Positions 1-64,000 of a stretch of 64,000 nucleotides of DNA are shown here, piece after piece. The DNA comes from Erysipelotrichaceae bacterium (GTDB lineage Bacteria; Bacillota_I; Bacilli_A; Erysipelotrichales; Erysipelotrichaceae): contig JAFQZR010000027.1 in assembly GCA_017405785.1 (NCBI GenBank), positions 62,001 to 126,000 on the forward strand. The letters are read 5' to 3'. The notes under the pieces are model-generated. The model saw only the letters and a list, made by a program, of their open reading frames with translations. It was not told where the DNA came from and made no database searches. The translations under genes were made by a program, and so were the position numbers. How positions within the stretch are numbered: the first letter of the stretch is position 1; every line of letters starts with the position of its first letter.

Positions 1-627
1 ATTGACTTTGAGGATCCTTCCAACCCGATAATCGATCAGATCGGTTTCAAGCTGAATGACTATGGCTATTCTCTGTGCATTGTCAATACCGGCGGTTCTC
101 ATTCAAAGCTGACCGGAGAATACTCCGCCATTACGGAAGAAATGGGACAGATCGCTGCATTCTTCAATGAAAAGGTCTTAAGAAATGTATCCGAAAGACA
201 GATCCTCAATAACCTGAAACTGTTACGTGACAATTATGGCGACAGAGCTGTCATGAGATCACTGCACATGATCAGGGAAAACGAAAGAGTCATGCGTCAG
301 AGAGATAACCTCAAGGAAGGAAACATTGAAGGATTCATCAAAACCATCAAGGAATCCGGAAACAGTTCCTTCAAGTATCTGCAGAACGTCTATACAAACA
401 TCGATGTGGCATATCAGCCATTATCGCTGGCCTTAATGATCTCCGAAGGTTTCCTGGGTGAAGATGAAGCCTGCCGTGTTCACGGCGGCGGCTTTGCCGG
501 TACGATCCAGGCCTTTGTCAAGAATGAAAACGTAAGTGAATACAAGAAACTGATGGACAAGGTTTTCGGCAAGGATGCCTGCATTGTCTTACAGGTCAAT
601 AATCACGGGAGCGACAGAGTTTTATGA
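1..627 (+). CDS. galK: Galactokinase, C-terminal part (5' end outside window)
   Basis: Galactokinase phosphorylates galactose to galactose-1-phosphate in the Leloir pathway. The frame is open from base 1, and the 208 visible residues carry two recognisable GHMP-kinase stretches: VNTGGSHSKLTGEY near the left edge (galactokinases have a TGGSH-DLT-EY element here) and VHGGGFAGTIQAF, the third GHMP motif that closes the active site. The internal ATG at 142 is not the real start because coding sequence continues upstream to the edge. The stop (625-627) overlaps the ATG of galM as ATGA, so the two are probably translationally coupled. The N-terminal galactose-binding signature cannot be seen, so a related GHMP sugar kinase is not fully excluded. 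Confidence 0.9.
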   Translation: MDFEDPSNPIIDQIGFKLNDYGYSLCIVNTGGSHSKLTGEYSAITEEMGQIAAFFNEKVLRNVSERQILNNLKLLRDNYGDRAVMRSLHMIRENERVMRQRDNLKEGNIEGFIKTIKESGNSSFKYLQNVYTNIDVAYQPLSLALMISEGFLGEDEACRVHGGGFAGTIQAFVKNENVSEYKKLMDKVFGKDACIVLQVNNHGSDRVL

Positions 628-1646
628 TCAAGATGCTTGAACCATTCGGTGTAATTGACGATACACCTGTCTATCTTTATACGATCTCTTATGGAAACTA
701 TTCTGCTTCCATCTGTAATTTCGGAGCTACTCTGATCAGATTATTCGTTCCGGATAAAAACGGTAATCCTGTTAACGTTGTCTGCGGTTATGACAGTGTG
801 GAGGCCTATATCCTCAATGACAGCTACATGGGAGCCATCGTCCTGCCGTCAGCCAACCGCATCAGAAAAGGTCAGTTCACCCTCAACGGCAAGACATATC
901 AGCTGCGGATCAATAACGGTCCAAACAACCTGCATTCCTCCCTGCCTGGCGGCAGTGCTCAGCGTATCTGGCGTCTGGTCAATTACGGTGAATCAGAACT
1001 GACTTTACAGCTGGAATACGGTGACGGTGATCTGGGCTTCCCGGGAATCAGAGTATTCACCGTAACATATGCTTTATCTGAAGAAGGACTTACCATCTCC
1101 TACAGTGCCGTAAGTGATCAGGATACCCTGTTCAATCCAACCAACCATTCATATTTCAACCTCAAGGGACACGGAACCATCCTGGATCATATTCTTCAGA
1201 TCAATGCCCATTACTTCACACCTAACGATGCCGACAGCTGCCCTACCGGTGAGATCAGAGCAGTTGAAAACACTCCGTTTGATTTTACACAGCCAAAGCC
1301 AATCGGTCAGGATATCAATCAGGATGATATCCAGCTGGTCTACGGCAACGGTTATGACCACAACTGGATGATTGATGACTTTGATGGTTCTCTGAAAACA
1401 ATTGCGGTTCTGTATTGTGAAGAAACAGGCATTCAGTGTGAAACACTTACCAGTATGCCGGGCATTCAGGTTTACACAGCCAACTACCTCGGCAATGAGA
1501 AGTATTCAAAGAATGCTGCCGTATGTCTGGAAACCCAGTTTACACCGGATTCCATCAACCTTGACAATCAGGTCAAGCCGATAATAAAAGCCGGTGTCCC
1601 GGCCTCTCATGTAACGGTATACCGTTTCAGTGTAAAGGAATCATAA
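624..1646 (+). CDS. galM: Aldose 1-epimerase (galactose mutarotase)
   Basis: GalM interconverts the alpha and beta anomers of galactose, supplying alpha-galactose to galactokinase; it is cytoplasmic. The 340-residue length is normal. The beta-sandwich epimerase signatures are present: NNLHS with His104, NPTNHSYFNL with the catalytic-acid His175, GYDHNW with Asp245, and CLETQ with Glu303 in the position of the catalytic base. The ATG at 624 overlaps the galK stop (ATGA), fixing the start and tying the gene to galactose use. The 3' end overlaps the convergent CPBP gene by 6 bp. No terminator hairpin separates them. Confidence 0.93.
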   Translation: MIKMLEPFGVIDDTPVYLYTISYGNYSASICNFGATLIRLFVPDKNGNPVNVVCGYDSVEAYILNDSYMGAIVLPSANRIRKGQFTLNGKTYQLRINNGPNNLHSSLPGGSAQRIWRLVNYGESELTLQLEYGDGDLGFPGIRVFTVTYALSEEGLTISYSAVSDQDTLFNPTNHSYFNLKGHGTILDHILQINAHYFTPNDADSCPTGEIRAVENTPFDFTQPKPIGQDINQDDIQLVYGNGYDHNWMIDDFDGSLKTIAVLYCEETGIQCETLTSMPGIQVYTANYLGNEKYSKNAAVCLETQFTPDSINLDNQVKPIIKAGVPASHVTVYRFSVKES

Positions 1647-2309
1647 CTGAAATATCAGTATAACACCTATCGTATTAATAGCCAGATTGGCACATCCGTG
1701 GATGAGCCAGCTGGCTTTTAAACTGCCAAATTTCAGGCATACTATCTGTAATATTACTCCACATAATGCCAGTCCGGTAATACATAAGACAAATATCAGT
1801 GGATTAAACCAGTTAGATACCATGCCGATGTGATACAGGGCAAAACAGATTGCGGATACGATCATACCGGTTTTACCATTACCCTGCTTTTCAAAAAGCT
1901 GATAGATGAATCCTCTGAAAAATGATTCTTCCAGAAATGAATTCACCACAATAATATACGCAAATACAAACAGGCAGTTTTCCCTGGTCAGCTGTTCCTT
2001 GTTTATCAGAGAAGTACGGATGTTTTCCAGATCCAGCTGTTCTCTGACAATCAGAAATACCGCAATGATGCCAACATATGCCAGTACCATTCCCAGATAT
2101 AGCCATCTGGCCGGTTTCATCTTGTTTAGACCGATCACCTCTTTTATGCTCTGATTTGACATACAGGCATAAATGATGACAGGCAGACAGAACAGAATGA
2201 GCTTGCATGCAGATTTGATCAGATAGACCGGCGCAATGACATTTTCTACATATGCCATGATTGCCAGTGAAACAGCGGCCATTAACAGCCCGATGACTGT
2301 CTTTTTCAT
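1641..2309 (-). CDS. CPBP-family intramembrane metalloprotease
   Basis: A 222-residue integral membrane protein with about six hydrophobic segments. It carries the CPBP (Abi/CAAX prenyl protease-like) signatures: EESFFRG (Glu127, Glu128, Arg132), His160 in the third motif region and His204 in the fourth. Family members are glutamate-type membrane proteases related to Rce1; in Bacillota some act in bacteriocin immunity and others have unknown substrates. The start at 2309 lies 2 bp after the stop of the upstream DUF4003-like gene and has no Shine-Dalgarno of its own (the preceding bases encode the alanine tail), so translation is probably coupled to that gene. The 3' end overlaps galM by 6 bp. 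The substrate cannot be told from sequence. Confidence 0.85.
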   Translation of the reverse strand: MKKTVIGLLMAAVSLAIMAYVENVIAPVYLIKSACKLILFCLPVIIYACMSNQSIKEVIGLNKMKPARWLYLGMVLAYVGIIAVFLIVREQLDLENIRTSLINKEQLTRENCLFVFAYIIVVNSFLEESFFRGFIYQLFEKQGNGKTGMIVSAICFALYHIGMVSNWFNPLIFVLCITGLALCGVILQIVCLKFGSLKASWLIHGCANLAINTIGVILIFQL

Positions 2310-2311
2310 GA

Positions 2312-3265
2312 TTATGCGGCGGCAGCGGCAGCTGCGGCTGCATCCCTTTCTGCCTGGATCCTCAGCAATACATAAGTCAGAACAGTGTCAACCAGCTTAT
2401 TGTCCTGGCTGAAAAATCTGATGACCAGAGCCATCGCATATATCATTCTTTCCTCCTTGAACATACTGAGTCCGCGGAATTTAGGATATGCCTGTAGATA
2501 CCGAGTGACTTCTTCGATCTGTTCAACCAGTATCGTGTAATCCATCTCCAGTAAAGATGCCACACCCAGTAATTCCAGATGATAGCTGCGCTCGATCTTG
2601 TTTCCCCTATCCTTCATCAGCTGGTAAAGTTCCATAAACTGACTGACCTTTTCACCCGGTGAATTCAGGTTAAGCGCTAATATGTGGCTTAACTCCTGAA
2701 TATGGGAGTTATGTATCTGTTCCTTGAGAATGCGGTATGCTTCATCCATCTCCAGGAGGATATTATCAGAATCAATATCACTTACGGCCAATAAAGCCGC
2801 AAAGATAATATCATCACCGCTGGTCAGAAAGGCATGATCCTTTTTCATCTGATCATAGATCATGGTGGTTCTTACTATATAATGACGCTGGTTTTCCGGT
2901 GAAACATTGTCGGCAATGATCATTGAAGCAATCGGAGAAAAACTGTTTGAGAAGAAGGAAGTCTTTTTAACCTCTTCATCAATGGCTTTTACACGGTTAT
3001 AATACTCTTCCCAGTCAGAAGTGTAACCCATCGAAACAGCCAGAGGTATTTCCCGGTTGGAGCGGAAGCTGGAGAAGATTCCCTCTCTCGATTTCAGGAA
3101 GTTTTTGACATTTTTCAGTGTTTCAGCATTCAGATTTCTTTCATAATCAAGCATTAGAGTTGCTCCAATGCAACGCAAAGTCATACCTGACCAGCGATAA
3201 CAGTTGTGAACAACCTCTTCACCGTCGATAAATCTCTCACACATTCTTTCCAGTTCTGCGTACAT
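2312..3265 (-). CDS. DUF4003-like protein with nine-alanine C-terminus
   Basis: A soluble, mostly helical protein of 317 residues that resembles the DUF4003 family of Bacillota as I recall it; no biochemical function is known to me. The start at 3265 is preferred to the in-frame ATG at 3271 because GAGGG sits 7 nt before it. The C-terminus is odd: after ERD the protein ends in nine consecutive alanines, encoded by mixed GCA/GCC/GCT codons and then TAA. It is the first gene of a two-gene unit with the CPBP protease, behind a TTGAAT-N17-TACAAT promoter that overlaps the gdhA terminator. Family assignment is moderate; the open reading frame is certain. Confidence 0.7.
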   Translation of the reverse strand: MYAELERMCERFIDGEEVVHNCYRWSGMTLRCIGATLMLDYERNLNAETLKNVKNFLKSREGIFSSFRSNREIPLAVSMGYTSDWEEYYNRVKAIDEEVKKTSFFSNSFSPIASMIIADNVSPENQRHYIVRTTMIYDQMKKDHAFLTSGDDIIFAALLAVSDIDSDNILLEMDEAYRILKEQIHNSHIQELSHILALNLNSPGEKVSQFMELYQLMKDRGNKIERSYHLELLGVASLLEMDYTILVEQIEEVTRYLQAYPKFRGLSMFKEERMIYAMALVIRFFSQDNKLVDTVLTYVLLRIQAERDAAAAAAAAA

Positions 3266-3294
3266 AATCATGCCCTCACTTTCACATCATTACC

Positions 3295-3323
3295 ATTGTA
3301 CCGAAAGAAAAGCCCGTATTCAA
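3295..3323 (-). promoter_or_regulatory. Promoter of DUF4003-CPBP unit
   Basis: On the minus strand TTGAAT (3318-3323) is followed after 17 bp by TACAAT (3295-3300). The -35 box lies inside the gdhA terminator hairpin, so terminator and promoter are superimposed. Confidence 0.6.
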
Positions 3324-3333
3324 TAATACGGGC
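3304..3333 (-). terminator. Rho-independent terminator of gdhA
   Basis: A perfect 9-bp stem, GCCCGTATT with AATACGGGC around a 4-nt loop, is followed on the minus strand by TTTTCTTT. It lies directly after the gdhA stop. Confidence 0.9.
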
Positions 3334-3360
3334 ATTCAAGTATCTTAAGTAATTCCTAAA

Positions 3361-4713
3361 TCAGAACAGTCCCTGAGCCAGCATGGCATCCGCAACCTTG
3401 ATGAATCCGGCAATATTGGCACCGGCCATCAGGTTGTAACCCAGACCATACTCAAATGCTGCCTTTACTGACTGCTCATGGATGTTGATCATCATTCTTC
3501 TTAACTGGTCATCAACGTCATCAGCCGTCCACTGCAGTCTCTCGGAGTTCTGTGACATCTCCAGTCCGGAAACACCGACACCGCCGGCATTGACAGCCTT
3601 ACCCGGAGCGATGATCATATGCTCCTGCTGGGCCAGATATGCCAATGCTTCATTGGTGGTAGGCATGTTGGCGACTTCCAGATAATACTTTACACCGGAA
3701 GCGGCGATCTTCTTGGCACTTTCGAGGTTTACGTCATTCTGGGTAGCAGCCGGCATGTAGATATCCACATCGCTGACACCCCAGAACTTCTCACCTTCCA
3801 CGAATTCACAGCCGAACTTTTCAGCATAGCTGCGGCAGTGCATAGGGTCATTCTGTCTCATTTCCAGAATATAGTTGAGCTTTTCTTCAGTGATGACGCC
3901 TTCCTCATCGTGAATGTAGCCGTCCGGTCCGGAAATATATGTAACCTTGGCACCTAACTTGGCAGCTTTCTTCATGATGCCCCAGGCAACGTTTCCGTAT
4001 CCTGATACACCGATTCTCTTGCCCTTAATGGTGTCGTGTTCATGTCTCAGTACTTCACACAGATAATATACTGCACCGTATCCGGTAGCTTCCGGTCTGA
4101 TCAGTGATCCGCCGTAGCTTAAGCCCTTACCGGTAATGACGCCGTTTTCAAAGTTTCCCTTCAGGCGTCTGTACTGTCCGAACAGATAGCCGATCTCACG
4201 GGCACCGACACCCATGTCACCGGCCGGTACGTCAACATCCGGTCCGATGAATCTGTACAGAGCTGTCATGTAGCTCTGACAGAAACGCATGATCTCAGCA
4301 TCAGATTTGCCGGCAGGATCGAAATCGCTGCCGCCCTTGCCGCCACCCATAGGCAATCCGGTAAGAGCGTTTTTATAAGTCTGTTCGAATGCCAGGAACT
4401 TGATGATGCTGTCACAGACGTTGCTCTGAAAACGTAAGCCGCCCTTGAATGGTCCAATCGCTCCGTTGAACTGGCATCTCCATCCCTTATTGGTATGGAC
4501 GACTCCCTGATCATCAGTCCAGACAACTCTGAAGGTGATCATTCTTTCCGGTTCAACCATGCGATGCAGCAGGTCGGCTTTTTCATATGCCGGATTCTGA
4601 TCGATAACCGGCGATAAAGATGTCAGCAGCTCTTCCACGGCCTGAATGAATTCAGGTTCATGCGGATTCTTAGCTTTGACATCATCTATTACTTTCTGTA
4701 CATAATTGTTCAT
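3361..4713 (-). CDS. gdhA: NADP-type glutamate dehydrogenase
   Basis: Catalyses reductive amination of 2-oxoglutarate with free ammonia to glutamate, or the reverse, in the cytoplasm. At 450 residues it has the size of the hexameric small GDHs. The substrate-binding GPFKGGLRF, the catalytic lysine in PMGGGKGGSD (Lys126) and PAGDMGVGAREIG (Asp166) are intact. A Rossmann motif GYGNVAWG lies near residue 240. Coenzyme preference is inferred from overall similarity to NADP-type enzymes. The ATG at 4713 follows AGAGGAAGAAT. It is a single-gene unit between two terminators. It neighbours a GMP synthase that would depend on ammonia if no separate glutaminase subunit exists. Confidence 0.96.
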   Translation of the reverse strand: MNNYVQKVIDDVKAKNPHEPEFIQAVEELLTSLSPVIDQNPAYEKADLLHRMVEPERMITFRVVWTDDQGVVHTNKGWRCQFNGAIGPFKGGLRFQSNVCDSIIKFLAFEQTYKNALTGLPMGGGKGGSDFDPAGKSDAEIMRFCQSYMTALYRFIGPDVDVPAGDMGVGAREIGYLFGQYRRLKGNFENGVITGKGLSYGGSLIRPEATGYGAVYYLCEVLRHEHDTIKGKRIGVSGYGNVAWGIMKKAAKLGAKVTYISGPDGYIHDEEGVITEEKLNYILEMRQNDPMHCRSYAEKFGCEFVEGEKFWGVSDVDIYMPAATQNDVNLESAKKIAASGVKYYLEVANMPTTNEALAYLAQQEHMIIAPGKAVNAGGVGVSGLEMSQNSERLQWTADDVDDQLRRMMINIHEQSVKAAFEYGLGYNLMAGANIAGFIKVADAMLAQGLF

Positions 4714-4751
4714 ATTCTTCCTCTTATTATGTATCCTTTATCCTTAATACC

Positions 4752-4760
4752 ATTTTAACA
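4752..4760 (-). promoter_or_regulatory. Probable gdhA extended -10 promoter
   Basis: Minus-strand TGTTAAAAT (TG one base before the -10 hexamer) lies about 38 nt before the gdhA start. No good -35 box is visible. Confidence 0.4.
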
Positions 4761-4774
4761 CAATAACCGAAAAT

Positions 4775-4799
4775 AAAAGCCCCAGATGAGGCTTTTTTC
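4775..4799 (-). terminator. Terminator of guaA
   Basis: AAAAGCC pairs with GGCTTTT across a short loop, with T-rich sequence on both sides; it can act for guaA leftward and possibly both ways. Confidence 0.75.
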
Positions 4800-4819
4800 A
4801 TTGTATTTTCAGTTAGTGA

Positions 4820-5797
4820 CTATTCCCACTCGATCGTACCGGTAGGTTTCGGTGTGATGTCATAGAGAACTCTGTTGACACCGGCAACTTCATTGATGAT
4901 CCTGTCAGTGATTATGTGCAGGACACTGTAAGGTATTTCTTCAATCGTTGCGCAGATGGCATCTCTGGTGTTAACGGCTCTTAAGATGACCGGCCACTGT
5001 TCACATCTGACATTGTCTCTGATACCTACGGACTTCAGATCAGGTATGATGGTGAAATACTGCCATACCTTGCCTTCCAGCCCGGCCTTGCGGAATTCTT
5101 CTCTGACGATGGCATCTGACTCCCTGACGGCTTCCAGACGGTCTCTGGTAATGGCCCCAAGACATCTGACACCCAGACCCGGACCCGGGAACGGCTGTCT
5201 GTAAACCATGCTTTCAGGTAAGCCCAGAGCCAGACCAACCTGTCTTACTTCATCCTTATACAGGAACTTGACCGGTTCAACCAGTTCAAACTTCAGATCT
5301 TCCGGTAAGCCGCCGACATTGTGATGGGCCTTGACCGGACCGCTTTCCAGAATGTCAGGATAAATCGTTCCCTGAGCCAGGCATTCAATACCGTCAAGCT
5401 TTCTGGCTTCTTCTTCAAAGACTCTGATGAACTCGGCACCGATGATCTTTCTTTTCTGTTCCGGATCACTGACACCGGCCAGCTTATCCAGGAAACGGTC
5501 AACCGCATCAACATAGATCAGGTTGGCAGACATCTGATTTCTGAATACCTCAATAACCTGTTCCGGTTCCCCTTTTCTTAACAAACCATGATTGACATGT
5601 ACGCATACCAGCTGATCGCCTACTGCCTTTATAAGTAAGGCTGCAACCACTGAAGAGTCAACACCGCCTGACAGTGCCAGTAAGACTTTTCTGTCCCCTA
5701 CCTGTTCTCTTAAGGCCTTTATCTGTTCTTCAATAAAGGCATTGGCCAGTTCGGCATTGGTTATTCTTTCCATGTTTTCATCTCTGAGATTTGACAT
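4820..5797 (-). CDS. guaA: GMP synthase, ATP-pyrophosphatase subunit only
   Basis: Converts XMP to GMP using ATP and an amino donor. Only the synthetase half is present: the P-loop [10 protein letters not shown] (Ser43 to Ser49), the [10 protein letters not shown] element and the C-terminal dimerisation domain ending in KPTGTIEWE. The roughly 190-residue class-I glutamine amidotransferase domain that starts a normal 510-residue bacterial GuaA is absent, replaced by about 25 residues. The start at 5797 is chosen because AAGGGGG stands 7 nt before it; the longer reading frame to 5869 runs into the promoter. Such stand-alone subunits are standard in archaea, paired with a separate GATase. None is in this window, so the protein either finds a partner elsewhere or uses ammonia. 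Confidence 0.93.
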
Positions 5798-5825
5798 ATA
5801 ACATCCCCCTTGAAATATTACAGAG

Positions 5826-5854
5826 ATTATATCACTTATCATCTTCTTTTTGAA
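5826..5854 (-). promoter_or_regulatory. guaA promoter (overlaps tdh promoter)
   Basis: Minus-strand TTCAAA (5849-5854), 17 bp, TATAAT (5826-5831), with TG one base before the -10 hexamer. Its -35 shares bases with the divergent tdh -35. Confidence 0.7.
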
Positions 5855-5879
5855 CAAATATATCGGCAAATGTTATAGA
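5850..5879 (+). promoter_or_regulatory. tdh-kbl promoter
   Basis: TTGAAC (5850-5855), 18 bp, TATAGA (5874-5879) with a TG extended -10. The start point would be near 5886, giving a leader of about 45 nt with GGAGG at 5919-5923 before the tdh ATG. Confidence 0.65.
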
Positions 5880-5931
5880 ATAAAAATGAGATTATTCCCA
5901 ACAATAATATTGAATACGGAGGTTTTTTCCG

Positions 5932-6996
5932 ATGGAAGAAAAAAAAGAAGGAATGATGTGGGCTCTTGTCAAAAGCAAGGCTGAACCGGGACTGTGGATG
6001 CAGCAGGTAAAGATCCCGGAAGTAGGCACCAATGACGTAAAGATCAAGATCCACAAGACCGCCATCTGCGGCACGGACGTTCACATTTATCAATGGAACC
6101 GCTGGGCCCAGAACACCGTACCGGTAGGACTGACCATAGGTCATGAGTATGTCGGTGAAGTCGTTGAAGTCGGACCGGGTGCCCGCGGCTTCAAGCCGGG
6201 AGATCTGGTTTCCGGTGAAGGACATCTGACCTGCGGCAAGTGCCGTAACTGTCTGGAAGGACACAAGGAAAACTGCCGGAATGCCAAGGGTATAGGTGTC
6301 AACCGTAACGGCGCCTTTGCTGAATATCTGGTAATCCCTTATGTCAACGTCTGGCCTTGTTCACCGGCAATTGAAGAGGAAATGTATGCGATCTTCGATC
6401 CATTCGGCAACGCTACTCATACTGCCCTCACCTATAACGTTCTGGGAGAAGACGTATTGATCACCGGAGCCGGTCCTATTGGCTGCATGGCAGCAGCGAT
6501 AGTGAAGTTTGCGGGTGCCCGTCATGTCGTCATTACGGATTTCAACGATTACCGTCTGAATCTGGCCAAGAAACTTGGCGCTACCAGAACCGTCAATCTC
6601 AGGGATGAGAAACTGGAAGATGTCATGAAGGATCTGGGCATGAGCGAAGGATTCGACGTCGGTCTGGAAATGTCAGGAGCCGCCAGTGCCCTGGAATCCA
6701 TGATCCACAACATGAAACACGGCGGCAAGATCGCCTTACTGGGCCTGCAGGAAAACGACACCAGAGTCGATCTGGAAACCGTCATCTTCAACGGTCTGTC
6801 ACTTAAGGGCATCTACGGGCGCAAGGTCTGGGATACCTGGTATTCAATGACGACCATGTTACAGGCAGGATTGGATATAAAGGACATCATAACCGACAGG
6901 ATCGATGTCCGTGATTATGAGAAAGGATTTGAAAAGATGATATCAGGTCAGTCCGGAAAGATCGTCATGGACTGGACCCACATCAATGACAGGTAA
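5932..6996 (+). CDS. tdh: L-threonine 3-dehydrogenase (zinc type)
   Basis: Oxidises L-threonine with NAD to 2-amino-3-ketobutyrate. It is a 354-residue medium-chain zinc dehydrogenase. Catalytic zinc ligands are Cys46 (AICGTDVH) with His71 and Glu72 (GHEYVGEVV); the structural zinc site is Cys101, Cys104, Cys107 and Cys115. The NAD-binding Rossmann motif [10 protein letters not shown] lies near residue 175. The start follows GGAGG with 8-9 nt spacing. The identity rests on the kbl partner immediately downstream, which takes its product; alone, the protein could pass for another polyol dehydrogenase. The long open frame opposite its 5' end is a shadow. Confidence 0.93.
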
Positions 6997-7000
6997 GATT

Positions 7001-8197
7001 ATGAACAGTAAAAGAGAAATATTGAATCATTATGCCGGTCAGGTTCAGGAGATAAGAGACTCCGGCCTGTTCAAGGGTGAGCTGGTAATGGCTTCCCCGC
7101 AGAATGCCCATGTTCAGCTGGAAGGCGGTCCTTCCCTGCTGTGCATGTGTTCAAACAACTATCTGGGTTTAGGCGACAATCAGCGCATCATTGATGCTGC
7201 CAAGAAAACCTATGATGAAAGAGGCTTCGGTCTGGCATCAGTGCGTTTCATCTGCGGCACCCAGGACATTCACAAGCAGCTGGAGAAAGTCATATCCGAC
7301 TTTTTGCAGACGGAAGATACCATTCTGTACTCTTCCTGCTTTGATGCCAATGGAGGTCTGTTTGAAACCATCCTGACTGCTGAAGACGCTGTCATCTCCG
7401 ATGAACTCAATCACGCTTCCATCATTGACGGCATCCGTCTGTGCAAGGCCAAAAGATACCGCTATCTCAATAACAACATGGAAGATCTGGAGAAGAAACT
7501 TATCGAAGCTGATGAAGCCGGTGCCAGAATCAAATTAATCGCCACAGACGGTGTTTTCTCCATGGACGGTATCATTGCCAACCTCAGGGGAGTCTGCGAT
7601 TTGGCAGACAAATACAACGCTCTGGTAATGGTTGACGACTCACATGCCGTCGGATTTGTCGGCGCTCACGGCCGCGGCACTCAGGAATACTGCGATGTCA
7701 TGGGTCGAGTTGACATCATCACCGGTACTTTAGGCAAGGCCTTAGGCGGAGCCAGCGGCGGCTATACTTCAGGGCGCAAGGAGATCATCGATCTGTTAAG
7801 ACAGCGCAGCCGTCCTTATCTGTTCTCCAACTCCGTAGCTCCGGCTATTGTCGGTGCTTCCATGGAGATGTTCAAGATGCTGGAAGAAAGCACGGCCTTA
7901 CGTGACCATCTGGAAGACATCACCACCTATTACCGCAAACAGCTGGGTGAAAAAGGCTTTGATGTCATTCCAGGAGTCCACCCATGCGTACCGGTCATGT
8001 TCTATGACGAAAAGCTGACAGCGGAATTCGCCCGCCGCATGGTTGAGAAAGGCGTTTATGTTGTAGCCTTCTCCTACCCGGTAGTTCCTAAGGGCAAGGC
8101 CAGAATCAGAACCCAGGTCTGTGCCAACCATACAAAGGAAGACATTGACTTTGTCGTAAAGTGCTTTGAAGAAGTCAGAGCCGAAATGGGCATATAG
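7001..8197 (+). CDS. kbl: Glycine C-acetyltransferase (2-amino-3-ketobutyrate CoA ligase)
   Basis: PLP enzyme that splits 2-amino-3-ketobutyrate with CoA into glycine and acetyl-CoA, the second step of threonine breakdown after Tdh. The 398 residues starting at 7001 equal the usual Kbl length. The lysine that binds PLP is Lys246 in TGTLGKALGG, and VDDSHAVGF (about 211-219) holds the PLP-ring aspartate and histidine. The ATG at 6986 also lies in frame but overlaps tdh; 7001, just after the tdh stop with AGG upstream, fits the family N-terminus. The unstable intermediate explains the tight tdh-kbl pairing. A bidirectional terminator follows. Confidence 0.95.
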   Translation: MNSKREILNHYAGQVQEIRDSGLFKGELVMASPQNAHVQLEGGPSLLCMCSNNYLGLGDNQRIIDAAKKTYDERGFGLASVRFICGTQDIHKQLEKVISDFLQTEDTILYSSCFDANGGLFETILTAEDAVISDELNHASIIDGIRLCKAKRYRYLNNNMEDLEKKLIEADEAGARIKLIATDGVFSMDGIIANLRGVCDLADKYNALVMVDDSHAVGFVGAHGRGTQEYCDVMGRVDIITGTLGKALGGASGGYTSGRKEIIDLLRQRSRPYLFSNSVAPAIVGASMEMFKMLEESTALRDHLEDITTYYRKQLGEKGFDVIPGVHPCVPVMFYDEKLTAEFARRMVEKGVYVVAFSYPVVPKGKARIRTQVCANHTKEDIDFVVKCFEEVRAEMGI

Positions 8198-8212
8198 TTT
8201 ATAACAAAAAGA

Positions 8213-8244
8213 AAAAGGCTGTGTCATCACTGACACGGCCTTTT
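8213..8244. terminator. Bidirectional terminator between kbl and guaB
   Basis: A 14-bp stem (AAAAGGCTGTGTCA with TGACACGGCCTTTT, one G-T pair) and a TCAC loop serves the convergent kbl and guaB transcripts. Confidence 0.92.
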
Positions 8245-8256
8245 CATATGCTTTAA

Positions 8257-9753
8257 TTAATGGTTTTCCTTGTTCTTGACGATAACGTCATGAGCTCCGC
8301 CTTCCACGATGGATGTAGCGGATACCAGAGTCAGCTTGGCTTTCTGCTGGAATTCCTTGATCGTCAGGGCACCGCAGTTGCACATGGTTGACTTGATCTT
8401 GTTAAGGGTTACCAGGACGTTATCCTTTAATGCACCGGCATACGGTACATAGGAGTCAACACCTTCTTCAAATGACAGATGTCCGGCTGCTTCATATCTC
8501 TGCCAGTTGCGGGCACGGTTGGAACCTTCACCCCAGTATTCCTTGACATAGTTGCCGTTGACCATCAGCTTGTTGGTCGGAGATTCATCAAATCTGGCAA
8601 AGTATCTGCCCAACATGACGAAGTCAGCTCCCATGGCTAAGGCTAACGCGATGTGATAGTCGTAAACAATGCCGCCGTCAGAACAGATAGGCACATAAAT
8701 GCCTGTCTCTTCGAAGTATTTTCTTCTGGCTTTTTCAACAGAGATAACGGCTGTAGCCTGTCCGCGGCCGATACCCTTGGTTTCTCTGGTGATGCAGATG
8801 GAACCGCCGCCGATACCGATCTTGACGAAGTCAGCTCCGGCATTGACCAAAAAACGGAACCCTTCTTCATCGACAACATTGCCGGCACCTACCTTAACAG
8901 TATCGCCGTAGTTGTCTCTGATCCACTTGATGGTTCTTTCCTGCCATACCGTGAAGCCTTCGGATGAGTCGATGCATAAGACATCAGCTCCGGCAGCTAA
9001 TAAGGCCGGAACACGCTTTTCGTAGTCTCTGGTATTGATACCGGCACCAACTACATAGCTCTTGTTGGCATCCAGCAGTTCATCCGGATTTTCCTTATGT
9101 GAATCGTAGTCCTTGCGGAATACGAAGTAACAGAGATTCTGATCTTCATCGATAATAGGCAGTGTATTCAGCTTGTGATCCCAGATGACATCATTGGCTT
9201 CGGTCAGGGTAATGCCCTCTTTACCGTAAACCAGAGATTCAAACGGAGTCATGAATTCTTCAACTTTTGTGTCCATCGGCATTCTGTTAACGCGGTAGTC
9301 ACGGCTGGTGACAACACCTAACAGCTTGCCATGGGCACTTCCGTCATCAGTGACAGCCATTGTTGAGTGGCCGGTTCTTTCTAACAGATCAACTACATCC
9401 TGCAGTGTATCATCTGGTCTGATGTTTGAATCCGATACAACAAATCCGGCTTTATATGATTTTACCTTGGAAACCATTTCCGCCTGAGATTCAATGGACT
9501 GATTGCCGTAGATAAACGCAATGCCGCCTTCCTTAGCCAGGGCTATGCCCATGCGCTCACCGGAAACAGACTGCATTATGGCTGAAACCATTGGGATATT
9601 CATGGTGATGGCCGGTTCTTCTTCGGCTGGTCTGTACTTGGTCAGCGGTGTCTTCAGAGATACGTTTGACGGGATGCAGTTTTCATCGGAATAACCCGGG
9701 ATCAGCAGATATTCATTGAACGTATGCGATTCTTCTTTGTAGTAATGTGCCAT
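8257..9753 (-). CDS. guaB: IMP dehydrogenase (divergent type)
   Basis: Oxidises IMP to XMP with NAD, the committed step to GMP and the reaction before GuaA. The 498-residue protein is a TIM barrel interrupted by a CBS pair at about 105-225. The catalytic loop reads [17 protein letters not shown] with the nucleophile Cys320; the common bacterial form is GPGSICTTR-V-GVG, so the proline is replaced by glycine and the following residues differ. This divergent loop and the long N-terminal segment suggest the subfamily found in some Clostridia and Erysipelotrichia (inference). The start follows GGGGGAGGATAT. It forms a single-gene unit with its own promoter and a bidirectional terminator. Confidence 0.92.
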
Positions 9754-9779
9754 ATATCCTCCCCCATATTTTTATATCA

Positions 9780-9807
9780 ATTATACCCTTTTCAGATTCA
9801 AGTTCAA
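9780..9807 (-). promoter_or_regulatory. guaB promoter
   Basis: Minus-strand TTGAAC (9802-9807), 16 bp, TATAAT (9780-9785). No purine riboswitch or PurR-like repeat is visible in the short leader. Confidence 0.65.
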
Positions 9808-9813
9808 CAATAA

Positions 9814-9833
9814 AAGGAGTTTTATGACTCCTT
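9814..9833 (-). terminator. Terminator overlapping end of 148-residue membrane protein gene
   Basis: Stem AAGGAGT/ACTCCTT with a 6-nt loop, followed on the minus strand by TTATTG. The hairpin includes the stop codon. Confidence 0.7.
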
Positions 9834-10268
9834 CTTCTTTCTTCTTTCCTTTTCCGGCAGAACCTGCCTGAGATAAGTATAGATCTTTCTGTCCACATTG
9901 GTGTCAATACGGTATTTTTCACCGTCTGCAAGATAGAAAATCAGCTTGTCGCCCTTATCGGTAATTCGGTATTCCCAACCCTCTACTTCGCTTAAGTAAA
10001 TAAGCTCACAGTATTCGCCGTTTGGATCATTGTAGACTGTTAAGAACTTCTCAAAGCCTTCAAACAGCTTCTTCTCCGTTGAGAATGTGTAGACAAAGGC
10101 ATAGAAGCCTATCAGAACGGCAAGAACATAATTTTTTGTAAATAACAGGGCAGCTGCCAAAGCCCACAATAAAACTTTTACATTGTCAGATCTGTTTGAC
10201 AGATGGCAGATTACCTTGTCTTTTGGAATGTTTTCCAGTTTTACCTTATGTGATTTATGTTCCGACAT
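9822..10268 (-). CDS. Small membrane protein of unknown function
   Basis: I do not recognise this 148-residue protein. It has a charged N-terminus of about 30 residues, two adjacent hydrophobic segments (about 30-47 and 49-63) making a hairpin in the membrane, then a soluble C-terminal part of about 80 residues rich in beta-type sequence and ending in a lysine/arginine-rich tail. The layout, two membrane spans followed by a small beta domain, resembles YcxB-like or bacterial PH-like proteins, but that is only a topology comparison. It is a single gene with its own promoter and terminator between guaB and the oxidoreductase. Confidence 0.7.
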   Translation of the reverse strand: MSEHKSHKVKLENIPKDKVICHLSNRSDNVKVLLWALAAALLFTKNYVLAVLIGFYAFVYTFSTEKKLFEGFEKFLTVYNDPNGEYCELIYLSEVEGWEYRITDKGDKLIFYLADGEKYRIDTNVDRKIYTYLRQVLPEKERRKKKES

Positions 10269-10285
10269 AACAGCGACCTATAATC

Positions 10286-10314
10286 ATTTTAGATTGCCGT
10301 ATTAGTCCTTTCAA
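10286..10314 (-). promoter_or_regulatory. Promoter of 148-residue membrane protein gene
   Basis: Minus-strand TTGAAA (10309-10314), 17 bp, TAAAAT (10286-10291), about 18 nt before the ATG. Confidence 0.6.
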
Positions 10315-10345
10315 TAGATTCCCACAATTTCACACAGGAAATAAT

Positions 10346-10362
10346 CTTAGAGTTACTCTAAG
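10346..10362 (-). terminator. Possible weak terminator after Gfo/Idh gene
   Basis: CTTAGAG/CTCTAAG stem with a 3-nt loop spans the stop codon; the following minus-strand sequence ATTATTTC is only moderately T-rich. Confidence 0.4.
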
Positions 10363-11341
10363 CCTGCCAGTCAGCTGCGAAAACAATGTTTGCACTCTTT
10401 CTGGCGGTATCCAGAACGGTCATGACGCGTCTTGACTGGTTTCTTCTGGCCATGTAAGCATCCATGTCATTGTTCTCAACGATTTCCTTGATGTCCATCA
10501 GAGTATAGGCAAAGCCGTCATATGGCTGATCTGCGGCGATATCCTTCTTTCCCTGATGATCAATGAAGCTTAGATTATCCAGTACACTTGGCCAACCCTC
10601 ACTGAGGATCGAACCGTCTGTTCCCTGAATGATCATGTGGCAGTTGCCGTATGAGTTTTTGGCAACAATGACGTTGGCATGGAAACCAGGATATTCCATC
10701 AGTAAATCACCGGCAATGTCAACACCGGTTGAAAGTTTGTTGACACGGTAAATGACCTTGTCAGGCATGCCGAACAGAGCAACAATAATATTTACTTCAT
10801 AAACACCCAGATCCATTAAGGCTCCCCCAGCCATGTCAGTGGAGAAGACGTTAGGTACTTCCCCTGCCAGATAAGCGTCATATCTGCGGGAATACTTGCT
10901 GTAGTTAGCTGATACGGCTGAGACAAATCCTGTTTCCTTCAGATGTTCCTGAATTGCCTTGAAGTTAGGCAGTGACAGGATGCGGTCCATTTCGATGAGA
11001 TATTTCTTCTTTTCATCTGCCTTGGCATAGAGTTCGTTGAACTCTCTCAGGTTAGCGCAGAAAGGCTTTTCAATTATGACATTCTTTCCTGCTTCCAGAG
11101 CCTGTAAGGCATATGTGCAGTGCAGACCGTTTGGCATGCCGACGTAAACAGTATCAAATCTGTTGTCCTGCATGAACCACTCAACATTATCATAAGCTTC
11201 AACAAGACCGTATTTCTCACGGAAAGCTTCGGCTTTTTCAAAACTGCGGTTATATACCGCTACACTTTCGATGCCGGCAATGGCGCTGGCTTCCATAAAG
11301 GCGTGGGAGATGTCGCCTGTTCCCAAAATTCCTACTTTCAT
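10358..11341 (-). CDS. Gfo/Idh/MocA-family oxidoreductase
   Basis: A 327-residue NAD(P)-dependent sugar or cyclitol dehydrogenase-like protein. The N-terminal Rossmann motif is GILGTGDISHAF, and the family lysine lies in EKPFCANL (Glu91-Lys92-Pro93). A C-terminal beta-sheet domain of normal length follows. The family oxidises or reduces sugars, inositols and related compounds; the substrate cannot be deduced and no sugar pathway genes flank it. The start follows AAAAGGAGGAAATAT. It lies 51 bp downstream of the MATE exporter on the same strand, so the two may be co-transcribed. Confidence 0.88.
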   Translation of the reverse strand: MKVGILGTGDISHAFMEASAIAGIESVAVYNRSFEKAEAFREKYGLVEAYDNVEWFMQDNRFDTVYVGMPNGLHCTYALQALEAGKNVIIEKPFCANLREFNELYAKADEKKKYLIEMDRILSLPNFKAIQEHLKETGFVSAVSANYSKYSRRYDAYLAGEVPNVFSTDMAGGALMDLGVYEVNIIVALFGMPDKVIYRVNKLSTGVDIAGDLLMEYPGFHANVIVAKNSYGNCHMIIQGTDGSILSEGWPSVLDNLSFIDHQGKKDIAADQPYDGFAYTLMDIKEIVENNDMDAYMARRNQSRRVMTVLDTARKSANIVFAADWQA

Positions 11342-11392
11342 ATATTTCCTCCTTTTCAGCAGTTTTTTACTGTTATTTACATATTTAATATT

Positions 11393-12769
11393 CTAAGTAC
11401 TCTCAATTACACTCACGGCAGCCAGCGGATTGAGCCATCTTTCCTTCTTCATCAGGGCTGTTGATAAAAACAGTTTGATCAGTTCCGCACTCTGAGAACC
11501 CAGGAAAATGGTTTCAATACTGAAGTTGAGATAATGAGCACATATATACAGGATCGGTATCTGAACAAACCAGACCATACAGGAATCCATGATGGCAATG
11601 GAACGGGTATCCCCGCCAGCCATGAAGACATAGTAATTCTGCATGCTCATCTCATAGAGAATGAAGGTCACCGACTGTAATACCGTCAGTCTGGCAGCTA
11701 TGCTGACGACTTCGTCAGACATGCTGGAATATATCAGCGGTATGCTGTATTTCATCAGATACAGCACAACACACAGAACAACACCGACAATCAGGGCCAG
11801 ACCATAGGTCTTATACGCAAACTCGCGGGCCTTATCACGGTCATCCTTTCCGATCTGCTGAGCGATCAGAACGGAGTTGGCATTACCATAGCTGGCATTG
11901 AAATTGAAGAAGATGTCATCAATGGCCGTCAGTATGACATAGGCGTTGTAATTGTCAGTGCCCAGATTTCCATAGATTTTCAGAATCACGGAGTTACCGG
12001 CAGCCCAGGCAATGTTATTGACAGAGAATGGTATGGCTGTGATGACTATCCTTTTAGCCAGAGACAGCGGAACATCCACAAAGCCTTTCACACCATTCAC
12101 AAACTCCGGTTTGGTTAAAGCAATAGCACAGAGATACATGATCAGTTCAGCAACTCTGGTAATGACTGTGGCAACTGCTGCCCCGGTCACTCCTGACCAT
12201 GGGAGAACGGAATTGCCGTACATCAGCAAGAGATTACTGACAACCTTGACGATGACCGATACCCCTGAAACCACCAGCGGTATTCTGGTAAGGCCAATGG
12301 CCTGCAGACCTGAGGATATGCACAGGCTCAGACATAATGGTATAAAGGAATACTTGACTATGCGGACATACACTATACCTTCCCTGATGATATCCGGATC
12401 ATGAGAGAAGAAACTGATGATCTTATCCGGCCGCAATATTAACAGAATGAAGAACGGTATCAGCATTCCGTAAGTAACGATAATACCTGCATAGAATGAC
12501 TGTCTGATCTCCTTCTTACGGGATGCGCCATAGAACTGAGAGATGTAGACACCTGTGGTACCGGACATACCTCCTACGGCATAAAGCAATATCATGAAGA
12601 AACGGCTTGCGGCTGCCACAGCTCCTACAGCCGTATCTTCCAGCATGCCGGTCATCAGTGAATCAATAAAATTAATGGCGCTGGTTATAAAACCGTGAAC
12701 AACGACGGGAAAGGAAAACAAAAGAATCCTTCTGTTGAATTTCCTGTCTCCGAAATACCTTTTTAACAT
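11393..12769 (-). CDS. MATE-family multidrug/metabolite exporter
   Basis: About 458 residues with some twelve hydrophobic segments in two repeated halves, matching the MATE Na+/H+-coupled exporters. The N-terminal FGDRKFNRRIL then a long hydrophobic stretch with SLMTGML and the SQFYGASRKKEI loop are typical. Substrates are unknown; the family exports cationic drugs and metabolites. The start is uncertain: an ATG at 12769 and a GTG at 12778 are both in frame, neither with a clear Shine-Dalgarno. A -10-like TAAAAT lies only 6 nt before the GTG, which raises the possibility of a leaderless transcript. Confidence 0.9.
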   Translation of the reverse strand: MLKRYFGDRKFNRRILLFSFPVVVHGFITSAINFIDSLMTGMLEDTAVGAVAAASRFFMILLYAVGGMSGTTGVYISQFYGASRKKEIRQSFYAGIIVTYGMLIPFFILLILRPDKIISFFSHDPDIIREGIVYVRIVKYSFIPLCLSLCISSGLQAIGLTRIPLVVSGVSVIVKVVSNLLLMYGNSVLPWSGVTGAAVATVITRVAELIMYLCAIALTKPEFVNGVKGFVDVPLSLAKRIVITAIPFSVNNIAWAAGNSVILKIYGNLGTDNYNAYVILTAIDDIFFNFNASYGNANSVLIAQQIGKDDRDKAREFAYKTYGLALIVGVVLCVVLYLMKYSIPLIYSSMSDEVVSIAARLTVLQSVTFILYEMSMQNYYVFMAGGDTRSIAIMDSCMVWFVQIPILYICAHYLNFSIETIFLGSQSAELIKLFLSTALMKKERWLNPLAAVSVIEST

Positions 12770-12817
12770 ACTGTTCACTATTAGATTTTACTACATTTGC
12801 TCTTCTCTTTTCCATAA

Positions 12818-12843
12818 GAAAAGGCCGTAAATTATACGGCCTT
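12818..12843 (-). terminator. Terminator ending the heat-shock operon
   Basis: Nine-bp stem AAGGCCGTA/TACGGCCTT with a 5-nt loop, then TTCTTAT on the minus strand. It overlaps the stop codon of the nitroreductase. Confidence 0.85.
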
Positions 12844-13334
12844 ATACTTTTCATAATGGATCTTTTCCAGTTTGAATTTATCCTTTGGTTTAACTTCGCC
12901 GGCAGGATAGCCCACTGCGATCATGGAGAACGGAACGATGTTCTCCGGAATGTTTAACAGTTCTCTGACAGCCTGTTCTCTTTCCTTACTTGGGGTAACA
13001 GCCATCCATACTGTGCCTAAACCCAGATGGACTGCTTCCAGAAGAATATTCTCACACGCAGCACCTAAATCATGTAGATAGATATTGCTTGTTGAATTGC
13101 CGGTATCTGCCAGAGTGACGATAGTACAGTTGCTGCGGGCAACCGGGGTTGAATAAGGTGTTACACTCCCCAGCTTCTGCAGCATCTCAGGATCCTGGAC
13201 AACGATGAATTCCCAGGGCTGACGGTTCATCGCGCTTGGAGCAGCCATGGCAGCCTTTAACAGTTTTTCAATCTGTTCATCAGTCACCTTTTCATCAGTA
13301 TACTGTCTTACACTTGTTCTTTCGAAAATCTCTT

Positions 13335-13338
<4 letters not shown>
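12832..13338 (-). CDS. Nitroreductase-family protein, coupled to clpB
   Basis: A 168-residue FMN-binding nitroreductase-type protein. The N-terminal RTSVRQYTDEKVTDEQIEKL and PSAMNRQPWEF elements match the family FMN-phosphate site, and AVGYPAGE near the C-terminus is also typical. Family members reduce nitro compounds, quinones or flavins with NAD(P)H; the natural substrate is not predictable. The ATG overlaps the clpB stop (ATGA), and AAGGAG inside the end of clpB is its ribosome site, so it is translated from the heat-shock transcript. A strong terminator follows. This suggests a redox role tied to protein-folding stress (inference). Confidence 0.9.
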
Positions 13339-15917
<2,579 letters not shown>

Positions 15918-15930
15918 AAACATCTCCTTT

Positions 15931-15957
15931 CTGGCACTTTTTCAACTGGAGTGCCAA
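15931..15957 (-). promoter_or_regulatory. Diverged CIRCE operator before clpB
   Basis: On the minus strand TTGGCACTC, 9 bp, AAGTGCCAG has the 9-9-9 geometry of CIRCE (TTAGCACTC-N9-GAGTGCTAA). The arms GGCACT and AGTGCC stay complementary to each other, so both halves changed together. It ends a few bases before the clpB ribosome site. Confidence 0.7.
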
Positions 15958-15970
15958 GCAGTTATCTTAG

Positions 15971-15992
15971 AAAAAGTAACAATGAATGTTAC
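15971..15992 (-). terminator. Possible weak terminator after dnaJ
   Basis: A 6-bp stem GTAACA/TGTTAC spans the dnaJ stop codon and is followed by TTTTTCT on the minus strand; it may only partly stop transcription into clpB. Confidence 0.4.
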
Positions 15993-17134
15993 TTAAATGC
16001 GTCCTTGAATTTCTCGAAAACAGTTTTCTTCTGTTTCTTCTCGAGTTCTTTCAGCTTGTTATAGTGTTCCTTTTCCTCACGGGTCATGTTGCTTGGAATA
16101 ACGACTTCCACTTCAACATACTGGTCACCCGGAACACCGCCATAGGCGTCCTTAACACCCTTGCCTCTTAATCTGAACTTCTGGTTAGGCTGTGTACCTG
16201 CCGGAATCGTCAGTTCCACATCCCCGTATACTGTCGGTACATCGACCTTGCATCCCAGTGTGGCATCAAGAGCCGATACCGGAACGGTGATGAGAATGTT
16301 CTTGCCGTCTCTGATGAAATACTTGTGATCTCTCACATTTACTTCAATGTAGAGGTCACCGTTGCTGCCGCCGTTAACACCGCGATAGCCTTTACCGGTG
16401 ATTCTAAGCTGCTGACCGCTCTGAATGCCGGCCGGAATGTTGACTTCTACTTCAACCTTCTTGGTAAGATAACCGGAACCCTTGCACTTACTGCAGACAC
16501 GTTCGATCTTCTTACCGGTACCATTACAGTCCGGACATGCGGATTCGCTCTGCATTCTCATGCCCATCATGTTGGTCATGCGGGTAACACGTCCCGTACC
16601 CTTACAGGTCGGGCAGACCTTGATGTCATCCTTGCTGCGGGCACCGGATCCCATACACTCAGGGCACTGCTCATCCACATCCAGCTTGAGAGTTTTCCTG
16701 GTGCCGTTTATGGCATCCATAAACTCAATGTTAAGAGACATGAATCTGTCCTGGCCCTTGCGAGGACCGGTGGTGTTGGATCGTGTGCTTCTGCCTCCGC
16801 CCATGAACCGTCCGAACAGATCATCTATATCGACACCGCCGAAACCGGAGAATCCCGAGAAACCGGAAAAATCGCCAAATCCACCCCGACCGAAGCCGCC
16901 CTGCTGAGGATCTACTCCCGCAAAGCCATAGGCGTCATATGCTGCCTTTTTCTGAGGATCAGAAAGCACTTCATAAGCTTCCTGAACTTCCTTGAATTTG
17001 TCAGCTGCGTCAGGTGCCTTGTTCAGGTCCGGATGATATTTCTTGGCCAGTTTACGGTATGCCTTCTTTATGTCCTCATCGCTTGCGCCCTTGGACAGTT
17101 CCAGCACCTCATAGTAATCTCTTTTATCAGCCAT
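15989..17134 (-). CDS. dnaJ: Co-chaperone DnaJ (type I Hsp40)
   Basis: Stimulates the DnaK ATPase and delivers unfolded substrates. The 381-residue protein has every type-I part: J-domain with HPD (34-36), a Gly/Phe-rich linker (about 75-120), a zinc domain with four CxxCxGxG repeats ([32 protein letters not shown]), and two C-terminal beta domains. The ATG has AAAGGAG upstream. It follows dnaK after 73 bp containing a long GC-rich hairpin that could reduce dnaJ transcription relative to dnaK. The large open frames on the opposite strand are codon-bias shadows. Confidence 0.98.
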
Positions 17135-17150
17135 GGGAAACTCCTTTCAT

Positions 17151-17190
17151 AAAAACCGCCATAACCCGGCCATTGCCGGCCGGGCTATGG
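17151..17190 (-). terminator. GC-rich hairpin between dnaK and dnaJ (partial terminator)
   Basis: Thirteen-bp stem (CCATAGCCCGGCC with GGCCGGGTTATGG, minus strand) and a 6-nt loop, with TTTTT three bases later and then the dnaJ ribosome site. It probably sets the dnaK:dnaJ ratio or protects the dnaK 3' end. Confidence 0.6.
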
Positions 17191-17207
17191 AAAACTTCAA
17201 ATATGTT

Positions 17208-19037
<1,830 letters not shown>

Positions 19038-19589
19038 TTATTCACTAACCTTTACAAGGGCAGCTCTTAATAATCTGTCTTTAAGTATGTAACCTTTCTG
19101 CAGTACTTCCACAACGACATTTGGTTCGACACCTTCAACCTTTTCGGTTAACAGAGCGTTGCAGTAATTGGCATCGAAAGGTTTGTTGAGGCAGTCGATC
19201 TCGCTGACTCCCTCATTGTGCAATGCATTGAGGATCTGATCGTATGTCAGCTTGACGCCCTTGACAAACGGATCTTCAATGTTTTTGCCATCCAGTGCTC
19301 TTTCCAGAGAATCGATGGCCGGCAGAATGCTTAACGCGAATGTCTGAATGCGGTACTTATTGGCCTGATCAGCTTCATTGAGAAGCCTCTTCTTCAGGTT
19401 ATCCATATCCGCATAGGCCTTGTAATAGGCATTTTTGGTTACATCGACCTCATGTCTGAGCTCGTCTATCTCCTGCTGTAATTTTTCTTCAGGAGTTAAT
19501 TCCTTTTCTTTTTCTTCGCTGTTTTCAGCAGCAGCTGTGATTTCTTTCTCGGTTACAGCTTCCGGTTTTTTCTTATCTTTCTTTGACAT
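19038..19589 (-). CDS. grpE: Nucleotide exchange factor GrpE
   Basis: Releases ADP from DnaK. The 183-residue protein has the usual acidic, lysine-rich disordered N-terminus (about 1-35), a long coiled-coil helix and the C-terminal beta domain; LPAIDSLERAL and VKLTYDQILNAL are family signatures, and the end VLQKGYILKDRLLRAALVKVSE is typical apart from exact residues. TAGGAGG precedes the start. It lies 8 bp downstream of hrcA and 12 bp upstream of dnaK, transcribed from the CIRCE-controlled promoter. Confidence 0.97.
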   Translation of the reverse strand: MSKKDKKKPEAVTEKEITAAAENSEEKEKELTPEEKLQQEIDELRHEVDVTKNAYYKAYADMDNLKKRLLNEADQANKYRIQTFALSILPAIDSLERALDGKNIEDPFVKGVKLTYDQILNALHNEGVSEIDCLNKPFDANYCNALLTEKVEGVEPNVVVEVLQKGYILKDRLLRAALVKVSE

Positions 19590-19597
19590 ATGACCTC

Positions 19598-20608
19598 CTA
19601 CCTGATTCTCTTTTTAAACTGCTCTTCGATGAATTCGGCCGCGAAGTCCAAAACACTTACGATACGGTTGTAGTCCATTCTTGAAGGACCGACAATCATT
19701 AACTTTCCTTCCTCATCGCCCATACGGAACTTGCTGGAGACAACTGCCATGTCATCAAACCAGATAAGCTGGTTCTTGTCATTGACACTTGTCAGCCTCA
19801 GGCTGTCATTACTGTCAAGAGAACGCCACAGTTTTGAGTCTTCCAGCATCTTCATGATGTTTCTCATTTTCTCTATGTCAGCGAATTCCGGCTGATATAA
19901 CATGTTGGAAGCACCACTGTAATAGACATTCTCTGAAGCAAACTTGACGAAGGCCTGCATGAAGGCATTGAACAGCGCTTCATGTCTTTTGACCGAATGA
20001 GCCAGGATAGGCTTCAGTTCATTCATCTTTTCAACAATGTCACTGATCGGGGTACCTACCAGACGGTCATTCAGGATGTTGGTACATGTCTGAATATCTT
20101 CAATAGTGATCTGATCTTCAAATCTGAAGATCTTGTTCTCAGTATGTCCCTGATCGGTAATGAATACTGCTACCGCTGTATTGCTGTCAAGCGGGAACAG
20201 TCTGATATGAGCCAGTGTCTGTCTGTTGGCATCAGGCCCCAGGACGACGGAAGTCAGATTTGTCATGTTTGACAGAATCTCACAGCTTCTCTGAATGATG
20301 TCTTCAATTGGAACGTTGTTATCAAGCTGAACCTGCATTTGATAACGGTCTTCTTCCTGTTCCACAGGTTCCATCAGATGTTCGACATAATAACGGTAAC
20401 CCTTGGTTGAAGGCACTCTTCCGCTGGATGTGTGGGTCTTTTCCAGAAGCTCAACTGATTCCAGATAGTTCATTTCATTACGGATGGTAGCTGATGAATA
20501 ATTAAGGTTATACTTCTCAACCAGCAGTTTGGAACCGACCGGTTCAGCCGTTCTGATAAACTCTTCAACAATGGCTTTCAGGATCGTATCCTGTCTTGGT
20601 GTCAACAT
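19598..20608 (-). CDS. hrcA: Heat-inducible repressor HrcA
   Basis: Represses chaperone operons by binding CIRCE; its activity is usually tuned by the GroE chaperonin. The protein has an N-terminal winged helix (MLTPRQDTILKAIVEEFI, then EPVGSKLLVEKYNLNYSSATIRNEM) and a GAF-like effector domain. The start is placed at 20608 because family members begin ML-RQ and AAGGA lies 10 nt upstream; 20614 is equally possible. The longest frame (to 20641) would start about 3 nt from the predicted transcription start and cannot use the ribosome site. A perfect-geometry CIRCE overlaps its own promoter, so hrcA is autoregulated. Confidence 0.95.
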   Translation of the reverse strand: MLTPRQDTILKAIVEEFIRTAEPVGSKLLVEKYNLNYSSATIRNEMNYLESVELLEKTHTSSGRVPSTKGYRYYVEHLMEPVEQEEDRYQMQVQLDNNVPIEDIIQRSCEILSNMTNLTSVVLGPDANRQTLAHIRLFPLDSNTAVAVFITDQGHTENKIFRFEDQITIEDIQTCTNILNDRLVGTPISDIVEKMNELKPILAHSVKRHEALFNAFMQAFVKFASENVYYSGASNMLYQPEFADIEKMRNIMKMLEDSKLWRSLDSNDSLRLTSVNDKNQLIWFDDMAVVSSKFRMGDEEGKLMIVGPSRMDYNRIVSVLDFAAEFIEEQFKKRIR

Positions 20609-20651
20609 TTTCATCACTTCCTTCTGGCACTCATTTTCCATTACTGCTAAT

Positions 20652-20679
20652 AGTATACCACATCCTTTAGCACTGTCAA
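20652..20679 (-). promoter_or_regulatory. Promoter of hrcA-grpE-dnaK-dnaJ
   Basis: Minus-strand TTGACA (20674-20679), 16 bp, TATACT (20652-20657). The -35 box lies inside the CIRCE element, so HrcA binding would block RNA polymerase directly. Confidence 0.85.
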
Positions 20680-20693
20680 TAAGTGAGTGCTAA
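20667..20693 (-). promoter_or_regulatory. CIRCE operator of hrcA operon
   Basis: Read on the plus strand: TTAGCACTG, 9 bp, GAGTGCTAA. It differs from the CIRCE consensus at one base. Confidence 0.95.
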
Positions 20694-20694
20694 A

Positions 20695-20723
20695 TTGTTT
20701 AAATTTGTGATACATGCTATAAT
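20695..20723 (+). promoter_or_regulatory. gtrA-family gene promoter
   Basis: TTGTTT (20695-20700), 17 bp, TATAAT (20718-20723) with TG extended -10. It starts two bases after the CIRCE element, so HrcA could also affect it. Confidence 0.7.
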
Positions 20724-20750
20724 ATACGCAATATAAAAAGGAGTCCCGTT

Positions 20751-21137
20751 ATGCAGAAACAGAACATCATTCAGGCTTTGAAATATACATTAATAGCCGC
20801 CAGTGCCGGCATTGTTCAGGTTGCCAGCTTTACCGTCTTTGAAAAAGTCTTCCACATGAGTTACTGGCCCAGCTATCTCATCTCTCTGACATTAAGTGTA
20901 TTATGGAATTTCACCTTTAACAGGAAGTATACCTTCCATTCATCCAGCAATGTTCCGAAAGCCATGTTCCTGGTGTTTTTGTACTATCTTGTCTTTACTC
21001 CCCTGTCAACATGGGCCGGTGACAGACTAACCACCATTCTTGGAGGCAAGGACTTCATTGTCCTGGCTCTGACCATGTTGGTTAACTTCATAACGGAATT
21101 CCTCTATCAGAAATACATCGTATTCAAGGACAAATAA
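20751..21137 (+). CDS. GtrA-family membrane protein
   Basis: A 128-residue protein with four hydrophobic segments, matching the GtrA/DPMS3 family: the motif LSVLWNFTFNRKYTF after the second span and NFITEFLYQKYIVF at the end are characteristic. Family members flip or help present polyprenyl-linked sugars for decoration of cell-wall polymers or teichoic acids; here no glycosyltransferase is next to it, so its partner lies elsewhere. The ATG follows AAAAAGGAG. It is a single-gene unit between its own promoter and a bidirectional terminator, divergent from hrcA. Confidence 0.88.
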   Translation: MQKQNIIQALKYTLIAASAGIVQVASFTVFEKVFHMSYWPSYLISLTLSVLWNFTFNRKYTFHSSSNVPKAMFLVFLYYLVFTPLSTWAGDRLTTILGGKDFIVLALTMLVNFITEFLYQKYIVFKDK

Positions 21138-21160
21138 AAATCGGCTCGAGCCGATTTTTT
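21136..21160. terminator. Bidirectional terminator
   Basis: Perfect palindrome: AAAAATCGGC, TCGA loop, GCCGATTTTT. It serves the gtrA-family gene and the convergent lipoprotein gene. Confidence 0.93.
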
Positions 21161-22248
21161 CATTCTCTGTCACTGGCGTCTACTTTGGTTCCGCCAAGTT
21201 CTTCCCAGATCTCATAGTATTTGGCCAGGATCTCTTCCCTGTTTTTGATCATGGCTTCAACGTCCAGTTCTTTCATGTTGAGTTCAGAAAGATCCGGAAC
21301 AATGCCACTGGTAGTTACTCTGGTGTTGGTAGCACGGCAGCCCTTCAGCAGTTTTACTCTCTCTTCGCCGTATTCCTTGGAAAGCAGATAATCGATGACC
21401 TTGCCGGCCAGTTCCCTGTTCTTGCAATTCTTAACCATGGCTGCCGCATAAGCCATCCGGGTATTGCCCTCTTCCGGATAAACGACATCCACGTCGATCA
21501 TGCGGCTGGCCTGTCTCTGTACACAGACAGATTCATACGACAGACCGACTGCATATTCACCGCTGTCAATCAGGGCGGTGACATCGCTGCCGCGGGAAGT
21601 AAAGACCCCATCCATGTTCTTAAGCAGGTTTCTGACATACAGCCAGCCATTGCTGGAGGCGGAAATGTCACCGTCACCGTATATTGCCAGAATGCTGGTG
21701 AGCTGACGGTACCCGCTGTATGTAGTAGCCGGATCAGCGCTGAGGATCAGACCGGTCAGCTGCGGATGAAGTAACGTTGTATAACCCTTTATGTCACTGA
21801 GAACGAAGCCTACCTTGGCCAGTTCAACCTTGTTAACCAGGAAGCTGAGCACCTGGAATGTATAATACTGGTAATAATGATCTTCATCGATGACTGACTG
21901 CTCTTCAATGCGGTAAGGAGTATACTGCTCAAAAAGATGATTGTAAATGCCGCCGTCTGACTGCGTTAATCCTCCCATCAGAACGTCACATTGCGGATCA
22001 TCTTTCTCGGCTTCCAGTCTCTCAATGGACTCGGCCAGAGATTCATAGACCCAGTTGATCGTAACTTCCGGATAAAGTTCATGGAACTTCGCGGTAAACA
22101 GCTGCTGTTCAGCTTCGGAGTGCGATGTGTATATCGTTACTTCTCCGGTAATTACCGAAGGTTCCGGTTCAGCATTGCTCTGTCGGCAGCCGCACAGAAA
22201 ACAGACACATAACAACGCTGACATCAATAATACTACTGTTTTTTTCAT
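21160..22248 (-). CDS. ABC-type extracellular solute-binding lipoprotein (orphan)
   Basis: A 362-residue secreted lipoprotein: positively charged start, hydrophobic core and a lipobox ending LCGC (Cys21), so it is anchored outside the membrane. After the linker, GEVTIYTSHSEAEQQLFTAKF matches the family-1 solute-binding fold used for Fe3+, 2-aminoethylphosphonate or thiosulfate-type substrates. TTYSGYRQLTSI and YAAAMVKNCKN-ELA are also typical of ferric-type binders. No permease or ATPase gene flanks it, unlike most such proteins. The gene is alone, with promoter and terminator on each side. The ligand is not predictable beyond the ferric-like group. Confidence 0.85.
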   Translation of the reverse strand: MKKTVVLLMSALLCVCFLCGCRQSNAEPEPSVITGEVTIYTSHSEAEQQLFTAKFHELYPEVTINWVYESLAESIERLEAEKDDPQCDVLMGGLTQSDGGIYNHLFEQYTPYRIEEQSVIDEDHYYQYYTFQVLSFLVNKVELAKVGFVLSDIKGYTTLLHPQLTGLILSADPATTYSGYRQLTSILAIYGDGDISASSNGWLYVRNLLKNMDGVFTSRGSDVTALIDSGEYAVGLSYESVCVQRQASRMIDVDVVYPEEGNTRMAYAAAMVKNCKNRELAGKVIDYLLSKEYGEERVKLLKGCRATNTRVTTSGIVPDLSELNMKELDVEAMIKNREEILAKYYEIWEELGGTKVDASDRE

Positions 22249-22291
22249 TATTTCCTTCTCCTGTTTTCCGAACTGCCTTCAGTCTAAACAA

Positions 22292-22320
22292 AGTATATGA
22301 GAATTTGTCTTTATTTGCAA
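22292..22320 (-). promoter_or_regulatory. Promoter of solute-binding lipoprotein
   Basis: Minus-strand TTGCAA (22315-22320), 17 bp, TATACT (22292-22297). Confidence 0.7.
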
Positions 22321-22347
22321 CTTTCCTTCCAGGGGGAAATATTCTGT

Positions 22348-22376
22348 TAGACAGTTTTGAAAATATGTTATTATAT
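22348..22376 (+). promoter_or_regulatory. proS promoter
   Basis: TAGACA (22348-22353), 17 bp, TTATAT (22371-22376). The leader is only about 12-15 nt, leaving no room for a T-box. Confidence 0.5.
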
Positions 22377-22394
22377 ATTATTGAGGTATCGTTT

Positions 22395-24080
22395 ATGAAA
22401 CTAAAAAACAGTTATTTCTATACTTTAAGAGAAAATCCGAATGACGAAGAATCCGTCAGCGGTCAGCTGCTGATCAGAGGCGGATATATAAAGAAGAGTT
22501 CTTCCGGTATCTACATGTTTCTGCCTTTAGGCTACCGTGTTCTCAATAACATTGAAAACATCGTCCGTGAGGAAATGGAAAAGGCCGGCTGCCAGGAGCT
22601 GTTAATGCCTTGCCTGCTGCCGGAGGATTATTACATTTCCAGCGGCAGAAGAGACAACTTCGGTTCCAGCATGTTCGCTCTGAAGGACAGATTCAACAAG
22701 ACCATGGTCCTGGGCCCTACTCATGAAGAGCTGTTCGCCGTAGCAGCCAGCATGAAGATCCGTTCCTACAAGGATCTGCCTTTTTCCCTGTATCAGATGC
22801 AGACCAAGTTCAGAGATGAACCGAGACCTCGTTTCGGTCTGATCAGAGTCAGAGAATTCATCATGAAGGATGCCTATACATTTGACCTGGATCTGGACGG
22901 TCTGGATGTTTCCTACGGAAAGATCTTCCAGGCTTATAAGAATGTCTTTGACCGCCTTAACCTTGACTATAAGATCGTCAAGGCTGATACCGGCGTCATG
23001 GGCGGCTTGCTTTCTGAAGAATTTCAGGCTGTTGCCCCTATCGGCGAAGATACTCTGGTATTGTGTGACAGCTGCAGTTATTCCAGCAACCTGGAAGTCA
23101 GCACTCATCTCTATCAGGATGACAGTGAAGAAGAAAAGACAATGGAACTGGTTGCCACCCCTGGTGCTTCCTCAATTGCCGATGTCGCTGCCTATCTGAA
23201 GACAGATATCAAAAAGACCGTTAAGGCCCTGCTGATGAACGTTGACGGCAAGCTTACCATCTTCTTCATAAGAGGCGACCGCGACCTCAATGAAACCAAG
23301 GCTCTCAAGCTGACCGGCGGCAGAGAACTGAACTTTGCCAATGATGAGCTTATCGCTACCTCCAATGCGGTGGCCGGCTATACAGGACCGATTGATCTGG
23401 AAAACTGCAATGTAATTCTCGATGAGGAAGTCCTGCATATGAAGAACTTCATCGTCGGTGCCAACAAGGAAGGATTCCACTACATAAACGCCAACGTCAG
23501 CGATCTGAAATACGATGTCGTCGGTGATGTCTCCAATGTTGTCGAAGGCGACATCTGCCCTGTCTGCGGCGGCAGGATCCACTTCAAAAAAGGCATCGAA
23601 GTTGGTAACACCTTCAAGCTGGGAACCAAGTATTCCCAGGCCATGAATCTGTATTACCAGGATTCCAGCGGCACTCAGCAGCCGGTAGTCATGGGCTCCT
23701 ACGGTATCGGCATCGGCCGTACCATGGCGGCTCTGGTTGAACAGAATCACGATGACAACGGCATCATCTGGCCGGTAAATGTCGCACCTTATAAAGCAGG
23801 TATTGTTGTGATCAAGGCGGCTGATGAAGAACAGATGGCACTGGCACAGAAGCTCTATGACCAGCTGATGGATGCAGGCATTGAACCGATTCTTGATGAC
23901 CGCGATGAAAGACCAGGCGTCAAGTTCAAGGACATGGAACTGCTGGGCATTCCGATGCGTATTACCGTCGGCAAGATGGCCGGTGAAAACAAGGTTGAAT
24001 TCCGCAGACGCACAGACAGTGAGAACACTGTTATGACTGCTGAAGAAGCAATTGAAACCGTTAAGGAACTCTGCAAATAG
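22395..24080 (+). CDS. proS: Prolyl-tRNA synthetase (bacterial type with editing insertion)
   Basis: Charges tRNA-Pro. The 561 residues from 22395 begin MKLKNSYFYTLRENP, the usual ProS N-terminus, and TGAGG lies 9 nt upstream; the longer frame to 22305 reads through the promoter. Class II motifs are present: GLIRVREFIMKDAYTF (motif 2 region) and VMGSYGIGIGRTMAALVEQ (motif 3 region). Between them, about residues 230-400, lies the YbaK-like editing insertion that clears Ala-tRNA-Pro, marking the bacterial-type enzyme. The anticodon-binding domain closes the protein. The 3' end of the gene itself forms the terminator hairpin. Confidence 0.97.
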   Translation: MKLKNSYFYTLRENPNDEESVSGQLLIRGGYIKKSSSGIYMFLPLGYRVLNNIENIVREEMEKAGCQELLMPCLLPEDYYISSGRRDNFGSSMFALKDRFNKTMVLGPTHEELFAVAASMKIRSYKDLPFSLYQMQTKFRDEPRPRFGLIRVREFIMKDAYTFDLDLDGLDVSYGKIFQAYKNVFDRLNLDYKIVKADTGVMGGLLSEEFQAVAPIGEDTLVLCDSCSYSSNLEVSTHLYQDDSEEEKTMELVATPGASSIADVAAYLKTDIKKTVKALLMNVDGKLTIFFIRGDRDLNETKALKLTGGRELNFANDELIATSNAVAGYTGPIDLENCNVILDEEVLHMKNFIVGANKEGFHYINANVSDLKYDVVGDVSNVVEGDICPVCGGRIHFKKGIEVGNTFKLGTKYSQAMNLYYQDSSGTQQPVVMGSYGIGIGRTMAALVEQNHDDNGIIWPVNVAPYKAGIVVIKAADEEQMALAQKLYDQLMDAGIEPILDDRDERPGVKFKDMELLGIPMRITVGKMAGENKVEFRRRTDSENTVMTAEEAIETVKELCK

Positions 24081-24093
24081 AGTTCCTTTTTTT
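24065..24093 (+). terminator. proS terminator
   Basis: Stem GGAACTCT/AGAGTTCC around GCAAAT, then seven T. The stop codon lies within the hairpin. Confidence 0.92.
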
Positions 24094-24121
24094 CACATAT
24101 GCAATATTGGCTTTAAAAAGA

Positions 24122-24150
24122 TGTATTTTTCGCTTTTATTATGATAAAAT
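24122..24150 (+). promoter_or_regulatory. fba promoter
   Basis: TGTATT (weak -35), 17 bp, TAAAAT (24145-24150) with TG extended -10. Confidence 0.5.
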
Positions 24151-24182
24151 AATGAATGAAATATAGGAAGGAAAAAAATATT

Positions 24183-25148
24183 ATGCCATTAGTAACATCA
24201 ACAGAAATGTTTAAAAAGGCTTATGAGGGCGGATACGCTATCGGTGCTTTCAATGTTAACAACATGGAAATCATTCAGGGTATTACCGAAGCAGCCAAGG
24301 AATGCAACTCACCTATCATCTTACAGGTTTCAAAGGGTGCCAGAGCTTATGCTAACCGTACTTATCTGGTTAAGTTAGTAGAAGCAGCCATTATCGAAAC
24401 AGGCTTACCAATCGTTCTGCACCTGGACCATGGTGACACATTTGAAACATGCAAGTCCTGCATTGACGACGGCTTTACTTCTGTCATGATCGATGCTTCC
24501 AGCAAGCCATTTGAGGAAAACATCGAAATCACCAGAAAAGTTGTTGAATATGCACATGCACACGGTGTTGTTGTAGAAGCTGAATTAGGCACATTAGCCG
24601 GTGTTGAAGATGAAGTAAGTGTATCAGACGAAGATTCATCATACACAAGACCTGAAGACGTAGAAGAATTCGTCAGAAGAACAGGCTGTGACTCACTGGC
24701 CATCGCCATCGGCACAAGCCACGGTGCTTACAAGTTCAAACCAGAACAGTGCACACGTAACGAAGAAGGTATCTTAGTACCACCACCATTACGTTTCGAC
24801 ATTCTTGAAGAAGTTTCCAAGAGACTGCCGGGCTTCCCAATCGTATTACACGGTTCAAGCTCAGTACCTCAGGAATATGTCAAGATGATCAACGAAAACG
24901 GCGGCAACATGCCGGATGCAGTCGGCGTTCCTGAAGAACAGTTACGCAAGGCCGCTTCAATGGCTGTCTGCAAGATCAACATTGACTCAGACTTACGTCT
25001 GGCCATGACTGGTACAATCCGTAAGTACTTCAATGACAACCCTTCACACTTCGACCCTCGTCAGTATCTGAAACCGGCTAGAGCCAACATCAAGGAATTA
25101 GTAAAGCATAAGATCATTGATGTTCTGGGCTCAAACGATAAGATTTAA
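24183..25148 (+). CDS. fba: Fructose-bisphosphate aldolase, class II
   Basis: Zinc-dependent cleavage of fructose-1,6-bisphosphate in glycolysis. The 321-residue protein has LHLDHGDTFE (Asp82, and zinc ligand His83), the ELGTLAGVEDEV loop, and VLHGSSSVP with another zinc ligand. The start at 24183 (MPLVTSTEMF) is the family N-terminus with AAGGA 10 nt upstream; the longer frame to 24156 lies in the leader. Codon use differs from the neighbours: TTA, CCA, ACA and GTA are clearly commoner than in proS, as expected of a very highly expressed gene with its own codon set. Monocistronic, with promoter and strong terminator. Confidence 0.97.
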   Translation: MPLVTSTEMFKKAYEGGYAIGAFNVNNMEIIQGITEAAKECNSPIILQVSKGARAYANRTYLVKLVEAAIIETGLPIVLHLDHGDTFETCKSCIDDGFTSVMIDASSKPFEENIEITRKVVEYAHAHGVVVEAELGTLAGVEDEVSVSDEDSSYTRPEDVEEFVRRTGCDSLAIAIGTSHGAYKFKPEQCTRNEEGILVPPPLRFDILEEVSKRLPGFPIVLHGSSSVPQEYVKMINENGGNMPDAVGVPEEQLRKAASMAVCKINIDSDLRLAMTGTIRKYFNDNPSHFDPRQYLKPARANIKELVKHKIIDVLGSNDKI

Positions 25149-25165
25149 TTTCTTACCAATTTCGT

Positions 25166-25198
25166 AAAAAGGGATTCCATCACGGAATCTCTTTTTTC
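25166..25198 (+). terminator. fba terminator
   Basis: AGGGATTCC/GGAATCTCT stem with ATCAC loop, flanked by A5 and T6. Confidence 0.9.
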
Positions 25199-25204
25199 AT
25201 GCCG

Positions 25205-25231
25205 AAAAGAAAACGGATTATTCAATCCGTT
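25205..25231 (-). terminator. Terminator of M24 peptidase gene
   Basis: Eight-bp stem AACGGATT/AATCCGTT with a 4-nt loop; the minus strand continues TTCTTTT. Confidence 0.85.
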
Positions 25232-25235
25232 ATTT

Positions 25236-26300
25236 CTAGATTATCTTAAGATCCTTGCTGACATGATTGAGGACTTCACAGCCGTCTTCGGTAACCAGAA
25301 CCAGATCCTCAATTCTCACTCCGAATTTGCCAGGCAGATATATGCCCGGTTCAATTGAGAAGATCATGCCCTGTACGCAGACATTGTCGTTGAATGATGA
25401 TACATCCCCTTGCTCATGAACCGTTCTGCCGATGAAGTGGCCAAGACGGTGAGTAAAGTATTCGCCATATCCGGCATCACTGATTATTCCTCTGGCTGCC
25501 TTATCCAGATCGGAAAGCTTTACTCCCGGTCTGATCAGACTTTCAGCATATTCATTGGCCTTTTTTACGATGTAATAGACCTTTTCCTGCTCTTCACTGA
25601 CCGACTTGTTGAAGAATGTTCTGGTCATGTCGGAACAGTAACCCTTCCGGATACAGCCCATGTCGATCAGTACCATCTCTCCTTCATGCAGTGTATAGTC
25701 GGAAGTAGCATGATGGGGATCAGCCGCATTGGCTCCAAATGATACATCAGTACCGAAACTGTTGCCGTCAGCTCCAAGCTTCAGATATTCCCGGTCAACA
25801 AAGGCTGCCACCTGTTTTTCAGTCATTCCCGTCCTTACATAAGCCATGGCTCTGGTGATAACTTCATCGTTTATCCTGGAAGCATTCCTCATCAGTTCGA
25901 TTTCCCGGGCATCCTTGATGGCTCTGACATCATCAATGCAGTCACTGGCCAGTAAAACCTTTATCTTAGAGTTCCTCTCAAGCAACGGAATCAGGAACTT
26001 TGCCGGCCATTCCTTGTCAATTCCCAGCGGTAAATCAGGGTCAATTCTGTTATTTATTTCGGAAATGATATCTTCACCGTCGTTATACCAGACAACATCA
26101 AAGTCAGTGTGCCGTCCGAAAAGCCTGTTGAAGAAGAATGTATGCTTTCCGTCTTTTTTCAGTAACAATGCATACAGTCTTTCTCCTGGATAGATCTTTA
26201 TGTCCGTAAGATAGCAGATGGAGTTGATGTCAGATACGATCATCTGACTCAGACCTCTTTCCCGCATCTTTTCAATTACTCTGTCAATTCTGTTATTCAT
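25236..26300 (-). CDS. M24 family Xaa-Pro peptidase
   Basis: Cytoplasmic dimetal peptidase that removes an N-terminal residue before proline. The 354-residue protein has a creatinase-like N-terminal domain and a pita-bread C-terminal domain with all five metal ligands: the two aspartates in [19 protein letters not shown], the histidine in HRLGHFIG, and the glutamates in FSIEPGIY and VRIEDLVLV. The start at 26300 (MNNRID) overlaps the end of coaD by 8 bp; no strong ribosome site is present, suggesting coupling. PepQ (prolidase) or PepP (aminopeptidase P) activity cannot be separated from sequence alone. Confidence 0.9.
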
Positions 26301-26781
26301 AATGATACCCGTATTTTTCTTCCATTTTCTCTCTGACATAATCAGGAACAAAGGAGCTGATATCGCCCTTGCACTTGGCTATGCTCTTGGCAGTGGAACT
26401 TGAAAGGAATGAATATTCCGGCTTGGCTACCAGGAAAACTGTATGAACATCTTCAGCCAGTACCATATTGGCTGTTGCCAGCTGCATTTCATATTCATAG
26501 TCGGTAACAGCTCTGATGCCTCTGATCAGGATGTTGGCTCCCAGCTTGCGGGCCATGTCAACTGTCAGACCATCCCCGGCCATGACGGTGACATTGTCAT
26601 ACTTCTTTATCACGTTCTGAACCATATCCAGTCTTTCCTCCACGGTAAAAGTACCGGTTTTCTCATCGTTGTACATGATCAGTACTATGACTTCATCAAA
26701 TACCTCGGCAGCTCTGTCGATAATGTCCAGATGGCCATAGGTAATGGGATCAAATGATCCCGGATATACTGCTCTCTGCAT
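26293..26781 (-). CDS. coaD: Phosphopantetheine adenylyltransferase
   Basis: Fourth step of coenzyme A synthesis. The 162-residue protein begins MQRAVYPGSFDPITYGHLDII, cut by the GxFDPxxxGH nucleotidyltransferase motif, and has ILIRGIRAVTDYEYE and the SSSTAKSIAK loop in the ISSTxxR-type position. The start at 26781 has AGGAAGGA 8 nt upstream and matches the family length; the longer frame overlaps rsmD. The rsmD-coaD pair is conserved across Bacillota. The last enzyme of this pathway, CoaE, is also in the window, fused to MutM at 51486. Confidence 0.97.
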   Translation of the reverse strand: MQRAVYPGSFDPITYGHLDIIDRAAEVFDEVIVLIMYNDEKTGTFTVEERLDMVQNVIKKYDNVTVMAGDGLTVDMARKLGANILIRGIRAVTDYEYEMQLATANMVLAEDVHTVFLVAKPEYSFLSSSTAKSIAKCKGDISSFVPDYVREKMEEKYGYHYE

Positions 26782-26782
26782 A

Positions 26783-27334
26783 TCAGTGTTCCTTCCTAAC
26801 ATATGTAATGCGGTTTTTTCCATATACCGCGGTTTTTTCAACATAATACGGTTTTTCAACTGAAACTTCATCGGTTTTTACGGTTTCAACTATCATGATT
26901 CCGTCATCTTTCAAAAGTCTGTTTTCAATGATCAGTTTCATGGCTTCCTTTTCGATGCCGTGTTCAAACGGCGGATCAAGATAGATCATGTCAAACTGCA
27001 CTCCCTGCCCTGCCAGTTTGCGGGTCAGGGCACTGTAGCCCATGTTGTATACATGAGTCTGCTGCTGCACACCGAGATCAGCGATGTTTTCCCTGATGAC
27101 TCTGACGGCGTCTCGTGAAATGTCGCATAGATATGCTTCATCAAAGCCGCGGGATATGGCCTCTAAGGAAACAGCTCCGCTGCCGGCAAACAGATCAAGG
27201 ATGATACCTCCGTCAAAATACGGCCCTAAACGCCCGAAAACAGCTTCCCTGACGCGATCTTCAGTCGGGCGGGTATTATTGCCTGTCAGTGTTTTCAGCC
27301 TTCTGGAGCCGTATTTACCACTTATTATTCTCAT
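26783..27334 (-). CDS. rsmD: 16S rRNA (guanine-966 N2)-methyltransferase
   Basis: Methylates G966 of 16S rRNA using S-adenosylmethionine. The 183-residue protein shows the N-terminal MRIISGKYGSRRL and TRPTEDRVREAVF, SAM motif I DLFAGSGAVSLEAISRG and the catalytic YLDPPF. The stop is 1-2 bp from the coaD start and the gene starts inside the end of ftsW (20-bp overlap), forming a tight ftsW-rsmD-coaD-M24 unit. Confidence 0.95.
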   Translation of the reverse strand: MRIISGKYGSRRLKTLTGNNTRPTEDRVREAVFGRLGPYFDGGIILDLFAGSGAVSLEAISRGFDEAYLCDISRDAVRVIRENIADLGVQQQTHVYNMGYSALTRKLAGQGVQFDMIYLDPPFEHGIEKEAMKLIIENRLLKDDGIMIVETVKTDEVSVEKPYYVEKTAVYGKNRITYVRKEH

Positions 27335-28559
27335 CTCTCATCCTTGCATTGTATTTTCTGATGACATTCTGAGAGATTCCCAGAATAGCCATTGTACAGA
27401 TCATTGAGGTTCCGCCTCTGGATATCAGCAGCAGAGGAACGCCTGTCAGAGGTATGAAGGCGGTAACACCGCCGATGTTCAGAAACATATGAATGAACAG
27501 ATATGAGAATGTACCGATCAGTAAGACCTTTTCCTTTTCGGTCTTGACCTTAAGTGCATATCTGATAAGGATCACATATATGATGAAATAAGGGACAAAG
27601 ACACACGCCACGCCTATTAAACCCAGTTCCTCAACGATAACCGGGAAAATGTAGTCGGCACTGGCACTGGCCAGATAGCCGAACTTCTGAATGGAGTTGC
27701 CCAAACCGACACCCGTAATGTTACCGCGGGACATGCCTAACAGTGAGTTCAGCAGCTCCTGGCTGTAGCCGAAACGGTCCCACAGCGGATTTCCTGCGGA
27801 CAGGAAACGGTAAAACTGATAGGCAACCTTGTTGAAGATCTTGCCGATAAAGCGGTTTTCCGACATGAACTGTGTCGTAGCATCAGAAGTCAGGAATTCA
27901 CGGAATTCTTCTGACATCAGTAAAACAGTACCGATAACTATCAGTATGACGGCAATAATGATAAATATCTGCCATTTCTTATAAAGCTTGTTGTTGGGAA
28001 TCAGGAAACAGATGCCGCCGATGCCCATGAAGGCAAAGCCGGAACCAAAGTCTGACTCATAAACGATGATAAGGAAACCAAAGATGATCAGAACAGCCAA
28101 TGGATAGAATACCAATGTGCTGGCTTTCTTGACATTGGTCGCTCTTTTGTCACACATGAATACGGCAATGGTTAAGACGATGAATACCTTGGCAATTTCA
28201 CTTGGCTGGAATGAAAGAGGTCCCAGCGAAATCCAGGCATAGGCACCGCCAATGTTACCGAACACCCTGGTTACCAGCAACAGGAATCCTACTGCCATCA
28301 GTTCCAGCACGATTCTCTTGGATACCTGTTCCAGGTTGAACATCATGATCATATAGAAGTAGGTTGCCAGACCGAGCGCCACATAAATGAGCTGTCTTAT
28401 AGATGTTGAAACAACTACCCGGGTAGCATTGGAACGCGATGTTATTGACGCGGAAGCGATCATGACCGTTCCAAAAAGAACCAGGAAAATGATGCACAGT
28501 GTCATCAGTACATCCGTTTCCATTTTTCTTCTGACTTTTCTTACCGGTGTTTCGCTCAT
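27315..28559 (-). CDS. ftsW: SEDS-family peptidoglycan polymerase, FtsW type
   Basis: A 414-residue polytopic membrane protein of about ten spans that polymerises lipid II together with a class B PBP. SEDS signatures are visible: SLGPLSFQPSEIAK, GVGLGNSIQKFGYLASASAD, FPVIVEELGLIG, and GGVTAFIPLTGVPLLLISRGG near the end. The gene context (rsmD and coaD after it) resembles the region around ftsW in Bacillus, which favours FtsW over RodA or SpoVE, but these are hard to tell apart from sequence. AAGGG lies 8 nt before the ATG. Confidence 0.85.
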   Translation of the reverse strand: MSETPVRKVRRKMETDVLMTLCIIFLVLFGTVMIASASITSRSNATRVVVSTSIRQLIYVALGLATYFYMIMMFNLEQVSKRIVLELMAVGFLLLVTRVFGNIGGAYAWISLGPLSFQPSEIAKVFIVLTIAVFMCDKRATNVKKASTLVFYPLAVLIIFGFLIIVYESDFGSGFAFMGIGGICFLIPNNKLYKKWQIFIIIAVILIVIGTVLLMSEEFREFLTSDATTQFMSENRFIGKIFNKVAYQFYRFLSAGNPLWDRFGYSQELLNSLLGMSRGNITGVGLGNSIQKFGYLASASADYIFPVIVEELGLIGVACVFVPYFIIYVILIRYALKVKTEKEKVLLIGTFSYLFIHMFLNIGGVTAFIPLTGVPLLLISRGGTSMICTMAILGISQNVIRKYNARMRDENNKW

Positions 28560-28580
28560 CTCAAGTACCCTTTCTGCTAT

Positions 28581-28609
28581 ATTATATCAAAGTCTAAAAC
28601 GAATTGATA
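28581..28609 (-). promoter_or_regulatory. ftsW operon promoter
   Basis: Minus-strand TATCAA (28604-28609), 17 bp, TATAAT (28581-28586) with TG extended -10. The -35 box is the same six bases as the divergent def promoter. Confidence 0.6.
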
Positions 28610-28632
28610 ATTGATTTTGTGTTATGTATAAT
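28604..28632 (+). promoter_or_regulatory. def-rnj promoter
   Basis: TTGATA (28604-28609), 17 bp, TATAAT (28627-28632). A leader of about 65 nt follows, ending in TAGGAGG. Confidence 0.75.
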
Positions 28633-28703
28633 AATTGTAGAAAGTATTTGGACAATAATTTTTATATTGCTCATTTGTTTCTAAGCTAGATTAGGAGGTT
28701 TTT

Positions 28704-29255
28704 ATGCGTATTACAGCAAAAGACATCGTAATGGAACCATCTGAAGTACTTAGACAGAAGGCTGCTGAAGTTGAACTGCCTCTAAGTCGCAAAGACCGCC
28801 AGATACTTCTGGATCTGATAACCTATGTCAGGAATTCCCGTGATGAGGAATACCGTGAAAAATATAATATCAAGGCAAGTGTCGGCATTGCCGCCCCGCA
28901 GATCGGGGTCTCAAAGAAAATGCTGGCCGTATCAATCAAGGATGACGAAGACAGCGTCGAATTCGCTCTGGTCAATCCGAAGATCGTATCCAACTCTACT
29001 CAGAAAGCCTATCTGGAAAACGGTGAAAGCTGTCTGAGTGTTTCTCCTGACGTCGAGGGGATCGTACCGCGTTATGCCAAGGTCACTGTCAGAGCCTACA
29101 ACCTTCTGACAGACCGTGTTGAAAACATCAGACTTACCGGTTATCCGGCTATCGTCATGCAGCACGAGATAGATCATCTGTACGGTCTTCTTTATCATGA
29201 CCATATCAACAAGAAGGATCCGTGGGCTCCGATTCCGGGAGCGATAGTCATTTAA
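28704..29255 (+). CDS. def: Peptide deformylase
   Basis: Metalloenzyme that removes the formyl group from new proteins. The 183-residue protein has the three motifs: VGIAAPQIG (GxGxAAxQ), ESCLSV (EGCLS, with serine for glycine) and QHEIDHLYG (HExxH). Length and the insertion before motif 1 match type 2 deformylases of Bacillota. TAGGAGG precedes the ATG. It is followed after 9 bp by rnj; def and an RNase J gene are also close neighbours in Bacillus subtilis. Confidence 0.96.
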   Translation: MRITAKDIVMEPSEVLRQKAAEVELPLSRKDRQILLDLITYVRNSRDEEYREKYNIKASVGIAAPQIGVSKKMLAVSIKDDEDSVEFALVNPKIVSNSTQKAYLENGESCLSVSPDVEGIVPRYAKVTVRAYNLLTDRVENIRLTGYPAIVMQHEIDHLYGLLYHDHINKKDPWAPIPGAIVI

Positions 29256-29264
29256 GGAGGTACA

Positions 29265-31007
29265 ATGGCATTACAGAACAAGTATAATTCACGTACCATC
29301 AGCGGATACTATCCTTCAGATACCAAGATATTTGCCTTGGGAGGCTTGGGCGAAGTAGGCAAGAACACCTACTGCATCGAATGCAACGATGAGATCATTA
29401 TCATCGATGCCGGTGTCATGTTCCCGGATGACTCCCTTTTAGGCGTTGACTATGTCATACCTGACTACACATACCTGATCAGAAACCAGGAAAAGATCAG
29501 GGGACTGTTCATTACCCACGGTCATGAAGACCACATCGGAGGCATCCCTTTCCTGCTGAAGGTCTGTTCCATTACCGACATTTATGCATCAAAGTTTGCG
29601 GCTGCACTCATACAGAAGAAACTGGAAGAACACCGCATGAGCAACCGCACAGTCATTCATATCATCAACAAGGAATCCCGATTCACTTCCAAGTACTTCC
29701 ACATCGGGTTCTTTGACATTACCCACTCCATTCCGGACAGCTACGGCCTGGCTGTACAGACACCTAACGGCTGGATCATGTCCACGGGAGACTACAAGTT
29801 CGACCTTACCCCTATCGGCAGCAACGCTGACTATCAGCGCATCTCCTACATGGGTGAATTCGGCATCGACCTGTTATTATCCGACTCCACCAACAGTGAA
29901 GTTCCGGGTTTCTCCATTTCCGAGAAAAATGTAGCCAAATCCATCGATGAGATCATGGAAAAGACCAGAGGCCGTATCATCATTGCGACTTTCTCCAGTA
30001 ACGTCCACCGCATCCAGCAGATCATATCGGCAGCCATCGCCTGCGGACGCAAGATCTGTGTCATCGGCCGTTCCATGGAAAACGTTGTTCAGATCGGCCG
30101 TGACCTGGGCCATATAAAGGCCAGAGACGACGATTTCATTGAACCGACAACATTGGACAGCTATCGGGCAAACAAGCTCTGTGTGCTCTGTACGGGCTCC
30201 CAGGGCGAGCCTATGGCAGCCTTGAGCAGAATAGCCAACGGTTCTCACCGTTATGTCACGATCATTCCTGGTGATACCGTGGTCTTCTCCAGCAATCCTA
30301 TTCCGGGAAATGCGACCAGCGTCAATGACGTTGTCAACAATCTCACCCGTCTGGGTGCCATAGTCCATACCAACTCCATCATGACCAACCTGCATACCAC
30401 AGGTCACGCCAACCAGGATGAACAGAAGCTGATGCTGCAGCTGGTAAAGCCTAAGTTCTTCATGCCGATGCACGGTGAGTACAAGATGCTGAGAATGCAT
30501 GCTGACACGGCTACTCAGGTCGGCATCTCTCCGGAAAACATCTTCATCTGCGCCAACGGCGACATTCTGATCATGAGAAACCACGAGGTCTTCTTATGTG
30601 ACAGCAACCGTATCCAGACTGATGACATCTACATTGACGGCAACGATTCCAGCGGCATAGCCACAGCGGTTCTCAAGGACAGACAGGTGCTGGCCGATAA
30701 CGGACTGGTGGCAGTCATTGTAACCATCAACTCCCAGAACAATACGATCCTGTGCCGTCCTAATATTGTCTCCCGCGGTTTCATCTTCATCAAGGAAGGT
30801 CAGGAACTGTTGCGAGACGGCGAACTTATCGTTTACAAGGCCTTAAGGCAGAGGATGATGCAGAAGACCACCTTCGGTGAACTGAAGAACTGCATCAGGG
30901 AGACCCTGGAGCCATACCTTTACAGCAAGACTCACCGTAACCCGATAGTCATTCCGGTCATCCTCAATCACATTGACGGACAGGCCCTTAACAAGAACAG
31001 GCAGTAG
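29265..31007 (+). CDS. rnj: Ribonuclease J
   Basis: Dual 5'-3' exonuclease and endonuclease central to mRNA turnover in Bacillota. The 580-residue protein has the metallo-beta-lactamase motif THGHEDHIGG, the beta-CASP region with CTGSQGEPMAALSRIANG, and the C-terminal FMPMHGEYKMLRMHADTA motif. AAGGAGG lies before the ATG. A start-to-stop operon with def. RNase J1 and J2 cannot be distinguished without the second paralogue, which is not in the window. A terminator overlaps its stop codon. Confidence 0.96.
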   Translation: MALQNKYNSRTISGYYPSDTKIFALGGLGEVGKNTYCIECNDEIIIIDAGVMFPDDSLLGVDYVIPDYTYLIRNQEKIRGLFITHGHEDHIGGIPFLLKVCSITDIYASKFAAALIQKKLEEHRMSNRTVIHIINKESRFTSKYFHIGFFDITHSIPDSYGLAVQTPNGWIMSTGDYKFDLTPIGSNADYQRISYMGEFGIDLLLSDSTNSEVPGFSISEKNVAKSIDEIMEKTRGRIIIATFSSNVHRIQQIISAAIACGRKICVIGRSMENVVQIGRDLGHIKARDDDFIEPTTLDSYRANKLCVLCTGSQGEPMAALSRIANGSHRYVTIIPGDTVVFSSNPIPGNATSVNDVVNNLTRLGAIVHTNSIMTNLHTTGHANQDEQKLMLQLVKPKFFMPMHGEYKMLRMHADTATQVGISPENIFICANGDILIMRNHEVFLCDSNRIQTDDIYIDGNDSSGIATAVLKDRQVLADNGLVAVIVTINSQNNTILCRPNIVSRGFIFIKEGQELLRDGELIVYKALRQRMMQKTTFGELKNCIRETLEPYLYSKTHRNPIVIPVILNHIDGQALNKNRQ

Positions 31008-31036
31008 AACAAAGTTTCTGCTGCTTTTGTTTTTTA
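31001..31036 (+). terminator. rnj terminator
   Basis: GCAGTAGAA pairs with TTCTGCTGC (one G-T pair), followed by TTTTGTTTTTT; the stop codon is in the stem. Confidence 0.8.
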
Positions 31037-31039
31037 TTG

Positions 31040-31048
31040 TGTTAAAAT
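31040..31048 (+). promoter_or_regulatory. Extended -10 directly before phosphoesterase ATG
   Basis: TGTTAAAAT ends 6 nt before the ATG at 31055 and no Shine-Dalgarno exists, suggesting a leaderless transcript. No clear -35. Confidence 0.45.
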
Positions 31049-31054
31049 AGAAGC

Positions 31055-31894
31055 ATGAAAAAGAAGCTTTTCCTTATTCTGGGTATAACCACATTTCTCT
31101 TACTGAGTGCCCTTTTCGGTTACATTAATGCCAGCAGGATCAATCTGACTGACTTCAAGGTAACCTATCTTGATATTGAGGACACCGAAGTACCGGAAAG
31201 CTTCAAGGGAAAAACTGTCATATTCATCTCTGATCTGGAATACGGTACCTTTTTCAAGGGAAAGCGTCTGGAACGGTTCAAAAAGAAGATCTCCGGACTC
31301 AACGCTGACATCGTAATATTCGGCGGCGACATGTTCGACAAGGATTTTGTACCTATCAGCAGCGATGTTAATACCCTGACCGACCTGTTCAGTTCCATAG
31401 ACGCCAGACTCGGCAAGTTCGCCATATTCGGTGACTTTGACCTGATCTCCGAACAGCGCAAGGCCCTGGTATCCAAGATTTTCTATGATTCCAACTTCGA
31501 GATGCTGGACTCTAATCCGATCCGGTTGCATAACGGTCAGAATGAACACATCAATCTCATCGGCATAGACTACATTCCGCAGAACATCGATCTCTCCGGA
31601 GCATTCGCCAATGTCCAGAGCGAAGACTATACGATCACCGTCATCCATGGCGGTAACGTCGCTAACATCCTGCCGATTAAAATGAGCAATCTCATCCTGT
31701 CGGGACACACTCATCACTGTCAGATAAACCTGCCGTTTATGATCGATGACTCCTATGCTCAGACTGGCGACTTCGCCCATGGCAAATATAAAGTCAACAA
31801 TGTCCTGATGTACATCACCAACGGCATTGGTACTACCGGCAAGGACTACCGAGCCTTCAGCGATCCGGAAATCGTATACATCACATTCAAATAA
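31055..31894 (+). CDS. Membrane-anchored metallophosphoesterase
   Basis: A 279-residue protein with one N-terminal hydrophobic anchor (about 4-22) and a calcineurin-like phosphoesterase domain facing outside. Metal motifs are partly changed: ISDLEYG stands where DxH is usual (Asp then Glu in place of His), GGDMFDKDF fits GDxxD, FGDFD stands where GNHD is usual, and VIHGGNVAN and LSGHTHHCQINLP fit the two C-terminal histidine motifs. With two metal-binding motifs altered, the enzyme may be weak, use other metals or act on an unusual substrate. It has no visible ribosome site and a -10 box only 6 nt before its ATG. Confidence 0.85.
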   Translation: MKKKLFLILGITTFLLLSALFGYINASRINLTDFKVTYLDIEDTEVPESFKGKTVIFISDLEYGTFFKGKRLERFKKKISGLNADIVIFGGDMFDKDFVPISSDVNTLTDLFSSIDARLGKFAIFGDFDLISEQRKALVSKIFYDSNFEMLDSNPIRLHNGQNEHINLIGIDYIPQNIDLSGAFANVQSEDYTITVIHGGNVANILPIKMSNLILSGHTHHCQINLPFMIDDSYAQTGDFAHGKYKVNNVLMYITNGIGTTGKDYRAFSDPEIVYITFK

Positions 31895-31920
31895 AGAACG
31901 GGAGATCTCCCGTTCTTTTC
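31894..31920. terminator. Bidirectional terminator
   Basis: Palindrome AAGAACGGGAGA/TCTCCCGTTCTT followed by TTCTT; it serves the phosphoesterase and the convergent redoxin gene. Confidence 0.9.
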
Positions 31921-32460
31921 TTATATCATTTCAAGCAGTTCATCCACACTAGGCATGTCCATGATGTTTGTGCCGTAGTGTGCATATGTCACATTCAATT
32001 CTCCATCTGTGATAAACAGAGCCGGCAGCTGCAGTTCATTGCCTTCATAGTCGCCATGGGCAAATCCTGCTTCTCTGGCAGCAGCCCCCTTCACTTTCAG
32101 CTTATCCAGGGAATCACCGACCAGCTGTTCTCTGCTTTCGGCAGGCAAAACTTCCAGTTCACTGTATATTTCCTGCTTAGCATCACAGATTATCTCAAAC
32201 GGGATCCGGAAACCTTCCAGATCTCTTTTTACATGTGCGGTATCACTCTGCATCACCACAAACAGTCTGCAGCCCTTCTCAGCTATCTCTGCAAAACGCT
32301 GAGACAGTACATGAACATCATAGCGGCAGACCGTACAGCCAATGTAGCGGATTACCCAGAATATGTTTTTATCCCCTGTCATCTCTGAGAGCTTTACATT
32401 GTCTCTCACATTGGTATTTACCGTGAAATCAGGCATCTTCATTCCTGTTGTAAGTTTCAT
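31921..32460 (-). CDS. Redoxin-domain (peroxiredoxin-like) protein
   Basis: A 179-residue thioredoxin-fold protein. GMKMPDFTVNTNVRDNVKLSE is the usual AhpC/TSA entry strand, and the redox centre is RYIGCTVCRYDV, a CxxC pair in place of the single-Cys PxxxTxxC of ordinary peroxiredoxins. This resembles the AhpC/TSA-like 2 (PRXL2) group, whose reaction is poorly defined. It overlaps the 3' end of the esterase gene by 4 bp (ATGA), so the two are translated together, and a bidirectional terminator follows. Confidence 0.8.
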   Translation of the reverse strand: MKLTTGMKMPDFTVNTNVRDNVKLSEMTGDKNIFWVIRYIGCTVCRYDVHVLSQRFAEIAEKGCRLFVVMQSDTAHVKRDLEGFRIPFEIICDAKQEIYSELEVLPAESREQLVGDSLDKLKVKGAAAREAGFAHGDYEGNELQLPALFITDGELNVTYAHYGTNIMDMPSVDELLEMI

Positions 32461-34055
32461 GCTGTTTCCTCCGTTTCTTCTTTCTCAAGCTGGCTGGTAA
32501 AGGTGTATCCTTCAACCCTCTGAGCCAGATATTCTCCCATCTCTTCCAAAAGATCGATCATTCTCATGCAGAATGAATGACCCTGTCTCGCAAACATCTT
32601 GGAATAACCCTGATAGTCATACTTCTCAAGTATGTCCGTAAGAATGTAGTGTCCCAGGTTCAGATAGAAGTTATCCATGTCACCGTCACGCAGATGGATC
32701 TTGCCGCGGATCTTCGGCATGAGCCATTCGTGGTTTCTTTCAATGTAAGCACCCAGATCGTAGTGCTCTTCCCAGTATTTTACTACTTCCTTGTTTATTT
32801 CACCGGTAAACGGATCATAGGAGTTTACCGGATAGCCGTCTTCACCACACGGTGAGTAACAGGCCTGGAAGATACCCATCTGTCCCATACCATGAGCCAG
32901 GTCTCCTCCCAAAGCCAGTTCCAGGCGGTTTTCCTCACGCATCGTCCAGATGACATTGCCCTTGACGTCTCTCATTCCCGGTCTTTCGACTTTGCGCCAG
33001 TTATGCTTAATTTCGTAAACATTATCTTCGTTATACATGTCTATCAGCTGGAAAGCATGGAAATCCATGCCGTCGCAGCAGGCCGGCCAGCTTCCCCCGA
33101 AGACATCAGGATAGAAAAGCTGTAAGGCCATTGACTCCCATCCGCCTGTCGATCCTCCTGCCAGTAAGCGGCTTTCAGGGGTACCGATACCGCCGTATTT
33201 CTTTTCGATGGCCGGTATGAATTCCTGAACCAGCGCATCGCCATACGGGCCCAGGTTGGCTGAGTTGACACGGTATGAATCGTCATAGTACATGTTGGCA
33301 TCGCGGATGTTGACCGCGATCATTTCCGGCGCCTTTCCCGAATCCCAGTATTCGGTTACTCCCTGCTCAGCTTCTCTGAGTTCCACACCGTAGCGGAAAG
33401 CTGCAACATCTCCAGGCCAGTGTCCCTGCCAGTAAAGTACCGGATACTTCTTCTTGCGGCTGTAATGAGCCGGCAGAAGAACGTTGGCACCGATATAGGT
33501 ATCCTCACCCCAGAACCTGGAAAGAAGCTTGCTCTTCATCTTGAAGTAACGCATCTTGCCTTTTCGCGGATAGTTGTTCTGGGAGAGAACCTCACCCTTC
33601 TTCATATCCTTTGGAGGCTTTATTTCGTATTTCAGATCCAGAACGATGTCTTCATTTCCGTAATCCACTGTCTTAACTGTTGAATATAGATTAAATGGTG
33701 TAACGGCGTAATTGCATCCGCCCCCGTTATCCTGCATGCCGTAAATCGTATGACCGTCACCTCTGACATACTTGTGCCAGCGGATGAAGAATGCCTGAAC
33801 ATTCAGTTTGCCTTTCGGTATATTCTCAAAATCAAACGGGAAACCGATTATCCGGTCTTTATGGTCTTCCAGGACGATCTCATCTCCTGCTTTCAGGCCA
33901 TACAAGGTCACACCGAATACCGGTGCCCCATCCAGTCCACGGCGTTTAAAAAGATAGCGTTCCTTGCTCTGGGCATCCACTTTGTCCACAAACAGCAGCA
34001 GTCTGCCGTCGATGGTTCCCTTAAGGGTCTTTCTTATTCTGATGGTCGTTGTCAT
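32457..34055 (-). CDS. Putative esterase, alpha/beta hydrolase (esterase D/enterochelin-esterase-like)
   Basis: A 532-residue protein without signal peptide. The N-terminal third (about 1-190) is beta-rich and of unknown type; the rest is an alpha/beta hydrolase with the nucleophile elbow AGGSTGGWES (GxSxGG), as in the PF00756 esterases. ARQGHSFCM near residue 490 is a plausible catalytic histidine. Family members cleave siderophore, carbohydrate or acyl-glutathione esters; large cytoplasmic examples like this have no settled substrate. The start at 34055 has AAGGAGG upstream; the longer frame enters a terminator hairpin. It is coupled to the CxxC redoxin downstream. Confidence 0.8.
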   Translation of the reverse strand: MTTTIRIRKTLKGTIDGRLLLFVDKVDAQSKERYLFKRRGLDGAPVFGVTLYGLKAGDEIVLEDHKDRIIGFPFDFENIPKGKLNVQAFFIRWHKYVRGDGHTIYGMQDNGGGCNYAVTPFNLYSTVKTVDYGNEDIVLDLKYEIKPPKDMKKGEVLSQNNYPRKGKMRYFKMKSKLLSRFWGEDTYIGANVLLPAHYSRKKKYPVLYWQGHWPGDVAAFRYGVELREAEQGVTEYWDSGKAPEMIAVNIRDANMYYDDSYRVNSANLGPYGDALVQEFIPAIEKKYGGIGTPESRLLAGGSTGGWESMALQLFYPDVFGGSWPACCDGMDFHAFQLIDMYNEDNVYEIKHNWRKVERPGMRDVKGNVIWTMREENRLELALGGDLAHGMGQMGIFQACYSPCGEDGYPVNSYDPFTGEINKEVVKYWEEHYDLGAYIERNHEWLMPKIRGKIHLRDGDMDNFYLNLGHYILTDILEKYDYQGYSKMFARQGHSFCMRMIDLLEEMGEYLAQRVEGYTFTSQLEKEETEETA

Positions 34056-34068
34056 AAAAGCCTCCTTA

Positions 34069-34099
34069 ACAAAAACAGAGTCCGGCATACCGGACCCTG
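34069..34099 (-). terminator. Terminator between HAD and esterase genes
   Basis: Stem CAGGGTCCGG/CCGGACTCTG with a 4-nt loop and TTTTTGTT on the minus strand. No promoter is visible between it and the esterase ribosome site 10 bp on. Confidence 0.85.
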
Positions 34100-34146
34100 T
34101 ATTTATTGTCTTTTCTTCAGGGTAAGTATTCCTTTACCCCATCTTA

Positions 34147-34848
34147 TCATAACTCTTTCAGAAACTGCAGCAGTTCGCTCAGCGTGCCTCTGTAATCCGG
34201 GACATTATCCCTGTTGCCCCTGTTCATCAGACAGTCGGTAACCAGATAAGTCTTCATTCCCAGTTCAGCAGCGGCAAGATCTTCCGTAATGTCATTGCCT
34301 ATCATTATTGATTCCTTCGGATCAATGTTATTGTTCTGACAGAAATCGATGAAATAGCCCAGAACAGGTTTGGTATAGAAGCAGTTTTCATAGGATGTAA
34401 TATCCAGGAAATCCTCTTCCTTTAACCCGGCCCAGCGGATGCGGTTAAGCGTAGCCACACGCGGGAATAACGGATTGGTAGCGAGATAGACGTTGAACCC
34501 TTTTTCATGGCAGACATCAACGATCTGACGGGCCAGCGGTGTCGGTGAAGTACCGGCTATGGCCTTATTGAACTCTTCGGTATAGAAATCCTGAAAGTTC
34601 TGGTGATGCTTTTCCTTAGGTTCATCATACCGCTTCTGGTACACTTCCCAGAAGGCATCTTCATTGCTCTGGGATCCGTCATTGCCATACATGGCCTGAG
34701 TTCCCTTCCAGATGGTTGCGATAAGTTTGTCGGATTCAAATCCAAACGGAGCCATCCAGCGACACAGATATCCGAAGTACAGCCTGGTAAAGGCATCTTC
34801 ATCCATTGGCAGCAGGGTTCCGTCCAAATCGAACAGAATGTTTTTCAT
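34147..34848 (-). CDS. HAD-superfamily hydrolase
   Basis: A 233-residue haloacid-dehalogenase-type phosphatase: motif I FDLDGTLLPMD (Asp nucleophile), motif II YLATNP, motif III lysine around KPVLGYF, motif IV MIGNDITEDLAAAELGM. The cap is the helical C1 type. The position at the end of the pyrR-uracil permease operon, 16 bp after the permease, suggests a nucleotide or pyrimidine-related phosphatase (inference only). The ribosome site is weak (AGAAAG). Confidence 0.88.
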   Translation of the reverse strand: MKNILFDLDGTLLPMDEDAFTRLYFGYLCRWMAPFGFESDKLIATIWKGTQAMYGNDGSQSNEDAFWEVYQKRYDEPKEKHHQNFQDFYTEEFNKAIAGTSPTPLARQIVDVCHEKGFNVYLATNPLFPRVATLNRIRWAGLKEEDFLDITSYENCFYTKPVLGYFIDFCQNNNIDPKESIMIGNDITEDLAAAELGMKTYLVTDCLMNRGNRDNVPDYRGTLSELLQFLKEL

Positions 34849-34864
34849 TTATTTACTTTCTACG

Positions 34865-36241
34865 TTATTTCTTTTCACCGATTGATAATATAGCGTTCAG
34901 CAGAATGCCGAATACGGAAGCACCGGCAACGCATGGAATGTTCAGTCCGAAGAATGGGATGTTTCCGCCGAAAGCATACTGGCCGCCTAAGCCGATGATC
35001 ATGATTACGGCGATGACAGCGATGTTCTTGGCTGAGAACATGTCAACCTTCTTATCGATCATGATGGCGATACCCTGAGCAGCGATGGCACCGAACAGAT
35101 AGACTTCCAGACCGCCGATGACAGCTGTAGGAATACCGTAGATGGCCTTGATCAGAGGTGTGAAGCAGGCAACGATCATGGCGATGATTGAGGCAGCAGT
35201 CAGTACCGGTACTGAGAAGACCTTGGTAATGGCCATTGTTGAAATGTTTTCACCGTAGTTGGTTCCGGCAGGACCGCCGATGACACCGGCTACCATGTCG
35301 CAGATACCGTCACCGATCAGGTTGATGTCAAGCATGTCGATCAGGCTGTAACCGACCTTCTTGCCTTTTTTCTTGGCAACGTCATTTACATAGATATCCA
35401 GCTGATACATGTGAGCTGTTGATTCCGGAATCGTTGCGATGGCGATTGGCATGATGCCGATCAGAGCGTTCATTGAGAACTTAGGTAAAGTGAATGCCGG
35501 AATGGCGAATGGTCCGAAGCTGGCCAGTGAATTCAGTGACTCATCAGAGATGGTTCTAAACAGGTTGATTCCTCCTGCATAGAAAGCGGCAGCGGTAACG
35601 ACACCGCAGGCAGCGCCTAACAGTAACGGGATCTGTCCTAAGAAGCCCTTTAAGTATTTTGAGAATAAGATCGTTGATAACAGCGTTACCATTGAAACTA
35701 TCAGCCAGGCTGTTCCGAAAGATGTTGTGTCAGTTGAGATGGCATCACCCAGAGCGTTACCTGCTAAGGTAAGACCGATAATCATTGATACAGGACCGGT
35801 GATTGAGGCAGGCAGGATCTTTTCGATGGTATCCTTTCCGAACTTTCTTACCAGTAAGCCGGCAGCGATTGAAACGAAGCCGGACATGATGATACCGAAC
35901 TGAGCCTTGGAAATGAGTTCAGCAGGAAGAATTCCTGTTGCGTTCCACTGGGCGATCTGATCAGCTGAGCCTTCAGCCATGGCCATGGCGCTGACAGCAG
36001 CCAGATAAGCGAAGCTTGAGCCGTAGTATAACGGGATCTTCTTACCGGTGATCAGGATGAAGCATAAGGTTGCCAAACCTGAAGCGAAAATGGTGGTTGA
36101 TACCTGGAATCCTGTGATTAAGGCAACGGTGATGGTTGCCGGGAACATGACGATTACCTGCTGTAAAGCATAAATAAGCAGTTTCCCGAATTCCGGTCTC
36201 TCCTGTGGCAGATAGCCATAAGAATCTTTGTTTGCAGACAT
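34865..36241 (-). CDS. uraA: Uracil permease (NCS2 family)
   Basis: A 458-residue membrane protein with about 14 hydrophobic segments in the NCS2/UraA fold. Signatures include YGSSFAYLAAVSA (short beta element in TM3), PIAIATIPESTAHM with the substrate-binding glutamate, DGICDMVAGVIGGPAGTNYGENIS and the TM10 strand region. The family moves uracil or xanthine with protons. Coupling to pyrR indicates uracil. AAGGAGG precedes the ATG, 14 bp after pyrR. The PyrP name used in Bacillus is equivalent. Confidence 0.92.
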   Translation of the reverse strand: MSANKDSYGYLPQERPEFGKLLIYALQQVIVMFPATITVALITGFQVSTTIFASGLATLCFILITGKKIPLYYGSSFAYLAAVSAMAMAEGSADQIAQWNATGILPAELISKAQFGIIMSGFVSIAAGLLVRKFGKDTIEKILPASITGPVSMIIGLTLAGNALGDAISTDTTSFGTAWLIVSMVTLLSTILFSKYLKGFLGQIPLLLGAACGVVTAAAFYAGGINLFRTISDESLNSLASFGPFAIPAFTLPKFSMNALIGIMPIAIATIPESTAHMYQLDIYVNDVAKKKGKKVGYSLIDMLDINLIGDGICDMVAGVIGGPAGTNYGENISTMAITKVFSVPVLTAASIIAMIVACFTPLIKAIYGIPTAVIGGLEVYLFGAIAAQGIAIMIDKKVDMFSAKNIAVIAVIMIIGLGGQYAFGGNIPFFGLNIPCVAGASVFGILLNAILSIGEKK

Positions 36242-36255
36242 AAATCTTTCCCTCC

Positions 36256-36792
36256 TTATAAGCGATTTATACAGACATCCGTTTCGCCGTCAGTCTCCTG
36301 TAATCTGACAGCTACTACTTCATCAAGTGAAGTCGGAATGTTCTTACCAACAAAATTTGCCTTAATTGGCAGTTCGGCATGACCGCGGTCGATCAGCGCA
36401 CATAACTGAATACAGTCAGCTCTTCCCACTTCAACCAGAGCATCCAGAGCCGCTCTGGCGGTACGGCAGGTAAAAATAACGTCATCAACCAGAACAACCG
36501 TCTTTCCCTCAATTGGAAAAGAAATGTTAGTCTGATTAATGACGGGATCAATATTGATTTTTGATAAATCATCACGGTAAAGTGTAATGTCCAGAATTCC
36601 GACAGGAATGTCATCGCCGGTAATGTTCTTAATGTTGGCGGCCAGACGTCTGGCAAGAGGCACTCCTCTTGTCTTAATGCCGACAAAACAGAGGTTCTCA
36701 GTACCCTTGTTTTTCTCGATAATCTGATGAGCCAGTCTTACCAGTGTTCTCTCGACATCTTCCTGACTCATGATTCTGGCCTTAAACTCCAT
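36256..36792 (-). CDS. pyrR: PyrR, pyrimidine operon attenuator / uracil phosphoribosyltransferase
   Basis: RNA-binding regulator that, with UMP bound, promotes termination in pyr leaders. The 178 residues start at 36792 with GGAGG upstream; the longer frame to 36843 lies within the leader hairpin. The PRPP loop reads VVLVDDVIFTCRTARAA, where PyrR proteins normally have T-G-R-T, so glycine is replaced by cysteine. This could lower the phosphoribosyltransferase activity while keeping RNA binding (inference). It heads pyrR-permease-HAD behind a leader with terminator and competing antiterminator, so it probably controls its own operon. Confidence 0.94.
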   Translation of the reverse strand: MEFKARIMSQEDVERTLVRLAHQIIEKNKGTENLCFVGIKTRGVPLARRLAANIKNITGDDIPVGILDITLYRDDLSKINIDPVINQTNISFPIEGKTVVLVDDVIFTCRTARAALDALVEVGRADCIQLCALIDRGHAELPIKANFVGKNIPTSLDEVVAVRLQETDGETDVCINRL

Positions 36793-36893
36793 AACATCCT
36801 CCGAAAAATGGGCCTTGTGCACGACAAGACCCATTACATTCACTTTGAAAATGTCATCGAACTTGTCGGCATCACAGTACCGTCTTGAAAGTT
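36793..36893 (-). promoter_or_regulatory. pyrR leader attenuator
   Basis: The roughly 100-nt leader ends in a terminator at 36804-36834 (stem ATGGGTCTTG/CAAGGCCCAT, then TTTTT). Upstream CGACAAG (36862-36868) can pair with CTTGTCG (36822-36828), which is in the 5' arm and loop of the terminator, giving a mutually exclusive antiterminator. ACATT/AATGT forms an inner helix. I do not see a clean copy of the Bacillus PyrR-binding consensus. Confidence 0.7.
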
Positions 36894-36899
36894 ACTAGT

Positions 36900-36905
36900 A
36901 TTATA
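36900..36905 (-). promoter_or_regulatory. -10 box of pyrR operon
   Basis: Minus-strand TATAAT about 100 bp before pyrR; the best -35, TTGCAA, is 20 bp away, longer than ideal. Confidence 0.5.
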
Positions 36906-36992
36906 AAACCACATTTGCCGCAGGATTGCAACTGAAAAATACTCAGTTTTTCATCTTTTTTCACAGGCTCTTAAACGCAGTTTTTAAATAAG

Positions 36993-37016
36993 AAAAAAGA
37001 GGAATTAATCCTCTTT
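36993..37016 (-). terminator. Terminator of CNNM/CBS gene
   Basis: AAAGAGGA/TCCTCTTT stem with a 5-nt loop and TTTCTT following; overlaps the stop codon. Confidence 0.85.
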
Positions 37017-38375
37017 GCTTTCCTCTGGATTCAGAATTATGTCGATCTTGTCAATCGATCTGTCATCCATTGATTTGATGGTGAACAGTGCACGTCCGAT
37101 CGTAACGCTTGGACGTTCATCTTCCTCAGGCACATAACCCAGCTTGTCCATGACCAGTCCGCCGATAGTGTCATTCTCACTGTCATCCAATTCAATTCCG
37201 ATCAGCTTGCTGACATCATCGATCAGAGCCGCTCCATCAACGATAAAGTGGTTTTCATTGACTTCCTGCAATTCCTGTTCTTCATCATCGTATTCATCCT
37301 GAATGTCCCCTACGATTGATTCCAACAGGTCTTCCATTGAAACAAGTCCATAGGTTCCGCCGTATTCGTCCAGGACGATGGCAACCTGAACCTTTGTCTT
37401 CTGGAATTCGTCAAACAGGTCATCACACTTCAGGTTTTCATATACAAACATCGGTTCACGCATGTACTTCTTGATGCTGAACTGTTCCCTCTTGTCTTCG
37501 TCGATAACTAATTCCAGAAGGTCCTTGACATATAGCATGCCGACAATGTCATCAATGTCCTCATCATATACCGGAATACGGGAATGTCCGGATTCAGTAA
37601 ACCGCTTGAATACTTCATTCAGGTTCTCGTTGATATCAAGAGTTTCCAGATCGGTTCTGTGAGTCATGATCTCACCGACGGTACGGTCATTGAACTCGAA
37701 GACATTGTTGATCATTTCCTTCTGTTCGGTTTCAATGTAGCCCTTCTCGTTTCCGGCATCGACCATTATTCTGATCTCTTCCTCAGTATATTCAGCCTGT
37801 CCGTCCGTTTCCTTGATTCCGATGGCATTGGCTATGCCGTTTACCGTCTTGGAGACTAACCAGACAATTGGCTTGAAAATGTTATAGACAAATCTGAGAG
37901 AACCACAGACGCTGAAAGCAACTCTTTCCGGATCTCTGATGGCGATTCTCTTCGGTAAGAGCTCACCAAAAACAAGTGTCACGAATGACAGCAGTAATGA
38001 AATTAAGAAAATTGATACTATTCTAACTACTGATAAATCAATAGGTAAATTTCTGAAAAGATAAACGATATAGTCAGCGAAAGTATCAGCAGCTACCGCA
38101 CTGGAGAGAAATCCCGACAGTGTTACACCGATCTGAATGGTGCTTAAAAAAGTAGTAGGCCTGCTGGTCATCTCATACAGAATCTTGGCCTTTTTGTCTC
38201 CGTCCTGAGCCATCTTTTCCAGTTTGGCATCATTAAGGGACACAATTGCCAGTTCGCTGGCAGCAAAATAAGCGTTGATCGCAATAAGAACGATCAGAAG
38301 AATAATGTAACCCGTAACTCCTTCTTCAGGCAGGGTTATTTCAGTACTGGTTAAACTCCACGAAAGCGGATCCAT
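37005..38375 (-). CDS. CNNM/CorC-type membrane protein (hemolysin-C family)
   Basis: A 456-residue protein: DUF21 membrane domain with four spans (about 20-190), two CBS domains (about 215-340) that bind adenine nucleotides, and a C-terminal CorC_HlyC domain (about 365-450). Family members export or control Mg2+ (CNNM, MpfA) or other divalent ions. YKLAKM-type loop elements (LNDAKLEKMAQDG) are present. The promoter has a perfect 7-4-7 inverted repeat over the -35, pointing to a dedicated repressor. It is a single-gene unit with its own terminator. Confidence 0.92.
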   Translation of the reverse strand: MDPLSWSLTSTEITLPEEGVTGYIILLIVLIAINAYFAASELAIVSLNDAKLEKMAQDGDKKAKILYEMTSRPTTFLSTIQIGVTLSGFLSSAVAADTFADYIVYLFRNLPIDLSVVRIVSIFLISLLLSFVTLVFGELLPKRIAIRDPERVAFSVCGSLRFVYNIFKPIVWLVSKTVNGIANAIGIKETDGQAEYTEEEIRIMVDAGNEKGYIETEQKEMINNVFEFNDRTVGEIMTHRTDLETLDINENLNEVFKRFTESGHSRIPVYDEDIDDIVGMLYVKDLLELVIDEDKREQFSIKKYMREPMFVYENLKCDDLFDEFQKTKVQVAIVLDEYGGTYGLVSMEDLLESIVGDIQDEYDDEEQELQEVNENHFIVDGAALIDDVSKLIGIELDDSENDTIGGLVMDKLGYVPEEDERPSVTIGRALFTIKSMDDRSIDKIDIILNPEESKED

Positions 38376-38407
38376 AAATGAACATCAACTCCCTTTTCAA
38401 TGTATAT

Positions 38408-38437
38408 ATAATAAAGCCTGACAATCTTCATTGTCAA
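38408..38437 (-). promoter_or_regulatory. CNNM/CBS promoter with operator-like inverted repeat
   Basis: Minus-strand TTGACA (38432-38437), 18 bp, TATTAT (38408-38413). The inverted repeat TGACAAT-N4-ATTGTCA spans 38419-38436 and covers the -35 and spacer. Confidence 0.7.
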
Positions 38438-38452
38438 ATGGATAAAAAGATT

Positions 38453-38473
38453 AAAAGGCTCTTACGGCCTTTT
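38453..38473 (-). terminator. Terminator of GNAT gene
   Basis: AAAAGGC/GCCTTTT stem with a 7-nt loop spanning the stop region, followed by TAATCTTTTT. Confidence 0.75.
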
Positions 38474-38939
38474 ATATGCTTTTGAAATATCTGACCCAGG
38501 TGATGCCGTTTTCAGTCCTTTCAAATTCGGAAGGTCTGAATCCCAGAGCTTCATAGAAACCCCTGCCTTCTTCATTGCGGCTGTCCACCCAGCAGATGAC
38601 CTGGTTGTATTCCTGTCTTATCAGTTTTCTGACAGCTTCATGCAGAATGCGTCTGCCGTCACCGTGTCTCTGATAATCCTTGAGGACGAACAGATAATTG
38701 ATTTCTCCTGAATCTTTCATGAACTCATCATCAGACTGACCGTAGGTACAGAATCCAACGACCTTACTGTCATAAATGCCCATCACCGTATCCGCACATC
38801 TGCGTCTGCGGAAATAGTCGGTACAGCTCTTCAGCGAATACTCTGAAATGGTTTCCGGGTAGTTTTCCAGCAGACAGCTGTAAAACAGTTCACCCAGTTC
38901 TTTGGCATTTTCCGGTTTGGCAAGCTTCAGAGTTATCAT
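38472..38939 (-). CDS. GNAT-family N-acetyltransferase
   Basis: A 155-residue acetyl-CoA-dependent acyltransferase. The acetyl-CoA pyrophosphate loop is YQRHGDGRRIL (QxxGxG/A type), followed by VICWVDSRNEEGRGFYEALGFR, the usual motif B with the tyrosine/phenylalanine. The substrate is not predictable. The start at 38939 has GGGGG 7 nt upstream; the longer frame to 38990 would include the promoter. Single gene, divergent from the VTC operon. Confidence 0.88.
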   Translation of the reverse strand: MITLKLAKPENAKELGELFYSCLLENYPETISEYSLKSCTDYFRRRRCADTVMGIYDSKVVGFCTYGQSDDEFMKDSGEINYLFVLKDYQRHGDGRRILHEAVRKLIRQEYNQVICWVDSRNEEGRGFYEALGFRPSEFERTENGITWVRYFKSI

Positions 38940-38961
38940 ATCATTTCCCCCACAGTTTAGC

Positions 38962-38990
38962 ATTATACAATCAATGTAATAAAAACTCAA
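38962..38990 (-). promoter_or_regulatory. GNAT gene promoter
   Basis: Minus-strand TTGAGT (38985-38990), 17 bp, TATAAT (38962-38967). Confidence 0.7.
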
Positions 38991-39001
38991 TACACCAAAT
39001 G

Positions 39002-39065
39002 TTCACAAACTTTTAAAGTAACTTCACATTCGCTTCATTCAGATTCAACCTTCAGATCTTACAAT
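39002..39065 (+). promoter_or_regulatory. Pho-box-like hexamer array and promoter of VTC operon
   Basis: TTCACA (39002), TTAAAG (39013), TTCACA (39023), TTCATT (39034) and TTCAAC (39044) occur at 11, 10, 11 and 10 bp steps, one per DNA turn, ahead of a -10 TACAAT (39060-39065) that lacks a good -35. This is the layout of PhoP-activated promoters in Bacillus (TT-A-A repeats about 11 bp apart). PhoP control is inferred. Confidence 0.5.
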
Positions 39066-39089
39066 ACAGGCATAAAGGAGGAAACATGT

Positions 39090-39875
39090 ATGGATTATCA
39101 GTCAATATTTGAAAGAGTAGAATCAAAATATGTTCTGACCGGATCACAGTACGAAAATCTCAGAAACAGGATCCAGGACAGACTGCAGGAAGACCTCTTC
39201 CCTCACAGCGATATTTCAAGCATATATTTCGATACCGATAATTACAGACTGGCAAGAGCCGCGCTTGAAAAGCCGGCTTACCGTGAAAAGCTCAGATTAA
39301 GAAGCTATGGCATGAAAGATGATTCCTCCGAAGTGTTCATGGAACTCAAGAAAAAGTATTTGGGAGTCATCTACAAGAGAAGACGGGCAATGAGCTATCA
39401 CAACGCCATGAATTACATTCTTTTCGGCAGAAAGCCTGACAACACTCAGATCGTCAATGAGATCGACTACATGATGAAGAAATATCCCGATCTCAAACCG
39501 CGTGTTCTGATCAGTTACGAAAGAGACTCATATGTTGTCATCAACGACAGCAACATAAGAATTACCTTTGATTACAATGTCCGCTATTCACTGGACAATG
39601 TCACTCTAAAAAACAACAAAGCTGAAAAACAGCTGACCGGTGAAGACACCGTCATCATGGAAATAAAGTCACTGAATGCCATGCCTTTATGGCTGACTGA
39701 AGTCCTTGACGAGATGAACATCTTTCCGGGCAATTATTCCAAATACGGTCAGATATACACTGACGTCATCATGAAAGGAGCTAAAAAATGTTACAACAGT
39801 TATTCACATCAATATATTCAGGAACCATTACCTTTGAGATATTCATCATCTGCACGGCTGCATCAGTCATTCTAG
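39090..39875 (+). CDS. VTC-domain protein (polyphosphate polymerase type)
   Basis: A 261-residue protein matching the VTC domain, the catalytic tunnel of the yeast polyphosphate polymerase Vtc4. Visible elements are the early RVESKYVLT, the SSIYFDTDNYRLA strand, basic EKLRLRSYG, the acidic MELKKKYLGVIYKRR, VLISYERDSYV, and IMEIKS near the end; these alternating Lys/Arg and Glu positions line the tunnel. Bacterial copies are usually paired, as here, with DUF4956. GGAGG lies 8 nt upstream of the ATG. The 3' end overlaps the next gene by 88 bp. Polyphosphate synthesis by bacterial members is inferred, not shown. Confidence 0.85.
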   Translation: MDYQSIFERVESKYVLTGSQYENLRNRIQDRLQEDLFPHSDISSIYFDTDNYRLARAALEKPAYREKLRLRSYGMKDDSSEVFMELKKKYLGVIYKRRRAMSYHNAMNYILFGRKPDNTQIVNEIDYMMKKYPDLKPRVLISYERDSYVVINDSNIRITFDYNVRYSLDNVTLKNNKAEKQLTGEDTVIMEIKSLNAMPLWLTEVLDEMNIFPGNYSKYGQIYTDVIMKGAKKCYNSYSHQYIQEPLPLRYSSSARLHQSF

Positions 39876-40456
39876 GTGCCTTACTGGCACTGCTTCAGGG
39901 TTATCTGAACAGAAGCAATCCCAGCTATCAGATGACACTTGTATTAATGCCTGTCGTTGCCCAGACGGTCATCATGATGGTCAACGGCAATGTCGGTACG
40001 GGTATAGCCGTTGCAGGAGCATTTGGCTTAGTCAGATTCAGAAGCATGCAGTATAAAGCTGAAGACATCCTTCTGATCTTTGTAGCCGTGACTATCGGCC
40101 TGGCAAACTCCATAGGCTACATCGGTTTCAGCACACTGTTTACGCTTATAGTGTGTGTTATAATGTTTGTATTCTATAAGATCTCAGGCAATTATTCCCA
40201 ACTCCATCAGGAGCTGAGAATCACCTGCCCTGAAAGCATGAATTACAATGAGGAACTGGCTGACGTATTAGACAGATATACCGTCAGCAATGAATTAATT
40301 ACAGTTAAGACCACTAATATGGGAAGTCTGTACAGACTTACATACGATGTGGTATTGAAAGACAGAAAGGATATCCAGAACTTCATCAATGAGTTAAGGA
40401 TCCGCAACAGCAATCTTGAAATCAGTTTGGGAGTATTCCCGGAGGTAAGCGAATAA
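39788..40456 (+). CDS. DUF4956 membrane protein
   Basis: A 222-residue protein with four hydrophobic segments in its first 125 residues, including GNVGTGIAVAGAFGLVRFRS, then a soluble C-terminal domain of about 90 residues (TVSNELITVKTTNMGSLYRL). This matches DUF4956, which accompanies VTC-domain proteins in many bacteria and may anchor the polymerase at the membrane or carry the polymer across (inference). AAAGGAG lies just before the ATG, inside the end of the VTC gene, an 88-bp overlap in another frame. The following gene starts directly after its stop. Confidence 0.85.
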   Translation: MLQQLFTSIYSGTITFEIFIICTAASVILGALLALLQGYLNRSNPSYQMTLVLMPVVAQTVIMMVNGNVGTGIAVAGAFGLVRFRSMQYKAEDILLIFVAVTIGLANSIGYIGFSTLFTLIVCVIMFVFYKISGNYSQLHQELRITCPESMNYNEELADVLDRYTVSNELITVKTTNMGSLYRLTYDVVLKDRKDIQNFINELRIRNSNLEISLGVFPEVSE

Positions 40457-41890
40457 ATGAAGAAACTAATGACTATCTTAATGGCAGTCTTACTGCTGGC
40501 AGGATGCGGCAGTAAGACAGTCATAGACAATAACGAGACAGAAGACAACACCGTAAACACAAACACAGATGCCATCACAGACAATGAAGAAAAACCTGTA
40601 GAAAATATCACCGTTGAAGTAACTACAACCGTAAACAATACCATTAAGGAAACAGTATCATTCAATGGTACGGATTACGATACCTCAGTATCAAAACGTG
40701 ATTTATCCGGAAGCTACGATCAAATCACCGGAACAGTATCTTTCTCAGGTTCTGACGTTTCAGTCACCGGTAAAAACATCACAGTCTCCGGTTCAACGGT
40801 AAAAATCACGGCTGAAGGCACTTATGTTCTCAGCGGAAATGGTACCGCAACTGTAATTGTTGAGACTGACAGTAACTCTAAGGTTCAGATAATCCTGAAT
40901 AATCTGACTTTACAGGGAGAAAACAATGCCGCAATTCTGATTGGACAGGCTGATAAAGTATTTATCACATTGGCTGACAATACAGTTAACACCCTCTCCG
41001 ATCCATCTTCTTATACCTATACATACGATGGAACGGACGTTGATGCAGCATTGTTCGCAAAAGACGATCTGACCATTAACGGCACCGGTACTCTTAATGT
41101 TACGGGTAATAAGAGCCACGGCATCGTCTGCAAGGATGATCTGATAATTGCCGGAGCAACCGTAAGCGTCACTTCCAAAAACACCGCCATCAACGGCAAG
41201 GACTCCGTATTACTTATCAGCGCGACTGTTTCAGTGAATGCCGGAACTGACGGCATTAAATCAGCTAACGACACTGATGCCGGCAAGGGATACATTTACA
41301 TCAACAGCTCCACTGTTACAGCCAAGGCCACTGATAAAGGCCTTCAGGCAACAAGTGCCATCATCATCGACAGCGGCACGATCTCCGTAACTGCCCGGGA
41401 CGATGGCATCCACAGTGATAAAGACATTCTGATCAACTCAGGCACACTCACCGTGAATTCAGGTGATGACGGCATCCACCGGGATCACACCCTGGAAATC
41501 AATGACGGCATGGTAACCGTAAAAGCCGGTGAAGGAATGGAAGCTACCATTGTTACCCTTAATGACGGTGAAGTAACCATCAATGCTTCGGATGACGGTA
41601 TCAACGCTGCCAAGAAGGTTTCAGGAGTAACACCTTGCATTACCATCAACGGCGGTACCCTGACAATTAACATGGGCCAGGGCGATACCGATGCCCTGGA
41701 TTCCAATGGTAACCTGATCATCAACGGCGGATACATTTCCATTACCGCTCAGTTCCCGTTTGACTGGGACGGTACGGCACAGCTTAACGGCGGTACGGTC
41801 ATCGTCAACGGGTCACAGGTCACCCAGCTCACCAATCAGTTTGGCGGCGGTGGACAGCCTGGCGGTGGCGGATTCGGTCCAAGAGGATAG
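40457..41890 (+). CDS. Beta-helix carbohydrate-binding lipoprotein (Cthe_2159-like)
   Basis: A 477-residue secreted lipoprotein: lipobox LLAGC (Cys17), then a low-complexity Asn/Thr/Asp linker of about 40 residues, then a right-handed beta-helix with repeats such as ITINGGTLTIN, ILINSGTLTVNSGDDGIH and ITASDDGI-type turns. The end is glycine-rich (GGGGQPGGGGFGPRG). It resembles the Cthe_2159 family, first described in Clostridium thermocellum as binding cellulose or pectin and calcium. It is the surface member of the VTC-DUF4956 operon; many related loci also hold a CotH-like kinase, not seen here. Terminator follows. Confidence 0.85.
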   Translation: MKKLMTILMAVLLLAGCGSKTVIDNNETEDNTVNTNTDAITDNEEKPVENITVEVTTTVNNTIKETVSFNGTDYDTSVSKRDLSGSYDQITGTVSFSGSDVSVTGKNITVSGSTVKITAEGTYVLSGNGTATVIVETDSNSKVQIILNNLTLQGENNAAILIGQADKVFITLADNTVNTLSDPSSYTYTYDGTDVDAALFAKDDLTINGTGTLNVTGNKSHGIVCKDDLIIAGATVSVTSKNTAINGKDSVLLISATVSVNAGTDGIKSANDTDAGKGYIYINSSTVTAKATDKGLQATSAIIIDSGTISVTARDDGIHSDKDILINSGTLTVNSGDDGIHRDHTLEINDGMVTVKAGEGMEATIVTLNDGEVTINASDDGINAAKKVSGVTPCITINGGTLTINMGQGDTDALDSNGNLIINGGYISITAQFPFDWDGTAQLNGGTVIVNGSQVTQLTNQFGGGGQPGGGGFGPRG

Positions 41891-41892
41891 AT

Positions 41893-41924
41893 AAAGGACT
41901 CAGTATTAACTGAGCCCTTTTTTT
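41893..41924. terminator. Terminator after beta-helix lipoprotein
   Basis: AAAGGACTCAGT/ACTGAGCCCTTT stem (one mismatch) with ATTA loop and seven T on the plus strand; may act weakly in the other direction. Confidence 0.88.
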
Positions 41925-42253
41925 ACTTTTAATGCTGCCAGAAACTGCCTTATATACCAGATGAATCTGTCATTGAACTTCAGTCTGGAAAACTGTTCCT
42001 TTTCCAGCCTTTCCTTATTACTGTTAAACATGTTACTGACGTCTTCATAACAGGAAACGTCAAATCTCATTCTCTTCATCATGGAGAACAGGATCTCGGC
42101 CATTTTCTCATCCGTAGGAGTAACCTCGCCTTTCATCATGATCAGATAACTGCCCTGTTCTCTGAGTGTTGTGTACCCTTCACTTAAAAGAGCATTTACT
42201 GACTGATGAAGAAAGTTTTCCTCCAGATTGGCTAAAAGAATATAGTTTTCCAT
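41906..42253 (-). CDS. Hypothetical protein after M18 peptidase
   Basis: I do not recognise this 115-residue soluble protein. It is predicted mixed alpha/beta with a short hydrophobic strand (YILLANL) at the start and a basic C-terminus. Its ATG overlaps the stop of the M18 aminopeptidase by one base (TGATG), so translation is coupled, and its 3' end lies within the shared terminator hairpin. It appears to be a genuine last gene of the thrS-M18 unit. Confidence 0.7.
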   Translation of the reverse strand: MENYILLANLEENFLHQSVNALLSEGYTTLREQGSYLIMMKGEVTPTDEKMAEILFSMMKRMRFDVSCYEDVSNMFNSNKERLEKEQFSRLKFNDRFIWYIRQFLAALKVKKGLS

Positions 42254-43626
42254 CAGATGTTCTTACAGAATGCCACATATGCGTTCTTGGCTTCAAAGAC
42301 GTCGGCCTTTGATACAACTTCCCAAGGAGCATGCATGTTCTGCACGGCAACACCGCTGTCAATTACCTGCATGTTGTACTTGGCCATGATATAAGCAATG
42401 GTTCCGCCGCCACCGGCATTGACCTTACCTAATTCAGCTGTCTGCCAGCTTATGTCGTTTTCATCCCAGACCTTGCGGATCTGCGCGATGAATTCCGGAT
42501 GAGCATCATTGCTGCCACCCTTGCCGCCGCTGCCGACATACTTGTTCATGACAATGCCGCGGCCGAAGAATGCGGTATTCTTCAGTTCGTTGACAGACGG
42601 ATAGTTCGGGTCATATGCTGCCGAAACATCACTTGACAGCATCTTACTGTTAGCCAGACATCTTCTGAATCCCAGATAATCATAGCCTTCAACCAGTTCC
42701 ATCAGTTCAGCCACGATGTTTTCATAGAAATATGATTCCATGCCTGTTGAACCGATGGATCCGACTTCTTCCTTATCCACCAGCATGCATGATACGGTTT
42801 TTTCAGGATTATCAATTTCCATCATGGCCATTAAGGATGTATAGGCACATACTCTGTCATCATGACCGTAACCCATGATCATTGATTCATCCAGACCGTA
42901 GTGACGGGCCGGACCGGCCGGTACGACTTCGATTTCAGCCGAAATGAAATCGTCTTCCTCAATCTTGTACTTTCTCTTCAGAAGTTTCAGGATATTAGCC
43001 TTTACGGCCTCTTTTTCTTCCTTCTCCAGCGGAATTGAACCCAAGGTGACATTCAGGTCTTCCCCTTCAATTACCTTGTTAGCGGTCTTCTGGAGCTGTT
43101 CTCTGGAAAGATGGATAAGCAGGTCACTGATGCCAACAACCGGATCAGATGACTTTTCACCGATGACGATGTTAACGATGCTGCCGTCTTTCTTGCAGAC
43201 GACACCATGTAAAGCTAATGGCAGTGTTACCCACTGATAAGCCTTGATTCCGCCATAGTAATGGGTATCAGCCAAAGCGATGTCATGATCCTCATAGAAA
43301 GGATGCTGCTTCCAGTCGATTCTCGGTGAGTCGATGTGAGCACCTAAGATGTTCATGCCTTCTGACAAAGGCTTCTTGCCGATGATAAACAGGGCCAGAT
43401 CCTTACCCTTGTTGTTGAGGTAGACCTTGTCTCCGGCTTTCAGTTTTTCCTTGTTTTTAATGCATTCTTCGATGTCACGGAAGCCATGCTCTCTGGCGAT
43501 CCTTATTCCTTCGATAACACATTCTCTTTCTGTCTTGCAGTCAGAAATGAAACGGCGATAGCTTTCCGCAAAAGCGAAAACTTCCTTTTTCTTTTTCCGA
43601 TCGTATTTCTTCCAGGCGTTTTCCAT
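42253..43626 (-). CDS. M18 family zinc aminopeptidase
   Basis: A 457-residue tetrahedral aminopeptidase of the ApeB/DAP type. Metal ligands and catalytic residues appear in GAHIDSPRID (His, Asp), VDKEEVGSIGSTGMES (the Glu-Glu pair), GHDDRVCAY (Asp) and the C-terminal MHAPWEVVSKAD (His). It removes acidic or broad N-terminal residues from peptides in the cytoplasm. AAAGGAG precedes the ATG, 14 bp after thrS, so it belongs to the T-box-controlled transcript, unless it has its own promoter inside thrS. Confidence 0.92.
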   Translation of the reverse strand: MENAWKKYDRKKKKEVFAFAESYRRFISDCKTERECVIEGIRIAREHGFRDIEECIKNKEKLKAGDKVYLNNKGKDLALFIIGKKPLSEGMNILGAHIDSPRIDWKQHPFYEDHDIALADTHYYGGIKAYQWVTLPLALHGVVCKKDGSIVNIVIGEKSSDPVVGISDLLIHLSREQLQKTANKVIEGEDLNVTLGSIPLEKEEKEAVKANILKLLKRKYKIEEDDFISAEIEVVPAGPARHYGLDESMIMGYGHDDRVCAYTSLMAMMEIDNPEKTVSCMLVDKEEVGSIGSTGMESYFYENIVAELMELVEGYDYLGFRRCLANSKMLSSDVSAAYDPNYPSVNELKNTAFFGRGIVMNKYVGSGGKGGSNDAHPEFIAQIRKVWDENDISWQTAELGKVNAGGGGTIAYIMAKYNMQVIDSGVAVQNMHAPWEVVSKADVFEAKNAYVAFCKNI

Positions 43627-43640
43627 ATATTTATACTCCT

Positions 43641-45491
43641 TTACTTGGCTAATTCCTTGTTATCCCTTTCAGCTTTTACACGCTCCAGGAATTCTTCCAG
43701 ACTGTATGTCTCGGATTCCTGATGTCCGTATCTTCTCATCGTGATGGATCTTTCCTCAATCTCCTTATCACCGATGACCAGCTGAATGGCGACTTTCTTG
43801 ACCTGCGCTTCTCTGATGCGGTAACCAACCTTCTCATTGCGGTCATCAAGCTTTGCCCTGAAACCGTTTTTCAGTAAGAGTTCAGTTACTTCTCTGGCGT
43901 AATCAGCATGTACATTCGGATTTACCGGAATGGCAGCGAACTGCTGAGGTGCCAGCCATAACGGCAGCTTTCCCTTTGTTTCTTCCAGTAAGAAGGCAAT
44001 GAATCTGTCAAGAGAACCTAAGATGGCTCTGTGAATGACAACAGGAGTCTGCTTGACACCGGCTTCATCAACATAAGTCAGTTCAAAACGGCGCGGTAAC
44101 AGGAAGTCCAGCTGAATCGTGGACAGAGCTACTTCATTGCCGACAGCAGGCTTGACCAGTACGTCCAGTTTCGGGCCGTAGAAAGCGGCTTCACCGATGG
44201 CTTCGAAATAATCCAGGTGCAGGTCATCCAGAACCTTTCTTAAGGCATCCTCGGCACCGTTCCACATATCATCATCAGGGAAATACTTCTCCTGGTCCTC
44301 CGGGTCTCTTAAGGACAGACGGCACTTGTACTCCTTGATGCCGAAGTCTTTGTAGACATCCATGATCAGGTCAAGAACACCCTTGAATTCTTCTTCGATC
44401 TGAGCAGGTGTGCAGAAGATATGGGAGTCATTCTGCGTAAATGATCTGGCTCTTTCAATGCCTTTGACGGCACCCTGAGCCTCGTAACGGAAGTCATGAG
44501 CGATCTCAGCGATCCTGATCGGCAGTTCACGGTATGAGTGAGCTCTTCTGCCGAAGATCACCATGTGATGAGGACAGTTCATCGGTCTTAAGACATAGAC
44601 ATCATCGCTTCTGCTCTTGTCGATTCTGTCCTTTATCTGACGGACCGTCATGCTCTTCTCTTCCTCATCGCTTAACTGATACATCGGAGAGAACATGTCA
44701 TCCTTGTAATGATCCCAGTGTCCGGAAGTCTTATAAAGTTCAACGGAGCCTAAGTCAGGAGTATGAACATGCAGATAACCGCGGGCAATTTCCATGTCCG
44801 TGATGTAGTTGTTCAGGGTTCTCCACATCGTGTAGCCGTTAGGCAGCCACATTGGCAGGCCCTTTCCTACCAGGTCACTTAACATGAAGATGTCCATGTC
44901 ACGGCCGATCTTTCTGTGGTCTCTTTCCTTGGCTTCAGCCAGATACTGCAGATACGCATCCAGATCTTCCTGATTTTCGAAGCAGACACCGTAGACTCTC
45001 TGGAGAACCTTATTGCTGGAATCACCTTTCCAGTAAGCACCGGAAACCTTCAGAAGCTTGAAGAACTTCATCTGCTTGGTATTCTCGACGTGAGGTCCGC
45101 GGCACAGGTCAACGAAGTCACCCTGACGGTAACAGGAGATGACTACTTCGTTTTCATCCATGTTATTGATAAGGTCAACCTTGTATTCATCATCATGGAA
45201 CATTTCCAGAGCCTGCTGCTTGGTAATTTCCTCTCTGACGATCCTCTTGTTGTCCTTGGCACATTTCTTCATTTCCTTTTCAATTCTCGGCAGGTCATCC
45301 TCAGTTATGACATCGGTTCCCAGATCGATGTCATAATAGAAGCCGTCAGAAATTACAGGTCCTACCCAGAACTTGGCGTGTGGATACAGATGTCTGACTG
45401 CCTGGGCCAGCAAATGGGCACAGGAATGGTTCAGAACGCTTAATTCAGGCATCTTCTTGATGTTGAGATCATTCATCTTGATATTGCTCAT
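43641..45491 (-). CDS. thrS: Threonyl-tRNA synthetase lacking the TGS domain
   Basis: Charges tRNA-Thr and edits mischarged Ser-tRNA-Thr. The start at 45491 has AGGAGG just upstream; the longer frame to 45599 reads through the T-box terminator. The 616 residues begin almost directly with the editing domain (HSCAHLLAQAVRHLYP; second motif CRGPH). The catalytic core has MNCPHHM (zinc Cys), RIAEIAHDFRYEAQG (motif 2) and HRAILGSLDRF (motif 3), then the anticodon-binding domain. The usual N-terminal TGS domain of about 60 residues is missing. The T-box leader makes expression depend on uncharged tRNA-Thr. Confidence 0.96.
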   Translation of the reverse strand: MSNIKMNDLNIKKMPELSVLNHSCAHLLAQAVRHLYPHAKFWVGPVISDGFYYDIDLGTDVITEDDLPRIEKEMKKCAKDNKRIVREEITKQQALEMFHDDEYKVDLINNMDENEVVISCYRQGDFVDLCRGPHVENTKQMKFFKLLKVSGAYWKGDSSNKVLQRVYGVCFENQEDLDAYLQYLAEAKERDHRKIGRDMDIFMLSDLVGKGLPMWLPNGYTMWRTLNNYITDMEIARGYLHVHTPDLGSVELYKTSGHWDHYKDDMFSPMYQLSDEEEKSMTVRQIKDRIDKSRSDDVYVLRPMNCPHHMVIFGRRAHSYRELPIRIAEIAHDFRYEAQGAVKGIERARSFTQNDSHIFCTPAQIEEEFKGVLDLIMDVYKDFGIKEYKCRLSLRDPEDQEKYFPDDDMWNGAEDALRKVLDDLHLDYFEAIGEAAFYGPKLDVLVKPAVGNEVALSTIQLDFLLPRRFELTYVDEAGVKQTPVVIHRAILGSLDRFIAFLLEETKGKLPLWLAPQQFAAIPVNPNVHADYAREVTELLLKNGFRAKLDDRNEKVGYRIREAQVKKVAIQLVIGDKEIEERSITMRRYGHQESETYSLEEFLERVKAERDNKELAK

Positions 45492-45717
45492 AACTCCTCC
45501 TAATAAATAAAGACGTCCCGTAAAAGGACGTCTGTAAACGCGGTACCACCTTTTTTCATGCCCAAATGGACATGCACTCAATGACTGTAACGGGATCACC
45601 GGAATCTTTTCGAAGATCTACTCCTAAGCGGTAAGAAATCAGTACCTCAAGCCGTTTCCACCAGCCACGGCTCTCTCTGATCAGTTTCTGAGATCTGTTG
45701 TCTTATTCAACGTATTT
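45492..45717 (-). ncRNA. T-box riboswitch (threonine) of thrS
   Basis: The minus-strand leader carries AGAGAG and a Stem I apical hairpin, the T-box sequence AAAAAGGTGGTACCGCG (core 45539-45550), and the terminator GACGTCC/GGACGTC with TTTATTTATT (45502-45533). The 3' side of Stem I reads TTCTTACCGC; ACC at 45630-45632 fits a threonine specifier codon followed by a purine. Uncharged tRNA-Thr would pair with the specifier and T-box and allow readthrough. Confidence 0.93.
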
Positions 45718-45723
45718 AATACT

Positions 45724-45752
45724 ATTTAAATACAATTCCCTTACAAAGTCAA
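45724..45752 (-). promoter_or_regulatory. thrS promoter
   Basis: Minus-strand TTGACT (45747-45752), 17 bp, TTAAAT (45724-45729). The -35 overlaps the end of the upstream hairpin. Confidence 0.65.
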
Positions 45753-45775
45753 CCGGCTGAATCTCTCAGCCGGTT
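45751..45775 (-). terminator. Hairpin ending the polA-to-M29 operon
   Basis: Ten-bp perfect stem AACCGGCTGA/TCAGCCGGTT with a 5-nt loop directly after the M29 gene; the T-run is poor (GACTTTGT), so termination may be partial. Confidence 0.6.
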
Positions 45776-45783
45776 ACTATTTT

Positions 45784-47016
45784 CTAGATAATGAAATTTC
45801 CGTTCAGGAATACCGGAACCTCCGTTCCGTCTTCCTTTATGCCGGTTACCTTCATGTCAGGGGTTCCGAACATGAAGTCTACATGATTCATGGAACTGTT
45901 GCCGCCGACGGCTGCTAACTGCTCCTCTTCCATCTCTATTCCGCCTTCCACGTTCTCCGGATAGCATCTTCCCAAAGCCAGATGGCAGGAAGCGTTCTCG
46001 TCAAACAGTGTATTGAAGAACAGAATGTTCAGATTGGATATAGGTGAATCATAGGAGATCAGAGCTACTTCTCCCAGATGTCTGGATCCTTCATCAGTCT
46101 CCAGCAGGGCCTTAAGTGCTTCCACTTCCTTGGCAGCACCGTAATCCACAACGGTTCCGTCCTTAAACTCAAACCAGAAGTCTTCAATGACCTTGCCGTT
46201 ATAGTTCAAAGGCTTGGTAGCATAGACCTTTCCGTTGACATTGTTTCGATCAGGCATACAGAAGCATTCTTCTGTAGGCATATTCGGATTGAAGAAGACG
46301 CCTTCCGGAGTCTTGCAGCCTCCTCCTACCCAGATATGATTCTTAACCAGATCGACTTTCAGATCAGTTCCGTTTGAACTTTCAAAATGCATGGTCTTGA
46401 ACTGGTGGGCATTGAGAATATCACAGTGCTTGAGTAATTCAGCATCATGCTGTTCCCATTCCGCAATCGGATCATTGTCCTCTCTGACTCTTACAGAGAA
46501 CAGGATGGCATCCCATAAGGCCTGTACGGCTTCCTCTTCACTTTTGTCAGGGAAGACGATCTTGGCCCACTTTGGATTAGGCAGAGCCACGATACTCCAC
46601 TGTCCCAGGTTGTTCATGGTGTAAGCCTGATATTTCCGCATTCTCTTCATGGAAGCCAATGAGGCCTGTTTGATCTTTTCCGGATCAATATCCCGCAGCA
46701 AACCCGGTGTTCGGGAAGCTATGTGCAGATAGGCACATTTCTTTTCATGTTCCCATTTTGTCTTTTCCTCATACCAGTCAGGAATCTCGCAGAGAGTTTC
46801 AACTGACTGATACTCATAATTCATATGGCTGATGTTTTCATCGTTCCAGTTAATCATTACTGCTGAGGCACCGGCCTTATAGGCTTCCTCAACGCAGTAT
46901 TCGGTAAACTGCCAGTCTGTAACAGATGAGCTGATGACCAGCAGCTGTCCAGGCTGCACATTGGCACCTGCCACCACTGCCAGTTTGGCGTATTTCTTCA
47001 GGATTTCACTATTCAT
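45784..47016 (-). CDS. M29 family aminopeptidase (AmpS/PepS-like)
   Basis: A 410-residue cytoplasmic metallo-aminopeptidase. The N-terminal half includes KLAVVAGANVQPGQLLVI, and the C-terminal half the metal-binding region: NMPTEECFCMPDRNNVNGKVYATKPL, EVALISYDSPIS, LGRCYPENVEGG and MNHVDFMFGTPDM with candidate Glu, His and Asp ligands. The start at 47016 has GGGAG 7 nt upstream and overlaps the pyk end by 8 bp. Last gene of the long leftward operon. Confidence 0.9.
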   Translation of the reverse strand: MNSEILKKYAKLAVVAGANVQPGQLLVISSSVTDWQFTEYCVEEAYKAGASAVMINWNDENISHMNYEYQSVETLCEIPDWYEEKTKWEHEKKCAYLHIASRTPGLLRDIDPEKIKQASLASMKRMRKYQAYTMNNLGQWSIVALPNPKWAKIVFPDKSEEEAVQALWDAILFSVRVREDNDPIAEWEQHDAELLKHCDILNAHQFKTMHFESSNGTDLKVDLVKNHIWVGGGCKTPEGVFFNPNMPTEECFCMPDRNNVNGKVYATKPLNYNGKVIEDFWFEFKDGTVVDYGAAKEVEALKALLETDEGSRHLGEVALISYDSPISNLNILFFNTLFDENASCHLALGRCYPENVEGGIEMEEEQLAAVGGNSSMNHVDFMFGTPDMKVTGIKEDGTEVPVFLNGNFII

Positions 47017-48436
47017 CGTTATCTCCCACGGTCGCAAATCTCATGGTATTGGTATTGCCGTGTCCGGAATGCCAGCCGGCGCAGATGATGTACATGCTGC
47101 CTCTGGCCAGATTCATCTGCTTGACAACATGGTTAGCGGTGTTGTCATACAGAGAAGCATCGGTAATATCTTTGGAGTATACCGGATAGACATCGGAATA
47201 CAGAGACATTCTGCGGCAGGTCTCCTCGCTGTTGGTGGCAGCGATGATCGGAGCTGACGGTTTGTATTTGGAAAGACGCTTAGCCGTTCCGCCTGTTTCC
47301 GTAAAGGCCAGTACGGCTGAGACGTTATGCATGGTCAGACATGACTCAGCAACGGAGATACCGATGGCATCGCTCATGGAACGGTCGGAATGAGAAATCA
47401 TCTTTTCCAGGAAATCTCCGTAGTCATACATGCGTTCGCATTCCTCAGCGATAGTAGCCATGGTCTGTACGGCTTCAACCGGATATTCACCGCTGGCAGT
47501 CTCGGCTGACAGCATGATACAGTCGGAACCGTCAAATACCGCATTGGCAACGTCAGAAGCTTCCGCTCTGGTCGGCCTTGGATTGGATACCATGCTCTCC
47601 AGCATGTGAGTTGCGGTAATTACCGGACGGCCGGTCTTATTGGCGATATCGATAATGTGTTTCTGATATAAAGGAACAAGCTGCAGGGATACTTCGACAC
47701 CGAGGTCTCCTCTGGCTACCATGACACCGTCAGCGACGTTTAAGATCGCATTGAGGTTATCATAGCCTTCCTTGTTTTCGATTTTGGCAATTACTTCAAT
47801 GTCAGATCTGCCTTCATCAGCCAGGATCCTCTTGATCTCCTTAACGTCAGATGCTCTTCTGACAAAGCTGGCGGCGATGAAGTCCACTCCGTTACGGGCA
47901 CCGAAACGGATGTCTCTTTCATCCTGTTCGGAAACAAACGGCATGGTCAGTACGACACCAGGCAGATTTACTCCCTTTCTGGTAGCGATCGGTCCGCTGT
48001 TGAGAACTTCGCAGATCAGCTCATCCTTGCCCTTTTCCTTGACAGCCAGAGACAGTTTTCCGTCATTGATCAGGATCTTCTTTCCGGCTCTGACATCCTT
48101 GAACATCTCGGCACAGTCGATGTGGAATCTTTCCTTATTGCCGACGACTTTCTTCTTGACGACTCTGACAGTGTCACCCTTGACAAAGTCGACGGAGCCG
48201 TTCTCCATTTCCCCTACTCTGATTTCAGGGCCCTTGGTGTCAAGCATGATGCCGATGTGAGCGCCAAGCTTTTTGTTGATCTTATGGATCTTCTTTATCT
48301 TTTCCAGCTTTTCCTCGTGGTTGCCGTGAGAGCAGTTAAGACGGGCCATGTTCATGCCTGCCTCATAAAGCTTTATCAGCATTTCCTCACTTTCGGAAGC
48401 CGGTCCTATTGTACATATAATCTTCGTTCTGCGCAT
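47009..48436 (-). CDS. pyk: Pyruvate kinase
   Basis: Final ATP-forming step of glycolysis. The 475-residue protein has GIMLDTKGPEIR, the metal-binding KIENKEGYDNL region, and the family signature around ESMVSNPRPTRAEASDVANA with the catalytic residues, plus the C-terminal allosteric domain. It lacks the extra PEP-utiliser-like C-terminal domain of Bacillus Pyk. pfkA lies 3 bp upstream, so both control points of glycolysis are made together. The ribosome site is weak (AAAGG, 14 nt away). Confidence 0.97.
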   Translation of the reverse strand: MRRTKIICTIGPASESEEMLIKLYEAGMNMARLNCSHGNHEEKLEKIKKIHKINKKLGAHIGIMLDTKGPEIRVGEMENGSVDFVKGDTVRVVKKKVVGNKERFHIDCAEMFKDVRAGKKILINDGKLSLAVKEKGKDELICEVLNSGPIATRKGVNLPGVVLTMPFVSEQDERDIRFGARNGVDFIAASFVRRASDVKEIKRILADEGRSDIEVIAKIENKEGYDNLNAILNVADGVMVARGDLGVEVSLQLVPLYQKHIIDIANKTGRPVITATHMLESMVSNPRPTRAEASDVANAVFDGSDCIMLSAETASGEYPVEAVQTMATIAEECERMYDYGDFLEKMISHSDRSMSDAIGISVAESCLTMHNVSAVLAFTETGGTAKRLSKYKPSAPIIAATNSEETCRRMSLYSDVYPVYSKDITDASLYDNTANHVVKQMNLARGSMYIICAGWHSGHGNTNTMRFATVGDNDE

Positions 48437-48439
48437 ATA

Positions 48440-49402
48440 TTAAGCCAACCTTTCAAACATATCGTAGAGATCCTGGTCGAAATCCTTAGGCTGAATCAGA
48501 GCCTGAGCGATCGGAGTCGCAATCATCTTGTCATTTCTGATGCCAATGCAGAAGTTGGAGCCGCCGTTTTCCAGTACTTCGATGGCATAGTCGCCCATTC
48601 TGCTGGCCAGTAATCTGTCGTAAGGAACAGGTGAACCGCCTCTCTGAATGTGTCCCAGTACAGTGGCACGTCCGGAGAATGAAGTCTTCTGGCTGATGAC
48701 TTCTGCCAGTTTTTCAACATCCGTCAGCTTTTCGGAAACAATTACCAGAGCATGTCTGTGCTTCTTGATGGCATCGAAATGCTGAAGTCTGGCAATGACC
48801 TCATCTTCGGAGAAGCCTACCTCCGGAGTAATTGCGATTTCCGCGCCGCAGCAGATACCGGCATATAAGGCCAGATCGCCGCAGTGGTTGCCCATTACTT
48901 CAACGACTGAACATCTGTGGTGGCTGGCTGAGGTATCTCTCAGTCTGTCTACTGCTTCCACTATGGTATTCAGTGCCGTTTCAAAACCGATTGTATAATC
49001 AGTACCAGGGCAGTCATTGTCAATGGTGCCCGGAATGCCGATGCAGCTGATGCCTTTCTTGCATAGGTCACCGGCACCTCTGTAGGTACCGTCTCCTCCG
49101 ATAACGACCAGGGAGTCCATGCCGACCTTGCGCATCTGTTCAATGGCCTTATCCTGAATGGCCGGATCCGCAAATTCCGGGAAACGGGCCGTACCGAGAA
49201 TGGTGCCGCCTTTGAACAGAATGTCGGATACGCTTCCCTTGTTCATCTTATAGAAGTTTCCTTCATATAGACCCAGATAGCCGTCATAAACGCCGTAGAC
49301 ATCAAAGTCACGGGATAAGGCTGAACGGGCTACCGCTCTGATCGCTGCATTCATGCCAGGAGCATCGCCGCCGCTGGTGAGTATGCCTATTGTTCTTTTC
49401 AT
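48440..49402 (-). CDS. pfkA: ATP-dependent 6-phosphofructokinase
   Basis: Phosphorylates fructose-6-phosphate. The 320 residues match bacterial PfkA: GGDAPGMNAAIRA, VIGGDGTYRGA (ATP site), PGTIDNDCPGTDYTIGF (catalytic Asp), and VLGHIQRGGSPVPYDR. The glycine after GGDG favours ATP over pyrophosphate. AGGAGG precedes the ATG, 8 bp after dnaI. The coupling of glycolytic with replication genes in one operon is a neighbourhood also seen in other Bacillota. Confidence 0.97.
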   Translation of the reverse strand: MKRTIGILTSGGDAPGMNAAIRAVARSALSRDFDVYGVYDGYLGLYEGNFYKMNKGSVSDILFKGGTILGTARFPEFADPAIQDKAIEQMRKVGMDSLVVIGGDGTYRGAGDLCKKGISCIGIPGTIDNDCPGTDYTIGFETALNTIVEAVDRLRDTSASHHRCSVVEVMGNHCGDLALYAGICCGAEIAITPEVGFSEDEVIARLQHFDAIKKHRHALVIVSEKLTDVEKLAEVISQKTSFSGRATVLGHIQRGGSPVPYDRLLASRMGDYAIEVLENGGSNFCIGIRNDKMIATPIAQALIQPKDFDQDLYDMFERLA

Positions 49403-49410
49403 AAATCCTC

Positions 49411-50337
49411 CTATCTGCGGTCCGGACCGTTTACTTCAACCCGTGTTGCCAGGGCTTTTATCCTTGAAAGTATGCGTCCGGCTTTGATTTCATCCCTCTG
49501 ACCGCTCCGGTTATAGGCCAGCTTGACTTCCAGCTGGTCTAAGTCCAGATTGCTGGTAAATATGGTTCTCTTTTCATTGGCACATCTGTAGTCAAGAACC
49601 GGCAAAAGTATGTCGTCTCTGACCCAGTTAGTCGTATTCTCCGCTCCAATGTCATCCAGTACAACGACATCAGCTCTCTTCAGTCTCTCCATGGATGTAT
49701 CGATGTAATCGCGGGCATCCGGATTATTGAAGTCGGCCCCGATGCTGTTGCGGCATCTGGTGACAAACTGCGGAACATTTACGAAAGCCACCTTCTGTCC
49801 CTGTTTGGCCAGCCGGTTGGTTATGCAGGCGGCCAAATAGGTCTTGCCGGTACCGAAGCTTCCGTACAGATACAGGCCCATTTTCGGCTGATGAGCGATC
49901 CAGTCCTTTACCAGCATGTAGACATCAACATACCGGCTTTCTTCATGACTGATATCTGTTGTTTCTATATCGTACTGTAATTCCCTGTCGGAAAGATCAC
50001 AGATCAGATAGCGTTTCCTGTGGGCAATCAGGGCATCGGATTCATCCTTATAGCGACACTGTCTCAGAACGCTGCTGACAGTTCTGCCGTTGAGTTCGAT
50101 GCTGTCCATGTAACCTGCCGGGCTGTTGTGGCAGGCCCATAAGCCCGGACAGTTACGGCATACCTCCGCACTGTCAAGCCACTTCTTGAACATATAAGGG
50201 TTATCCTCAATCTGTTTTTTTATTTCCGGATTCCTTACCAGCATCTTCTGGATGCGGGCATCCTTCATTACTTCCTGTGCCGTATCTCTGATCTGCTGTT
50301 CAACTTCTGCGGGAATGCTGAATTCAAATTTCCTCAT
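49411..50337 (-). CDS. dnaI: Helicase loader DnaI
   Basis: AAA+ ATPase that loads the replicative helicase in Bacillota. The 308-residue protein has an N-terminal zinc-binding helicase-interaction domain (Cys60, Cys63, Cys69, His70, with Cys94 nearby) and an AAA+ domain with Walker A YGSFGTGKTYLAA (Lys165) and Walker B VVVLDDIGAE. It follows dnaB with a 14-bp overlap, as in Bacillus subtilis. It is not DnaC of the proteobacterial type. Confidence 0.95.
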   Translation of the reverse strand: MRKFEFSIPAEVEQQIRDTAQEVMKDARIQKMLVRNPEIKKQIEDNPYMFKKWLDSAEVCRNCPGLWACHNSPAGYMDSIELNGRTVSSVLRQCRYKDESDALIAHRKRYLICDLSDRELQYDIETTDISHEESRYVDVYMLVKDWIAHQPKMGLYLYGSFGTGKTYLAACITNRLAKQGQKVAFVNVPQFVTRCRNSIGADFNNPDARDYIDTSMERLKRADVVVLDDIGAENTTNWVRDDILLPVLDYRCANEKRTIFTSNLDLDQLEVKLAYNRSGQRDEIKAGRILSRIKALATRVEVNGPDRR

Positions 50338-51484
50338 TGTCCACCTCCCCGAATATTCTCGATCTTATTTCATCCATGCTGGCACTTTCCTGTTTCGTAT
50401 TCTTCTTAAGAATGAAATCAGGAGCCTTGCTTCTGGAACGTGATGTCAGATTTCTGACATATTCCTGTGCCTGATCAATTGTTGTTACATTATGCAGCGA
50501 CCAATCCTTGGCTACAGCCTTGGTCAGATTGGCCGTAATGCGTCCGTTGTGATTATCATAGACATACCTGAAAAGATAATTGATCACATCACGGCTCATG
50601 TGGTATTCCATGTTAAGCTCTTCCAGAAGCTTCTTTTCCCATGGGTCAACCTCCGTTTTTCCCTTAAGATTATAGAGATACTGAACGGATGTGACATCGT
50701 ATTCATCAGGAGTGCTTTCCGCACCCTTACTGCGAACCGCCAGGCATCTCTTTCTTAAAGCTTCATTGTCCAGGGTCCCTTCATCAATATTGATGGACTG
50801 GGCAACGATCTTGCGCATGGTCTCAATGTCTATGCTGTAGACCGTAGCCATCTGGGATATGGTTTTCAGATTGGCCTTGGTCCTTAAGGATACCGGCATT
50901 AACAGAGTGCTGTATCCGTTAAGGAATTCATTTATGTCAAACTCGATGTGAGTAGTCTCATACAGTTTCTGTTTCAGTTCTTCAAATGACCGTTCATTCT
51001 CATCGTCCCAGTCTTTCAGAACGGAAAGATCAAAGTTACTGGTGATTTCCAGATCATCCTCGCTCAGTTCCTTCACCTGGAACAGCTTGCTGGTCTGTTT
51101 GTACTGCCGTTTGCCCATCTTCTTGATGAAGAAGCGGCCAAAGGCGGCCTGCATCAGGAAATCAGATCCATTTAACGGGAACTGGATCTCAAAATGGAAA
51201 AGCTCAGTGTTCTTGTTGTAAAAGGTTCTTATCAGCTTGAACTGTTCCAGAACCTTGAAACTGGCATTGATACCGTCAATGTCAGTACCCAGTATCAGAA
51301 TCAGACGGGATATGGTATTGATCTCCTCATCAGTAAAGGAACCTTCTGCATTGAGAAGATGATACAGCGCATATGCCTGCTGTCCCATTAATGGCAGATA
51401 TAACTCAGCCAGAGCTTTCTGCTGATCAGTATTCAGACTCTGAGGATGAATTACTCTGAATTTACTTCTGCTCTTCAGTACCAT
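50324..51484 (-). CDS. dnaB: Replication initiation/membrane attachment protein DnaB (DnaD-like domains)
   Basis: Bacillota DnaB, a helicase-loading co-factor, not the helicase. The 386-residue protein starts with a winged-helix-type region (LSTDQQKALAELYLPLMGQQAYALYHLL) and has DnaD-like helical repeats in the C-terminal half (YNLKGKTEVDPWEKKLLEELNME, then YDNHNGRITANLTKAVAKDW with the YxxxIxxxW-like pattern). Sequence is loosely conserved in this family; the placement between mutM/coaE and dnaI strongly supports the call. Confidence 0.88.
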   Translation of the reverse strand: MVLKSRSKFRVIHPQSLNTDQQKALAELYLPLMGQQAYALYHLLNAEGSFTDEEINTISRLILILGTDIDGINASFKVLEQFKLIRTFYNKNTELFHFEIQFPLNGSDFLMQAAFGRFFIKKMGKRQYKQTSKLFQVKELSEDDLEITSNFDLSVLKDWDDENERSFEELKQKLYETTHIEFDINEFLNGYSTLLMPVSLRTKANLKTISQMATVYSIDIETMRKIVAQSINIDEGTLDNEALRKRCLAVRSKGAESTPDEYDVTSVQYLYNLKGKTEVDPWEKKLLEELNMEYHMSRDVINYLFRYVYDNHNGRITANLTKAVAKDWSLHNVTTIDQAQEYVRNLTSRSRSKAPDFILKKNTKQESASMDEIRSRIFGEVDNEEI

Positions 51485-51485
51485 A

Positions 51486-52883
51486 TTATTTATCTGCTTT
51501 CTCTTGTCTAAATTTTACAATATCGCCCAGCATTTTTTCAACGGCAATGCTGAGTTTATCAAGGGTGGAATCATTGTCAATAACCCTGTCAGCGACAGCT
51601 CTTTTTTCACTGTCAGGAGTCTGATTATTCAGTACTGCCATGATGTTTTCCCTGCTCATGTTTCTGGTTCTCTGCAGTCTTTCAACAGCTGTTTCCACGC
51701 TGCAGGTCACTAAGATGTTACAGTCAAAACGGCGGTACCAGTCGGTTTCAAACAACAGCGGTACTTCAACGAAAACCGCCGGATCATGTATGTGCTCTTC
51801 ATAGAATTCTCTGACACGCTGCCAGATCAGTCCATGAAGATATTCTTCCAGCTTTTCCTTTATCTCAGGGTCACTGTAGATGACTCTGCTGACTTCCTTC
51901 TTCTCATCTTCTCCTGTTATCCGTCTGATTTCGGCCCTTATTTCATTATCCAACCATAGCTGAGAGTTGATCTCATCACAGCTTATGACCGGATATCCCT
52001 GCTCTTTTATAAGCTCAGATACCGTTGATTTACCGGATCCGATGTTACCCGTAACCGCCGCAAACAAAGCTTTTTCCTTCTGACAGTTCGGGCAGTAGTA
52101 AGTCCCTCTCCCATTAACAAAACACTTTTTTATTTCCGTGCCGCATTCGCATTTTTCATGCGCACGGCTGTGAACATGGAGGTTCTGCTGGAACATGCCG
52201 GTAACACCTAACGAACTTGTATAGGATCTGATGGTCGTTCCTCCGGCCTTTATGGCTTCAGCCAGGATCTTTCTGGTGCTTTCAATGATCTGATCCCATT
52301 TTTCCCTGGAAACAAAGCATGCCGGATGCATAGGATTGATTCTGACGTCAAAACAGATCTCGTTGGCATAGATATTTCCTATTCCGGCGATCATTGACTG
52401 GTCCAGAAGCTGGGTTTTTATCGGTGTGTTCTTATGCTGGCAGTAACTCTTAAGCCACTCGCTGTTAAGCTTTTCATCAAAAGGTTCATATCCCAGTGAT
52501 TCCAGAGCCTTTAATGGCTGGCCTTTTTCATACAGCCAGAAGCGCCCGAACTTACGGACATCGTTATAATGCAGTTCTCCTTTGTCCAGCTTGAAGACTA
52601 TATGGGTGTGCTTGTCCGGTTCCCGGTGTTCAGGATAGACGTAGAACTTTCCTTCCATGCGCAGATGAGCAATCATTACATAGTCAGTCAGATTGAAAAC
52701 AAGGAACTTTCCTCTGCGGTCAAAAGTTTCAAATTTCTGTCCCTTAAGACAAGCTGAAAAAGCCGTGGCATCAGGATAATCCACGATTCTTTCATATATT
52801 ATATCAACACTTTCTATAATTCTGTTATGTATCTTCTGTTCAAGTGTTCTGACAACTGTTTCAACCTCAGGAAGTTCCGGCAT
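51486..52883 (-). CDS. mutM-coaE: Fusion: formamidopyrimidine-DNA glycosylase + dephospho-CoA kinase
   Basis: One 465-residue frame encodes two complete enzymes. Residues 1-270 are MutM, which removes 8-oxoguanine: catalytic Pro2 and Glu3 (MPELPEVETV), Lys59, the QSMIAGIGNIYANE helix-two-turn-helix, and a zinc finger ending NGRGTYYCPNCQ. Residues 272-465 are CoaE, which phosphorylates dephospho-CoA: P-loop TGNIGSGKST (278-287), VISCDEIN and VEVPLLFE. In Bacillus mutM and coaE are adjacent separate genes after polA, and the junction lacks any start codon for CoaE, so the fusion arose in place. The first zinc half reads Cys-Glu-Cys, one residue tighter than the usual CxxC. Confidence 0.95.
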   Translation of the reverse strand: MPELPEVETVVRTLEQKIHNRIIESVDIIYERIVDYPDATAFSACLKGQKFETFDRRGKFLVFNLTDYVMIAHLRMEGKFYVYPEHREPDKHTHIVFKLDKGELHYNDVRKFGRFWLYEKGQPLKALESLGYEPFDEKLNSEWLKSYCQHKNTPIKTQLLDQSMIAGIGNIYANEICFDVRINPMHPACFVSREKWDQIIESTRKILAEAIKAGGTTIRSYTSSLGVTGMFQQNLHVHSRAHEKCECGTEIKKCFVNGRGTYYCPNCQKEKALFAAVTGNIGSGKSTVSELIKEQGYPVISCDEINSQLWLDNEIRAEIRRITGEDEKKEVSRVIYSDPEIKEKLEEYLHGLIWQRVREFYEEHIHDPAVFVEVPLLFETDWYRRFDCNILVTCSVETAVERLQRTRNMSRENIMAVLNNQTPDSEKRAVADRVIDNDSTLDKLSIAVEKMLGDIVKFRQEKADK

Positions 52884-52884
52884 A

Positions 52885-55440
52885 TTACTTGACCTCCAGC
52901 CAGTTATTGCCGCTCTCGGCTTCTGCCAGTAGCGGAACCTTCAGTTCCATGGCATTTTCCATTTCTTCTTCCACCAGTTTCATTATTATCTGTTCCTCAT
53001 CTTTCGGAACATTCAGAATCAGCTCGTCATGAATCTGCAGGATCATGCGGGCTTTCAAGCCTTCCTTGTTGATTCTGTTATAGACATTTATCATGGCAAT
53101 CTTTATCAGATCGGCAGCACTGCCCTGCACCGGTGCATTCATGGCAGCTCTTTTGCCGAATTCACGCAGTGAATGGTTGGAGCTCTTGATTTCCGGAATG
53201 TCACGGCGGCGGTTGCACATTGTGGTGACATAGCCCTTCTCCTGACACTCAGCAATCGTTTCATCCATGAACTTACGGACATTAGGATACTGACGGAAAT
53301 AGGATTCGATGTATTCTCTGGCCTGATAGACCGGGATCTCCAGTCTTTCCGCCAGACCAAAATCACTCATGCCGTAGTCAATTCCGAAATTGATGGCCTT
53401 GGCCTGTCTTCTCTGTAAAGGTGTTACCTCTTCAGCCGGGATGTTGAATACATCCATTGCGGTTCTGGTATGAATGTCCATACCCTGACGGAAGGCATCG
53501 ATGAGCCGTTTCTCATCTGCCAGATGAGCCAGGATCCTTAATTCAACCTGAGAATAGTCCGCACCGACAAAGACACAGCCCTCTTCCGGTATGAAGGCAG
53601 CTCTGATCATCTGCGCTTCTTCATTACGGACGGATATGTTCTGCAGGTTCGGATTGGAACTGGACAGTCGTCCTGTCTCAGCGATGCACTGATTGTATTC
53701 TGTATGGATCTTACTGTCGGCGGTAATGTATTTCTTCAGCCCTATGGCATAAGTGCTGTTAAGCTTGGCGTATTTACGGTATTCCAGAATGGCTGTGATT
53801 ATCGGATGTCTGTCTTCGATCTTCTTCAGCACTGATGCATCCGTTGATCTCTTCGGTGAACGCATCAGTTTCAGATCATCATAAATCACCTCTGCCAGCT
53901 GCTTTGGTGAATTGATGTTAAACTGTCTTCCGGCCATCGAATAGATCTGCTCTTCCAGGGCAGCGATCTTGACACTGGTTTCCCGGGCGATCTTGTCCAA
54001 TACGGAAACATCGACACGGACACCGGTTTTCTCCATGTCAAAGAGTACTCTGGCCAGTGGCAATTCGATGTCACGGTAGAGATCTACCATGCCGTAATCT
54101 GCCAGTTCTTTCTTTAAGGTTTCCTCAACCTTATAGAGATTCCCTGCCATCTGGCACAGGTAATCCCGGTCTTCATTGCTTTCCTCTTCAAACAGGGTTA
54201 TCTGAGCTGTACTCTCACCGGCTGTTACCGTCAGGTGATACTTAAGCATCAGAGCTTCCAGATTCTTGATCTTTCCGTCGATCAGGAAAGCCTGGATCAT
54301 GGTGTCATTGATTATTCCGTTAACGGTCAGGCTGTATTTATCCAGCACATGATACCAGTGCTTGATGTTATGAACTGTCTTTTCTGTCTTTTCATCCTGC
54401 AGCCAGGATACAAATGTCTTATCGTTTACCGCGTCAGCCAGAGCAATGTAATAGCTGTCCAAGCCGTCGCTTAAGCCCAGTCCCTGTTCATTCATGTGCA
54501 GAGCCATGTGAGCTTTCAGATCAGTCTTTTCAAAGTATCTGACGGTTTTCTGGGTTCCCGTTTTCTTTTCTTCAACCGGTTCGCTCACGGTAACGTTCTT
54601 CAGGAAGGAACGCATTTCATATTTACTGTAGAACTTCATGGCATCTTCGCCATAAAGGTTGTAATCACATTCATCGATGTTGATGTCAATGTCAGCATCG
54701 ATCTTGATGGTTGCCAGCCACTTTGACATTAACGCAACATCATGATCCTTGACCAGATTCTCTTTAAGTTTTCCCTTGAGTTCATCAATATGCTCATAGA
54801 CACCTTCAACACTGCCGTAATCGTTCAGCAGCTTGATGGCGGTCTTATCGCCGACCTTGGTAACTCCCGGGATGTTATCACTGGTATCTCCTGCCAGTCC
54901 CTTAAGGTCGATGATCTGTAAAGGTGTCAGCTGATACTTTTCATAAACGGCTGCCGGATCCATCAGATCCATTTCCGTGATTCCCTTGACCATCAGCCAG
55001 ACCTTTATACGGTCATCTACGATCTGTAACAGGTCACGGTCGGAAGTCAGGACATTGATGTCATATTCCGTCTTCTGCTTGGCTAAGGAACCGATGATGT
55101 CATCAGCTTCGATGCCGGCCTGTTCAAACTGTTTCATGTCAATGGCCTGCAGATATTCTCTGATGATCGGGAACTGGGCTACCAGATTATCCGGAGCTGC
55201 CTGTCTGGTTCCCTTATACCGCCGGTACACTTCGCGGCGGAAATTGTGTCTGTCATGGTCAAAGGCCACAACGACAAAATCAGGCGCTATAACTTCCAGC
55301 GCCTTATGTAGCATTGAAGCGAATCCAAAGATCGCATTGGTAGGGATCCCTGACGATGTGGACATCGGTCTGCCGTATGCGGTTGCATAGTAAGCTCTAA
55401 ACAGCATGGAGTTGCCGTCAATCAGAAGCAGTTTCTTCAT
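52885..55440 (-). CDS. polA: DNA polymerase I
   Basis: Repair and Okazaki-processing polymerase, 851 residues from 55440 (MKKLLLIDGN). The N-terminal 5' nuclease (about 1-290) has GIEADDIIGSLAK and GLAGDTSDNIPGV. The middle 3'-5' exonuclease domain is degenerate: the DxE metal motif is replaced by SYYIALADA, as in Bacillus and Taq-type enzymes, so no proofreading is expected. The polymerase has motif A VGADYSQVELRILAHL, motif B RRQAKAINFGIDYG and motif C QIHDELIL. The ribosome site is weak (GGTG) and the start lies 1 bp after the upstream lipoprotein stop, suggesting coupling. Confidence 0.97.
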   Translation of the reverse strand: MKKLLLIDGNSMLFRAYYATAYGRPMSTSSGIPTNAIFGFASMLHKALEVIAPDFVVVAFDHDRHNFRREVYRRYKGTRQAAPDNLVAQFPIIREYLQAIDMKQFEQAGIEADDIIGSLAKQKTEYDINVLTSDRDLLQIVDDRIKVWLMVKGITEMDLMDPAAVYEKYQLTPLQIIDLKGLAGDTSDNIPGVTKVGDKTAIKLLNDYGSVEGVYEHIDELKGKLKENLVKDHDVALMSKWLATIKIDADIDINIDECDYNLYGEDAMKFYSKYEMRSFLKNVTVSEPVEEKKTGTQKTVRYFEKTDLKAHMALHMNEQGLGLSDGLDSYYIALADAVNDKTFVSWLQDEKTEKTVHNIKHWYHVLDKYSLTVNGIINDTMIQAFLIDGKIKNLEALMLKYHLTVTAGESTAQITLFEEESNEDRDYLCQMAGNLYKVEETLKKELADYGMVDLYRDIELPLARVLFDMEKTGVRVDVSVLDKIARETSVKIAALEEQIYSMAGRQFNINSPKQLAEVIYDDLKLMRSPKRSTDASVLKKIEDRHPIITAILEYRKYAKLNSTYAIGLKKYITADSKIHTEYNQCIAETGRLSSSNPNLQNISVRNEEAQMIRAAFIPEEGCVFVGADYSQVELRILAHLADEKRLIDAFRQGMDIHTRTAMDVFNIPAEEVTPLQRRQAKAINFGIDYGMSDFGLAERLEIPVYQAREYIESYFRQYPNVRKFMDETIAECQEKGYVTTMCNRRRDIPEIKSSNHSLREFGKRAAMNAPVQGSAADLIKIAMINVYNRINKEGLKARMILQIHDELILNVPKDEEQIIMKLVEEEMENAMELKVPLLAEAESGNNWLEVK

Positions 55441-55441
55441 G

Positions 55442-56413
55442 TTATTCTTCACCGCCAAATGCATCTGTCAGAGCTTTCAGATTCTGATACATGATGGTCA
55501 TGTAGTCCATGTTGCTCTCAACGTTCTTTTCCGAAAGAATGGTGAGAGATGACAGGTTGATCGGAGTCAGATCGAGTTCTTCACGAACCTGCCGGTAAAG
55601 TTCCTGCATGTCTTCAGGAAGAGTATCGTCATATACGATGTATTTGACATCGTTTTTCTTTATTTCATTTTTGATGAATTCCAGCTGCCGGGCATCAGGG
55701 AGAACACCGTATTCGGAAAGAATCAGCGGGTATACTTCGATGCCGTATGTCTTCTGCCAGTTGCCGAATGTACAGGCAACGGTAACCATCTTCTTGTCGG
55801 TATACTGCTTCAGCATCTGATATTCAGAGTCAAGTCTGACTAGCTGAGCCTGCAGATTCTTGAAGTTGTTTTCAATAGACAGAGATTCTTCCGGATAGTA
55901 GTTCTGCAGCCATTCCTTGATGGTAGCAGCCATGGAGGATGCAGCGATCGGATCGATCCAGATGAACGGGTCTTTCTTATAGGTATCGACCATGTCAAAC
56001 AGTGCTGAATCATAGTACTTTGATTCAGTTACCACTGTTGAGCCGTTCGGGGCTGTCGTCAGAATAAATCTTTTGAACTCATCGATGGCGCTTAAAGCTG
56101 CCAGATTGATGATGTTGAAATCATAGGACTGAATGTGCTCCTCATATATCTTCAGATACGGCTCAAGTTCTCCTATATAAAGAAACAGTGCGGTATCCTC
56201 AAAGATCTTTTCATAGCCGCTCTTGAGCGTCGCTCTCTGAATGAACTCATCAGTGCTGATGCATTCAACATTAACTCTATTACCGGCCAGCTGTTCGACG
56301 ATATACTTAACCGGGTATACTGTCGTAACAATTGTCGCCTTTTTACTCTTGCATCCGGAAAGCAGGCCAAGCAACATAGATATCAGGATAAGAATAATAA
56401 CTTTTCTTTTCAT
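55442..56413 (-). CDS. ZnuA-fold metal-binding lipoprotein lacking histidine ligands
   Basis: A 323-residue lipoprotein: hydrophobic signal, lipobox LLSGC (Cys21) and a cluster A-I solute-binding fold (TIVTTVYPVKYIVEQLAGNRVNVECI; LFLYIGELEPYLKIY). In Zn/Mn binders the ligands come from His-FEP, DPHIW and a HD-AFGY element. Here those positions read TDEFIQRAT, DPFIWIDP (His to Phe) and ACTFGNWQ (His to Cys-Thr), and no His-rich loop exists. Metal binding of the usual kind is therefore unlikely. No ABC permease or ATPase is adjacent; instead it heads the polA operon. It could bind another ligand or serve as a surface protein. Confidence 0.8.
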   Translation of the reverse strand: MKRKVIILILISMLLGLLSGCKSKKATIVTTVYPVKYIVEQLAGNRVNVECISTDEFIQRATLKSGYEKIFEDTALFLYIGELEPYLKIYEEHIQSYDFNIINLAALSAIDEFKRFILTTAPNGSTVVTESKYYDSALFDMVDTYKKDPFIWIDPIAASSMAATIKEWLQNYYPEESLSIENNFKNLQAQLVRLDSEYQMLKQYTDKKMVTVACTFGNWQKTYGIEVYPLILSEYGVLPDARQLEFIKNEIKKNDVKYIVYDDTLPEDMQELYRQVREELDLTPINLSSLTILSEKNVESNMDYMTIMYQNLKALTDAFGGEE

Positions 56414-56436
56414 GTATGTCTGTGCCTCCTTTTAGA

Positions 56437-56454
56437 ATTATAGCACAGATTATA
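56437..56454 (-). promoter_or_regulatory. Tandem -10 boxes before the ZnuA-like/polA operon
   Basis: Minus-strand TATAAT occurs at 56437-56442 and 56449-56454; the first has a TG extension (TGTGCTATAAT). -35 boxes are poor. Confidence 0.5.
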
Positions 56455-56466
56455 CGCTCCATCACC

Positions 56467-57147
56467 TCATATTCTGCCGTTTTCACGGAAACTGTAATAG
56501 CCGTCATAACTGACAATTATGTGATCGATCAGCGGTATGTTCATTATTTCCCCTGCTTTCTGCAGCTGGCTGGTTATCTCAATGTCAGCACAGGAAGGAT
56601 CACACATCTGGCTGGGATGGTTATGGGCTACAATCAGCCTGCTGGCCTGAGAGCGCATTGCCTCACTGAACAGTTCCCTGATATCAATGTTCACGGAATT
56701 ACCCGAACCGATGAAGATGTCCCTGTGGCCTCGAACCCTTGCCCTGTTGTCCAGAAAGACTGCCACAAAGTATTCCTGGCTGCGGTTTCCGTATGTCTTC
56801 TGCAGCCATTTTATAAGCATCTGAGGATTATTCAGAACATCGTTGTTAAGAATGTGAAGGTAATTCATCCTTCTCACCAGTTCAAGAGAGGCCAGTAACT
56901 GCGTAGCCTTGGCCATCTTTATGCCTTTAAACTGCATCAGCTGTTCCGCAGACATGCTTAAAAGTCCTGTCAGTCCGTCTGTATTCACCAGGATCTGATG
57001 AGCAAGGTCAATGCTGCTTATTCCCTTCATCCCGCTGCCCAGCATCAAAGCCAGCAGTTCGCTGTCGCTGAGCGCAGTAAAGCCCAGATTCAAAGCTTTT
57101 TCTCTGGGCCTGAGATTAATGGGCATGTCCTTAACCGTGTGGTTCAT
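56467..57147 (-). CDS. radC: RadC-type JAB/MPN domain protein
   Basis: A 226-residue protein from 57147: an N-terminal helix-hairpin-helix region (RPREKALNLGFTALSDSELLALMLGSG and LMQFKGIKMAKATQL) and the JAMM metal motif HNHPS-N6-D (HNHPSQMCDPSCAD) with an upstream glutamate. Once named a DNA repair protein, the family has no proven repair role; some members occur with mobile elements, others, as here, in the core genome. GGGGAAAC lies upstream. It starts 2 bp after the 56-residue membrane ORF. Confidence 0.94.
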   Translation of the reverse strand: MNHTVKDMPINLRPREKALNLGFTALSDSELLALMLGSGMKGISSIDLAHQILVNTDGLTGLLSMSAEQLMQFKGIKMAKATQLLASLELVRRMNYLHILNNDVLNNPQMLIKWLQKTYGNRSQEYFVAVFLDNRARVRGHRDIFIGSGNSVNIDIRELFSEAMRSQASRLIVAHNHPSQMCDPSCADIEITSQLQKAGEIMNIPLIDHIIVSYDGYYSFRENGRI

Positions 57148-57149
57148 GA

Positions 57150-57320
57150 TCAGTTTCCCCACGTCAGGGACACGCCGCCGACCTGTACTTTTCCTCTTGC
57201 GGAAAAAAGTATTTTCAGAATGCCTGCACCGATGGCAGCCAGAGCGAAATACAGCAGAAGCGATCCGCCCGTTAAGCCCAATCCGTACAGTTTTCTGCAT
57301 TGCTGTTGTGTCAGTCGCAT
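57150..57320 (-). CDS. Small membrane protein before radC (56 residues)
   Basis: Starting at 57320 with a perfect AAGGAGG 7 nt upstream, this frame encodes 56 residues: basic start MRLTQQQCRKLYG, one hydrophobic segment of about 22 residues (LTGGSLLLYFALAAIGAGIL), and a short basic tail. The longer frame continues leftwards into the HAD gene and is spurious. It ends 2 bp before radC, so the two are probably co-expressed. I do not recognise a family. Notably, its ribosome site is the 3' arm of a hairpin that looks like a terminator. Confidence 0.7.
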   Translation of the reverse strand: MRLTQQQCRKLYGLGLTGGSLLLYFALAAIGAGILKILFSARGKVQVGGVSLTWGN

Positions 57321-57321
57321 A

Positions 57322-57355
57322 CAAAAACCTCCTTCAATACTTAATTGACGGAGGT
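57322..57355 (-). terminator. Hairpin containing the ribosome site of the 56-residue ORF
   Basis: On the minus strand ACCTCC-x-TCAAT pairs with ATTGA-x-GGAGGT around a 5-nt loop, followed by TTTTTGT. It can end the HAD transcript, and when not terminating it hides the GGAGG of the small ORF. Confidence 0.6.
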
Positions 57356-57366
57356 CTTTATTATTC

Positions 57367-58164
57367 CTAGATGATTTCGAAATGTTTAAGGGCTTTCCAG
57401 ATGCCGTCCTTGTCAATGTCATCCGTAACATAGTCAGCCACTGCTTTGGCTTCCCGGGTACCATTGCCCATGCAGATGCCCAATCCGGCCTTAATAATCA
57501 TTTCACAGTCGTTCTGACTGTCCCCGAAGGCTATTGCCTGATCATAGGTATATCCCAATCTGTCAAGCAGAATACCCAGCATGACTCCCTTGTCTGCTTC
57601 CTTATTGAAAGCTTCATAGATGATCTTCCGGCTGTTGGCTCGAACGAACTTGAGATCGTCAAACTGGTCAAAATACTGCGGCAGCATGTCATCATCGGCA
57701 TAGATGAAAGCATCCAGCGGCATTTCCTTTTTCAGATGATAATCACGTCCCGGACAGTTGTTCAGCATATCCTCGGTAATTGAGCCTTTGCAGTAGCGGG
57801 ATGTAAACTCATCATAACGGTTGTAGATCTGGAAAGAGTCAGTGAATTTAAAGCCCAAAGGATAATCATGTTTCAGCGCGATTTCAATGATCTTTTCCAC
57901 TGACTGCTCTGACATGTAAAAACAGTGCAGCAGCTCGCCGTCGAATTTGTTGAGACTGGCTCCGTTTACTCCGATAAAGTAATTACCGGGTACTCTGGCC
58001 AGAATGTCAGGATGGACCGCATTGATGGTTCTTCCCGTACATATCACTATCTCATATCCCTTATCATGACATTCCCTGATAGCCTGCAGGGCACTTTCCT
58101 CAACCGTGGCCTTACCGCGGTTGATCAGAGTATTGTCAATGTCAAATACCAGAACCTTATACAT
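57367..58164 (-). CDS. HAD-superfamily Cof-type sugar/metabolite phosphatase
   Basis: A 265-residue HAD IIB (Cof) phosphatase: motif I VFDIDNTLINRGK (with Asn instead of Gly in DxDGT), motif II VICTGRTINAVHP, the C2b cap, motif III near KGVMLGILLDRLGY and motif IV AFGDSQNDCEMIIKAGLGICMGNG. Substrates are typically sugar phosphates or flavin/PLP phosphates. The Asn change in motif I also appears in other family members. It is 1 bp downstream of nitroreductase 2. Confidence 0.9.
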   Translation of the reverse strand: MYKVLVFDIDNTLINRGKATVEESALQAIRECHDKGYEIVICTGRTINAVHPDILARVPGNYFIGVNGASLNKFDGELLHCFYMSEQSVEKIIEIALKHDYPLGFKFTDSFQIYNRYDEFTSRYCKGSITEDMLNNCPGRDYHLKKEMPLDAFIYADDDMLPQYFDQFDDLKFVRANSRKIIYEAFNKEADKGVMLGILLDRLGYTYDQAIAFGDSQNDCEMIIKAGLGICMGNGTREAKAVADYVTDDIDKDGIWKALKHFEII

Positions 58165-58165
58165 C

Positions 58166-58693
58166 CTAAATCCTGAATATTCTGTTGTTCTCTCTTGCCT
58201 TGGCTAAAGGATATTCACCGGCAGGATATCCTAAGATCAGATTGCCGACACCGACATATTCGCCTTCGACACCTGCCTTCTTCAGGATCCGCTTGCCTTC
58301 TTCTGTTTCAAATGATTCCAGAGCTCTGTTGATCCAGCATGAACCCAGTCCTAAGGCATGGGCTGCCAGCATCATGTTTCCCATTACCAGAGATCCGTCA
58401 GCACAGGCATTAGGGTTGCCTTTCTGGCCTAATACTACGATAACCGTCTTGGCACCGTAGAAATTGTGTACGGTATCCGGATCGCGTCCGACACAGGAAG
58501 CATTCAGCCTTTCCAGCTGATTCAGAGTTTCAGGATCCTGTATTACCACCATGATGGCCTGCTGTCTGCCCATGGCGCTGGCCGCAAATAAGCCGGCCTG
58601 CAATACGGTCTGCAGATCTTCTTCCCTGACCGGTTCATCCGTATACTTACGGATACTTCTTCTATTGATGATGTCTTCAATTGTCTTATTCAT
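58166..58693 (-). CDS. Nitroreductase-family protein
   Basis: A 175-residue FMN-dependent reductase-type protein with RRSIRKYTDEPVREEDLQTVL, SAMGRQQAIMVV and ILGYPAGEYPLAKAREN near the end. It is longer than the one by clpB and differs in the PSA-NRQPW position (here SAMGRQQ). Start at 58693 with AGGAG 10 nt upstream. It has a probable promoter over the stop of the RNA methyltransferase gene and is followed by the HAD gene after 1 bp. Confidence 0.9.
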   Translation of the reverse strand: MNKTIEDIINRRSIRKYTDEPVREEDLQTVLQAGLFAASAMGRQQAIMVVIQDPETLNQLERLNASCVGRDPDTVHNFYGAKTVIVVLGQKGNPNACADGSLVMGNMMLAAHALGLGSCWINRALESFETEEGKRILKKAGVEGEYVGVGNLILGYPAGEYPLAKARENNRIFRI

Positions 58694-58714
58694 ATATTCA
58701 TTTCTCCTGACTTG

Positions 58715-58725
58715 ATTATAGCACA
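58715..58725 (-). promoter_or_regulatory. Extended -10 promoter of nitroreductase 2
   Basis: Minus-strand TGTGCTATAAT; identical to the extended -10 of the ZnuA-like gene. No good -35. Confidence 0.5.
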
Positions 58726-60038
58726 TTGGTATTTCTCAGTCCTTTCGGAAGCCTGTTTTTCAGCTGGCGTCCGTCTCCCTTGGCAAATCCCAGAGTCTTT
58801 CCCTTATAGCTGATTGCGACATATCCCTTATATCCGGATACATCAACAGATTCACCCTTCATGTATCTAATCAGTCTGTCTCTGTCATTTATCTCATACT
58901 TCTGCCTGAACTCTTCAGCAAACTGCGGGCACATGAACAGATGGTGATGCGGTTCAAAGCGGTTCTTTTCCAGTGTTCCCAGCAGGATTCCTTCCCTGAT
59001 GACGCTTTTGCGGATGCTTAACGGCATTGGACAGGCATATACTTCATTATCCTTTATGAAGTATTGAGTGCTGATACCGTATTCCTTCAGGAAAGCATCT
59101 ACCAGCCCGTTATGGCTGTTTTCCGTTACGGCAGGATGTCTGATGAGTGAGCTTCCGGTCTTTCTCATACGGGCCGCAAAATGTCCTTCTCCGCCGTCTG
59201 TCGGCAGCACTCTGGCCAGTAATTGCGAATTCAGATCCTTATATTCCAGTCCCTTGTGTCCATAGCCCAGAGCAGCGTCTTCCAGCTGCATGTCAGGATG
59301 TCTCTGCAAGAACAGATATACCGTTTCCTCATTTTCAACAAGGTTGAATGTACAGGTTGAGTATACCAGTACACCGTCACTCTTCAGCAGCTGATAGGCG
59401 TTTTCCAGGATTTCCAGCTGCTTTTTCTGACAGGCCTTTACTGCTGCCTCATTGTAATCATTTACGGTATCAGGATACTTCTTGAACATGGAAGCACCGG
59501 AACAAGGTGCATCAACCAGCACCTTGTCAAATAAACCTGCAGCCATACTGGCTATCTCCCGGGTATTGAAAGAAGTCAGTACATAGTTCTGATAGCCCCA
59601 TCTTTCCAGATTGCTTAACAGTATCTGGCATCTTTTCCAGTTGATCTCATTGCTCCAGAGCAGTCCCGTACCGTCAAGTCTGTTAAGGATCTGCGTGCTT
59701 TTTCCGCCCGGAGCCCGGCATAGATCAGCTACAAGATCACCTTTTTCAACTCTCAACACATTGACCGCCATGGCGGCACTTGGTTCCTGCAGATAATAAC
59801 AGCCGGCATTATGGAAAGGATGATTGCCCAGTTTTTCTTCCGTAGTAATATAACAGGAATCCGGATCAAACGGTGTGCTTTCTTTCAGATCAAAACCCAC
59901 AAGTTCCAGTTCTTCCTTGCGGCACTTGAGTCTGTTTATTCTTATCGATCTGTACATTTCCCTGGAGAAACTGCTGATAATATCATCATACTCATCAGGG
60001 AAAAGTGTTCTGATTTCATTCAGAAAATACTCGTTCAT
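58716..60038 (-). CDS. RsmF/NOP2-type RNA (cytosine-5) methyltransferase
   Basis: A 440-residue SAM-dependent m5C methyltransferase. SAM motif VADLCRAPGGKSTQIL (usual CAAPGGKT; a residue differs), the two catalytic cysteines in VDAPCSGASMFKK and YSTCTFNLVENEETV, and a C-terminal RNA-binding region of about 150 residues resembling YebU/RsmF. Likely target is 16S rRNA. The start at 60038 has no Shine-Dalgarno; instead TATAAT lies 7 nt upstream, indicating a possible leaderless mRNA. It lies downstream of the htpG terminator. Confidence 0.9.
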   Translation of the reverse strand: MNEYFLNEIRTLFPDEYDDIISSFSREMYRSIRINRLKCRKEELELVGFDLKESTPFDPDSCYITTEEKLGNHPFHNAGCYYLQEPSAAMAVNVLRVEKGDLVADLCRAPGGKSTQILNRLDGTGLLWSNEINWKRCQILLSNLERWGYQNYVLTSFNTREIASMAAGLFDKVLVDAPCSGASMFKKYPDTVNDYNEAAVKACQKKQLEILENAYQLLKSDGVLVYSTCTFNLVENEETVYLFLQRHPDMQLEDAALGYGHKGLEYKDLNSQLLARVLPTDGGEGHFAARMRKTGSSLIRHPAVTENSHNGLVDAFLKEYGISTQYFIKDNEVYACPMPLSIRKSVIREGILLGTLEKNRFEPHHHLFMCPQFAEEFRQKYEINDRDRLIRYMKGESVDVSGYKGYVAISYKGKTLGFAKGDGRQLKNRLPKGLRNTNVL

Positions 60039-60045
60039 ATAGTCA

Positions 60046-60051
60046 ATTATA
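60046..60051 (-). promoter_or_regulatory. -10 box directly before methyltransferase ATG
   Basis: Minus-strand TATAAT ends 7 nt before the ATG. The -35 region is weak (ACTGCA). Confidence 0.4.
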
Positions 60052-60084
60052 CACCAGAAACCCGCCGCTGCAGTTTTTTCACAG

Positions 60085-60112
60085 AAAAAGCAGAGCATCT
60101 ATTGCTCTGCTT
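60085..60112 (-). terminator. htpG terminator
   Basis: AAGCAGAGCA/TGCTCTGCTT with a 5-nt loop, then TTTCTG on the minus strand; overlaps the stop codon. Confidence 0.88.
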
Positions 60113-61994
60113 ATTCGTTGGCTTTCTTCATCAACCGGCAGATCCTGTTGGAGAATTCAACCGGATCATCCAGTGTGAATCCTTCAATCAGCATGGCCTG
60201 CTGATACAGAATATCAGTGTAATCCGCCAGTTCTTCCGGAGACTTCTCATATACGTTCTGCAATACCTTGAAGATATCGTGGTTAGGATTGATCTCCAGG
60301 ATCTTGGTTGCCTTGGCCTTCTGATCACCTGGCAGCTGTGAGAGATATTTTTCCATCTCCAGGGAAATGCCTTCATCAGCGACCAGACATACCGGATTAT
60401 TTTTAAGACGGCTGGAGATCCTGACTTCCTTGACCTTATCTGACAGTACGGAAGCCATCTTCTGCAGTAAGCCTTCGTTGCCTTTCTGCAGTTCTTCCTT
60501 CTGCTTCTTTTCTTCCTCGGTCTCTCCTATGGCATCAGCCTTCTGAGCACTCTTGAAGTCCTTGCCGTCATAGTTACGCATCATCATCAGAGTGAACTCA
60601 TCGATCTCATCGATGCAGTAGAGGATCTCATATCCCTTATCCAGCAGTGTTTCGATCTGCGGAAGTTTCTTTATCTTGTCAATTGACTCACCTGTACAGT
60701 AATAGATCTCATTCTGGTCAGGTTTCATCCTTTCCTTGTATTCCTTCAGGGTTACATACCTGTCTTCTTTTGAAGAATAGAACATTAACAGATCCTGTAA
60801 TTCTTCCTTTTCGGCTCCGAAGTTCTGATAGACACCGTATTTCAGCGAATTGCCGAAAGTCCTGTAGAAGGTTTCATAATCTTCCCTGTCCTTTATCAGC
60901 ATGTCCACCAGGGTACTCTTGATCTTTCTGGTTATAGATTTTCTCAAGCTCTGCAGCTGGGAATCTTGCTGCAGGATCTCACGGGAGATGTTCAGCGAAA
61001 CATCGTCACTGTCAACCAGACCTCTGATAAATGAATAGTAGTCAGGCAGCAGATCCTTGGCATGTTCCATGATGAAGACACCCTTGGAATACAGTTGCAG
61101 TCCGGCTTCATAATCCTTGGAATAGAAGTTATACGGCAGTCTAGACGGAATGTACAGTAAAGCCGTATAGGATACATTTCCTTCCAGTGAATAGTGAATG
61201 GTCTTCAGCGGCTTTTCCCAGTCATAGTACTTGGAAGAATAGAAATTGTTATAGTCGTCCTCAGTGATGTCTTTCTTATTTCTCTTCCATAATGGAACCA
61301 TGGAATTCAGAGTGGTCATCTCCATAACCGTCTCATACTCGCCTTCGGTATCCTTCTTCAGAACAGTCTTCTCTGTTTCCATCATGATCGGGTAGCGAAC
61401 ATAATCGGAATACTTCTTAACGAGTTCCTGGATCTTATATCTGTCGGTATAATCGGAATACTTTACATCCTCACTGTCGTCTCTGAGATATAAGATGATC
61501 CTTGTTCCCATATCCTCCCTGTCACAGTCTTCAATCGTGTATCCGTCCTGTCCGTTGCTTACCCAGCGGCTGGCAGGCTGATTGGCAGTTTTGCTTTCGA
61601 CAACTACCTTCTTAGCTACCATGAAGGATGAATAGAATCCGACACCGAACTGACCGATGATGTCAGCGGTGCTGCTTTCATCGTATTTCCGGCGGAATTC
61701 TTCGGAACCGCTGTGGGCGATCGTACCAAGATTCTTTTCCAGTTCTTCCCTGGACATGCCGATACCGTTATCCGTAATGGTAAGTGTTCTGTTTTCACTG
61801 TCAGGTTCCAGCAAGATCTCCAGTTTGTCATACCGGTAATCCTTATCCGTCAGTGACAGGAAGTGTCTTTTATCCAGCGCGTCTGAAGCATTGGAGATCA
61901 GCTCACGCAGGAAGATCTCTCTGTTGGTATAAATGGAGTTTATCATCAGATCAAGGAGTCTCTTGGACTCTGTCTTAAACTGTTTCTTAGCCAT
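60111..61994 (-). CDS. htpG: Chaperone HtpG (Hsp90)
   Basis: ATP-dependent Hsp90. The 627 residues from 61994 begin MAKKQFKTESKRLLDLMINS; the Bergerat ATP fold has ELISNASDALDK, ITDNGIGMSREEL, GTIAHSGSEEF and GQFGVGFYSSFMVA. The middle domain carries the catalytic arginine region DDVSLNISREILQ. AGGTGATTAC precedes the ATG. The gene has a TTGCAT-N17-TATAAT promoter with a CIRCE element covering the start site, unlike Bacillus subtilis, where htpG is not under HrcA. So HrcA very likely represses it. Single-gene unit. Confidence 0.97.
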   Translation of the reverse strand: MAKKQFKTESKRLLDLMINSIYTNREIFLRELISNASDALDKRHFLSLTDKDYRYDKLEILLEPDSENRTLTITDNGIGMSREELEKNLGTIAHSGSEEFRRKYDESSTADIIGQFGVGFYSSFMVAKKVVVESKTANQPASRWVSNGQDGYTIEDCDREDMGTRIILYLRDDSEDVKYSDYTDRYKIQELVKKYSDYVRYPIMMETEKTVLKKDTEGEYETVMEMTTLNSMVPLWKRNKKDITEDDYNNFYSSKYYDWEKPLKTIHYSLEGNVSYTALLYIPSRLPYNFYSKDYEAGLQLYSKGVFIMEHAKDLLPDYYSFIRGLVDSDDVSLNISREILQQDSQLQSLRKSITRKIKSTLVDMLIKDREDYETFYRTFGNSLKYGVYQNFGAEKEELQDLLMFYSSKEDRYVTLKEYKERMKPDQNEIYYCTGESIDKIKKLPQIETLLDKGYEILYCIDEIDEFTLMMMRNYDGKDFKSAQKADAIGETEEEKKQKEELQKGNEGLLQKMASVLSDKVKEVRISSRLKNNPVCLVADEGISLEMEKYLSQLPGDQKAKATKILEINPNHDIFKVLQNVYEKSPEELADYTDILYQQAMLIEGFTLDDPVEFSNRICRLMKKANE

Positions 61995-62008
61995 GTAATC
62001 ACCTCGTT

Positions 62009-62035
62009 TTAGCACTCAATATATCTGACTGCTAA
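62009..62035 (-). promoter_or_regulatory. CIRCE operator of htpG
   Basis: Plus-strand reading TTAGCACTC, 9 bp, GACTGCTAA: CIRCE with one mismatch (GAG to GAC). It lies from about the transcription start downstream to the ribosome site. Confidence 0.88.
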
Positions 62036-62036
62036 T

Positions 62037-62065
62037 ATTATAAAACCATTGATCAGATAATGCAA
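62037..62065 (-). promoter_or_regulatory. htpG promoter
   Basis: Minus-strand TTGCAT (62060-62065), 17 bp, TATAAT (62037-62042). Confidence 0.8.
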
Positions 62066-62072
62066 GAGCCCA

Positions 62073-62097
62073 CCAAAAAACCTGGTATGACCAGGTT
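62073..62097 (-). terminator. Terminator of TrmH-family methyltransferase gene
   Basis: AACCTGGT/ACCAGGTT stem with a 3-nt loop, then TTTTGG on the minus strand. Confidence 0.85.
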
Positions 62098-62104
62098 GTC
62101 GGTT

Positions 62105-62833
62105 TTACTGCTGATGTCTCTGACGATATACTTCGGAGGCAAATACCACCGCTGCCGAGGCGGCATTCAGAGCGTTTCTGAATTCACTGGCATACGGGAT
62201 ATAAACATATTCATCAGTATTATCGAGGACTTCTCTGGACAGACCCCTTAACGGTCCACCAATGCATACAAGGATTGGACCCTTGGACATGTCACATTGA
62301 TAGATTTCTTTAGGATTATTGCCTCTGTAAGCACTTATGATGCGGAAATTGTTGTCGTGAAGTGTACTTAGAGTTACTGCCAGGTCATCGGTAAGATGAA
62401 TCGGAATGAATTCACTGGCTCCGGCAGAGCTCTTTACCATCGTCCCGTCCTCAAAATCCCATTCGCGTTCCGGCAGAATGACACCGTCACAGCCAAAAGC
62501 ATACAGAGAACGTAATATGTAGCCCAGATTATAACTGTCTTCAACACCTTCAATCAGTGCCAGGAAAGGCGCATCTTTCACCATCAGTGATGTTATTGAC
62601 TGGAAGCGTCTCTGCTGAACATCCCGGATGATCCCGCCATGGGTCTTTCCCAGAGCATTCTGTTCGATGAACTCACGCGGTACTCTCTCCACATTGACAC
62701 GGCATTTATAAGCCTCGTGCACGATAAAAGCCACATCCTGAGTATGTTTGTCCTTATCGATGTAAATCACTTCCACCTTACGGAATTTGCTGTCCATGGC
62801 CGCCTTTACGGCGATTGCTCCTTCAATGATCAT
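62105..62833 (-). CDS. TrmH/SpoU-family RNA 2'-O-methyltransferase
   Basis: A 242-residue SPOUT methyltransferase. The knot core shows ALIEGVEDSYNLGYILRSLYAFGCDGVI (motif 1, usually with N-R), LVCIGGPLRGLSREVL (motif 2) and YIPYASEFRNALNAASAAVVFASEVYRQR (motif 3). An N-terminal L30e-like RNA domain of about 80 residues precedes it. Likely 23S rRNA or tRNA; motif residues are diverged from RlmB (motif 3 lacks the SLNVS string), so the target is unsure. Start overlaps the U32 stop (ATGA). Confidence 0.85.
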   Translation of the reverse strand: MIIEGAIAVKAAMDSKFRKVEVIYIDKDKHTQDVAFIVHEAYKCRVNVERVPREFIEQNALGKTHGGIIRDVQQRRFQSITSLMVKDAPFLALIEGVEDSYNLGYILRSLYAFGCDGVILPEREWDFEDGTMVKSSAGASEFIPIHLTDDLAVTLSTLHDNNFRIISAYRGNNPKEIYQCDMSKGPILVCIGGPLRGLSREVLDNTDEYVYIPYASEFRNALNAASAAVVFASEVYRQRHQQ

Positions 62834-64000
62834 AACTGCTCCTTTACCAGATGAACGAATGTATATTCATTTACCTCTACCGGTACCTTAATCCTTAATA
62901 ACTGCAGCGGTCTGTTGGCTACTGCAACCTCTTCACCGTCAGTATCCGTCATCTTATCAACTATGAATGTAACATCTTCCTGATACGGATTCATTACGGC
63001 CAGAGTATCACCTTTTTCAAAATGGTTTCGCACTTCAATGACTGCCTCAGAAGAATCCCTATCATAGCTTACAACATTGGCGACAAAGTTCTGCGAAGCC
63101 GTTGTCGGGAAGTTGTATAACTGTCCTTTACTGATGTCAAAGCCGGGATAGAAACCCGCAAATACTTCTCGGTTGGTTCCCAGCATCAGCATTTCCCAGC
63201 CCTTTTCCTTCTGCCGGTCGCTGATGTATCCCTGTTTCTGGTAACAGTCGATCAGATATCGGTAACCTCTGACGATCGAGGCAATGTAGAAAGCTGTTTT
63301 CATGCGGCCTTCGATCTTCAGTGAAGCCACATCCAGTTTCAGAATGTCTTCCAGATACTCCGCTGCACACATGTCTCTTGATCCCAGTGACAGAAGATAA
63401 TCATCTCTGTCCAGTAACTCTTCATCATGCCAGAGATGATAGTCCCAGCGGCAGCTGTGAGCACAGCCTCCTCTGTTGGCATCTCTATTGGTCAGCAGAT
63501 TGGAAATGGTACAGCGTCCGGAATAGTTGGCGCACATGCCGCCATGAATGAATACTTCAATCGGAACATCCGTTTTGCCCATTATCTCTTCCAACTGTTT
63601 CAGATTGACCTCCCTGCCCAGTACCACACGGTCGGCATTCTTGTCTTTCCAGTATGATAAAGCCCGGGTATTGATGGTTGTCTGCTGAGTGGAAATATGC
63701 ACCTCCATCTCAGGCGCAACTCTCTTGCAAAGGGTCAGTATAGCCTGTGATGCACAGATAATGGCATCAACGCCGAATTCTTCAAGCTTCTTCAGGTATT
63801 CCTCCAGACCGTTGAAATCGTCATTGTGAGGAATGATATTGACGGTGACATAAACTCTTCGGCCATACCCGTGAGCAAACTCAACCGCTTCCCTTATGTC
63901 TTCCAAAGTGAAGTTTGAAGCGCGGGAACGCAATGAAAACTGCTTGCCGCCAAAATAAACGGCGTCAGCACCGTAGATTATCGCTGTCTTCAGTCTGGCC
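62830..64000 (-). CDS. Peptidase U32-family protein, 5' end outside window
   Basis: The frame is open to the right edge; upstream residues read GADAVYFGGKQFSLRSRASNF, the family N-terminus, so the ATG at 63933 is internal and about 20-30 residues are missing. Further signatures are the YVTVNIIPHNDDF strand, EVHISTQQTTIN, LGREVNLKQLEEI, the cysteine motif ANYSGRCTISNLLTNRDANRGGCAHSCRW and SLKIEGRMKTAFYIA. U32 proteins are now linked to tRNA or ubiquinone hydroxylation (TrhP, UbiU/V) rather than proteolysis; this one matches the TrhP type, which hydroxylates tRNA uridine-34 precursors (inference). Confidence 0.92.
   Translation of the reverse strand, partial: ARLKTAIIYGADAVYFGGKQFSLRSRASNFTLEDIREAVEFAHGYGRRVYVTVNIIPHNDDFNGLEEYLKKLEEFGVDAIICASQAILTLCKRVAPEMEVHISTQQTTINTRALSYWKDKNADRVVLGREVNLKQLEEIMGKTDVPIEVFIHGGMCANYSGRCTISNLLTNRDANRGGCAHSCRWDYHLWHDEELLDRDDYLLSLGSRDMCAAEYLEDILKLDVASLKIEGRMKTAFYIASIVRGYRYLIDCYQKQGYISDRQKEKGWEMLMLGTNREVFAGFYPGFDISKGQLYNFPTTASQNFVANVVSYDRDSSEAVIEVRNHFEKGDTLAVMNPYQEDVTFIVDKMTDTDGEEVAVANRPLQLLRIKVPVEVNEYTFVHLVKEQL

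Follow-up and report, generated by a model that had tools for sequence, protein, structure and literature searches.

MutM is an 8-oxoguanine/Fapy glycosylase with AP lyase activity, and CoaE is the ATP-dependent kinase whose reaction completes CoA synthesis. In Bacilli with separate genes, the two enzymes are encoded in a polA–mutM–(ytaF)–coaE region by two ORFs that often overlap in the −1 frame. This gene pair is already known as a frame-transition site: the clusters of Antonov et al. (2013) include one named “DNA glycosylase / Dephospho-CoA kinase”, for which reporter tests in Escherichia coli suggest that programmed frameshifting and translational coupling may both occur (PMC3711429). A two-domain CoaE has been described in Mycobacterium tuberculosis, where the partner domain, UPF0157 (GrpB), helps CoaE fold (PMC2765170). 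MutM/Fpg from Geobacillus stearothermophilus is structurally characterized (PDB 1r2y and 1l1t).

Here, we describe a locus in which mutM and coaE form one gene, located in a 64,000-nucleotide stretch of the genome of an Erysipelotrichaceae bacterium (hereafter the window). The gene pair is that of the Antonov cluster, but there two frames are joined, if at all, by recoding, whereas in the window the join is fixed in the DNA. Compared with the separate genes of Bacilli, the enzymes, their order, and the operon neighbors are the same, and the two ORFs are replaced by one. In the M. tuberculosis protein, as in the window, CoaE shares its chain with another domain, but there it is N-terminal and its partner is not a DNA repair enzyme. 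The Geobacillus MutM shares the whole fold of the MutM part (rmsd 1.4 over 268 residues, 41% identity) but stops where the window's CoaE part starts. In targeted full-text literature searches, no paper on a genomic MutM–CoaE fusion was found, and only Antonov et al. (2013) addressed the pair.

Results

One open reading frame carries both enzymes

The fused gene runs from ATG to TAA without internal stop codons and encodes 465 amino acids (Table 1). Pfam searches with this protein matched Fapy_DNA_glyco at residues 1–115 (E = 9e-35), H2TH at residues 130–220 (E = 3e-25), and CoaE at residues 276–441 (E = 5e-33; 114.7 bits versus a cut-off of 27), with zf-FPG_IleRS at residues 247–269 scoring 19.6 bits, slightly below the cut-off of 21.3. 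The MutM half passes the NCBIfam equivalog PRK01103 (291 versus 212 bits) as well as TIGR00577 (287 versus 203 bits), both over the full profile, and the CoaE half passes the equivalog TIGR00152 (104 versus 65.6 bits). Automatic database annotation may already label MutM–CoaE fused proteins. A sequence search of the PDB matched Geobacillus MutM to residues 1–269 (E = 2e-57) and Thermus TT1252, a CoaE homologue, to residues 273–455 (E = 4e-27).

An earlier first-pass annotation, made from the DNA letters alone, had read the locus as a single in-frame fusion containing both sets of catalytic residues, and this reading is confirmed by the profiles and by an alignment of 20 fused proteins. In the alignment, P2, E3, K59, R110, the four zinc-binding cysteines, and R259 of MutM are invariant, as are G279, G284, K285, S286, D303, E373, L377, E379, R407, Q421, and N437 of CoaE. 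The invariant MutM positions include the N-terminal Pro and Glu and the β-hairpin Lys, and those of CoaE cover the P-loop (GxxGxGKS/T), the Asp of the CD motif, the PLLFE motif, and the Arg and Gln of the lid/CoA site. Judged by these sequence features, the fused chain comprises two complete enzymes that would fold independently, with predicted glycosylase, β,δ-lyase, and kinase activities.

No second MutM/Nei (H2TH) gene and no second CoaE gene were found in the window's genome, which is 97% complete, and a further copy in the remaining 3% or so is improbable. As no other CoaE gene was found in this genome, its CoaE probably comes from the fused gene.

The first zinc knuckle of the MutM half (residues 245–247; about 52143–52151, minus strand) reads C-x-C in the window and in its closest relative (L003), one residue shorter than the C-x2-C of the other 18 aligned proteins.

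Table 1. Coordinates of the fused gene, its parts, and its neighbors within the window.
Feature	Position	Strand	Basis and remarks
dnaI-like helicase loader	49411..50337	−	206.5 bits versus a cut-off of 228
dnaB-like replication initiation gene	50324..51484	−	directly downstream of fused gene, 1-base gap; below NCBIfam cut-off; position conserved
Fused gene mutM-coaE	51486..52883	−	465 codons plus stop; ORF and family matches
CoaE (dephospho-CoA kinase) part, residues 274–465	51489..52064	−	profiles and alignment
CoaE P-loop GNIGSGKST, residues 279–287	52023..52049	−	translation and alignment
In-frame TTG (Leu273), potential start codon of a free CoaE	52065..52067	−	junction reading
Linker EKAL, residues 270–273	52065..52076	−	alignment and junction reading; pLDDT 96–97
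AAGGA, SD-like, 7 nt upstream of TTG	52075–52079	−	junction reading
MutM/Fpg part, residues 1–269 (N-terminal domain, H2TH, zinc finger)	52077..52883	−	profiles, alignment, and structure match
polA (DNA polymerase I)	52885..55464	−	directly upstream of fused gene, 1-base gap

Gene order around the fusion

The fusion lies in a conserved gene order, polA–mutM–coaE–dnaB–dnaI, and within the family polA upstream and dnaB downstream are retained whether mutM and coaE are fused or split. The first-pass claim that Bacillus keeps mutM and coaE as adjacent genes did not hold, since in the Bacillaceae loci examined the two are usually not directly adjacent. In several of these loci, about 690–890 nt lie between the mutM stop and the CoaE P-loop, which leaves room for another gene; in B. 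subtilis, this intervening gene is ytaF.

The polA ORF as listed in Table 1 begins within the upstream gene (window 55440–55464), and the true polA start is likely the ATG at 55440 (MKKLLLIDGNS), right after the stop of that gene. The gene in question (55442–56413, directly upstream of polA) encodes an AdcA/ZnuA-like zinc or manganese binding lipoprotein, for which matches to NCBIfam models are weak.

The fusion is widespread and recurrent

The full fused gene is present in 25 of the 273 genomes searched of the window's family, and a partial one in two more (G004 and G157). These fused genomes belong to the genera g1, g26, g3 (in part), g53, and g67, and most of the remaining genomes of the family have two separate genes. 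Within the window's genus, all eight genomes with a readable junction carry the in-frame join, the window's own counted (G000, G001, G002, and G005–G008 in full; G004 on a contig covering the junction), and so do six from the sister genus g26. Linker length is equal in G001, G002, G004–G008, and the six sister-genus genomes. Across independent genomes, the junction read in the window thus recurs in seven further genomes of the genus and six of the sister genus.

At least 78 of the 395 genomes sampled across the class are fused, a lower bound counted among the best 150 matches listed. Fused families among the matches listed are f1, f6, f8, f11, f14, f19–f22, and f25, and the named examples are Bacilli metagenome-assembled genomes such as L055, L056, L058, L059, L060, and L064. 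The distribution described here covers one class; the phylum-wide sample was almost entirely of that same class, and our claims are therefore confined to it.

The phylogenetic data show that the fused and split states are intermixed. In a quick tree of 113 rows, built on both domains with the linker excluded, the label switches between fused and split no fewer than 13 times, nine of these changes being forced by starred, well-supported branches, and in a more careful tree of 56 rows (the window's family and one outgroup row) it changes seven times, five of them forced; in neither case does the count separate gain from loss. Grouping all fused rows of the 56-row tree as one clade was rejected by the AU test (p-AU about 3e-89), and with it the idea that the fusion arose only once in the family. 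The window's fusion falls in a clade formed by g1 and g26 (support 96 in the 113-row tree).

Two further observations concern lineages that differ from these patterns. In family f12 (L208, L209, L213–L215, and others), the stretch of about 1.5 kb that follows mutM yielded no coaE, and in this respect f12 differs from its sister families. In the uncultured Erysipelotrichaceae RUG14760 (L102), mutM ends with ...CQKSKARPFFL followed by TGA, with the CoaE signal continuing in another frame; this may be a fusion that has been frameshifted or is decaying, or the sequence may contain an error.

Geometry of the junction

Among 97 distinct close split pairs, the commonest arrangement places coaE in the −1 frame (51 pairs); in 30 pairs it shares the frame of mutM, and in 16 it is in the +1 frame. 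All three split lineages closest to the window's clade (L012, L245, and L258) show an ATGA overlap, in which the coaE start lies inside the mutM stop and coaE is in the −1 frame. Comparison of split L245 (CAG AAA TGAAG GTA GCT) with fused L034 (CAA AAA CCAAAACCAATAGTA GTA GCT) reveals a gain of 10 bases, and comparison of the same fused junction with split L012 a gain of 7 bases; both numbers equal 3n+1. The first-pass annotation had attributed the fusion to loss of the intergenic stop, which is not supported: because the nearest split relatives overlap in different frames, loss of a stop is insufficient, and an insertion of 3n+1 bases is required. Between fusion origins, linker length and sequence vary freely.

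The slippery heptamer X_XXY_YYZ is not enriched at the −1-frame junctions of split pairs (4 of 51, versus 4 of the 46 others), which favors coupling over recoding in this group. A programmed-frameshift gene pair was considered for the locus and rejected, the window having one open frame and its split relatives no enrichment of the heptamer.

In five split lineages (L041 [G166], L042, L047, L052, and L241), mutM and coaE share the same frame, and only one stop plus one to a few codons lie between them. These pairs are either one substitution short of fusion or fusions that have been split again.

Discussion

Probable near-neutral merging of coupled genes

We consider recurrent, near-neutral merging of coupled operon genes, yielding two independent enzymes tethered 1:1, to be the best explanation of the data, with a probability of roughly 0.8. 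In the ancestral polA–mutM–coaE–dnaB operon, coaE would have been in the −1 frame, with its start within the stop of mutM (ATGA), and these overlapping genes were probably translationally coupled before fusion, in line with the coupling and readthrough that Antonov et al. (2013) propose for the pair. A small insertion (3n+1 bases) directly behind the final codons of the zinc finger would bring the frames into register and create one gene. Such merging would be repeated across related lineages, since little beyond a frame change would be needed at a junction that appears tiny and tolerant, and selection on the join itself is likely to be weak. MutM and CoaE would then be supplied at a fixed 1:1 ratio, and MutM could no longer be lost or regulated separately from the essential CoaE. 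Neither shared chemistry nor shared regulation would be required for fusion. The first-pass annotation had offered two options, a neutral fusion or one that links oxidative stress and repair to CoA level. The former fits better because the fusion is recurrent, split relatives are interspersed, and linkers are varied, whereas the latter found no support.

Does the fused gene also yield free CoaE?

A different possibility is that the one ORF gives two products, the fusion and a free CoaE, the latter arising by internal initiation at the TTG of Leu273 or by proteolysis at the junction. In this respect, the first-pass annotation was correct in noting that the junction lacks a stop codon but not in stating that it lacks a start codon, given the in-frame TTG. 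The computed anti-SD energy for this TTG is −6.2, with good spacing, and L170, apparently a recent fusion, retains a stronger signal (−8.6), its junction having a complete SD and an ATG. However, same-genus relatives have CTG, CTT, or GTG at the TTG position, with mostly weaker upstream sites, and the TTG is probably fortuitous, not being conserved in the genus. Moreover, 56 of 84 distinct fused junctions, scanned from the last zinc-finger CQ to the P-loop, contain no ATG, GTG, or TTG. Free CoaE is hence not generally required, and a conserved internal CoaE start is ruled out as a general feature. In the species without a start codon in this span, the fused chain itself must act as CoaE, assuming that they have no other CoaE (single copy was checked in the window's genome only). 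Taken together, these data make a two-product gene unlikely.

L170 (G481, family f14) has a strong SD (GAAGGAG) and an ATG at its junction, and its sister L158 is split. L170 would thus seem to be a young fusion at a transitional stage, perhaps still able to produce free CoaE.

Is the tether functional?

AlphaFold modeling of the fused protein gave a mean pLDDT of 95.1 and a pTM of 0.91, with pLDDT values of 96–97 across residues 261–280, that is, through the junction. The MutM half of the model matches MutM–DNA complexes with a Z score of 36 (rmsd 1.4 over 268 residues); the fold-comparison matches listed are MutM chains, and the CoaE half rests on sequence evidence. Given the high pTM and the absence of a loose linker, the relative placement of the two domains may be defined and may matter.

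Such an arrangement could be adaptive if tethering of CoaE coupled DNA repair to the CoA or ATP state, or to dephospho-CoA, a molecule able to cap RNA. The repeated origin of the fusion, its retention in whole families, and a short linker that is predicted to be well ordered speak for this idea, and the fixation of the fusion across the whole sampled families f8, f19, and f20 suggests that it could be favored rather than neutral. On the other hand, the linkers of different origins vary freely in length and sequence, split species persist alongside fused ones within the same genus (g3), and the gene order was inherited from an old operon. To our knowledge, MutM and CoaE share no pathway, which also counts against adaptation, and we regard this scenario as improbable. 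Slightly more doubtful still is a stronger version, in which independent lineages repeatedly converge on a rigid MutM–CoaE chimera because proximity of CoaE to the glycosylase is genuinely advantageous, for instance by tying base excision repair allosterically to CoA/ATP status, and in which split relatives may make some fused protein by readthrough.

Selection on both halves and reality of the join

Purifying selection acts on both the MutM half and the CoaE half. Nei–Gojobori estimates for seven fused pairs gave dN/dS values of 0.05–0.13 for the MutM half and 0.10–0.28 for the CoaE half, values that are rough for the pairs with synonymous distances above 1. It is very improbable, then, that one half is a relic, with MutM decaying while CoaE stays active or vice versa: the first zinc knuckle, one residue short in both the window and L003, and the sub-threshold zinc-finger score could be read as signs of decay, but the catalytic residues are all invariant, the dN/dS of the MutM half is low, and the MutM fold is predicted with confidence. 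An assembly or sequencing frameshift that conceals two separate genes would need precisely a frame change at the junction, and the assembly is a draft of 30 contigs; this possibility is ruled out for practical purposes by the identical in-frame join in seven further same-genus and six sister-genus genomes.

Implications

The merging of mutM and coaE constitutes a natural, replicated gene-fusion experiment, in which functionally unrelated neighbors have merged on many occasions, in some cases inside a single genus. This allows a direct test of whether fusions of operon neighbors are neutral by-products of overlapping genes. The locus also carries a warning for “Rosetta stone” reasoning, in that fused genes may lack a common pathway. 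In fused lineages, deleting the DNA repair gene also removes the only known CoaE.

Follow-up and report, generated by a model that had tools for sequence, protein, structure and literature searches.

Does a lipoprotein of the ZnuA family that has lost the histidines of its metal site still serve a metal importer, or has it been turned to another task, and what ties its gene to that of DNA polymerase I? The question is raised by a gene, designated here as znuL, at 55442..56413 on the reverse strand of the window, which is the whole stretch of 64,000 nucleotides from an Erysipelotrichaceae bacterium that was analyzed. The name ZnuL is used here for the encoded protein and its orthologs. The open reading frame, the Pfam match and the alignment define its product as a lipoprotein of the ZnuA family, 323 aa long, in which the three ligand histidines are missing. 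The Pfam ZnuA model PF01297 matches it with 107.9 bits (cut-off 29) over the whole profile from 1 to 263, and a lipobox, LSGC, can be read from the sequence at residues 18-21 (56351..56362, reverse strand). The cysteine of the lipobox, Cys21, is aligned and kept in 107/107 orthologs. An earlier note had described a ZnuA-like lipoprotein here, and its reading frame, coordinates and strand are right. The NCBIfam models are not reached: the protein scores 81 bits with the AdcA model, which needs 700, and 49.5 bits with the ZnuA model, which needs 268. The closest solved relatives by sequence are Streptococcus pneumoniae AdcA and Bacillus subtilis YcdH, and among the relatives found by sequence in the PDB are Lmb and Lbp, which bind laminin. 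Judged from these matches, ZnuL is a member by descent of the PF01297 or cluster A-I family of binding proteins. The gene has its own Shine-Dalgarno sequence, AAAAGGAGG, at 56425..56433 on the reverse strand, with a duplex energy of -11.8.

The zinc ligands of S. pneumoniae AdcA are His63, His140, His204 and Glu279, as given in the accessible part of the report (PMC7858048). The positions of the window protein aligned to the canonical ligands, three His and one acid, are Q59, F150, A213 and D262, with their codons on the reverse strand. At the first site (residue 59, 56237..56239), Gln replaces His and is found in 94/107 orthologs, with His in 0/107. The second site (residue 150, 55964..55966) is variable; Phe in the window protein, it is F in 31 orthologs, Y in 24, M in 12, I in 9, N in 8 and other residues in the rest, including His in two (L071 and L073). 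At the third site (residue 213, 55775..55777), where the window protein has Ala, T is observed in 81, S in 16, G in 4, A in 3 and other residues in the remainder; His is never observed, and T or S together account for 97/107. The acidic position (residue 262, 55628..55630) is Asp in the window protein and acidic in all 107 (E in 92, D in 15). These 107 distinct orthologs represent 106 loci of 105 genomes plus L035, after three identical copies were dropped, and the complete ligand set of three His and an acid is found in 0/107. The claim that all histidine ligands are replaced is therefore exact for the window protein. The further claim, that anchor and fold are kept and the metal site is not, stands in part. 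The three His are lost, and the anchor and the family identity are kept, the fold being indicated by the profile coverage and a low-confidence model. The acid, the fourth ligand, is retained throughout, which the wording "not the metal site" overlooks.

Other features of the canonical site have changed as well. The His-rich loop is absent, and a different segment is present at residues 104-143, in which R115 and Y134 are each conserved in 106/107 orthologs, while the segment as a stretch is not conserved above average. Among six stretches tested, the conserved ones are 209-224, which is the loop of the third His, and 228-239. ZnuL orthologs contain 1.8 His per protein on average, compared with 9.6 in five canonical proteins. 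Besides the lipid anchor, no Cys is found among the positions conserved in more than 75% of orthologs. These observations bear on the possibility that ZnuL binds a metal weakly, or a metal of another kind, through the acid, the Gln and the hydroxyl groups, and works as a buffer or metallochaperone. The conservation of these three positions speaks for it, the acid being the one conserved residue of the kind (Cys/Asp/Glu) that the earlier note named as refuting its reading, and the ZnuA-like proteins of another Bacilli family, f14, have no third His at the aligned position and yet come from genomes that encode an ABC-3 permease in 11/11 cases. The variable second site, the loss of the His-rich loop with most of the histidines, and the lack of a conserved Cys argue against it. 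From the residues themselves, the retained acid, Gln and Thr/Ser do not form a plausible zinc site, and metal binding of this weaker kind is considered unlikely.

The f14 proteins are lipoproteins with an altered third metal site, found at eleven loci (L150-L154, L156-L159, L161 and L164). By eye, their genes precede a lysS-like gene in 11/11 loci and follow an FtsH-like gene in 10, the contig of the eleventh starting too late. Like ZnuL, they occur in Bacilli, belong to the ZnuA family, show an altered third site and have no ABC importer gene beside them (11 loci, by eye). They differ from ZnuL in retaining DPH and a nearby His at the first site. Each is the only PF01297 protein of its genome, and all 11 genomes contain one strong ABC-3 permease elsewhere; thus, the f14 ZnuA-like lipoproteins may still be transport proteins.

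Structure prediction with AlphaFold, using four sequences (the window protein and L033-L035), gave a pLDDT of 51.8 and a pTM of 0.52, and prediction from the same four sequences without the signal peptide gave 49.5 and 0.44. With the first of these low-confidence models, Foldseek placed AdcA (7jj9) at the top with an E-value of 3e-11, and the best 50 rows could all be read as metal-binding proteins of the cluster A-I kind. The VIA search with the same low-confidence model gave 2ov1 as the best match, with a Z of 11.6 and an rmsd of 9.7 over 200 residues. The model searches agree with the sequence match and are not an independent proof of the fold.

The loss of the histidines is probably at least as old as the family. 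A ZnuL ortholog is present in 106/145 genomes of Erysipelotrichaceae; the family search matched 108/145 at E<=1e-5, and two of these, G009 and G064, have just a weak match to another ZnuA-family protein. G016 and G055 yielded no candidates in the inspected searches, and they are treated as not assessable and counted among the 39 ZnuL-free genomes; together with G036, they are also the genomes missing from a polA search that matched 17/20 genomes. At the order level, 172/244 genomes match and, among the matches listed, all are in Erysipelotrichaceae. The class search found 39/296 genomes at E<=1e-30, of which 24 are in the family (at least 378.8 bits) and 15 are outside (at most 148.1 bits), and the phylum search found 27/344 genomes at E<=1e-40, of which 26 belong to the family and the other is from f14. 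Nothing of comparable score was found outside the family in the class and phylum searches, and a scan of viral contigs revealed no relative.

A tree built from 27 of the 107 ZnuL sequences, 25 canonical proteins and 15 others places ZnuL in one clade, with a support of 100/100 and a long stem of 1.33 changes per column. A recent, local loss of the histidines is ruled out, as the loss spans the family and the ZnuL clade is single. A polA tree was built by a quick method without bootstrap from 31 positives (every second genome with a long enough polA), 12 ZnuL-free genomes and 5 outgroup sequences; the ZnuL-free genomes are scattered among the ZnuL-bearing ones, and just 54 bases precede polA in one ZnuL-free row, L165. 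This scatter suggests ancestral presence followed by losses, and znuL reads as ancestral in the family, with several later losses.

ZnuL is under purifying selection. Ten pairs were tried, and for the eight that allowed dS to be computed, dN/dS is 0.013-0.092 and comparable with that of polA, a comparison in which dS was saturated for both ZnuL and polA in two pairs and one polA value was absent. In 3/4 same-genus pairs, ZnuL has a higher amino-acid identity than the part of polA with which it was compared. Purifying selection and open frames together rule out a decaying pseudogene. The ortholog match in G026 continues past a TAG.

The gene adjacent to znuL in the window is polA, encoding DNA polymerase I (52885..55440, reverse strand). 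The same order holds in relatives: polA lies 3' of znuL on the same strand in 89/105 assessable loci, L023 being left out as the locus ends 90 bases past znuL. The constant pair across the loci is znuL-polA. At the other 16/105 loci, polA was not found in the 1.5-4 kb of downstream sequence, and the protein is still kept. At three of them, L052, L058 and L085, an uncharacterised open reading frame with the motif SEYDCG lies downstream, being the first one listed in L052 and L058 and the third in L085; in L052 and L058, genes for ABC ATPase and permease proteins come next and resemble, by eye, those for spermidine/putrescine transport. Next after polA in the window is a frame at 51486..52883 (reverse strand) in which fpg (mutM) and coaE are fused. 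This 465-aa frame contains both domains nearly complete by Pfam; L033 and L034 have a single frame of similar length, and several loci, such as L036 and L062, have two frames.

Upstream, radC (56467..57150, reverse strand; the start at 57150 was chosen from the domain boundary) ends 53 bp from znuL on the same strand. No terminator-like site was found on the znuL strand in 55300-57400, Rfam gave no match at gathering score in 50-64 kb, and promoter-like sites near znuL are at chance level. The earlier note had placed znuL at the head of the polA operon; with radC 53 bp 5' on the same strand and no terminator-like site between them, this is not clear.

The start codon of polA, ATG at 55440, is separated by one base from the znuL stop (TAA-C-ATG), as the earlier note had stated. 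Its two further claims, that polA has a poor ribosome site and that translation of znuL may set that of polA, are not supported. The Shine-Dalgarno sequence of polA, GGCGGTGA, lies within the end of znuL (55449..55456, reverse strand) and is strong instead: pairing with the 16S end gives a duplex energy of -10.7, where the best 1% among 2,000 random 19-mers of the window reach -9.3. The gap between the two genes is 1 bp in 2/6 genomes of the same genus, the remaining 4 having 35-36 bp; over the 89 loci, it ranges from -20 to +974 bases with a median of 40, an outlier of -83 being probably L061, where the polA match begins at residue 115. Coupling may occur in some species, and the spacing does not indicate a conserved trait. 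An explanation in which znuL acts mainly in cis, by setting the translation of polA, could point to the junction in the window and to gaps of 10 bases or less in 23/89 loci. It is opposed by the strength of the polA site, by the wider gaps within the genus and elsewhere, by the 16 loci that retain the protein with no polA in the downstream sequence, and by selection acting at the amino-acid level, and it is extremely unlikely. The adjacency to polA would rather reflect shared transcription and an inherited position than control of polymerase translation.

Further upstream, the neighbourhood changes among lineages. The block before znuL includes radC in 41/106 loci and mreC or mreD in 35/106, with many loci too short for the comparison. 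Also recurrent in this part, as judged by eye and Pfam, are an AI-2E-family permease, a MinD-like ATPase and an M50 protease, the last in several lineages. In ZnuL-free loci of the family, the mreC-mreD pair directly precedes polA in 9/12 (by eye, with a Pfam check in L168 alone). An MreCD-linked role, which the radC-mreC-mreD order upstream of many znuL loci would suggest, is weakened because ZnuL persists in genera where mreC was not found: g1, the genus of the window (6/6 genomes, completeness being 75% and 83% in two), and g26 (4/4 genomes). In both genera, radC adjoins znuL. The one genome each of g3 and g45 that was searched gave no MreC match either. The rod-shape system has possibly been lost in g1 and g26. 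The neighbourhood of M50 protease, MreCD and RadC is taken as a lead, and as a lead only, to the process in which ZnuL takes part.

Judged by eye, the neighbourhood in the window contains no importer. As the earlier note had remarked, no transporter genes are near; by eye, no gene between 49.4 and 63.9 kb of the window is readable as one, and the nearest transporter-like gene within 30-64 kb is a permease-like open reading frame at 34.9-36.2 kb. Three adjacent open reading frames at 39090-41890 on the forward strand encode, by eye, a protein with a VTC domain, a membrane protein and a lipoprotein of repetitive sequence.

At the scale of genomes, the search covered ABC-3 importers. In 65/106 ZnuL genomes, no ABC-3 permease was detected (E<1e-20) and ZnuL is the sole PF01297 match; these absence calls rest on draft genomes, and in nine of the 65 a permease matches weakly (E 8e-9 to 8e-4) and was counted as absent. 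In our judgement, seven of the nine are partial-profile matches in frames of 329-454 residues with a FecCD-like look, and two are frames of 89 residues. Among ZnuL genomes at least 98% complete, 22/33 are without an ABC-3 permease. More than one PF01297 match is present in 40/106 genomes, all with an ABC-3 permease, and one genome (68% complete) has an ABC-3 permease with ZnuL alone. Since the genomes with several ZnuA proteins all have the permease and those with ZnuL alone lack it in 65 cases, ABC-3 tracks the other ZnuA and not ZnuL. The genome of the window follows this pattern: it has one other ZnuA, on contig C2, with an ATPase beside it and a permease close by. In this ABC-linked ZnuA (L001, 1396-2361), the third ligand site is Arg and the acidic position Ile (DRFPFRY motif), and four others of the 25 canonical tree rows share its Arg/Ile-altered site; here an altered site occurs in a protein encoded together with its transporter genes.

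ZnuL might still be a transport binding protein that works with another, non-ABC-3 importer and whose ligand, held in a remodelled cleft, would be different too, for example an organic molecule or a metal chelate. The family identity over the whole length would suit this, as would the conservation of Q59, the SFGNWQ stretch and 228-239 on or beside the old cleft loops. No transporter partner was seen to recur beside znuL, except the AI-2E-family permease upstream in some lineages; the downstream neighbours are diverse in loci without polA, and those upstream include radC, mreCD, the M50 protease and trmB. A cluster A-I binding protein serving a foreign importer would also be unusual. This explanation is regarded as doubtful. 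With no ABC-3 permease and no second ZnuA detected in 65/106 genomes and no ligand set, ZnuL is most likely not an importer subunit.

Another possibility is that ZnuL has lost its role in transport and serves as a surface adhesin of the LraI class. ZnuL is a predicted surface lipoprotein and, like Lmb, Lbp and AdcAII, belongs to cluster A-I and matches these proteins in sequence. Unlike ZnuL, however, Lmb keeps its zinc site; according to the accessible part of the report (PMC3691195), it needs the metal histidines for folding, and they affect laminin binding. The fixed chromosomal place and the family-wide inheritance of ZnuL also suit a housekeeping role better, and an adhesin of this kind is very unlikely.

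The explanation that is favored, and regarded as probable though not strongly so, is that ZnuL is an orphan, repurposed substrate-binding-protein lipoprotein that no longer serves an ABC-3 metal importer. It shares with AdcA, ZnuA and YcdH the whole-length homology, the lipoprotein anchor, the Asp/Glu ligand and the D-x-x-x-W and YG elements. Unlike them, the window ZnuL has no ligand His and no His-rich loop, carries another segment at 104-143 and is not encoded beside ABC genes, in a family where most ZnuL genomes yielded no ABC-3 permease. Closer parallels are LpqZ and FecB of mycobacteria, which, as far as the accessible part of the report describes them (PMC12802301), are lipoproteins of binding-protein descent that have no transporter and were repurposed to assist enzymes of the envelope, their partners being AftA and AftB, and whose residue conservation has shifted away from the old substrate site. 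ZnuL resembles them, as they appear in that part of the report, in being a binding-protein-homologous lipoprotein with no associated ABC-3 importer and with lineage-wide conservation. It differs from them in descent, being derived from ZnuA while their homologs are ProX, Escherichia coli FecB and SirA, and in its position before polA. For the shift of conservation described there, ZnuL gives a mixed picture: the second site is variable, but the two most conserved of the six stretches, 209-224 and 228-239, include the loop of the third His, and the models on which they could be mapped are of low confidence. A role like that of LpqZ and FecB is proposed from the binding-protein descent, the lost site, the absence of a transporter, the purifying selection and the lineage-wide inheritance.

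In the proposed mechanism, ZnuL would descend from a zinc-binding protein of cluster A-I, and its loss of zinc coordination would date from the last common ancestor of Erysipelotrichaceae or earlier. ZnuL would stay on the membrane's outer face and, by analogy with LpqZ and FecB, may act by contact with another envelope protein or through a non-metal ligand. Either interaction may be made through residues 209-239, the conserved part of the old cleft on its C-lobe side. The persistence of ZnuL in the two genera without a detected mreC counts for repurposing. Several points count against it. The acid is kept in all orthologs, which would not be required of a protein freed from the old site, and ABC-3 permeases are mildly enriched in ZnuL genomes (41/106, compared with 7/39 of the ZnuL-free ones; Fisher p=0.028, relatedness not corrected). 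The weak permease matches in nine of the 65 genomes and the draft state of the genomes also weigh against it, and the low-confidence models do not show the conserved residues clustered in the cleft. A different form of metal-free function can also be considered, in which ZnuL is an extracytoplasmic receptor or partner with a new ligand or enzyme and is fixed beside polA through a shared process, such as the sensing or handling of nucleotides or DNA outside the cell, or envelope stress that makes DNA repair necessary. This is distinctly unlikely.

Orphan binding-protein lipoproteins are known, and a family-wide one derived from ZnuA, without a metal site and encoded beside polA, was not met in the open-licence literature; there, among the matches listed, no paper title or opening abstract describes ZnuL or a znuA-like gene beside polA. 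From its Pfam match, ZnuL is expected to be annotated as a binding protein of a zinc or metal ABC transporter, and this label is probably wrong in most genomes of the family. The 65 genomes without a detected ABC-3 permease or another ZnuA, many of them near-complete, raise the question of how zinc and manganese enter these cells. In Lmb, mutation of the same histidines left the protein largely insoluble, according to the accessible part of the report (PMC3691195). ZnuL would represent a natural experiment, carried out in more than 100 genomes, in which a cluster A-I protein is stable without a metal.
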